The notes beneath the pieces were generated by a model. The model worked only from the letters and a program-made list of their open reading frames with translations. It ran no database searches and was not told the origin of the DNA. From an uncultured Planctomyces sp. (GTDB lineage: Bacteria > Planctomycetota > Planctomycetia > Planctomycetales > Planctomycetaceae), in assembly GCA_937904325.1 (NCBI GenBank), contig CALGTK010000441.1, positions 1 to 32,361 of the forward strand: a stretch of DNA of 32,361 nucleotides, read 5' to 3'. This document shows, piece after piece, positions 1-32,361 of this stretch. The stretch's first letter is position 1, and the number at the start of each line of letters is the position of its first letter. The position numbers and the translations under genes were made by a program.

Positions 1-832
1 CCGTGCTGAAACCACCAAGAAAGTTGCTTCCGCCAGCAGCCTGTTGGAATCCAGTGTCCCAACCAGCGGTCCAACCGGCATAAACTTCCATGTCATCACT
101 GACGCTCTGAGTAACAACGACCCCCGTGTGAGTGAAGGGCTCGCTGTTATTCATCGAGTAAGCGTGCGTGAAGAAGAAGTTGTCAGGAGCGGTCACCACT
201 TCATAGCCATGAAGCGTATAAAAGTGCCCCGCCTTGACGGTTGTTTCGCCGTTGGTCGCTTCGACATAAAGCTGAGGAATTGCCCAGCCGAATCCAGCAC
301 CGCGAGTGAAGCCGTTGTCCGTGTCGAAGTGTGGTTCCGAGTTACCAAACGACTGTGTGTTCGGTGCATCGGTTCCGTAGACAAAGTCAGCTCGATAACC
401 GAGTGCCCACTCGCCACACTCGCTTTCAGCGGCTTTCTCAAGATAAATCCAGCCTTGATTCAGCTGGAAATCGTCTTCTTCACCAGCACCATTGAACAGC
501 GTCGTTTCGCTGGTGTAACCGAACTGAGCCCAGCCACCGACTTCAACACCGTCAAAGATGTTGATTTCATCCTGATCACAACACAGGCCGAACATGTCGC
601 CCCCGTCATCGCAGCCAGAACAGCCGTCCGTTCGGCAGCCAGCGTTGCTACAGCCAGCTTCACCGCACACCGCATCAGCAAGATTGTAAGATGTTTGCGT
701 GAAGACGTGATCAGGATTGGCAACATTGTCAATCGGGTTTACGTCTCCAGCCACTGCCATGCTGCTTGCCATCAGCGTCGCTCCAACGCCAGCAACACAG
801 CGAAGACCTTTCAGCCAGTTCCATTTAGCCAT
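1..832 (-). CDS. BBP2-type outer-membrane porin, C-terminus beyond window
   Basis: The minus-strand frame opening at ATG 832 stays open to the window edge, giving 277 residues of an incomplete protein. It begins with a basic stretch and a hydrophobic signal peptide ending near residue 29 (MAVAGD). A Cys-rich linker follows, with Cys at 56, 61, 66, 71, 74, 84 and 85. From about residue 95 come alternating aromatic/polar strands (GWAQFGYTSET, GWIYLEKA, WALGYRADFVYG) and a run like LHGYEVVTAPDNFFFTHAYS, which I recognise as typical of putative beta-barrel porin-2 (BBP2/OmpL-like) proteins common in planctomycetes. A GGAG ribosome site lies just upstream. The likely role is passive solute uptake across the outer membrane; the substrate is unknown. 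The long plus-strand ORF over the same bases is its antisense shadow. Confidence 0.75.
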   Translation of the reverse strand, partial: MAKWNWLKGLRCVAGVGATLMASSMAVAGDVNPIDNVANPDHVFTQTSYNLADAVCGEAGCSNAGCRTDGCSGCDDGGDMFGLCCDQDEINIFDGVEVGGWAQFGYTSETTLFNGAGEEDDFQLNQGWIYLEKAAESECGEWALGYRADFVYGTDAPNTQSFGNSEPHFDTDNGFTRGAGFGWAIPQLYVEATNGETTVKAGHFYTLHGYEVVTAPDNFFFTHAYSMNNSEPFTHTGVVVTQSVSDDMEVYAGWTAGWDTGFQQAAGGSNFLGGFST

Positions 833-1401
833 TTTCCAGCTCCTTCGATTCCTGCAGGAAATCCGAGAATCGCAGAGATTGCAGTCTGCAGAAAACCTGC
901 GAGTGCTCATGCCTTCACAATGAAGGACAGAGACTGACTACTTAGCTCCACTTCAAAACCGTCCGGTCCCATCCGCCGAGTCCATCGCCCCGAGGACCAT
1001 ATGACCGGTGTCTGGACTGACCTGCGTAATACCACTGAGACGAGGCTCACCCCGCTCAGGCGTAATAACAGGTCCGTTGGGAAAGGTTTCGACGCACTTG
1101 TGGAGGATCTCTGAGCCTAATAATCGGTACTGCCACACCTTGCCCAGCCGTCAATCTTCGCCGGACCTGCATTTTGAGTACAGACCGTCTGAGCTGTCGT
1201 CAAGACGACAAACGTCGTCGCTAACGCATATGAACCCAAATCCGAACTGAAACAAACTTGCGGCGAAACAATCAGGAACACGCGGTCGACTGCCGATACT
1301 TGGCTTTGGAAACGTTCCAGGGGGACACGGGACTTGGCGCCGGACCGGGCGATAACCGGTTCAAGTGGCAGTCGAGTAATGCTCGACACCACAGAAACTT
1401 G
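833..1401. other. Spacer upstream of porin, poorly coding
   Basis: No convincing full-length gene is seen in these roughly 570 bases. The porin leader contains a 12-base perfect palindrome, TTCCTGCAGGAA, at 849-860, just upstream of the ribosome site, and a small hairpin CCTTC-ACAAT-GAAGG. A further hairpin, GTCGAG-TAATG-CTCGAC, lies at 1371-1387. One short minus-strand ORF (953-1138) is listed separately with low confidence. The palindrome could be an operator, but nothing else supports that. Confidence 0.4.
953..1138 (-). CDS. Possible small protein or 3' end of a frameshifted secreted protein
   Basis: This frame encodes 61 residues from a GTG at 1138, with protein-like composition (for example ETFPNGPVITPERGEPRLSG). 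No ribosome site is evident. Directly upstream, in a different frame (about 1280-1139), lies a signal-peptide-like stretch (YALATTFVVLTTAQTVCTQN) ending in KIDGW just where this ORF begins. The two parts could be one roughly 100-residue exported protein broken by a single-base indel. I recognise no family. Chance remains a real alternative. Confidence 0.22.
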   Translation of the reverse strand: MWQYRLLGSEILHKCVETFPNGPVITPERGEPRLSGITQVSPDTGHMVLGAMDSADGTGRF

Positions 1402-1442
1402 AAAACAGGTCGTCAGCCGATATCAGGCAGACGGCCTGTTTT
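1402..1442 (-). terminator. Stem-loop terminator after bioF, probably bidirectional
   Basis: A 13-bp stem pairs 1402-1414 with 1430-1442, with one G-U pair, and an inner GCC/GGC pairing sits in the loop. Read on the minus strand it lies about 60 bases past the bioF stop and ends in TTTT. Read on the plus strand it is followed by TTTTCTTTT. It closes the trxB-peptidase-bioF unit. Confidence 0.7.
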
Positions 1443-1504
1443 CTTTTCCAGTAACGTGGCATCTGTCATTTTCTATGGGCATAAAAAGACAATCGGTTGC
1501 ACCG

Positions 1505-2647
1505 TCACTGCGAAAGCAGCCCGGCTAATCTCTCGACTTCGTTAGCTTCGCAAGCCGCAGTCATGCAAATTCGCAACCGGCTCGTTCCGTACGGTACAGT
1601 CGGTGGGCGAATGCTTCCCACAAGAAAGCCATCATCCAGCAGATCAGCTGCTAACTGCTGAGTCAAATCCGGTTGCTCAACTTGAATGGAAACGATCGGC
1701 CCTTCGCCTTCTGCCGAGAATCGCCCGTCCATAAGTTCCCGGAACTTCCCGCTGAGGCTCATTAGCCGCTCACGGCGCTCCGGCTCGCTTTGAATCAAAC
1801 CAAACGACTTTACAGCCGCCGCGCAAACCGCTGGGGGAAGAGCGGTCGAAAAAACCTGAGTCCGCGCAGAATGCCACAACCAATCACGGACCGAACTCGA
1901 ACACGCAACAAAGCCTCCGAGCGTTCCGATGGCCTTGCTCAGAGTCCCGATCCGCACAGCCACCCGGTCTTCAACACCAAAATACTCACAGACGCCCCGG
2001 CCGCTTGATCCGTAGACTCCGGTCCCATGAGCTTCATCGACGACCAACCGAGCATCATACCTATCCGCCATTTCACACAAATCAACCAGTGGAGCGAGGT
2101 CACCGTCCATGCTGAAGACGGAGTCAGTCACGATCCACCGACGGCCGCCCGTCGATTTTTTTTTCAGGTCTCGCTCCAGAACTTCGAGTCGGTCATGTCG
2201 GTAAACTCGTAGACGAGCCCCTGACATTCGACATCCGTCGATCAGACTGGCATGGTTCAGCCGATCGCAAAACACAACATCCTGATCCGATACCAGCGCC
2301 GAAATCGTGCCGACGTTCGCCGCGTAGCCGCTTGAGAAAAGTACGGCAGCTTCAGTGCCCTCGAATTCGCAGATCGTTTCTTCAAGGCGTTCGTGCCACG
2401 GCGATCGTCCACTGACCAACGCGCTGGCCCCCGCACCAACGCCTGCATCATCGATAGCTTCTTTCGCAGCTTCCATCACTCGCGGATCGTGCGCTAAGTT
2501 GAGGTAGTCGTTCGACGAAAGATTGCGAACCCGCCCACCATCAACCTCGCACCAACCATCCGGCAACGGTCTGATCGTTCTGACGGCTCGCCACAAATCT
2601 TCGTCACGAAGCCGTTGCAGGTCAGCGTCCAGCCAGTCCCAATTCAC
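1505..2647 (-). CDS. bioF: 8-amino-7-oxononanoate synthase (alpha-oxoamine synthase family)
   Basis: This is a PLP enzyme of 380 residues, the usual length for BioF, which condenses pimeloyl-ACP/CoA with alanine in biotin synthesis. The order of motifs is canonical: SSNDYL near residue 44, SGRSPWHERLE near 79, the cofactor-stacking His in NHASL (about 132), VVDEAHGTG (Asp204, His207), and the Schiff-base Lys238 in GTLSKAIGTLGG. The C-terminus carries YGTSRLRI. The start is GTG 2647 with a clear GGAGG about seven bases upstream. It is the last gene of the trxB-peptidase-bioF group. No other biotin genes are nearby, so a related acyl-CoA:amino-acid synthase (Kbl-like) cannot be excluded, but BioF fits best. 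Confidence 0.88.
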   Translation of the reverse strand: MNWDWLDADLQRLRDEDLWRAVRTIRPLPDGWCEVDGGRVRNLSSNDYLNLAHDPRVMEAAKEAIDDAGVGAGASALVSGRSPWHERLEETICEFEGTEAAVLFSSGYAANVGTISALVSDQDVVFCDRLNHASLIDGCRMSGARLRVYRHDRLEVLERDLKKKSTGGRRWIVTDSVFSMDGDLAPLVDLCEMADRYDARLVVDEAHGTGVYGSSGRGVCEYFGVEDRVAVRIGTLSKAIGTLGGFVACSSSVRDWLWHSARTQVFSTALPPAVCAAAVKSFGLIQSEPERRERLMSLSGKFRELMDGRFSAEGEGPIVSIQVEQPDLTQQLAADLLDDGFLVGSIRPPTVPYGTSRLRICMTAACEANEVERLAGLLSQ

Positions 2648-2719
2648 GGTGTCGGCCTCCGCTGCAGTTCTTACAGACGATCACGATCGCTGCTCCGAAA
2701 CAAATCCAACCATGTACGG

Positions 2720-3865
2720 TTACCGCAGAGCAATTCGGTGATTACTGAGTCGACGATAGCCGGATTCGGTAATGAGATAGTTGTGCTCGATTCGAACTCC
2801 GCCGACGCCCTTAACGTACATTCCCGGTTCGAGCGTGACGACATCGCCAACCAACAACGTGTCTTCACTCTCCGGCACGAGGGCTGGCGATTCAGGATGT
2901 CCCAATCCCAGCCCATGCCCGGCATGATGAGCCAGAGGCTCAAACCCCGCCTCTTCCATCACAGCCGATGCGGCATGGTAAACATCCTTCGCCGCGGCAC
3001 CAACTTTGAAAACGGACTCGCCCGCAGCCATAGCTCCTTCACAGACGCTGAAGAGCTTTTCCTGCTCGGCAGTCATTTCTCCAATTGCGATCGTGTTTGT
3101 AAAATCACTGCGGTAGCCGCTCAGCACGACGGAGTAGTCGACGATAAGCATGTCTCCCGCCTTGAGTTTCTGCGGCGTCGGCAGTCCGCCCCGTTTCGGG
3201 ATTTCAGCATTTACAGGACGAAAATCGCCGTACACGATGGCAGGGCAACCAGCTTCCGCAATCGCAGCCGACTGAATCTCACGATAGATGTCGAGTTCAG
3301 AAACGTCTTCTGCAGCGACTTCCAAAGCCCGAGCGTGCCCGACCTCGCAGGCTCGCATGCACTTTTCTAGAAGTGCGATCTCATCCGCATGCTTCTGCCT
3401 CCGCAGCTTCCGAACGACGCTCCCCACATCACCTGACAGAGCATCAGAACCAAGTCCCAGCCGAGCAGCAGCCATCGCCGGCAACCATTCCGCTTCGACC
3501 AGCCCTGGCCCCTTAATCCGATCCGCAACTCGCGACAGACGGTCGAACAACGCATGATCACGGTTTTGCATCGAATGCTTGTGGTCGTACCACTTGTCAT
3601 CAACGTCGTTCCCGATTTCGTCATCGACAAACGGCTCAGCACTGGCCGTGCGACGCGTAAAGTTTTCGGCAATCAGCGTCGCTTTGCCAGACCGTTCGAG
3701 CAATAGCAGGCCCCGCTCGCTTGTAGAGAAACTGATCGGATTAACGAGAAAGTTAGCAAAGTAGAGCACATGCCGAGGGTCTGCGATCAGTACCCACTCG
3801 CAGTCATCTGGCAACGCTTTCCAAAGCCGCTTCCGCCGTTCCAGGCATCCCCGTTCTGTCAACAT
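2720..3865 (-). CDS. M24-family Xaa-Pro peptidase
   Basis: This 381-residue metallopeptidase has an N-terminal creatinase-like domain (WVLIADPRHVLYFANF) and a C-terminal pita-bread domain. The five expected metal ligands are visible: Asp in LIVDYS, Asp in RSDFTN, His in HHAGHGLGLGHPE, Glu in LEPGMY and Glu in VRIEHNY. The family removes proline-linked residues as aminopeptidase P or prolidase in the cytoplasm; which one cannot be decided here. The frame extends to a TTG at 3922 inside trxB, but ATG 3865, 29 bases after the trxB stop with AAAGG upstream, is the better start. It is probably cotranscribed with trxB and bioF; no functional link is evident. Confidence 0.87.
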   Translation of the reverse strand: MLTERGCLERRKRLWKALPDDCEWVLIADPRHVLYFANFLVNPISFSTSERGLLLLERSGKATLIAENFTRRTASAEPFVDDEIGNDVDDKWYDHKHSMQNRDHALFDRLSRVADRIKGPGLVEAEWLPAMAAARLGLGSDALSGDVGSVVRKLRRQKHADEIALLEKCMRACEVGHARALEVAAEDVSELDIYREIQSAAIAEAGCPAIVYGDFRPVNAEIPKRGGLPTPQKLKAGDMLIVDYSVVLSGYRSDFTNTIAIGEMTAEQEKLFSVCEGAMAAGESVFKVGAAAKDVYHAASAVMEEAGFEPLAHHAGHGLGLGHPESPALVPESEDTLLVGDVVTLEPGMYVKGVGGVRIEHNYLITESGYRRLSNHRIALR

Positions 3866-3894
3866 TAGAAACTGGCCTTTCTCAGCTCCAAACG

Positions 3895-4947
3895 TTACTC
3901 GATCCCGTTGGCTGCCAGCCAACGCTCGGCGTCAAGAGCCGCCATACACCCTGTGCCAGCCGCAGTGATTGCCTGGCGATAATTATCATCCGCAACGTCG
4001 CCAGCTGCAAACACACCTTCAACACTGGTGTTGGTTCGCCCGCCGACGGTCCACTTAACGTAACCCTTATCGTTGGTCTCAAGCTGACCTTTCAGGAAGT
4101 CGGTGTTCGGCGTGTGACCAATCGCGCAGAAATAGCCGGCACAGTCGAGCTCTTCAGTCTTACCTTCTTCAGTGGTGCTGCTAATTTTAACTCCGGTCAC
4201 ACCTTCGGCGTCGCTCCCAAGGACTTCATCAATCCCGGAATTCCACTTCACTTCGATCTTCTCGTTGGCCAGAGCCCGCTCGGCCATGATACGGCTCGCT
4301 CGGAATTTGTCTCGACGATGCACGATATAAACAGTCGATCCGAACTTCGCGAGGTACGTCGCTTCTTCCATCGCCGAGTCGCCGCCGCCAACCACGACCA
4401 ACGGCTTTCCCCGGAAACGAGGCAACGCGCCATCACAAACGGCACAGGCTGACACGCCGTTGTTCTTGAACTTGTCTTCCGAATCCAGTCCGAGGTAATT
4501 CGCTCGAGCTCCCGTCGCAATGATAAGAGAGTGCGACTCGATTTCTTCGCCCGAAAGCGTCTTTAGTCTGAACGGCCGAGTCGAAAGACCCACCTCGACG
4601 ACGTCATCTGTCAGGATCCGAGTGCCAAAATTCAACGCCTGCTGCCGCATCAGCTCCATCAGCTCCGGACCGGAAACACCTTCCTTCCCGTGTGGGGCCA
4701 TGTATTGCCGACGAGGCTTGTCAATCGAACCGTCAAGGTATCCTTCCATGTCTCCGGCAGGAAACCCTGGAAAGTTCTCTACTTCCGTCGTCAACGCCAA
4801 CTGCCCTAGCGGAAGCGTCCCCTTTTGGCGGTTGTCTTCGGTGATCGCTCCCTCAATGACCAACGGATCCAACTCCGCGCGAGCCGCGTAAATTGCCGAC
4901 GTCCACCCGGCTGGACCGGAACCAATGATCACTACTTTCTCAGCCAC
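3895..4947 (-). CDS. trxB: Thioredoxin-disulfide reductase
   Basis: This NADPH-dependent FAD enzyme re-reduces thioredoxin in the cytoplasm. At 350 residues it is slightly longer than the E. coli form; the extra length lies in a loop at about residues 70-95 containing YMAPHGKEG. The FAD-binding [14 protein letters not shown] begins at residue 9. The redox-active pair is Cys168/Cys171 in SACAVCDGA, followed by the NADPH motif [13 protein letters not shown]. The C-terminal FAD motif [16 protein letters not shown] is intact. It is the first gene of the three-gene minus-strand unit; the region to 5263 separates it from the divergent sufE and should hold both promoters. Confidence 0.95.
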
Positions 4948-5263
4948 TCTACGCTCCCTCTTGTTTATGAGCTGTGCTATTTCACCGAACTCCGAGCCGA
5001 AATAACGGGTCTCAGAATGTGTTTCGCTGGGTCTTCGAACGATAGTCCAGCCTCAAACGGCTCACAACTCTCCTGACAACGGCCGACGTTCAGTGTCTGT
5101 TAAAAGCGACACGGAACTGCCGAAACAACCTCACCAGACACGGCAAAACTGACCACGCACCGTTGCTAACAGTCGGCGACTGCCTAGAATACCAGCGGTT
5201 TCGACAATTTTCACAACCGATTCTGTCGAAAATAGATTCACTGATATTTTCACGGGTAAAACG
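4948..5263. other. Divergent spacer between trxB and sufE
   Basis: These 316 bases hold no believable gene. An open minus-strand frame here continues through sufE and is its antisense. The spacer contains a possible sufE promoter with a palindrome (separate entry) and a weak hairpin GTGTC...GACAC near 5094-5113. The trxB promoter should also lie here but no clear boxes were found. Confidence 0.5.
5163..5190 (+). promoter_or_regulatory. Candidate sufE promoter with palindrome in the spacer
   Basis: TTGCTA (5163-5168) and TAGAAT (5185-5190) resemble sigma70 -35 and -10 boxes, separated by 16 bases. Most of the spacer is the 13-base palindrome CAGTCGGCGACTG (5170-5182). A start about seven bases downstream would leave a leader of roughly 67 bases before sufE. 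The boxes are imperfect and may be fortuitous. Confidence 0.35.
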
Positions 5264-5695
5264 ATGAGCACGGCAGCTTCCATGACCATTGAAGAACTCA
5301 TCGAAGAATTCGACGATCTCAGCGACTGGGCCGATCAGTGCGAAGTTCTGATCGACATGGGCCGTGAACTTCCAAACATGCCGCCGGAGCTGAAAACCGA
5401 GGAAACAAAGGTCCACGGTTGCCAAAGCAACGTCTGGATGGTCGCTTCCATTTCGGACGACGAATGCCGCACGATCGAACTGACCGCCGACAGCGACGCG
5501 ATGATCGTCCGCGGTCTGCTGACCGTCATCATAATGGTCTACTCTGGCCGGACCGCTCAGGAAATCAACGATACAGACATCAAAGCCATCTTTAGTCGAC
5601 TCGGACTGGACCGACACCTCAGCACTGCTAGAAAGAACGGTCTCGGCGGAATGGTGAACCGTGTTCAGACCATCGCCAAAGAAACCCTCGCATAA
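5264..5695 (+). CDS. sufE: SufE-family sulfur acceptor
   Basis: SufE accepts the persulfide from the cysteine desulfurase SufS and passes it to the Fe-S scaffold. The 143-residue length is typical. The sulfur-accepting Cys53 is present in VHGCQSNVW, and the fold-typical N-terminal helix (EELIEEFDDLSDWADQ) and the LRGLL-like segment (IVRGLLTVIIMVYSGRTAQEI) are clear. The stop codon overlaps the next ATG (TAATG), implying translational coupling to the now broken membrane-protein gene; sufS follows 540 bases further on. The neighbourhood supports a dedicated SufES sulfur-transfer pair. Confidence 0.93.
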   Translation: MSTAASMTIEELIEEFDDLSDWADQCEVLIDMGRELPNMPPELKTEETKVHGCQSNVWMVASISDDECRTIELTADSDAMIVRGLLTVIIMVYSGRTAQEINDTDIKAIFSRLGLDRHLSTARKNGLGGMVNRVQTIAKETLA

Positions 5696-6188
5696 TGAAC
5701 CGCTTCGGTCTGCTGTCGACAGTTTTCCCGCTCTTCGTTCTGGCAGTTTTCGACCTGCTGCCGACTCTTGCCGTCCTCGGAACGTTCTTTACAACGAGGC
5801 GAGGAAAGTCGCGACGATCGCTTCGACATTTGAATCCTTCATTCAAAGCGTCACCGTCCTCCTGCTCCTTTGAATTGTCCACTTTGGCGTACCGTCGATA
5901 TCACAAGCACTGGTTGAGATTGGCATTCAGTTACCTGGACTGACGACTTTCATGCTCCAACTGACACAGATGATTCGCGTCTTCACTGAAACCCCATGAC
6001 AAGTCGGCTGGATGCTGTTTTACATTATGTCGATCGTCGCGATTAACACTTCCGTGTTTCATAAGTCTGGCGTCGGTGAACTCATGGACTCGGGTCAATA
6101 TTCACTCATCGTGTCGGCGGTCACATTTTCTATTCTTGGCATCATGGTCATCGCTTTGCTGCTTCCGTGTCTCAAACTGCTCAGCTAA
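5695..6188 (+). pseudogene. Decayed small integral-membrane protein gene between sufE and sufS
   Basis: The ATG overlaps the sufE stop and opens a hydrophobic N-terminus (LLSTVFPLFVLAVFDLLP). After about residue 37 protein-like character moves to another frame, which continues to the TAA at 6186-6188 but is interrupted by TGA at 5871-5873 and 5997-5999. Read through, that frame shows membrane segments at SVTVLLLL, GWMLFYIMSIVAINTSVF and SLIVSAVTFSILGIMVIALL. The piece GVPSISQALVEIGIQLPGLT is reminiscent of the membrane-entry region of GspF/PulF-type secretion proteins, but the intact product (about 160 residues) would be far shorter than GspF. One frameshift plus two stops makes real decay more likely than a single sequencing error. 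Confidence 0.55.
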
Positions 6189-6235
6189 CCAAAGATCGCT
6201 TGCAGCCATTCCCGTGAATTATTCTGGAATTTGAA

Positions 6236-7502
6236 ATGTCTACTCACTCCGGGGCGTTAGACGTCAAAGCTGTTCGTCGCGACTTCCCCATTCTGAATCG
6301 TTCGCTCGAGCAAGGCAGGCATCGCAAAGGCATGCTGCCGGTTTTTCTCGACAGCGCGGCCAGTGCCCAGAAGCCGTCATGCGTCATTGAGAAAGAACGT
6401 GAAGTTGAGGAGCAATACTTCGCCAACGCCTACCGAGGTGTCTATTACTTCGGCGCAAAAATCGACGACGAACTGGAAGCGTCGCGCGAACGAGTCCGAA
6501 AACTTCTCAACGCCGAATCGTCCAGCGAAATCGCATTCACATCGGGCACTACAATGTCCATCAATATTGTGGCACGAGCCTGGGGCGCGAAGTTTCTGCA
6601 CCCAGGCGATGAAGTCCTCATTACCGAAATGGAGCATCACGCCAACATCGTCCCATGGCAGATGATTTGCCAGGAGCGAGGTGCAACGCTCCGCTGGCTG
6701 CCACTTACCGATGACCTGCAACTCGACCTGTCACAACTCGACGAATACCTCACAAAAAAAAACGAAACTCGTCGCTGTAACTTCGATGTCAAACGTACTC
6801 GGCACGATCAACCCCGTTCACGAAATTTCCCGAAAGGCTCACGCCGTTGGCGCAAAAATTCTTGTCGACGCCGCGCAGTCTACCCCTCACAGACAGATCG
6901 ACGTCAGAACCGGCGACGGCGGCGAAATCGACTTCCTGGTACTTTCCGGCCACAAACTTTTCGGCCCTACCGGCATTGGCGTGCTTTACGGTCGCAAAGA
7001 ACTGCTCCGGGAAATGAATCCGTTTATGGGCGGCGGTCACATGATCAGCCGAGTCTTCAAAGATCATTCCAACTGGGCAGACCCACCAGCAAAGTTCGAA
7101 GCTGGCACGATCCCAATAGTCCAGGCAATCGCGATGGGAACCGCGATCGACTACGTCGAAGGCCTCGGCTTCGCAAACATCCACGATTACGAAGCCGCTC
7201 TGCTCCGGTACGCCACCAAAAAACTTGAATCCATCCCCGGTCTCAAAATCTATGGTCCGCCCTGTGAAGCTAAAGGTCCGATTTGCAGCTTCACAATCGA
7301 TGGAGTCTCGTGCGAAGACCTGGCTAACCTGCTGGACATCAAAGGCGTCTTCGTCCGCCACGGCCATCACTGCACCATGCCGCTGCACGACAAACTCGTC
7401 ATCTCCGCGTCAGTCCGTGCCAGCTTCGCCATGTACAACACTCACGATGAGGTCGACCACCTCATCGAAGCTGTCAAATTCGCACTGGAACGACTGACTT
7501 AA
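6236..7502 (+). CDS. sufS: SufS-type cysteine desulfurase, frame broken at an A9 run
   Basis: SufS is a PLP enzyme that takes sulfur from cysteine and hands it to SufE. Reading starts at ATG 6236, runs in one frame to the A9 tract at 6754-6762, and continues one frame over to TAA 7500-7502. With eight A the product would be 421 residues, the normal length. In that reconstruction the N-terminal half has DSAASAQKP and EMEHHANIVPW, and the C-terminal half has VDAAQSTPH, the Schiff-base Lys240 in SGHKLFGPTG and the persulfide Cys379 in RHGHHCTMPLHD. Everything except the one extra base looks functional. Explanations are a sequencing error, transcriptional slippage, phase variation or a recent mutation. 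Confidence 0.9.
6754..6762 (+). repeat. Homopolymer A9 at the sufS frame break
   Basis: Nine consecutive A follow the codons for Tyr-Leu in sufS. Upstream reading is ACA AAA AAA AAC; the downstream conserved frame reads AAA ACG AAA CTC. Removing one A joins the two halves exactly, giving LTKKTKLVAV. Runs of this length are prone to slippage by polymerases and to miscounting by sequencers. Confidence 0.9.
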
Positions 7503-7507
7503 GTCAG
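7494..7507. terminator. Palindrome spanning both stop codons of sufS and rlmN
   Basis: CTGACTTAAGTCAG is a perfect 14-base palindrome. It contains the sufS TAA (7500-7502) and, on the other strand, the rlmN TGA (7504-7506), so the convergent genes are one base apart. No T-run follows on either side, so a terminator role is only a suggestion. Confidence 0.3.
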
Positions 7508-8562
7508 ACGACTTCTAACGATGGATCGTCAATCGCCGTAACCTTCAGCCGGAGTTGGCCACAAGCGGCATCAATGTCCGCCCCTTTGCGTTTCCGTACG
7601 GTCGCGGCGACGCCCCGCGTCTCAAGAATTGACACGAACTCCAAGGTCCGAGAAGCGGACGGCTCTTCAAACTCTAACGTTTCAACTCGATTCATCGGAA
7701 TCAGATTCACGTGAGCGTTCCTGGACTTCAGCAACGCTGCCAACTGGTGCGCATGCGAGGGGTGATCATTCAAGCCTCCTAGCAACACATACTCAAAGGT
7801 TACGCGCCGGCCACTCGTTGCAAAATATTCGTCAGTAGCTTCAAGAATCGCCGCGACGCCAATCTTATCGTTGACCGGAACGAGTTCATCGCGAAGCTGA
7901 TCGGTCGGAGCATGCAAAGAGACGGCCAAATTGTATGGTTTCCCGACAGCCGCCAATTCGAGAATTTTCGCCGGCAACCCGACCGTCGAAATCGTTATCC
8001 GACGAGGACTCAAGCCGAGCCCTTTGGGATCCGTCACGTCGTCCAGCACCGGTAACAAAGTCGGAAGATTCTGTAACGGCTCGCCGATCCCCATCACAAC
8101 AATATTGGTTAGCCGCTCTTCATCACCAAGCAGCCGATCCAGTCGCAGAATCTGCTCCAGCATCTCTTCCCGATCGAGGTTCCGTTTCAAACCGAGCATC
8201 CCACTCGCACAGAAAACGCACCCCATCGCGCAACCAACCTGAGTGCTGATGCAGATCGTTCGGCGATCTGGCTCCCTCATTAAGACACACTCAACCGTAT
8301 CACCGCCGGGCATCTTCAACAGCAGCTTTTCAGTCAGATCGCTAGCCACCTGATGAGCGACAACCTCAGCCGCAAACAGACTGAACGACTCTTTCAGCTT
8401 CTGGCGAAGACCCCTTGGCAGGTCGAGCATCGCATCAAACGACGTTGCACGATTCTCAAACAACCAGCGCCGAATCTGATCCGCGCGGAACCGCTTCTCA
8501 CCCATTTCAAGGCACCACGCCTCAATTTCTTTGTGTGTCAGTGAGAGGATCGCACGAGCCAC
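7504..8562 (-). CDS. rlmN: Dual-specificity 23S rRNA/tRNA (adenine C2) methyltransferase RlmN
   Basis: RlmN is a radical-SAM enzyme that methylates C2 of A2503 in 23S rRNA and of A37 in some tRNAs. The 352-residue protein has the iron-sulfur motif at Cys111, Cys115 and Cys118 (GCAMGCVFCASG), the SAM-binding VVMGIGEPL, and SLHAPTDQLRDELVPVN. The second catalytic cysteine, which carries the methyl group, is Cys334 in DAACGQL. The start is GTG 8562 with AGAGAAGG upstream. It follows dnaB by 42 bases and may be its last cotranscribed partner. Confidence 0.93.
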   Translation of the reverse strand: MARAILSLTHKEIEAWCLEMGEKRFRADQIRRWLFENRATSFDAMLDLPRGLRQKLKESFSLFAAEVVAHQVASDLTEKLLLKMPGGDTVECVLMREPDRRTICISTQVGCAMGCVFCASGMLGLKRNLDREEMLEQILRLDRLLGDEERLTNIVVMGIGEPLQNLPTLLPVLDDVTDPKGLGLSPRRITISTVGLPAKILELAAVGKPYNLAVSLHAPTDQLRDELVPVNDKIGVAAILEATDEYFATSGRRVTFEYVLLGGLNDHPSHAHQLAALLKSRNAHVNLIPMNRVETLEFEEPSASRTLEFVSILETRGVAATVRKRKGADIDAACGQLRLKVTAIDDPSLEVV

Positions 8563-8604
8563 ACTTTAAACCTTCTCTAAAAAGACGTTGAGCCACGGAA
8601 CTGC

Positions 8605-9972
8605 CTAGAACGAATTCGCAATCTCATCCGGCACACGAGTCAGGTCGGCAAACTTCATCGACTCACTGATCCAGGCCAGTGTGACCTGCCCTGTCGGCCC
8701 ACTTCGATTCTTGGCGATAATAAGATCCGCTTCGCCCGGTCGATCTTCTGGATCGTAGGCCGCTGGCCGGTGAAGAAACATCACAACGTCAGCGTCCTGT
8801 TCAATCGATCCACTTTCTCGAAGGTCGGCCAGCCTTGGCCGTTTATCTTCGCGAAGTTCGACGCCACGATTCAACTGAGCAAGAGCAATGACCGGAGCTT
8901 CTAGTTCTTTACAAAGGAACTTTAACCGGCGACTGATCAATGCAATCTGCTGTTCACGTGGAGCAGATTTGTCTTCCGGCTCTATGAGCTGCAGGTAGTC
9001 AATAATGATCGCACCTAGCCCCCAACGACGCTTGATTCGTCGAGCAATGGCGCCAATCTGAGCCATTGTTCGACCGGGAACGTCGTCAATAAATATCTTC
9101 AGTTCGCTAAGCTCCTGAGAAGCGACCATCAACTGGTCCTGCTCAACTTCATCCAGGTCACCCGCCCGCAAACGATGTCCATTCACCCGCGCACGAATAC
9201 AAAGTAGCCGCTCTGCCAACTCAAGTTTCGACTGTTCCAGACTAAACATCAGCACAGGTGCTCCAGACTCGGCGGCACCTTCGGCGATGTTACAGACGAG
9301 CGCTGTTTTTCCCATACTCGGTCGAGCCGCCAGAATGATCAGCTCGGTCGACTGCAGACCGTTCATCAGCTTATCCAGATCCGCGAAACCTGTCGTCAGG
9401 CCGGTAACATCCCCGGTGGTCTCCAACCTCGCGTTAATCCGATCGAAAGTGTCGATCAGGATGTCGTGCAGGTTCATCTTCTCGACATGCTCCTGCTGCT
9501 CAAGAATCGAAAAGATTCGTTGCTCTGCACTGGCCAGAACGTCTTCTGTATCTTTTCCGCCGTCGTATACCTCGCCGAGGATCTCATTGCACGAATTGGC
9601 GAGCGTCCGCTGAATCCATCGATCTCGAACAATGTCTGCGTAGTACCTCGCATGTGCCGCGTTCGGTACGGCTTCCAGTACATGAATCAGATACTGATCT
9701 CCGCCGACGACTTCCGTATCGCCGTTTCGATCCAACTCTTCGCTCAACGTAACAGCATCGCCCTTCACACCACGTTCGTGCAGACGCATGATCGCTTCAA
9801 AGATTCTCTGATTCGCTTCGCTGTAAAAGTGATCCGGGCGCAGAACCTCAACGACATCATCAAGTGCTTCGGGTGAAAGCAGAATACTGCCAAGCACCCC
9901 CTGCTCCGCTTCGAGATTCTGCGGGGGCAGTTTGCCAGTAAACGATTCACGAAGGGTTCGCCGGTTATCCAT
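8605..9972 (-). CDS. dnaB: Replicative DNA helicase DnaB
   Basis: DnaB is the hexameric helicase that unwinds DNA at the replication fork. From ATG 9972 the product is 455 residues, matching the family; the frame extends to 10053, but that extra stretch does not resemble a DnaB N-terminus. The N-terminal domain starts PPQNLEAEQGVLGSILL, the Walker A motif is ARPSMGKT at residues 216-223, Walker B-like IIIDYLQLI follows, and the late motifs DLRESGSIEQDADVVMFLHR and IIAKNRSGPTGQV are present. There is no intein. A terminator separates it from rplI upstream, so it probably has its own promoter at 9973-10085. Confidence 0.95.
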   Translation of the reverse strand: MDNRRTLRESFTGKLPPQNLEAEQGVLGSILLSPEALDDVVEVLRPDHFYSEANQRIFEAIMRLHERGVKGDAVTLSEELDRNGDTEVVGGDQYLIHVLEAVPNAAHARYYADIVRDRWIQRTLANSCNEILGEVYDGGKDTEDVLASAEQRIFSILEQQEHVEKMNLHDILIDTFDRINARLETTGDVTGLTTGFADLDKLMNGLQSTELIILAARPSMGKTALVCNIAEGAAESGAPVLMFSLEQSKLELAERLLCIRARVNGHRLRAGDLDEVEQDQLMVASQELSELKIFIDDVPGRTMAQIGAIARRIKRRWGLGAIIIDYLQLIEPEDKSAPREQQIALISRRLKFLCKELEAPVIALAQLNRGVELREDKRPRLADLRESGSIEQDADVVMFLHRPAAYDPEDRPGEADLIIAKNRSGPTGQVTLAWISESMKFADLTRVPDEIANSF

Positions 9973-10085
9973 GCCAATCCATTTCCGAAAGAAAACCTGA
10001 GCAACATGGAAATCCAGAGCCAAACCAGAACTTGCATCGATACAACATCGCACATCTGCAGTTTACTGGAACGCCCAAAGAATGA

Positions 10086-10122
10086 ACAAAAACAGCCCGA
10101 CCGCAAATGAGCGATCGGGCTG
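10086..10122 (-). terminator. Rho-independent terminator after rplI
   Basis: On the minus strand an 8-bp stem (CAGCCCGA, 10115-10122, pairing with TCGGGCTG, 10093-10100) is followed directly by TTTTTG. It lies about 55 bases past the rplI stop and before dnaB. This is the clearest intrinsic terminator in the window and ends the rplY-to-rplI transcript. Confidence 0.85.
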
Positions 10123-10176
10123 GGAGTCTATAAAAATTCGGTCCGCATCACACGGTCGTGGAAGCCTGTGTCAAAA

Positions 10177-10686
10177 CTATTCGGCAGCTCCGGCTTTTGG
10201 AACAACCCAGACTTTGACTTCAGTGTCAACTTCTGGATCGAGCTGCACTTTGACAGTGTACATGCCAGTTTCCTTCAACGGTCCTTCCAGCCGAACCTGA
10301 TTTGGTTCGATTGCGAAGTTTGCAGTCTTCAACTGAGCGCTGATATCGCCAGCCAGAATCGACCCGTACAAATGCCCTTCTTTATTGGCATGAGCTTCCA
10401 GAGTCACGCTGTACTTGCCAACGGCTTCGGCTAGTTCTTTGAGGGTCTTGACCTGATCCTTACGGGCGGTCGCCTGAGCCTTCTTGTGCTCTTCGACCGC
10501 CGCCTTGTTTTCGTCAGTCGCAAGCGTTGCCAGTCCCTGCGGGACAAGATAGTTGCGAGCAAATCCTGCTCGAACGCGAACAATCTCACCCTGTGCTCCA
10601 AGGTTCGGCACAGTCTCTGCAAGTAGCAGCTCCGACATTCGTCGTCGAGTACCAGGGATCGCTTTGATTCGGTTTTTCCTGGGCAT
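10177..10686 (-). CDS. rplI: 50S ribosomal protein bL9
   Basis: bL9 binds domain V of 23S rRNA near the L1 stalk. The 169-residue protein has the family signature segment GEIVRVRAGFARNYLVPQGL, the connecting helix rich in Lys/Glu, and a C-terminal domain with AHANKEGHLYGSI. Compared with usual bL9 (about 149 residues, starting at MELLL), there is a basic extension, MPRKNRIKAIPGTRRR, before MSELLLAE. The upstream ATG 10686 is kept because GTAAGAGA precedes it, while the internal ATG has no visible ribosome site. It is the last gene before the terminator. Confidence 0.93.
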   Translation of the reverse strand: MPRKNRIKAIPGTRRRMSELLLAETVPNLGAQGEIVRVRAGFARNYLVPQGLATLATDENKAAVEEHKKAQATARKDQVKTLKELAEAVGKYSVTLEAHANKEGHLYGSILAGDISAQLKTANFAIEPNQVRLEGPLKETGMYTVKVQLDPEVDTEVKVWVVPKAGAAE

Positions 10687-10741
10687 GTCTCTTACACTTC
10701 TAATCTGAATGAAATGTCTCTGTTTGCCTGAAGCGTTTGAT

Positions 10742-10786
10742 CCTGCTCGGCAGGTCGCATTCAGTAGTGCGGCCTTCCAGTGGCCG
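10742..10786. other. Two small hairpins between ssb and rplI
   Basis: The 115-base gap between ssb and rplI holds CCTGC-TCG-GCAGG (10742-10754) and CGGCC-TTCCAGT-GGCCG (10770-10786). They may be processing or attenuation structures in the operon transcript. rpsR, which often sits at this place, is absent. Confidence 0.3.
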
Positions 10787-10801
10787 ACACGGTCTCAAAT
10801 A

Positions 10802-11341
10802 TCAGAATGGTACATCGTCGTCCGGAGGAGCACTCCCACCGCCGGTTTCAAACCCACCGCCGGCAGAATCAGATGTAGTATTATTCGTAGCCGGTGCAGA
10901 GTTCGCAGCCGGTGCAGGGTTCGTAGCCGGTGCAGGGTTCGTAGCCGGTGCTCCACCAGTATTGAAATCCTGTCCACTCCCGCTGCGTTGCGGACCACCG
11001 TCCCCACGTCCCGGAAGCATCGTCATGTTCTCACCGACAACTCGCAGCTTGCTGCGTTTCTGCCCGGTCTCTTTATCATCCCACTGGTCAAGTTGAAGGC
11101 GTCCCTCAATTAGAACGCCTCTTCCCTTACCCAGATATTCACCAGCAACTTCGGCCTGACGCCCCCAAAGGGTGACATCAACAAAAGTTACCTCTTCCTT
11201 CTTCTGATTCGTCTGTTTATCGAACCAGGTTCGGTTAACTGCTAAACCAACTTCTGAAACAGCTGTCCCGGAAGGCGTGTACCGAACCTCTGGATCACGA
11301 GTCAAATTGCCCATCAGGATGACTTTGTTAAAGCTAGCCAT
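10802..11341 (-). CDS. ssb: Single-stranded DNA-binding protein
   Basis: SSB coats single-stranded DNA during replication, repair and recombination. The 179 residues comprise an OB-fold domain (MASFNKVILMGNLTRDPEVR to about residue 110), a disordered Gly/Pro/Ala-rich linker, and the acidic tip DDDVPF that recruits partner proteins. The linker contains four near-copies of a six-residue unit (TNPAPA-like) encoded by an 18-base tandem repeat. It lies between rpsF and rplI, the usual ribosomal-protein/SSB arrangement. Confidence 0.95.
   Translation of the reverse strand: MASFNKVILMGNLTRDPEVRYTPSGTAVSEVGLAVNRTWFDKQTNQKKEEVTFVDVTLWGRQAEVAGEYLGKGRGVLIEGRLQLDQWDDKETGQKRSKLRVVGENMTMLPGRGDGGPQRSGSGQDFNTGGAPATNPAPATNPAPAANSAPATNNTTSDSAGGGFETGGGSAPPDDDVPF
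10884..10955. repeat. 18-base tandem repeat in the ssb linker
   Basis: Four adjacent near-identical units of TTCGTAGCCGGTGCAGGG start at 10884, 10902, 10920 and 10938; the last diverges at its end. They encode repeated Asn-Pro-Ala-Pro-Ala-Thr-type units in the flexible SSB linker. Unit number could vary by slippage without changing the frame. Confidence 0.85.
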
Positions 11342-11410
11342 TCCGTGTGATCCTCCAAATACTCAAAAAGGCAAAATCTCCAAAACGTCCCGGACAGAAC
11401 CAGTCGCGGC

Positions 11411-11881
11411 CTACTCTACTGTGGCAGCTTCGACTTCAGCCCCTTCTACAGCAGCCTCATCAGGTTTGACGCCATCAGCATCTGCAGGCTTCTCACCTTC
11501 CGCTTTTGCAGGTTTTTCGCTCGCAACGTCGGATTCAACTGCCCTGAATGCCTCGCCACCGACCATTTCGACCATCTGGTCGTACAGGCCTTTTTCATGA
11601 CTAAGGACAAGGTGCCGTAACACATTGTCATTAAGTTTAACGATACCGTTAATCTCATTCACACCCGTACTCTCGGCAGTGAAGAATACAAGATAGTAGA
11701 GACCTTTACGGTGCCCGTTGATCGGGTACGCCAGCTTGGAATCCTGCCAAGGGCGGTGTGCAGAGACGGTACCGCCGACTTTTTCGATGATCCCAGTAAC
11801 CTCTGTAGCTGCGGCTTCCGGACTCGCTCCGAAACGCCCGCTGTCGAGGATAAACATTCCTTCGTAGTGATTGATCGCCAA
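11411..11881 (-). CDS. rpsF: 30S ribosomal protein bS6
   Basis: bS6 binds 16S rRNA with bS18 on the platform of the small subunit. The core starts MAINHYEGMFILDSGRF and includes WQDSKLAYPINGHRKGLYYL, a typical bS6 strand pattern. At 156 residues it is longer than usual because of an acidic Ala/Glu/Lys-rich tail from about residue 118, comparable to the glutamate tails of other bS6 proteins. It lies 46 bases after pth and 69 bases before ssb. Confidence 0.93.
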   Translation of the reverse strand: MAINHYEGMFILDSGRFGASPEAAATEVTGIIEKVGGTVSAHRPWQDSKLAYPINGHRKGLYYLVFFTAESTGVNEINGIVKLNDNVLRHLVLSHEKGLYDQMVEMVGGEAFRAVESDVASEKPAKAEGEKPADADGVKPDEAAVEGAEVEAATVE

Positions 11882-11927
11882 GACTCTACCCCTGTCAATG
11901 CGACACTCCAGCTAATGCCAGATCGTG

Positions 11928-12623
11928 TCAATTCGAACTTTCCCCAGCAGATTCCCGCCCGGATAGGGTTGTGGTCGAATCACCTTCCATTGGCAAATCG
12001 TCCGAGCCACTCTGCTGAGCATTTCCTTTTTTAATTCGCTGTTTCTTAGGCTTTGGCTCTTTCGACGGGTTGAGGACGTTCATCGTCTTCTCAAGCCCAT
12101 CCTTGATCCAAATCTCTAATCCATCGACGGCTTCCTGAACACAAACATCGACCAGTGGTCGATCAGATTCTGAAAACCGCTGCAGGACATAGTCGCTTGC
12201 AGCCATTCGTCCCGGAGGACGACCTACTCCCACTCTTAGTCGGGAAATTTCATCTGTACCCAAATGTCGAATCGTGTCGGCCAGCCCTTTTTGACCGCCC
12301 GCTGAGCCACATGCACGAACTCGCATCCGACCGACATCCAAGTTCATATCATCAACCACAACCAGCACGTCGTCGTGATCAATCTTGTAAAAGTCAACAC
12401 ACTGCCGAACACTCTTTCCGCTCGTATTCATATAAGTCTGCGGAGCGAGCAGAACGACCTTCTCTCCAATTACCGACTGGTCTGTTACCAGCCCATCGAA
12501 TCGCGACTTCGCCGTGGGGAAAAAGTGTCGATCCGCAAAAGCATTCAATATTTCAAACCCGATATTATGTCGGGTTTTGTCATATCGAGGACCGGGATTC
12601 CCTAGCCCAACGATCAGCTTCAT
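11928..12623 (-). CDS. pth: Peptidyl-tRNA hydrolase
   Basis: Pth releases tRNA from prematurely dropped peptidyl-tRNA. The motifs are intact: GLGNPGPRYDKTRHNIGF with the catalytic His, PQTYMNTSGKSV, and VVVDDMNLDVGRMRVR. The usual GGHNGL appears as GGQKGL, a variant seen in some homologues. The protein has 231 residues against about 190 normally; the extra length is a basic then Ser/Glu-rich tail after about residue 188, probably disordered. It sits between rplY (27 bases) and rpsF (46 bases), a common arrangement. Confidence 0.94.
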   Translation of the reverse strand: MKLIVGLGNPGPRYDKTRHNIGFEILNAFADRHFFPTAKSRFDGLVTDQSVIGEKVVLLAPQTYMNTSGKSVRQCVDFYKIDHDDVLVVVDDMNLDVGRMRVRACGSAGGQKGLADTIRHLGTDEISRLRVGVGRPPGRMAASDYVLQRFSESDRPLVDVCVQEAVDGLEIWIKDGLEKTMNVLNPSKEPKPKKQRIKKGNAQQSGSDDLPMEGDSTTTLSGRESAGESSN

Positions 12624-12650
12624 TATTCATCCCACCGCAAAATCCGAGGA

Positions 12651-13274
12651 CTACTCGCCACCCTCTTCGTCTTCGACCTTACGTCCGATGACTTCCGGCT
12701 CGACAGCAGCCCCTACGTCTTCCTGAACGATCTCAACATCCTGAGCTTCGACGATTCTCAGAACAACAGTGTCACTAGGTAAAACAGACTCCAGATCACC
12801 GTCAAAAGCTAGATCAGCAATCGTAACTTCATCGCCAATCTTCAGCGATCCGATGCGGACCTCAACTTTTTCAGGAATGTTGAAGACCGGACAGTTGACG
12901 CTGACCTCGTGCAGGACATGATCGAGAACGCCCTCGTTCAACGATCCGCGAGTGGCCACTGGAATCTCAAGGTCGACCCGTGCCTTTGGGTCAACCCGCT
13001 GGAAATCAGCGTGAAGAATATGCAACAGGAACGTGTCCCACTGCACTTCCTTGACGATCACTTTCTGCTCCGTTCCGTCGATAACCAGATCGCAAACCTG
13101 CGAACCCGAAACGACAAATGGCTTCAGATCGCCACCAGAAATAGTCAAACTGACACTTTCCTGACCAAGTCCACACAGATTTACAGGAACTTTGCCTTCC
13201 CACCGTAATCGGCGAGAGTGTGAAGTCCCTGTCTGATCCCGTTTTTCAGCGACAAGTTTAGTTTCATCTGCCAT
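12651..13274 (-). CDS. rplY: 50S ribosomal protein bL25 (Ctc type)
   Basis: bL25 binds 5S rRNA. The 207-residue product is the long Ctc form, with the N-terminal L25 domain (KRDQTGTSHSRRLRWEGKVPV, HILHADFQRV) and the C-terminal beta domain (PVFNIPEKVEVRIGSLKIGDEV). It ends in an acidic tail (EDEEGGE). It is the first gene of the cluster running to rplI, so the promoter should lie just above 13274; A/T-rich bases occur there but no confident boxes were found. Confidence 0.92.
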   Translation of the reverse strand: MADETKLVAEKRDQTGTSHSRRLRWEGKVPVNLCGLGQESVSLTISGGDLKPFVVSGSQVCDLVIDGTEQKVIVKEVQWDTFLLHILHADFQRVDPKARVDLEIPVATRGSLNEGVLDHVLHEVSVNCPVFNIPEKVEVRIGSLKIGDEVTIADLAFDGDLESVLPSDTVVLRIVEAQDVEIVQEDVGAAVEPEVIGRKVEDEEGGE

Positions 13275-13980
13275 TATAATGCTCGATCATCTTATCAGTT
13301 AAGCACTTATGTAGTATGCCGAGTGCTTCCAATGCACGTTCGACGCATAGATTCTCAGCGGAATCCCACCGCAGGCAGGACCATACAGGCTGGGAAGATA
13401 CCGACGCCTCCCACGATCTTCAACCGATTAGCTGGGAATGACTTTCGACGATCTCCAACGGCCCGGTTCGAGAAGCATCATTAGAAATCACACCTGAACG
13501 ACACAATCTGATTCCTTGAACGATCAACGTTTCGAACGCCTGTCAATCGATGCTCCAGTTGTCCCTGGAAACTCCGGGGTTGTTGACAAATCATCAGTCG
13601 CTGTTGGTATCGGACGAGTTCGAGATTCAGCGACACTCTACGGTGGTTTTGGAGATTTAATCGGAGAGAATACCAGAGAACCGCCACGTTACGGTCAGAA
13701 CTCGTAGCCTGAGATGTTGAAGAAAGATGGCGTATCCTGCTGACTGAAATCATTCTTCAGCCGCCCACGATGGGCACAAGGATACGCAACGAGAGATTGA
13801 GATCAGATTCCAGTCAACAATTCGGAAAGTGAGCGTCCTGATCCGGATGTGGTGAAGTTTCGAGCAGACTCTGGATCGCAAGCCATCTCCGACCATACCC
13901 ACCAATAAACACGCTAAGAGGCTATCGCACAACTACCGTGGGAAGCTGAAGAGTCAGGTAAAATACAGCCATCAAATTAA
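13275..13980. other. Gene-poor region upstream of rplY
   Basis: No convincing gene is present in about 700 bases. Short ORFs occur on both strands (for example 13516-13707 plus, from a TTG), but they lack ribosome sites and recognisable domains. The region contains the structured inverted repeat at 13730-13787 and borders the transposase remnant, so it is probably decayed DNA or the old insertion site of a mobile element. No terminal inverted repeats could be paired by eye. Confidence 0.5.
13730..13787. other. Three-way-junction inverted-repeat element
   Basis: A 9-bp outer stem, GCGTATCCT (13730-13738) with AGGATACGC (13779-13787), encloses two nested hairpins: CTGAA/TTCAG (13744-13748 with 13756-13760) and GCCCA-CGA-TGGGC (13763-13775). 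All arms pair without mismatch. It is not followed by a T-run and matches no RNA family known to me. It might be a structured RNA, a mobile-element end or a recombination site. Confidence 0.45.
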
Positions 13981-13999
13981 ATTCTTTGTCAGCTTCTTA

Positions 14000-14668
14000 T
14001 ATGGCAGGCAGGAAGCGAAGGTCCTCGTGTTGTGTCTGGGTCAAGCTCCCAAAGGATACTCAAACTGTACATTTCGGTTGCTGGCTCGCCAGCTTGTTGC
14101 ATTGAAATTTGATGAGGCAATTAGTCACGAGACTGTTCGAGGTGTGTTGAAACAAATGGCATGACCAGGCGAAAGATCGAGTACTGGGTGATCCCGCCTG
14201 AATCCGACGCTTAATTTGCCGAGAACATGGAGAACCTGCTGGAAACGTTGGAAACACCGTACGATTTCACTTGCCCGGTGATCTGTTACGAATACGAACG
14301 GGCCGGCACTGCTTCCATTTTCATGATCATCGAACCTCTATCGGGCTGGCGTCAGGCGACCGCCCGAAAGCGTCAAACAAAGAGAGACTGGGCGTAAGAG
14401 GTGGCCTCCCATCTGGAAGATTGCGACGCGGATTGCGATAAAGATCATCCTGGTTTGTGATAACCTCAACACGCACACCAAAAGAGCGTTTTACGAAGCA
14501 TGTGAACCCGCAAAGGCCCGCGCACTGATTCGCCGCAGCGAATTCTGATACACACTCAAACATGGCAACTGGCTGAACGTCGCCGAAAACGAACTCAGTT
14601 CCATAACCCGCCAATTTTTTAACGATCGTCGCATTGGCGAGTTAGAAACACTGCAGGAGGAAATATAG
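14000..14668 (+). pseudogene. IS630-family transposase remnant
   Basis: Pieced together over two frames, the translation matches the IS630 DDE transposase order: GRQEAKVLVLCLGQAPKGYS, TFRLLARQLV, ISHETVRGVLKQ, then [26 protein letters not shown], the second-Asp motif VCDNLNTHTK and the Glu motif LKHGNWLNVAENELS. There are frame changes near 14161 and near 14440, in-frame TAA at 14212 and 14395, and a TGA in the last segment. Between PVIC and YEYERAG the usual stretch carrying the first catalytic Asp is missing, so there is an internal deletion as well. The N-terminal helix-turn-helix part is not recognisable. The element is dead and old. Confidence 0.82.
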
Positions 14669-14790
14669 ACGCATGGTCGCTCGAAATGATCAGCACAACC
14701 ACTACAAATAATGTAGAAGACTGACCAACTGCTCAAATATAAGCTCGTCAAGAGGCATCTCGCTTCCACAGAACTTCGAGCGAGCGATCC

Positions 14791-17133
14791 TTACCTCGAA
14801 GCATTCAGCAACCGACGCCGACTCCAGAAAGTAACGGCACCGGCCAACGCAAGTGCAAGAACAACGACCACCGGCCAGCCAAGCGTCGGAAGCGACAGAG
14901 CCAACGCCCCCGCGACTCCCAGCACCATGACACCTGGAAGAAATCGCCAGGCCAGGAGCGGTTCGATCAGCAGCAGAACAAGGACGGTCCACGCAAGACT
15001 CCGCGTTAGCAATGACAGCCCAGACCGCAACTCTGGTCGAACGGATTCGAAGCCGGGTGATTCGGAGTCCCAGATTCGCACATCGACTTCAGGGAACAAC
15101 TCAGTCTGAAGCGTCTGCCAATCGGCGAGAGTGAGATCACTTTCCGCCGCCTGGATGTTGACCGCATAAAGTTCTTTGCGGTTTATCGGTGACCCGAGAT
15201 TCAGCTCGTACACCCCGGCCTTGTCCGTTTTATCGAAAGATGCCGCAACGACATTTCCGCTGTCCTGCAGGCTAATCACAACTTCTGGCCCTTCAGGCGG
15301 ACGTACTGCTACTGGCATGTCAAACACGCGAGCGGGCCAGGTTGTCAGGATGGGCTCGCCAACGCCCAACTGGCGATTCTTCCAGCGACCGGAAATGGAG
15401 TGAAGTACCATTTCATTCATGATCGGGACGAAACTGGGAGCCCAGATCGCCCACGTCCCCCATCGATCATCTGCGCTCGTCGCCGCAAGAATCACCCGGC
15501 CCATTCCGGATGCTGATTCAACCAAAGCCGGAGCACCGTCACTGAACCATAGCCCAACGGTTGCAGAGCCGTTCGGAGAAAGCGACACGTACTTCTGCGT
15601 CATCGTCGATTCCAGCCCCGCCCCGGAATTACCTCGAAATGCACGTACAAGCGGATGCTCAAATCCACGAGCATCGAACGTCAGCACCTCGTCACGTTTC
15701 TCGACAATTTTAAACTCCCCCAGTCGAGCCGGAAGAATACCAGCGCCGTCGCGAAACAGTCTCTGGTTGTAACTGTCTATATTTATCCGGTCACCTGGCA
15801 GCACGACCAGTCCGCCACCACTGCGGACAAATGATTCAAGTACTGTCGCTTCAGATTCGGTCAGCAACCCCACATTACACAACACAACCACGTCATACGC
15901 AGCTAAACTGACCGATGGCAATTCGCCTTCCGCAATGATTCGTGGGCGGACAAATGCGCCGGATGAATCTTCCAACGTCGACGGATCCAATGCTCGCGAG
16001 ACGTAGTACGTGGCCGAATCCCTGTCACGGCCGGAAGGAGTTCCATCTACCAGCAGAACAGACAACTCTTCACGAACAGGAACGGTCAGCCAGCGACGAT
16101 TGTCAACCGGCAGCGGATCATCCTGAAGATGAACTTCGACACGAAATTCACCCGCAACACGAAACGTGTGCGGCCAGTTGATCGGGACGTCGATCCCCGG
16201 TGGCAAATCGACTCGTTTTGTGTCAATCAAACGTCCGTCAACCAGCAGTTCTGCTACGTGCCCACGCAGCACCGACTCGCCAAAATTCCGGACGAGTGAC
16301 CGGAACAATACCGGTTGATCGATCGCCACCGCTCCGGGGTCCAAATCCAGAGCCGTCACCGCCAGGTTGCGAACTCCAACGCTGCCTGTATTGACGATCG
16401 ATACAACAGCCGACTCACCAATCTTCCGAGCCAGTCCCCGAAGTCGGCGTTTCTGCGTTGACGATTCGGGGTCCCACATTGATGCCTGAAGATCGCTCAC
16501 AAAGACGACTTCTTTTCGAGTAATCTCGGGAGCCTGCTTCAGCATTATAAGAACAGTCTCAAAAGCCCCCGCCAGATCGCCCGCAGAATCAGTTGTAGAC
16601 AATGCCGCAACTTCATCCAGTACGGCTTCCGAATTAAAGGCCGCCAGATTGATGACTCCAAACGGTTCACGTCCCGAAATGCGAACAAGATTCCATGCAT
16701 CGCCGCGACGGCCATTCTTAACCAGCCGCCGGACCGCGTCGCGAGCCCGCTCGACGCTCGTTCCAGTATCACTTTCCGAATTCTTACCGAGCTGCATACT
16801 GAAAGACGTATCGACCACGACGATCCGATGCGTTGGCTGATCAACCGTCAACAGCCCTGCGCCGGTCTCAAAATGAGGCCGAGCCAGCGCCAGAACAAGT
16901 AAAATCAGCACCAGCGTTCGGAGTACCAGCAGAATTAATTGCTCAATCCGAGTCCGCCTTGCGCGTTTGCGAGTTGCCGCGATCAGAAACCGCATCGCCC
17001 CGAATTCGACCTCGACGTAGCGCCGCTTGTGAAACAGATGAATCAAAACCGGAATCCCCGCCAGCACCAACCCGCCGAGTAACATCGGAGTTGCAAAACC
17101 GAAGGCAAAGATGACCGGCAAGCTGGCGGGCAT
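14791..17133 (-). CDS. BatA/von Willebrand factor A membrane protein
   Basis: This large membrane protein has 780 residues from ATG 17133; the frame also allows 17202. The N-terminus has the BatA-type layout: a hydrophobic segment (FATPMLLGGLVLAGIPVLIHLFHKRR), then a second one (QLILLVLRTLVLILLVLALARP). A VWA domain follows with the metal-site start VVVDTSFSMQ (DxSxS, about residues 108-112) and VVFVSDLQASMW. The middle resembles the glutamine-amidotransferase-like fold of such proteins (LSVLLVDGTPSG, LESFVRSGGGLVVLPGD). Two more membrane segments close the C-terminus. Proteins of this type are common in planctomycetes, often near MoxR ATPases, but none is present here. The molecular role is unknown. 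Confidence 0.85.
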   Translation of the reverse strand: MPASLPVIFAFGFATPMLLGGLVLAGIPVLIHLFHKRRYVEVEFGAMRFLIAATRKRARRTRIEQLILLVLRTLVLILLVLALARPHFETGAGLLTVDQPTHRIVVVDTSFSMQLGKNSESDTGTSVERARDAVRRLVKNGRRGDAWNLVRISGREPFGVINLAAFNSEAVLDEVAALSTTDSAGDLAGAFETVLIMLKQAPEITRKEVVFVSDLQASMWDPESSTQKRRLRGLARKIGESAVVSIVNTGSVGVRNLAVTALDLDPGAVAIDQPVLFRSLVRNFGESVLRGHVAELLVDGRLIDTKRVDLPPGIDVPINWPHTFRVAGEFRVEVHLQDDPLPVDNRRWLTVPVREELSVLLVDGTPSGRDRDSATYYVSRALDPSTLEDSSGAFVRPRIIAEGELPSVSLAAYDVVVLCNVGLLTESEATVLESFVRSGGGLVVLPGDRINIDSYNQRLFRDGAGILPARLGEFKIVEKRDEVLTFDARGFEHPLVRAFRGNSGAGLESTMTQKYVSLSPNGSATVGLWFSDGAPALVESASGMGRVILAATSADDRWGTWAIWAPSFVPIMNEMVLHSISGRWKNRQLGVGEPILTTWPARVFDMPVAVRPPEGPEVVISLQDSGNVVAASFDKTDKAGVYELNLGSPINRKELYAVNIQAAESDLTLADWQTLQTELFPEVDVRIWDSESPGFESVRPELRSGLSLLTRSLAWTVLVLLLIEPLLAWRFLPGVMVLGVAGALALSLPTLGWPVVVVLALALAGAVTFWSRRRLLNASR

Positions 17134-17481
17134 TGCTTCTTCTAACGCAAGAGGGAACTCAGTGGCGAGATTTTTTAATCTGCGACCACCAGAACTAAAC
17201 ACATGAAATGCAAAGACCGAAGCAGAACAAGTGAAACACTAAATCTTCGCTGATTGACGCACATCAAGGAGAAAAATATCCGACCTGACAAACCAGTCTG
17301 ACTATCTATCAGTGAAGATTAGCGTCGATCAGTGTTCAGTAAATGCAGCGTCACATTCTAGGCAAAACAAAACGATCATTCAGTTGAACTCTGCCGCAGT
17401 CTCGCTGACCGGCTAAACTGCCGTCAGTACTTCCGTGGCTCGTCTACGTTTACTTTCAGCCTGCAGGCAATATTTCATCGC
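17134..17481. other. Divergent spacer between the VWA gene and glnE
   Basis: These roughly 350 bases (280 if the VWA gene starts at 17202) should carry both divergent promoters. No clean -35/-10 pair with normal spacing was found, and no strong hairpin. The glnE leader lacks an obvious ribosome site; CAGG lies about 14 bases before its ATG. Confidence 0.4.
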
Positions 17482-20400
17482 ATGTCATCCCTGAAAACCG
17501 AACAACTTCTTCAAAAGGATGTCTCGGATGCGGACATCGAGGTACTGCTTTCACCAGTAGGCTTTGCGGACTGGAAAACGGCCCACACACGACTACTCGA
17601 AATCAGCACGACTAACTCTAGACAAAAAGCACTAACTGCAGCATTACCGATGCTGCTGGCTGCTCTGGAAGAATCGGCCAACCCCGACAGTTCTGTCCTC
17701 AACCTTGCACGCTTCATTCAGTCAGCACTCGATCCGGCTCGAACCCTTAAATTCCTCGCCGACAATCCACGCGCAATCGAGATCCTCGTCAAGCTCTTCG
17801 TCAACAGCCAGTTTCTGACCGAGATCCTCCTACAAAATCCCGAGTATCTTGAACGTCTGACCCAGCACAAACGCATCGCCGATTTCAAAAGTCGCGAGGA
17901 GTTCCGTCATGAGGCCGAACAGGCATTGGCTACTGTCGTAGATTCTCAGCAGAAGTTTAAAACCCTTCGCACTTACCAGCACTGGGAGCTTCTCCGCATC
18001 AGCGCATGCGACAACTTTGGCCTGCTCGATCTGAAGTCGGTCACGATACAGCTTTCGCTTCTGGCCGACGCGATTGTCCAGACAGCTCTTTCGATTGTAA
18101 GCACGGACCTTGCCGTCAAAGTTGACGAATTCGTCGTGCTGGCATTCGGTAAACTGGGCGGTGAGGAGCTTAACTACAGCTCCGACATCGACCTCGTGTT
18201 CGTGTCGCGAGACAATGCAGCCCGCTACTGGGAAGCCGGACAGCGACTCATTCGTGGCCTTACAGACTCGGTATCAGGCAGTTTTCTTTACCGAGTCGAC
18301 ATGCGGCTGCGACCGTGGGGGCACTCCGGACCACTTGTCACCACGGCAGATAGCTTCGTCGACTACTTAGCCAACAATGCCGAACTATGGGAGAAGCAGG
18401 CTTTGCTCAAAGCTCGTCCGATTGCGGGCACGCTTTCGATCGGTTTCGAATTCCTCAAACGGGCCGATCATCTTCTGTTTGAAGCATCCGTCGACGCCGT
18501 ACGGGAAAACATTCGAACGATGAAGGCGAAGATCGAGTCTGGGCTCAAGAAGAAAGGCAGGGGATTCGGCGAAGTCAAATCCGGTCAGGGATCAATCCGC
18601 GACATCGAGTTCGTCACCCAGTTCCTGCAGCTCCGCCACGGCCACGAAAACCGGCACGTACGCAGCATAGGCACACTCGACGGTCTGGTGCGTCTGGCAG
18701 ATCTGGATTTCCTGCGAGCTGACGAATTCCGACAACTGACTACTGCTTACCTGTTGCTTAGAAAAATCGAGCACACCCTCCAACTGCTCCACTACAAGCA
18801 AGTCCATACTCTACCTAAAGACGAACGAGAACTCGCGTACCTGGCACGCCGTCTCGACTTTCCAAACGCTGACGCCTTCCTTGCCAGCTACAGCCAGCAT
18901 TGCACGGAAGTCCGCACGATCTTTTTGCGATATATCGAAAACACAGAATCGAAAGAGACCATCGAAACATCGACCAGCACGCCAACATCCAGCAGGCGTC
19001 CGCGCCACTCCGACGCGATGGAGCCGTCCTATGCCAAAGTATTCTCAGGAGACGAAATACTAAGCCACGCCAGAATTCTGGACGCACTTAGCCCCGAACA
19101 ACCGATTCTCGTTGAAGCCGAACCTGCATTGGGCAATCGAGTTCAACTGACTGTTTGCGGCTACGATCAAACCGGCGATCTGGCAATGGTCTGCGGGCTT
19201 CTCTTTGCACACGGATTCGACATCGTCAGCGGCAACGCCTTCACGACTGATCATATTCTGGAAGACTCGTCCGCCCAGTCAGGCCCCGACCACCTGCCAA
19301 CTGCCGCCCAGAAATTTGTCGACGTCTTTACGCTGAGCCCGCCGGGTGACAACACACCGACTGAAATCTGGCAGAACTATCAGGCCGACCTGACTGCTCT
19401 TGTCACGCTCGTTCGAGACGACCAGCTTCGTAAGGCTCAAGCACGACTCGTCGAAGAAGTCGCACAGGCATTCGCCGACGCATCGGCCACGCCGGGAATA
19501 CTCCTGCCGATCGACATCGACATCGACAACGACCAGTCCGACCGCTTTACCGTGCTGAAAATCATGGCTGAAGACACAAGAGGTTTCATCTACGAACTGA
19601 CCAGCTCGCTCACGCTACTGGGCTACGACATCCACCGCGTAACTCTAACTTCACTGGGCGACCGAGCTTTCGACACGTTGTTCATCGCCCGGCAGGACGG
19701 CACAAAAATCTTGCGTCCGGAAATGCAGTCTCGACTTCGAGCGGCTGTCGTTCTTGTCAAACACTTCACACACCTGCTGCCGCAGTCTCCGAACCCGCAG
19801 AACGCCCTGCTCCACTTTGGACAACTGCTGGAACGGCTGTTCGAACGTCCAGACTGGGCCGAAGAACTCGCATCACTCGACCGTCGAGAAGTTCTGGAGT
19901 CACTGGCAAAACTTCTCGGCGTTAGCGACTTCCTCTGGGAAGATTTTCTCAGGCTGCAACACGACAATCTGTTTCCTGTCCTGCGCGACGTTGAGGGCGT
20001 GACGGCTACTCGTACTCGCGAACAACTGGAGACCGACCTGGCTGAACAACTCAGGAACATCCGATCAAACAAGGAAAAACGTAACTGCCTCAACGATTTT
20101 AAGGATCGAGAGATGTTTCGAGTCGACATGCGACACATCGCTGGCCATATCTGCGAATTCGGCCAGTTCTCTGAAGAATTAACCGACGTCGCAGAAGCGG
20201 TGACATCACAGGCACTCAACATCAGCGTCGATCAGCTCACGGCCCGACACGGTCGTCCGTTCATCGCAGACCAAGGCATAAGGCATTCAGAAAACAAACT
20301 AGCAGTGTTTGCACTCGGCAAAGCCGGCGGTCGAGAACTCGGATTCGCATCCGACATTGAGCTGATGTTCGTTTATGAAGCGGAAGGACATACGAACGGC

Positions 20401-21147
20401 GACAATCCAATCACCGCGTCGGAGTTCTACATCCACCTTGTCGAGTCTTTCACTGGAACTATTCTGGCTCGCCGCAAGGGAATCTTTGAAATCGATCTTC
20501 GCCTGAGACCGTACGGTAACGCAGGACCACTGGCAGTTTCGCTCGACGCCTTTGAAACCTACTTCACTCCTTGTGGTCCTGCCTGGCCCTACGAACGGCA
20601 GTCCCTCGTCAGAATGCGACCGATCGCTGGCGACGAAGAATTCGGCCAGCGAGTCATTCAACTCCGAGACAAACTCGTTTACACAGACACTCCATTCGAC
20701 ATAAACGCTCTTCGAGCCATGCGTGAACGTCAACTCCGCCAACTCGTTCAACCAGGAGTGTGGAACGCTAAACTGAGTCCCGGCGGTCTGGTTGACTGCG
20801 AGTACCTGGTTCAGGCTCTCCAGATCACCCACGGCAACGCGTTACCGAAACTTCGGCAAAGCGGGACGTCCGATGCCCTGACTGCTCTTCACAAATACGA
20901 GATCATTACCGACGAGCAATTCGCAGGCCTACTCAGTAGCTATGTCTTCCTGCGCCGCCTGATCGACGCTCTCCGGATGGTTCGCGGTGATGCCCGAGAC
21001 CTTGCGATTCCCGCCCTCGAAACAGAAGAATTCGCTTACCTCGCACGTCGTCTCAATTACGGAAACCACACCAGACAGTTGCAAACTGACATCGCCGAAA
21101 CAACCGATGCCGTTGCCAAACTATTGGAGTCGCTCTTGCCCGGCTGA
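17482..21147 (+). CDS. glnE: Glutamine synthetase adenylyltransferase with internal ACT-type domains
   Basis: GlnE adds AMP to glutamine synthetase and removes it, setting nitrogen assimilation. Both nucleotidyltransferase halves are present: the first with AFGKLGGEELNYSSDIDLVF (residues 221-240, Asp235/Asp237) and YRVDMRLRPWGHSGPL; the second with ALGKAGGRELGFASDIELMF (about 943-963, Asp958/Glu960) and FEIDLRLRPYGNAGPL. At 1221 residues it is about 275 longer than E. coli GlnE (946). The excess lies between the halves, about residues 490-770, and contains two segments resembling the ACT domains of GlnD: VQLTVCGYDQTGDLAMVCGL (from 554) and FTVLKIMAEDTRGFIYELTS (from 689). ACT domains bind small ligands, glutamine in GlnD, so an internal sensor is inferred. 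No glnA, glnB or glnD lies in the window. Confidence 0.92.
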   Translation: MSSLKTEQLLQKDVSDADIEVLLSPVGFADWKTAHTRLLEISTTNSRQKALTAALPMLLAALEESANPDSSVLNLARFIQSALDPARTLKFLADNPRAIEILVKLFVNSQFLTEILLQNPEYLERLTQHKRIADFKSREEFRHEAEQALATVVDSQQKFKTLRTYQHWELLRISACDNFGLLDLKSVTIQLSLLADAIVQTALSIVSTDLAVKVDEFVVLAFGKLGGEELNYSSDIDLVFVSRDNAARYWEAGQRLIRGLTDSVSGSFLYRVDMRLRPWGHSGPLVTTADSFVDYLANNAELWEKQALLKARPIAGTLSIGFEFLKRADHLLFEASVDAVRENIRTMKAKIESGLKKKGRGFGEVKSGQGSIRDIEFVTQFLQLRHGHENRHVRSIGTLDGLVRLADLDFLRADEFRQLTTAYLLLRKIEHTLQLLHYKQVHTLPKDERELAYLARRLDFPNADAFLASYSQHCTEVRTIFLRYIENTESKETIETSTSTPTSSRRPRHSDAMEPSYAKVFSGDEILSHARILDALSPEQPILVEAEPALGNRVQLTVCGYDQTGDLAMVCGLLFAHGFDIVSGNAFTTDHILEDSSAQSGPDHLPTAAQKFVDVFTLSPPGDNTPTEIWQNYQADLTALVTLVRDDQLRKAQARLVEEVAQAFADASATPGILLPIDIDIDNDQSDRFTVLKIMAEDTRGFIYELTSSLTLLGYDIHRVTLTSLGDRAFDTLFIARQDGTKILRPEMQSRLRAAVVLVKHFTHLLPQSPNPQNALLHFGQLLERLFERPDWAEELASLDRREVLESLAKLLGVSDFLWEDFLRLQHDNLFPVLRDVEGVTATRTREQLETDLAEQLRNIRSNKEKRNCLNDFKDREMFRVDMRHIAGHICEFGQFSEELTDVAEAVTSQALNISVDQLTARHGRPFIADQGIRHSENKLAVFALGKAGGRELGFASDIELMFVYEAEGHTNGDNPITASEFYIHLVESFTGTILARRKGIFEIDLRLRPYGNAGPLAVSLDAFETYFTPCGPAWPYERQSLVRMRPIAGDEEFGQRVIQLRDKLVYTDTPFDINALRAMRERQLRQLVQPGVWNAKLSPGGLVDCEYLVQALQITHGNALPKLRQSGTSDALTALHKYEIITDEQFAGLLSSYVFLRRLIDALRMVRGDARDLAIPALETEEFAYLARRLNYGNHTRQLQTDIAETTDAVAKLLESLLPG

Positions 21148-21177
21148 TCGGCTCACTGATCAAGACGCGAATGCACC

Positions 21178-21206
21178 TTCGAACCTTTCCTGCACGTACG
21201 TATACT
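21178..21206 (+). promoter_or_regulatory. Possible promoter ahead of a small ORF
   Basis: TATACT (21201-21206) is a good -10 match and follows TTCGAA (21178-21183), a weak -35, by 17 bases. The start would be about 37 bases before the ORF at 21250. It is the main support for that ORF being transcribed apart from glnE. Confidence 0.3.
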
Positions 21207-21249
21207 GACCAACTTACGGTTAGCAGCAGGCAGCCTCAAACTTAACAAA

Positions 21250-21444
21250 ATGCGTTATCACTGTACGACATGCGAAAGCTGTGGAATACCGCTCGAAATA
21301 CCGAGCAGATCGAAACGAGCCGCACGCAATTACTGTCAGTCTCTGGCGGATTCATCAGACCTTGAAACACTGCGCTTGTGTTACGTTTCATTTCAACTTG
21401 AGCTCGACCTGCTCAACAGAAACTGGATCGTCATCGCGGCCTGA
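21250..21444 (+). CDS. Possible small Cys-containing protein
   Basis: The 64-residue product starts MRYHCTTCESCGIPLEIPSR, with a Cys pair pattern (C-x2-C-x2-C) like half of a zinc ribbon, and continues with a helix-like segment (LRLCYVSFQLELDLL). Composition and codon choice look like real protein rather than a shadow, and a candidate promoter lies upstream. No ribosome site is visible and I recognise no family. It could be a small metal-binding or regulatory protein, or spurious. Confidence 0.4.
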   Translation: MRYHCTTCESCGIPLEIPSRSKRAARNYCQSLADSSDLETLRLCYVSFQLELDLLNRNWIVIAA

Positions 21445-21473
21445 ACAAGAATCTCAGAATTCGCAATCACCGC

Positions 21474-21713
21474 TCAACGCATAAGCTGCGACCCCACAAA
21501 GCAGGCCACTCCGACACCGCCACTTACAGCCATGATGACTTTTGGGACAATTCGGTTCTGCAGTTCCTCGGGAGTTACATCCCAGGCTTTGGCAATCGAC
21601 TTGAGATTTTTGCGTTGCTCCTCCGTAAGTTTCTTTGGGACACGACGGTAGTCATAGACCCCCCAGAGAAACAGGCCACACATCAGAACCGAAATCTCTA
21701 GAAGGATCTTCAC
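21474..21713 (-). CDS. Small two-segment membrane protein, unknown function
   Basis: The 79-residue product begins at GTG 21713 with a hydrophobic segment (ILLEISVLMCGLFLWGVYDY). A charged middle follows (VPKKLTEEQRKNLKSIAKAW), then a second hydrophobic stretch (VIMAVSGGVGVACFVG). Both termini would lie on the same side of the membrane. No good ribosome site is seen, and I recognise no family. It converges with the small ORF at 21250-21444. Confidence 0.5.
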   Translation of the reverse strand: MKILLEISVLMCGLFLWGVYDYRRVPKKLTEEQRKNLKSIAKAWDVTPEELQNRIVPKVIMAVSGGVGVACFVGSQLMR

Positions 21714-21817
21714 GGAAAGGGTCGCCCATGAGGGTTAGCAGAGAATTCACACAGCGTGATGTGTTTTCCGGTTCGACATCTACATTCAAAATGTCGACAC
21801 GGCACTACTCGGAAAGA

Positions 21818-22777
21818 TTATTCGTTATCGAACTTCGTGATTTGCTTCTGGATCGTTTTCAGTAGCGCACCCGATGCCTTTTCCGAAGCAAGTCGAAAGA
21901 GAAACCTTGCTGTTGCGATATCTTTCTCTTCAACGGCATCGAAACCTTTCTGAAGATAAACCTCGGCAATCTTATTCGACGACAACTTCAAAACGGCATC
22001 GCTGCCAGCAGCGGTATTTATCGGAATGGCAACCTCATCAGACTGGTTCGAGAGAAGCTTCTCAACGTGCGTAACAACTGGCTCCACTGAGAGACGATCT
22101 AAACCGCTATCGTTTCCGGTTTTTTGATCTACACGCGGAGAGGTTTGAAACCAGGCGTATGCGGCATTCATACGGTCGGTCTCTGGACTCTTGCCAGATT
22201 GCTTGCCTTGCGATTGACTAAACGACACTCCAGGTACTTCGCGTTGTCTGGACGTCGGCAGGACCAGGTCTCCTCGCAGGACTCGTTCTGCCAGAGTACC
22301 TGATCGCCTGAATTGCCGGTGCAATGCGGGGTCTGCCGTCGAGAAGAATGCTCCGCCAGGTGGAGCGACGGGAACGAGCGAATAAACCAAAGGCCTGCGC
22401 ACTCCACTGAAGAAATGCCCGGTTTGGCCGTTCATGGTAGTCAGGAACGGAACTGTCGTTGCGCTCAACCGCTCGTAGCCTTGACAGAAGTTGAACTTGA
22501 AGTTGCCGAAAAATTTTCCCGAATTGAACGTCCAACCGGATGAACTTCCAGCGTGCGGGTTGTAGCCACCAAAACGTGGAGCTCCGATATTGGGACCGCC
22601 GAAGGTGGCGAAAAAGTTCGGGCCTCTCATCGACCAGTTCATGTTCGTTGATTCGAAGAAACGGTGACCGTTTGATTGCAGCGGAGTCGTAGTGACCACC
22701 ATTGGCTGTGCGTAAACTGAGAGATCGACAGCAAAGAAAACGCTGCAGGCGGCAATGGTGAACAGGATCTGTTTCAT
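21818..22777 (-). CDS. Secreted protein of unknown function
   Basis: The frame is longer (to 23344), but the upstream part overlaps moaA antisense-style in another frame; ATG 22777 is chosen because AAGGGA precedes it and a signal peptide follows directly (MKQILFTIAACSVFFAVDLS, cleavage likely after YAQ). The mature protein is about 295 residues. Its first half is Gly/Phe/Asn-rich (NFFATFGGPNIGAPRFGGYN, FGNFKFNFCQGYERL), suggesting an extended or beta-rich surface region. The last 60 residues look helical and TPR-like (AEVYLQKGFDAVEEKDIATA). No known family was recognised. Its ribosome site lies inside a perfect hairpin, so translation may be controlled. Confidence 0.7.
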   Translation of the reverse strand: MKQILFTIAACSVFFAVDLSVYAQPMVVTTTPLQSNGHRFFESTNMNWSMRGPNFFATFGGPNIGAPRFGGYNPHAGSSSGWTFNSGKFFGNFKFNFCQGYERLSATTVPFLTTMNGQTGHFFSGVRRPLVYSLVPVAPPGGAFFSTADPALHRQFRRSGTLAERVLRGDLVLPTSRQREVPGVSFSQSQGKQSGKSPETDRMNAAYAWFQTSPRVDQKTGNDSGLDRLSVEPVVTHVEKLLSNQSDEVAIPINTAAGSDAVLKLSSNKIAEVYLQKGFDAVEEKDIATARFLFRLASEKASGALLKTIQKQITKFDNE

Positions 22778-22784
22778 GTCACGA

Positions 22785-22811
22785 ATCCCTTGAGAGCAAC
22801 ATTCAAGGGAT
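22785..22811 (-). promoter_or_regulatory. Hairpin occluding the ribosome site of the secreted protein
   Basis: In the mRNA, ATCCCTTGA pairs perfectly over 9 bp with TCAAGGGAT around a 9-base loop. The 3' arm carries the AAGGGA ribosome site, and the ATG is only seven bases further on. Such an arrangement would lower translation unless the stem is opened by heat, a protein or a ligand. Confidence 0.6.
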
Positions 22812-22901
22812 GAGTATGTGAAGGCGTGGCAGTCATCGCAAGATCGCGTGTTCTGAATAAAAATCCGACGATGACGATACTCGGCAAAATTTGAATCCTG
22901 A

Positions 22902-23897
22902 TCAGCCACCGATTGAGTACATCGGGCGATCAGGCTGGATAAACTTTGCCGTGTTGATCTCGTGGCCCTCTTTCTTGTCCGCAATTGAAGCTCGGACGGC
23001 ATCGACAATCGATGAGTCTTCTGCTCCGTCACGAAGCATGGACTTGAGATCGGTTTCTGCCAGGCTGAAGAGACAGTTCCGAAGTTTGCCGTCGGCGGTA
23101 ATTCGGAAGCGGTTGCAGTTATTGCAAAACGGCTGACTGACGGAGGCAATGAAGCCGACCTTGCCGATGCCGTCTTCGAATTGAAAGTCAGTCGCTGGAG
23201 CGTTGGGATCGTGTTCGCTGAGCGGGACCAGCGGCATGATTTCCCGCGTGAGGCACTCGACGATTTCTGAAGCGAATAAAACTTTGTCGCGTTCCCAGGC
23301 GTTGTCAGCATCAAGCGGCATGAACTCGATGAATCGGACATCAACGCCGGTATCGCGTGCGAAGCGACCGAATGGAACGATTTGATCCTCGGTCATACCG
23401 CGAATTGAAACAGCGTTCAACTTGATCGGATCGAACCCGACCTCTTTCGCGATGTGAATGCTCTCAATAACTTTTTCGTAGCCTTCACGCCGCGTAATTT
23501 CTTTGAATCGATCCGCATCGAGAGCGTCCAGACTGATGTTTACTCGAGAGAGTCCGGCGTCAAACAGTTGCTGGGCCTGTTCACCGAAGAGGATGCCGTT
23601 TGTGGTGAGGCCAACGTCCGAAATCCCGTCAATGCTGACCAGTTTTTTGATCAACTGATGCAGGTCGCGACGGACGAGTGGTTCTCCACCGGTGAGCCGC
23701 AACTTGTTGACCCCAAGCGGCGCGACGATGCTAACGAACCGTTCGATTTCTTCGAAGCTGAGCAGCTCCGCTCGATTCATAAACTCGACATTCTCGGCCG
23801 GCATACAGTAGAAACAGCGAATGTTGCAGCGATCCGTCACGCTGATGCGCAGGTTGTTGTGAACTCTACCAAAGGTATCGATGAGTTTGTCGGGCAT
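22902..23897 (-). CDS. moaA: GTP 3',8-cyclase MoaA
   Basis: MoaA is a radical-SAM enzyme that, with MoaC, turns GTP into cyclic pyranopterin phosphate, the first step of molybdenum-cofactor synthesis. From ATG 23897 the product is 331 residues, the normal length; the frame extends to 24005 but overlaps moaE. The N-terminal cluster is Cys24, Cys28 and Cys31 in DRCNIRCFYCMP, with LRLTGGEPLVRRD and NISLDALDADRF following. The second cluster is CNNCNRFRITADGKLRNCLF, and the protein ends in the functionally important Gly-Gly. It follows moaE by 41 bases. No moaC or moaD is in the window. Confidence 0.94.
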   Translation of the reverse strand: MPDKLIDTFGRVHNNLRISVTDRCNIRCFYCMPAENVEFMNRAELLSFEEIERFVSIVAPLGVNKLRLTGGEPLVRRDLHQLIKKLVSIDGISDVGLTTNGILFGEQAQQLFDAGLSRVNISLDALDADRFKEITRREGYEKVIESIHIAKEVGFDPIKLNAVSIRGMTEDQIVPFGRFARDTGVDVRFIEFMPLDADNAWERDKVLFASEIVECLTREIMPLVPLSEHDPNAPATDFQFEDGIGKVGFIASVSQPFCNNCNRFRITADGKLRNCLFSLAETDLKSMLRDGAEDSSIVDAVRASIADKKEGHEINTAKFIQPDRPMYSIGG

Positions 23898-23938
23898 TGG
23901 GGCGGCCGAGATGTGAGATTCGTTTCGAAAGAGCAGGA

Positions 23939-24397
23939 TCAGTTGTTCAGCGGCTTTGTGGAGAGAACTTCCGTCGCGGGCTCGCCCGTCACAGGGTGAA
24001 CCCACTCAGTGCTGCCGTCTGACCAGTTTTCTTTCTTCCAGACGGGCACTGTGATCTTGAGTGTGTCGATGAGGTACTTACCAGCTTCAAATGCAAGCTC
24101 ACGATGTGGACTGCTGACAGCAACGGCGACACTGATTTCACCCAGTTCCAAATGTCCAAGTCGATGAACGATCCCAACGCTGGTGACTGACCAGCGCTCT
24201 CGGACTTCGGCTTCAAGTTCTTCCATCTTGGCGACTGCCATTTCTGGAAACGCATCATAGTCGAGTGCCAGAGTCTGACGCCCGTCCGTCATTTCTCGGA
24301 CCGTACCCAGAAAAAGCACGAGGGCGCCCGCCTGGTTAGAACGAATCTGCTCAGTCAGTGCCTGGTAGTCAATGATGTCGTTAGTCAGTTCAACCAT
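23939..24397 (-). CDS. moaE: Molybdopterin synthase catalytic subunit MoaE
   Basis: MoaE pairs with thiocarboxylated MoaD to put sulfur into precursor Z and form molybdopterin. The 152-residue protein has the family segments GALVLFLGTVRE, LDYDAFPEMAVAKM, VGIVHRLGHLELGEISV and the active-site Lys region VPVWKKENW (Lys121/122). It stands directly upstream of moaA and is probably cotranscribed. MoaD must be encoded elsewhere, since MoaE alone is inactive. Confidence 0.93.
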   Translation of the reverse strand: MVELTNDIIDYQALTEQIRSNQAGALVLFLGTVREMTDGRQTLALDYDAFPEMAVAKMEELEAEVRERWSVTSVGIVHRLGHLELGEISVAVAVSSPHRELAFEAGKYLIDTLKITVPVWKKENWSDGSTEWVHPVTGEPATEVLSTKPLNN

Positions 24398-24423
24398 CCG
24401 AAGTTGACCCCGGGCAGTGTGGT

Positions 24424-24453
24424 ATCAGGCGAAAGCCTCAGCGTGAGCTGATC
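24424..24453. other. Compact tetraloop hairpin cluster upstream of moaE
   Basis: On the plus strand AGGC-GAAA-GCCT (24427-24438) is immediately followed by CAGC-GTGA-GCTG (24439-24450); both loops are GNRA-type. An outer pairing ATCAG/CTGAT (24424-24428 with 24449-24453) is also possible. This looks like a short dispersed intergenic repeat or RNA element. Confidence 0.35.
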
Positions 24454-24472
24454 AAGCTTAGAAGAAATGGCC

Positions 24473-24493
24473 TGCCGGAAGCGTCTTCCGGCA
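24473..24493 (-). terminator. Stem-loop between the Tat-signal oxidoreductase gene and moaE
   Basis: TGCCGGAAG and CTTCCGGCA form a perfect 9-bp stem with a three-base loop, about 70 bases past the oxidoreductase stop and before moaE. On the minus strand GGCCATTTCTTCT follows, a U-rich but imperfect tail, so intrinsic termination is likely though not certain. Confidence 0.6.
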
Positions 24494-24561
24494 AGCCTTT
24501 GTAGTCGCCATGTTTATCAAAGGGCCAACGCAGGTCGTCCCTTTCTAAACAATAAAATCAG

Positions 24562-25887
24562 TTAGACAGTCTTCGTGACGCCAGGAATAGCGTGCGGATA
24601 GACACCGTTCTCGTCCGGAGTGACCTTTGGAATCGTGTCCCAGGTGTAGGTTTCCGGCATGAGATCGATCTGTGAGTTAAGTGCCTGCTCCCACGTCACC
24701 GTCTTGCCGCCGTATACGGCCATGCGTCCCATAATTGCGGTCAGGGTGCTGTTTGCACCGTATTCGCCTTCGTTGTACGGCGTGTTGTTGCGAATTGCTG
24801 CGAACAGGTCGTCATGCTCAGTCTGGTATGGGTTGTTCTTCGGAGTCTTACGTCCGTAGTCCCATGCGTTTTCGCCAGTAATTTTAGCGCCGCTGATGTT
24901 TGCGGTACCTTTACTGCCGTGAGCGTGCTCTGTGACGCTGTTCTGGCAGCCACGGATGTGCCGGCACTGGCTGAACATCTTCGCGCCGTCGTCATAGGTG
25001 TACTCAACAGCGAAGTGATCGAAGATTTCTCCGTACTTCTTGTCGGTACGAACCTGCCGACCGCCCATGCCCTGACATTCAACCGGGTGGCTGTTGCCTT
25101 TCAGCCAGTTGCAAACGTCAAGATTATGGATGTGCTGCTCACAAATGTGGTCGCCACACAGCCAAGTGTAGTAGTACCAGTTGCGAAGCTGGTACTCCAT
25201 TTCGCCACTGACCTGATCGCGGTTTTTGCGAGGATCCCAGACGCCGCCACCGTTCCAGTAGCAACGCATAGCGACGACATCACCGATGGCACCGTCCCAG
25301 ACTCGCTTGAGTGTTTCGAGATAGGTCTTCTGGTGATGCCGCTGCAGGCCGACGCCGATCTTCAGGTCTTTTTCTTTCGCGATTTTGACTGCTTCCAGAA
25401 CTTTGCGAATGCCAGGTGCGTCCGTTGCGACTGGTTTTTCCATAAAGACGTTCTTGCCAGCAGCGACGGCAGCTTCGACATGAATTGGTCGGAAACCTGG
25501 AGGTGTGGCCAGGATGACCAGATCGACTTCTGACATCGCCATGACTTTTTTGTAGGCGTCGAAGCCTGTGAACTGGTGGTCCTTGTCGACAGCGACTCGG
25601 TCACCGTGGGCTTTCTGAAGAATTGGAAGTTTCTTGTCGATGTGATCCTGGAAAGCATCGGCGATGGCGACGAGTTTAACTGAGCCTTTGGTGCTCAGAG
25701 CCTGCTGAGCGGCTCCCGTTCCGCGGCCACCAGCTCCGACCAGAGCGACTCGGATTGTATCGTCGTTTCCAGCGAAGGCTCCACGAGGAAGAGCTAGACT
25801 GGCGAACGCGCTTGCTCCGGCAGCAGCGGCGGTGGACGACTTCATGAAGTCTCGGCGTGAGCCGGTATTCGGGGTCTTGTCAGTCAT
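24562..25887 (-). CDS. Tat-exported Gfo/Idh/MocA family oxidoreductase
   Basis: This 441-residue protein starts with a twin-arginine signal (SRRDFMKSS, then an Ala-rich hydrophobic stretch ending near LPRGAFA), so it is folded with its nucleotide inside and exported. The Rossmann motif is [12 protein letters not shown] (from residue 48) and the family motif FMEKPVATD is at about 149-156. The C-terminal domain has [14 protein letters not shown] and HRIRG-like RHIRGCQ. Such enzymes oxidise or rearrange sugars and polyols with NAD(P); planctomycetes carry many, and the substrate is unknown. GGAG lies eight bases before the ATG. It follows the SUMF1-like gene by 92 bases and is probably cotranscribed with it. 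Confidence 0.9.
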
Positions 25888-25979
25888 GGTGGTCTCCAGA
25901 ACCAGATGTAAACGGGGAAAGGGCTATTCAAAAAAGAAAACTAGAATCAAAAGAGCGAAGATCGATGCCTTTCGACTCG

Positions 25980-27023
25980 TTAGCCTGCGCGGCCTTGAGC
26001 GGCAATTTCAGGCTCAGGATCAAATTTCAATTTCGTTCGATCCGCTTTAGCCGGCGGATTCAACGGGCGCATCACTCGGAAGCCAACATGCAGAGCATCC
26101 GTGTGATACCAGATGCTTTTAGGAATCTGCGGGTCCTGGTATTTCCATTCCGGATCAGACGCGTAACGAGACGCACTTCGAAGCCCATCAGGATCGTCGT
26201 CCCATGAGCCACCACGTACGATTCGCGGATACATATCTGTTGGTACGTTGAGCGGTGATTTACTGGCCCCCCTGGCGTACCAGTCGGCCGTGTATCTATC
26301 GAGCACCCACTCAGACACGTTTCCGTGCATATCGTAGAGACCCCAGGAATTCGGCTTCTTCTTACCGATTTGGTGGTACTGTTCGTCGCTGTTGTCGTAG
26401 AACCAGCCGTAACCGTCGAGTAAGTCGGCTTCATCTCCGAATGAGTAGGCAGTCGAACTGCCTGCCCGACACGCGTATTCCCACTCGGCTTCAGTCGGCA
26501 GACGGTAGTAGTGACCGGTCTTCTCGCTCAGCCATCGGCAATACATCTTAGCCGCGTGCTGTGTCATGCAGATTGCGGGGTAGCCGTCGTGCCCCATGCC
26601 GAATGTCATGTCTGTGTATGGCGGCGTTGGTCGAGTAACTGCATCAGACACTTCGTCGCGTTTGGTCGCTGCGACGCCAGCGATCTTGCGTCGTTGGATG
26701 TCCAGTCGGAAACTCCAGATGTCGTACTCGTCCCAGGTAACCTCGTACTTACCCATCCAGAATGGATCAATCTTAACTTTGACTTGAGGGCCTTCGTCTT
26801 CATTCCGGTCGGCTTCTGATTCAGGGCTGCCCATCAGATATTCGCCAGCTGGAATCGGCAGCATGTCGAACTTAACGCCAACGCCCGAGATTTCCTCGGT
26901 GTACGGCTTCATTGCAGATTCGTCAGCCTTCTTGTCGGCTGCTGCGGCCAACTGGCTTGAGCCGAGCAGCGTCACAACAGCTATGCCGCAAACCAATGTC
27001 GAGATTGACAATTGAGATTTCAT
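25980..27023 (-). CDS. Secreted SUMF1/FGE-like protein lacking FGE catalytic cysteines
   Basis: The 347-residue protein has a signal peptide (STLVCGIAVVTLLGSSQLAAA) and one formylglycine-generating-enzyme-like domain: FDMLPIPAGEYLMGSPESEA, FWMGKYEVTWDEY, YRLPTEAEWEYACRAG, YDMHGNVSEWVLDRY, RGGSWDDDPDGLRSASR and a final VGFRVMR. True sulfatase activators carry two catalytic cysteines shortly after the GGS motif; here that stretch has Asp/Gly/Leu and no cysteine. It is therefore probably a non-oxidase member of this fold, perhaps binding a glycan, protein or metal. It precedes the Tat-signal oxidoreductase in the same direction and diverges from apbE. Confidence 0.88.
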   Translation of the reverse strand: MKSQLSISTLVCGIAVVTLLGSSQLAAAADKKADESAMKPYTEEISGVGVKFDMLPIPAGEYLMGSPESEADRNEDEGPQVKVKIDPFWMGKYEVTWDEYDIWSFRLDIQRRKIAGVAATKRDEVSDAVTRPTPPYTDMTFGMGHDGYPAICMTQHAAKMYCRWLSEKTGHYYRLPTEAEWEYACRAGSSTAYSFGDEADLLDGYGWFYDNSDEQYHQIGKKKPNSWGLYDMHGNVSEWVLDRYTADWYARGASKSPLNVPTDMYPRIVRGGSWDDDPDGLRSASRYASDPEWKYQDPQIPKSIWYHTDALHVGFRVMRPLNPPAKADRTKLKFDPEPEIAAQGRAG

Positions 27024-27137
27024 AAATCGTCGGTTTCCGTGAGTCGAGCCAATGTTTTTCGGATGCGAACTCTCGCGGAGCAGATAGGATTGTCGAAGAG
27101 TTTCGTGGTGTGTTCCGACGGGGATGGAGCAAGGGCA

Positions 27138-28244
27138 ATGAACAGACTTACTCGGCAGATTTTCAGTTTCAGCTGCACCTTCTTTATTGGAGTTTCCGCC
27201 TTGTCACAGGCAGCCGGCGAAGATTGCAGCCTTCGACGTTTCGATTTCGAGCGGGTCGAAATGGGCGTCTTATTTCGCTTGTCAGTGTACGGCTCGGATT
27301 CTGACCTTGCAAACAAGGCCGCAGAAGCAGCATACGCACGAGTTCACGAGCTCAACGGGATCTTTTCTGATTACGACGGTTCAAGCGAGGTGCGCCGACT
27401 TTGTGATATATCAGGCCCTGGACGTGCCGTGAAAGCCAGCAAAGAACTAGTCGCCGTTCTTGCTGAAAGCTTGAAGCTATCCGACGAGACTGAAGGAGCG
27501 TTCGACGTAACGGTCGGGCCGCTGACAAAATTGTGGCGGCGAGCTCGGCGGAGAGAAATCATCCCCGAACCTCAGCGGATTGCGGACGAGCGGAAACTGG
27601 TCGGAACCGAATTGGTCCGGCTTGACTCTCAGAACAGTAGTGTGGAGCTGCTGCGAGAGGGGATGCGGCTTGATTTCGGCGGAATTGCCAAGGGTTTTGC
27701 AGCAGATGAGGCTCTAAGAATTCTGCGTGACCACGGGCTGAATCGAGCCCTTGTCGACGCCAGCGGGGATATTGTGGCCGGTGATCCGCCACCAGATGCC
27801 TGTTTCTGGGTGATTTCCATCGAAGCCCTCCGGCCACGTTACCGTAATCAGGATTCACCTGCCGCGAACAATCAGGATTCAGATACGGCGGTGATCCCTG
27901 AATTGAAAATTTGCAACGCGGCCGTGGCCACATCCGGAGATGCTTATCAGAGTGTCGTCATCGACGGCCGACGTTTTTCGCACATCGTTGATCCGAAGAC
28001 CGGACTTGGACTCAACCAGCGAAGCAGTGTAACCATCGTCGCTCGCAGTGGACTGATGGCAGATGGCCTCGCCTCTGCAGTCAGTGTGCTCGGGCCTGAT
28101 GCTGGAATGCGCCTGCTCAACGACAGTGAGCATTGCGAAGCAGAGGGCTACATCATGTTCGCCAAAGGCGGATCGGACAAAGTTCGATCCGCTTCTTCGC
28201 TTGGTCTCAAAAGATTTCTAATCAATCCTGAAACTGTTGAGTGA
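27138..28244 (+). CDS. apbE: FAD:protein FMN transferase (ApbE family)
   Basis: ApbE enzymes attach FMN covalently to threonine or serine of target flavoproteins such as Nqr/Rnf subunits, acting outside the cytoplasmic membrane. From ATG 27138, with GGAGCAAGGG upstream, the product is 368 residues. A signal peptide (QIFSFSCTFFIGVSALSQAAG) is followed by SDYDGSSEVRRL, GAFDVTVGPLTKLWR, the conserved RLDFGGIAKGFAADEA, VDASGDIVAG, FSHIVDPKTG and MADGLASAVSVLG. The residue before the signal is not a lipobox. The frame is open from 27012, but ATG 27138 fits the signal peptide. No Nqr/Rnf target is nearby. Confidence 0.92.
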   Translation: MNRLTRQIFSFSCTFFIGVSALSQAAGEDCSLRRFDFERVEMGVLFRLSVYGSDSDLANKAAEAAYARVHELNGIFSDYDGSSEVRRLCDISGPGRAVKASKELVAVLAESLKLSDETEGAFDVTVGPLTKLWRRARRREIIPEPQRIADERKLVGTELVRLDSQNSSVELLREGMRLDFGGIAKGFAADEALRILRDHGLNRALVDASGDIVAGDPPPDACFWVISIEALRPRYRNQDSPAANNQDSDTAVIPELKICNAAVATSGDAYQSVVIDGRRFSHIVDPKTGLGLNQRSSVTIVARSGLMADGLASAVSVLGPDAGMRLLNDSEHCEAEGYIMFAKGGSDKVRSASSLGLKRFLINPETVE

Positions 28245-28361
28245 GCACGCCCCAAAACTCGAGTCGTCTTCGCCAGCATCTCAGCTACTCGGCTGTTTCC
28301 CCTACGGTATTTGAGACTTTCAACACGTTTTCGACATCAACATTAAGCACCGCGAAACGCA

Positions 28362-28391
28362 AAGCAGCCCGCCCAGAAAGGCAGGCTGCTT
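28362..28391. terminator. Bidirectional stem-loop between apbE and csrA
   Basis: AAGCAGCCCGCC (28362-28373) pairs with GGCAGGCTGCTT (28380-28391) over 12 bp with one G-U pair and a six-base loop. It lies between the ends of two convergent genes. The T-tails are short, but the stem is among the strongest in the window. Confidence 0.7.
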
Positions 28392-28411
28392 AAACGGTCT
28401 ACATTGAACGA

Positions 28412-28612
28412 CTACCTCGGAGCTGTCGGACGGTGAGCGACCAGTTCGGCCTCTTCACTTTTTTCAGCACAGAGTTCTTCCCGCACAATGTTCATGTCAC
28501 GTGGTGCATCAATCCCGAGTCGAACGGTGTTTGGACCGATTCGTACGATGGTGATCGCTACTTGATCACCGATCAGGATTCGTTCGCCTGGCTTCCTTGA
28601 CAGTACCAACAT
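28412..28612 (-). CDS. csrA: Carbon storage regulator CsrA/RsmA
   Basis: CsrA is a small dimeric RNA-binding protein that recognises GGA in hairpin loops and usually blocks ribosome access. The 66-residue product begins MLVLSRKPGERILIGDQVAI and keeps VRIGPNTVRLGIDAPRDMNIVREEL, including the Arg of the RNA-binding surface and the strand order. The tail from residue 50 is variable, as usual. A strong ribosome site, GAGGAGG, precedes the ATG. No fliW or flagellar gene is adjacent. Its leader is rich in GGA, suggesting self-regulation. Confidence 0.95.
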   Translation of the reverse strand: MLVLSRKPGERILIGDQVAITIVRIGPNTVRLGIDAPRDMNIVREELCAEKSEEAELVAHRPTAPR

Positions 28613-28700
28613 TCTGTTGCCTCCTCACTGGAGAGTTCCACCTTTGCTTCCATGCTCATCTGATATCACGCAGTAGTCTTCCAAACGGAAGAGTCCACGA
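28613..28700 (-). promoter_or_regulatory. GGA-rich csrA leader, possible autoregulatory sites
   Basis: Within 88 bases before the csrA ATG the transcript has five GGA cores: GTGGAC, TTGGAAG, ATGGAAG, GTGGAAC and GAGGAGG, the last being the ribosome site. The second lies in a small hairpin, TCTTCC-GTTT-GGAAGA. Several GGA sites including the ribosome site is the arrangement known for CsrA-controlled mRNAs. Confidence 0.45.
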
Positions 28701-29271
28701 TTTCGCCCGCGTGCACTTCAAGGTACCACCCAATCGAAGTGGCTGGACCGCGCACCATGCGCAGCCTGATATCGAGCAAACTGACGCTCAGGATAACGTG
28801 ACACAACCGGATGTCCATTCATTTTCCGCGATTCTGCAGAATTCGCGGCATCGAATATCGCCCCAAAACCCGCTATTAAGTCACTTACTACAAAGAGTTT
28901 ACGACCATACCCCCCACTTGCAAAAACTGATAAGACGAGCGAGAATGCGTTTATTCTGGCGGGCACGACGGACTCTTCCGGCCTTGAACTTGTGGTGAGG
29001 TGCTCGACCGAAAAGTGACAATACCGCCCTTCCGGGCACGCCTCTTCATCAGATGAGTCCTCAGGTGGCTCGCCGTCATCGTCGCGGAACTAGTGCTCGT
29101 CGCTGAAAACTGCCACCAGATTCTGCCGAAGCATGATTCCGTTACGTCAGTGGCTTGAAGCCACTGCATCCTTCTGCTGAAGTCCGTTGTCGCGAACGTG
29201 TTGCAGGTCCAGTTACAGCAAATGCCACATCCAAACGGGGTCAGGTCCGGACAAGAACGGAGAACAATCGC
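28701..29271. other. Spacer between csrA and the oxidoreductase gene
   Basis: No believable gene is seen in about 570 bases. A minus-strand stretch near 29090-28930 reads protein-like in one frame (DDDGEPPEDSSDEEACPEG) but has no start and a nearby stop, so it may be a gene remnant. A perfect 8-bp hairpin, CAGTGGCT-TGA-AGCCACTG, lies at 29148-29166, and GGGGTCAGGTCCGGAC occurs near 29237. The promoter of the downstream gene should be here. Confidence 0.4.
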
Positions 29272-30372
29272 ATGGTAAGAATCGGAATCATCGGCCTCGG
29301 TTTTATGGGGATGACACATTTTGAAGGGGCGCATCGGTTCAAGGATGATGCGAAGTCAGGCCGACGTCGCATTACCGGCTCGAAACTGAAGAATGGCAAG
29401 GTCACAGCAATCGCAACTCGAAATCCGAAGAAGCTGGACGGAGACTGGCGGTCGATCCAGGGAAATTTCGGCCCACCGGGATCGCTGAACGATCTATCAA
29501 AGATCAAGACATACTCAGACTATCACGAACTGCTGGCGGATCCTGATATTGATCTTGTCGACGTTTGCCTTCCTCTTGAGCAGCACGAGCAAGTCACCCT
29601 GGAAGCAATCAAAGCCGGTAAGAACGTGATGGTCGAGAAGCCCATCTCACTTGATCTGAAGGCCGCCAATCGAATGGTTCTGGCTGCACAGAAGGCCAAC
29701 GTTCAATTGATGGTGGCTCACGTGCTGCCGTTCTTTCCGGAATTCGCATTCGCTCTGTCGGCAGTTGCGAGTGGCAAGTATGGAAAGTTGAAGGCCGCTC
29801 ATCTCCGCCGTGTAATTACGCCGCCCAACTGGTCGAGCAGCCTGTCTGACTTCCGCAAGATCGGCGGATGGGGAATCGACCTGCACATCCACGACAACCA
29901 TTTCATCAGCACACTTTGCGGAGTTCCAAAGCAGGTATTCTCGCAAGGGACACTTATTGACGGTTTAGTGAACCATGTTCATTCGAACTATGTCTACGAA
30001 GACCCTGATCTGGCAGTCTCATGCGTCAGCGGGGGAATCGCCGCAAAAGGTTTGGAGTTTGCTCACGGGTTTGAATTGTTTCTTGAGGACGCAACGATCG
30101 CCTACAACGCAGGAACTTACGACGGAGAGTGGGTTGTCGATCGGCAAGTGACGCTCATTAAGAATAAGGGCAGGAAGGTCACGACGCCCAAACTCAAAGG
30201 CGGCAGCGAGTGGTGTTCGGCATTTACAGCAGAATTGCAGGCTGCAGTCGATGGGATTATTGCCGGAAAGTCGCCTGACATGCTATCTGGCGCAATGGCT
30301 CGCGATGCCTTAAAGCTTTGTCACGCTGAAGCAAAAAGCATCGCTTCCGGGCGACTAGTTAAAATCAACTGA
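29272..30372 (+). CDS. Gfo/Idh/MocA family oxidoreductase, cytoplasmic
   Basis: This 366-residue NAD(P)-dependent oxidoreductase has the Rossmann motif IGIIGLGFMGMTH at its very N-terminus and the family motif VMVEKPISLDLKAAN (EKP at 122-124). The C-terminal domain contains GGWGIDLHIHDNHFISTLCG, with the Asp/His pair typical of the active site. No signal peptide is present, unlike the other family member at 24562-25887. The open frame reaches back to 29155, but ATG 29272 with GGAG 11 bases upstream starts exactly at the Rossmann fold. Likely substrates are sugars or polyols; identity is unknown. Confidence 0.9.
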   Translation: MVRIGIIGLGFMGMTHFEGAHRFKDDAKSGRRRITGSKLKNGKVTAIATRNPKKLDGDWRSIQGNFGPPGSLNDLSKIKTYSDYHELLADPDIDLVDVCLPLEQHEQVTLEAIKAGKNVMVEKPISLDLKAANRMVLAAQKANVQLMVAHVLPFFPEFAFALSAVASGKYGKLKAAHLRRVITPPNWSSSLSDFRKIGGWGIDLHIHDNHFISTLCGVPKQVFSQGTLIDGLVNHVHSNYVYEDPDLAVSCVSGGIAAKGLEFAHGFELFLEDATIAYNAGTYDGEWVVDRQVTLIKNKGRKVTTPKLKGGSEWCSAFTAELQAAVDGIIAGKSPDMLSGAMARDALKLCHAEAKSIASGRLVKIN

Positions 30373-30516
30373 AGCACGTCCAGAATTTCACACTACAACA
30401 TGTCTCTGCGACCGCGGGCATCTGAATTGTGTCTGCAGTACGTTTTCAACAGGGCTGTCTGACCGGCAATCTGAGAATGCGGCAGCAGGAATTGCAGAAC
30501 AGTCATTGCTACTCCC

Positions 30517-31356
30517 ATGGTTGAAAACCTCCCAGTCAAAACGCACGAAATCAAAGGACTGACAATCGAGGGCTACTCTCGAGCGGCGGTGCAGAGTTAC
30601 TGGCGAATTCCTGAACTCAAAGTTGGCTTCGATCTTGGCGCGAGTCCATGGGAATTTACCGGAACGTCAACGTTCCTCATCACGCACGGTCACCTCGATC
30701 ACATGGCTGCGCTGCCCGCATACGTCGCTCGTCGTCGAATGATGAAAATGGAGCCGCCGACGATTTATCTTCCTGAAGAAATCGTTGAGAACACTGATCG
30801 ACTCCTGCAGGCATGGCAACGTCTTGATCGCGGTCGAATGGTTTGTGAACTCAAAGGCGTCAAACCGGGCGACGAGTTCGAATTGTCTCGCGAGCACGTT
30901 GTGACAGTTTTTAAAACGAAGCACACCGTGCCGTCTGTTGGTTATCAGGTTTGGGATCGTCGGCGCAAGCTGAAACCCGAACTGGTCGGTCTTCCGCAGA
31001 ACGAGATTCGCGACCGTAAGCTGACGGGTGAAAACGTAACGGCGGAAGTTCGCGTTCCGCTTGTCTGTTACACAGGAGACACTTCGCCGGCCGGTCTGGA
31101 TGGGTACGAACCGTGTTTTGAATCTCAGATTCTCATCACGGAACTGACCTTCTTTCGTCCGGAACATAGGAAAGAAAAGATCCACAAGTTCGGACACATG
31201 CACCTCGACGATTTTGTCGAGCGGAAGGACAAGTTCCGCAACGAGCTGATCATCGTCGGTCATCTCAGCACGCGTTATCACGATTTCCAGCTTGAGAAAG
31301 CTGTTGCCAAACGCGTGCCATCCGAACTTCGTGATCGAATGATGATCTGGGTGTAG
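30517..31356 (+). CDS. RNase Z-like metallo-beta-lactamase-fold protein
   Basis: The 279-residue protein has the zinc motif [12 protein letters not shown] (His57, His59, Asp61, His62), a third metal-site Asp in CYTGDTSP (Asp188) and a final His in [10 protein letters not shown] (His249). The [11 protein letters not shown] segment (His136) and FGHMHLDDF match the pattern of tRNase Z, which trims tRNA 3' ends, so that activity is the best guess. However, such sequences also include hydrolases of other substrates, and the exosite arm of classical RNase Z is not obvious. No clear ribosome site precedes ATG 30517. It converges with the HlyD-like gene. Confidence 0.8.
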
Positions 31357-31371
31357 CAGAAATTCTGCTAC
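31353..31371. terminator. Inverted repeat spanning two convergent stop codons
   Basis: GTAGCAGAAATTCTGCTAC is symmetric about its central base. The left arm includes the TAG of the RNase Z-like gene and the right arm the TAG of the HlyD-like gene. As RNA it would give a 7-bp stem with a five-base loop on either strand. There is no clear T-run. Confidence 0.4.
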
Positions 31372-32361
31372 CGAAACCGGAAAGTCTGCCGGAAGAATCT
31401 CAGCAGACGCTGCCCGGTGGATTGCGGCTGCGATCGAATCTTCGCCAATCCGGTCGCTCGTACGATGAGTTGCGAGGCGACCGGGTCGAGGCGGACTCGT
31501 GCCTGGTAAGCAGTGGCCAATGGGCGTGGTACTCCGTCGGCGTCAAGACGCGTTGGGAATTCATCATGTTCGATCAACGCTCGCGGCGCCACGTCGAGGT
31601 CAATTTCCGCGATGTCGACAATTTCGCCTGTCACAATTTCTTCCGGGACGTGGTCGATCATTAACTCTACTTTTTGACCGGGAACAACAAACTCAACGTC
31701 TCCCTGGTCAACGGCAATGATCGCTTCAAACTGGCCCGGTTGTCCGATCAGGCAGAATTTCGTGCCAGTGGCAAGCGTTGTTCCAAGGTTTTCCTCGTCG
31801 AGCGGAGAACCGCTCCAGTGAGGTAGTTCTGTCGACTCCGTTGTCTGTTCTTTCGAGATAGTAATCGCTTCCGGTGGGATGACGACTCCGGCAATCGGCG
31901 CTCGCAGTGTCAACCGCTCGCGATCAGCGACTCGATGCTGCAGCTCGTCATTCTTTTCGTGAAGACGTTCCCGCGTGACCGGAATCAGAGCGTCCACCGT
32001 GTCGCCATCACGCAGTCGGCGACTATCGAAGTTTTCGAGTCGCTGTTCGAGCAAGGCAATCTCGCCTTCAAGTTTTACGATCGCGCTGTCGAGTGAGCGG
32101 CTCTGAAAAGTGGCAAGTTTATCGTCTTCCGCGACCGCGGTGCCCGGCGAGACAGCCCACAACAAAGTCGCTTCCTGATGCACAAACACGCTTCGTGCTT
32201 TTTCTGGACGGATGACAGCAGGACTTCTGACCGAGAAGGGAAAGGGGAGCATCAGGCCGCCAACGAACAGGCCGAAGACGAACAGTGTCCGAATTCGGAA
32301 TCGCGACCAGTTCACAGTACGGCTCCAGAATGGACTGGTCAGCAGATTAATCAGGCTGATC
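31368..32361 (-). CDS. HlyD-like membrane-fusion protein, probably C-terminal part of an M50-HlyD protein
   Basis: The frame is open through the right window edge, so the N-terminus is missing; GTG 32315 is only an internal possibility. A membrane segment (RTLFVFGLFVGGLMLPFPF) is followed by a split lipoyl/barrel-sandwich domain (SPAVIRPEKARSVFVHQEAT ... LRAPIAGVVIPPE), a coiled coil between them (LEGEIALLEQRLENF), and a beta-barrel part (FVVPGQKVELMIDH). I recall this layout from planctomycete proteins joining a site-2 M50 protease region to a HlyD-like periplasmic domain; the protease part would lie outside the window. A stand-alone efflux adaptor is the alternative. Confidence 0.78.
   Translation of the reverse strand, partial: ISLINLLTSPFWSRTVNWSRFRIRTLFVFGLFVGGLMLPFPFSVRSPAVIRPEKARSVFVHQEATLLWAVSPGTAVAEDDKLATFQSRSLDSAIVKLEGEIALLEQRLENFDSRRLRDGDTVDALIPVTRERLHEKNDELQHRVADRERLTLRAPIAGVVIPPEAITISKEQTTESTELPHWSGSPLDEENLGTTLATGTKFCLIGQPGQFEAIIAVDQGDVEFVVPGQKVELMIDHVPEEIVTGEIVDIAEIDLDVAPRALIEHDEFPTRLDADGVPRPLATAYQARVRLDPVASQLIVRATGLAKIRSQPQSTGQRLLRFFRQTFRFR

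Follow-up and report, generated by a model that had tools for sequence, protein, structure and literature searches.

The glnE gene of the window and the layout of its product

The window, by which we mean the whole stretch of DNA analysed (32,361 nt), comes from an uncultured Planctomyces sp. of the Planctomycetaceae (contig CALGTK010000441.1, assembly GCA_937904325.1). A glnE gene on its forward strand encodes a protein with the following parts.

17482..21147, + strand: glnE, 1221-aa GlnE with a central tandem ACT module (ATG-start ORF, Pfam and NCBIfam matches)
17524..18939, + strand: N-terminal catalytic half, residues 15-486, by homology the deadenylylation (AR) side (Pfam, 1v4a match, full model, D235-x-D237)
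19003..19083, + strand: helices preceding ACT unit 1, residues ~508-534, within the stretch aligning to the GlnD C-terminal module (hhalign, predicted structure)
19105..19416, + strand: ACT unit 1, residues 542-645, with Gly565 in the beta1-alpha1 loop (hhalign, predicted structure, conservation)
19513..19785, + strand: ACT unit 2, residues 678-768, with Gly701 in the beta1-alpha1 loop (Pfam, hhalign, predicted structure, conservation)
19819..21144, + strand: C-terminal catalytic half, residues 780-1221, by homology the adenylylation (AT) side (Pfam, full model)
20353..20361, + strand: D958-x-E960, nucleotidyltransferase motif of the C-half with Glu replacing the second Asp (motif alignment)

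Two stretches each of PF03710 (GlnE) and PF08335 (GlnD_UR_UTase) were matched by Pfam, giving two catalytic halves, each with a GlnE nucleotidyltransferase domain followed by a helical domain. The NCBIfam GlnE model PRK11072 scored 549 bits, over its cut-off of 487, and the GlnD models of NCBIfam stayed far below their own cut-offs. The HD family, which in GlnD precedes the ACT pair, was absent from the Pfam matches of the protein. Judged from these matches, the protein carries a module of GlnD type but is no GlnD. Residues 106-485 of the N-half matched 1v4a (E 1.7e-49), and the predicted full-length model compared with the same structure at TM 0.82 by target; the pTM of this model is 0.55 and the placement of the domains within it is uncertain.

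The residues D235 and D237 of the N-half, D958 and E960 of the C-half, and D273 and D1005 within R-L-R-P motifs are taken by us, from general knowledge of the superfamily, to be the catalytic carboxylates. The catalytic-motif positions of both halves are invariant over 61 sequences. The C-halves of ACT-type GlnE form a single clade (support 100/100), in which 20 of 21 members have D-x-E, whereas D-x-D is found in 12 of 12 ordinary GlnE; D-x-E is a conservative change from D-x-D.

The tandem ACT module between the halves

It was proposed in the initial annotation that the middle of the protein contains two ACT-like segments, from residues 554 and 689, of a domain that in nitrogen control belongs to GlnD. 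The sequence between the halves (the insert) was compared with ACT and GlnD profiles. In the full protein, PF24931 (ACT-like) matched residues 679-754 with 27.4 bits against a cut-off of 27, and PF01842 (ACT) matched residues 690-744 with 15.9 bits, under its cut-off of 27; with the insert alone the scores were 29.6 (passed) and 21.2 bits (below cut-off), respectively. ACT unit 1 was not detected by Pfam in the window protein. It became visible with the GlnD models, in a profile-profile comparison against GlnD and in the predicted structure. The NCBIfam GlnD model PRK05092 matched residues 489-757 with its positions 675-920 of 940 (E 7.6e-25), and TIGR01693, also a GlnD model, matched residues 495-756 (E 4.7e-20). 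When the insert was aligned by hhalign to a profile of the GlnD C-terminal region, built from the genome of the window and 10 related genomes, a probability of 99.1% and an E-value of 9.7e-19 were obtained over 234 columns, with 19% identity.

PF24931 is an ACR9-like family, and plant ACR proteins are discussed in PMC3173338 as possible GlnD-like amino-acid sensors; the ligand is not decided thereby.

The AF2 model of the insert (pLDDT 86.5, pTM 0.84) consists of two beta-beta-alpha-beta-beta-alpha units, in which the strand before beta1 appears to substitute for the last ACT strand. The predicted units begin at about residues 542 and 678, close to the proposed starts. Structure matches of the model include the ACT regulatory domains of aspartate kinase, threonine deaminase, CASTOR and large glutamate dehydrogenase. 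In VIA, Z was 10.9 for aspartate kinase and 9.1 and 8.6 for threonine deaminase/dehydratase, and most other rows had Z of 8.0 or less, which is middling by the tool's own grading. No GlnD was among the structure matches listed by Foldseek and VIA. No significant match came from a sequence search of the PDB with the insert (a phosphoserine phosphatase ranked first, at E 0.52), a search with the insert profile gave no match, and a search with the GlnD C-terminal profile gave two calmodulins (E 0.037 and 0.081) and no solved GlnD.

Of 553 relatives found, the best 80 were retained as named loci. The models of ACT1, ACT2 and the C-half all matched at 80 of these 80 loci, and 14 columns are invariant across the window insert and 59 other inserts; thus no chance resemblance is involved. 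PF24931 matches 56 of the 60 inserts. The glycine of the beta1-alpha1 loop is present in at least 90% of the 60 aligned inserts in unit 1 and in 60/60 in unit 2.

These data bear on the idea that the protein is an ordinary GlnE with a superficial or degenerate resemblance to ACT. The NCBIfam call as GlnE and the Pfam ACT score under cut-off would fit such an idea. Against it stand the conservation of the insert, including its PF24931 matches, and the little sequence that ordinary GlnE have between their halves (about 20 residues at locus L027 and 27 at L029). We give it almost no credence and reject it on the GlnD-model matches, the hhalign result, the AF2 fold and the ACT structures matched in VIA. 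By predicted structure the insert is of the ACT fold, and by sequence homology it is a tandem ACT module, related to the C-terminus of GlnD and placed between the two catalytic halves. The proposed architecture was upheld by Pfam, NCBIfam, hhalign and AF2, and the GlnD type of the pair by the two GlnD models and hhalign.

Distribution of ACT-GlnE, GlnD and PII

ACT-GlnE was present in 13/13 sampled genomes of the window organism's family, among the matches listed. Beyond planctomycetes it was found, within the best 80 of 553 relatives, in Chloroflexota, two Calditrichota and one Spirochaetales record. In a survey of planctomycetes, 104 genomes had a match; at least 18 were identified as ACT type and 12 ordinary GlnE were examined in detail. 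A stand-alone form, in which the AR half is missing and both ACT units are kept before the remaining half, occurs in three planctomycetes. On these sequence matches ACT-GlnE is a widespread GlnE variant. The architecture was not found described in the open-licence papers searched, and so may have been published elsewhere; because PF24931 passes its cut-off, domain databases may already display an ACT match.

The gene glnA lies at 18 of the 80 named loci and also at the half-type locus L039; in the window it does not adjoin glnE. In these neighbouring GlnA proteins, as in the GlnA of the window genome, the tyrosine is retained within the sequence context D-x-x-x-Y-[DEG]-L. Glutamine synthetase with this tyrosine is the presumed target of ACT-GlnE.

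GlnD and PII were also searched for. In the window organism's genome, one gene cluster encodes two PII proteins, both carrying the RGAEY loop, and a GlnD of 957 aa that has an ACT pair of its own. Replacement of PII/GlnD in this organism is thereby ruled out. GlnD was kept in 15/15 full-length ACT-GlnE planctomycetes searched and in 17 ACT-GlnE genomes with planctomycete titles (at least two genomes are common to both sets). It was found in 0/3 half-type genomes.

A different picture was obtained with 150 genomes called Anaerolineae from the title of their centre genome L076, 'Anaerolineales bacterium' (completeness 90 requested). The curated GlnD cut-off is strict, being passed in 2 of 14 control genomes and matched in 5 of 14, so GlnD was scored as absent where no match of full length was seen. 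GlnD was over cut-off in 0/150 of these genomes, among the matches listed, and the best matches listed reached at most 82 bits, covering the HD, ACT or transferase part alone. GlnE was found in 38 of the 150, and the 36 that extend into the ACT region all belong to the ACT type. Canonical PII was missing in 28 of these 36 genomes. It was also missing in 22 of 29 GlnD-less carriers from the named loci, where the search took in 47 of the 80; this set and the Anaerolineae set overlap in at least 14 genomes.

The suggestion in the initial annotation that such an enzyme could have less need for PII/GlnD fits many Chloroflexota, with no GlnD and mostly no canonical PII, but not the window organism.

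Planctomycetes with ordinary GlnE were also considered (n=34; 12 examined in detail and 22 classed by match ends, with no GlnD-ACT match in the GlnE frames of these 22). A full-length GlnD match (at least 427 bits) was present in 18, of which 15 were over cut-off and three below it (427-509 bits), and in the other 16 there was none, one having a 186-bit fragment. ACT is thus not required where GlnE occurs in the absence of GlnD. A gain of ACT upon loss of GlnD is too strong a statement, given these 16/34 and the full-length carriers that keep GlnD.

Proposed function and comparison with known systems

The PII/GlnD/GlnE double cycle controlling glutamine synthetase is the textbook case from E. 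coli. ACT units in other proteins bind other amino acids or merely pair structurally. As to GlnD, it is stated in PMC3173338 that its ACT domains may regulate it by binding glutamine; the same paper places the Gly of the beta1-alpha1 turn where PGDH has its serine site. Our overall reading is that the window protein is probably a GlnE whose direction is steered by its GlnD-type ACT pair, upon binding of glutamine or a closely related amino acid. Glutamine would be the most likely ligand; its binding may move the long helix between ACT2 and the C-half, through which the signal would be coupled. High glutamine would favour adenylylation (glutamine synthetase off) and low glutamine deadenylylation. 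The ACT pair would provide the chief input in Anaerolineae, for which the searches gave no GlnD and usually no canonical PII; in the family of the window organism it would act directly, as a second input alongside the PII/GlnD cascade.

The pair might instead sense a different metabolite, e.g. another amino acid, and tie glutamine synthetase to some other nitrogen signal. Some of the chains matched by the insert model were solved in the presence of isoleucine, arginine, serine or lysine, the insert's identity to GlnD is low and Pfam misses unit 1. On the other hand, among the families scanned, the insert matches, besides PF24931, GlnD models and GlnD profiles, and glutamine is the product of the target enzyme, so that we hold this alternative to be unlikely. 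It seems still more improbable that the pair has no small ligand and serves for docking or assembly, by spacing the halves, dimerising the enzyme, or docking PII or glutamine synthetase. ACT folds often pair structurally, as is generally known, and the half-type without an AR half still keeps both units. The position of the pair is also that of the central regulatory domain between the halves of E. coli GlnE, as given in PMC12409994. Against docking, conservation of the ligand-loop Gly extends to both units, and PII docking fails for the carriers without canonical PII counted above.

Within the glutamine-sensing reading, a bolder version is conceivable, though we lean somewhat against it: ACT-GlnE may be a self-contained glutamine switch, one polypeptide replacing the GlnD-PII-GlnE double cycle in Anaerolineae and some planctomycetes, with the half-type a glutamine-gated one-way adenylyltransferase. 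The description of the protein as 'merging two regulatory layers' was overstated, since E. coli GlnE itself responds to the glutamine level, according to PMC6490700, and already has its central regulatory domain (PMC12409994).

In genomes without detected GlnD and mostly without canonical PII, ACT-GlnE would represent a natural, simpler version of the E. coli circuit. It makes the necessity of PII for setting GlnE direction directly testable and is a concrete candidate for glutamine synthetase regulation in Anaerolineae. It is also a possible part for ammonium-excretion engineering, in which one-way GlnE halves have already been used (PMC9249168).

With E. coli-type GlnE (1v4a, 3k7d) the window protein shares two homologous nucleotidyltransferase halves with helical domains, the N-half D-x-D, the predicted fold of the halves and, presumably, the target, glutamine synthetase with its tyrosine. 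It differs in its tandem ACT between the halves and its C-half D-x-E, and exceeds the model of that type, which has 946 positions, by 275 residues. With GlnD it shares the homologous tandem ACT module, including the preceding stretch; unlike GlnD it has no HD match and carries the module in its middle, followed by a second nucleotidyltransferase half, and the genome encodes GlnD separately. The large glutamate dehydrogenase L-GDH180 (7jsr, 9hv0) belongs to the glutamate pathway and has a region resembling ACT, with a catalytic domain different from that of GlnE; 7jsr_A is the best Foldseek match of the insert (E 3.6e-6), and the VIA match to 9hv0 (Z 7.9, 128 residues) spans positions 14-170 of the model, which hold unit 1 and the surrounding helices. 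Plant ACR proteins (ACR9, ACR11) have GlnD-like ACT repeats, and PF24931 is named after ACR9; to our knowledge they lack catalytic domains. In contrast to the GlnE of the window, they are plant ACT-repeat proteins, as described in PMC3173338.

A tandem ACT module between the halves of GlnE

The middle of the window's GlnE (glutamine synthetase adenylyltransferase/deadenylylase), about residues 490-770, had been proposed by the initial annotation to hold two ACT-like segments. The gene is the following, ACT-GlnE meaning a GlnE with a tandem ACT module between N-half and C-half, and ordinary GlnE one without it:

17482-21147, + strand, glnE of the ACT-GlnE type, an ORF of 1221 residues

Two GlnE and two GlnD_UR_UTase matches (Pfam) corresponded to the two halves of glutamine synthetase adenylyltransferase, and the whole protein was assigned to GlnE by NCBIfam (PRK11072, 549 bits vs a cut-off of 487). 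PF24931 (ACT-like) matched residues 679-754 with 27.4 bits, barely above its cut-off of 27; the general ACT model of Pfam, at residues 690-744, stayed under its cut-off. The middle was also matched by GlnD models of NCBIfam (top match 489-757, E 7.6e-25).

This middle was then aligned with those of 59 named-genome loci. PF24931 was found in 56 of the 60 inserts and PF01842 in 39 (E 0.001 or better), and the loop glycine of each ACT unit was retained (565 in unit 1, 701 in unit 2). When the insert alignment was compared by hhalign with the C-terminus of GlnD from the window's own and ten related genomes, the two matched over 234 columns at 19% identity (99.1% probability, E 9.7e-19). An AlphaFold2 model built from the 60 inserts (mean pLDDT 86.5, pTM 0.84) consists of two beta-beta-alpha-beta-beta-alpha units, residues ~542-645 and ~678-768, the first containing a loop of low confidence. 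Its top PDB matches in Foldseek were large glutamate dehydrogenase chains; SerB2, plant ACT-like domains and threonine dehydratase appeared lower, among weak-scoring unrelated folds. In VIA-align, where Z below 8 is middling, aspartate kinase came first (Z 10.9, rmsd 3.4, 147 aligned), followed by threonine deaminase (Z 9.1, rmsd 3.1, 138 aligned) and, below two threonine dehydratase entries, CASTOR2 (Z 8.0, rmsd 4.1, 156 aligned). Taken together, these results confirm the tandem ACT module in GlnE.

Distribution and catalytic halves

The window protein was matched in 104 of 246 genomes of its phylum, and the alignment ran through the middle in all 13 sampled family members (its own included) and in G200 and G004. 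A scan of named genomes gave 553 relatives. The best 80 of these all carry ACT1, ACT2 and the C-half, with the N-half in the same frame save at loci cut by contig ends (L080, L082, L101) or split (L044, L094); by record title they are planctomycete, Chloroflexi/Anaerolineae/Ardenticatenia/Caldilineales, two Calditrichota and one Spirochaetales. The gap between the halves of ordinary GlnE is small, ~20 residues in L027 and 27 in L029. ACT-GlnE is a widespread GlnE variant. At L044:4874-8658, the gene most similar to that of the window (84%) is broken over two overlapping frames in its N-half.

In genomes G077, G037 and G111, ACT-ACT-C-half stood alone in the frame found (half-type):

L039:2715-5009, half-type ACT-ACT-half-GlnE, planctomycete genome
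L040:2615-4858, half-type ACT-ACT-half-GlnE, planctomycete genome
L041:1133-4186, half-type ACT-ACT-half-GlnE, planctomycete genome

The L041 protein has ~140 extra residues at its C-terminus.

A 1200-residue model of the window protein (mean pLDDT 86.8) gave TM 0.82 by target against 1v4a and 0.75 against 3k7d; domain placement is unsure because pTM is 0.55. D-x-D is retained in the N-half. The C-half reads D958-x-E960, both residues being invariant in 61 aligned ACT-GlnE. In a wider sample, D-x-E occurred in 20 of 21 ACT-type C-halves (exception L022) and in none of 12 ordinary planctomycete C-halves, all of which have D-x-D. The 21 ACT-type C-halves formed one group in a 39-row tree (support 100/100), separate from ordinary C-halves and from N-halves. 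The D-x-E for D-x-D, at window 20353-20361 and in relatives, is tied to the ACT type. Since glutamate is still compatible with metal binding in the nucleotidyltransferase superfamily, the D-x-E C-half is presumed to be active.

Glutamine synthetase, GlnD and PII in carrier genomes

A glnA gene (at least 53% identity to that of the window's genome) was found at no fewer than 18 of the best 80 of 553 loci, mostly directly adjoining the ACT-GlnE gene; this is a lower bound, since the flanks spanned at most 6 kb and many were truncated where a contig ended. Not one of these 18 loci is planctomycete by title. At half-type locus L039, glnA lies ~2.4 kb off. In the window, glnE does not adjoin glnA. 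GlnA of the window's genome has the target tyrosine, as do all GlnA read (context D-x-x-x-Y-[DEG]-L); a second, distant paralogue in L117 differs in this context. The window's genome also holds a second, short glutamine synthetase (L009:1003-2016, - strand, 337 aa), of a different type by eye. Elsewhere in the window, a cysteine-desulfurase-like gene (SufS, by eye; 6236-7502) appears to be split over overlapping frames 6236-7228 and 6681-7502, which suggests a frameshift or assembly error.

The initial annotation had suggested that the module, if real, could lessen the need for PII/GlnD. The window's organism keeps both: its genome has two PII genes, each with the RGAEY loop, and a 957-aa GlnD (548.5 bits) in one cluster (L006:908-7593), at the front of which lie genes judged by eye to encode an ammonium transporter and a sigma-54-type activator. 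Among the 47 named-locus genomes from the best 80 of 553, GlnD was over the cut-off in 17, all planctomycete by title; a Spirochaetales genome gave a 381-bit match spanning most of the model, and no GlnD was found in 29 (27 Chloroflexota and 2 Calditrichota by title). PII in these 29 was over 60 bits in 7, weak only (22-28 bits) in 5 and not found in 17. PII was over the cut-off in 16 of the 17 planctomycete carriers searched and missing in G037. GlnD was found in none of the three half-type planctomycete genomes.

None of 150 genomes from the class to which L076 belongs (Anaerolineae, judging by title) had GlnD over the cut-off. GlnE was found in 38; G294 and G425 stop short of the ACT region, and the other 36 are all of the ACT type. 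In these 36, PII was over 60 bits in 8, weaker only (21-40 bits) in 8 and not found in 20. Deviating PII were seen in GlnD-less carriers: in all five read from Chloroflexota (L151, L153, L154, L155, L157) the T-loop is changed, residue 51 still being Tyr but outside the RGAEY context, and in two from Calditrichota (L156, L158) Gly or Asp aligns at the uridylylation tyrosine at low identity, one with a stop inside the match. The proposal fits many Chloroflexota, but not the window's own organism; it also counts against it that 16 of 34 planctomycetes with ordinary GlnE lack a full GlnD. The interpretation is partly supported.

Possible role of the module and comparison with known GlnE

The ACT pair of GlnD is held to be a glutamine sensor (PMC3173338). 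By analogy, the simplest reading is that the module does the same in GlnE, where it may bias the N-half versus the C-half. In lineages without PII/GlnD, the ACT input would act directly on the halves; in the window's family it would be an extra input. The half-type would place adenylylation under glutamine control, with no deadenylylase of its own. According to PMC9249168, C-terminal-half-only alleles gave one-way adenylylation in an engineered diazotroph.

A GlnD-type ACT pair between the GlnE halves was not described in the literature searched. Neither responding to glutamine nor having a central regulator is new for GlnE: review text states that the enzyme is regulated by PII and also by the glutamine level (PMC6490700), and that in E. 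coli a central regulatory domain joins its N-half and C-half (PMC12409994). Where E. coli GlnE has that domain, however, ACT-GlnE has a GlnD-type ACT pair.
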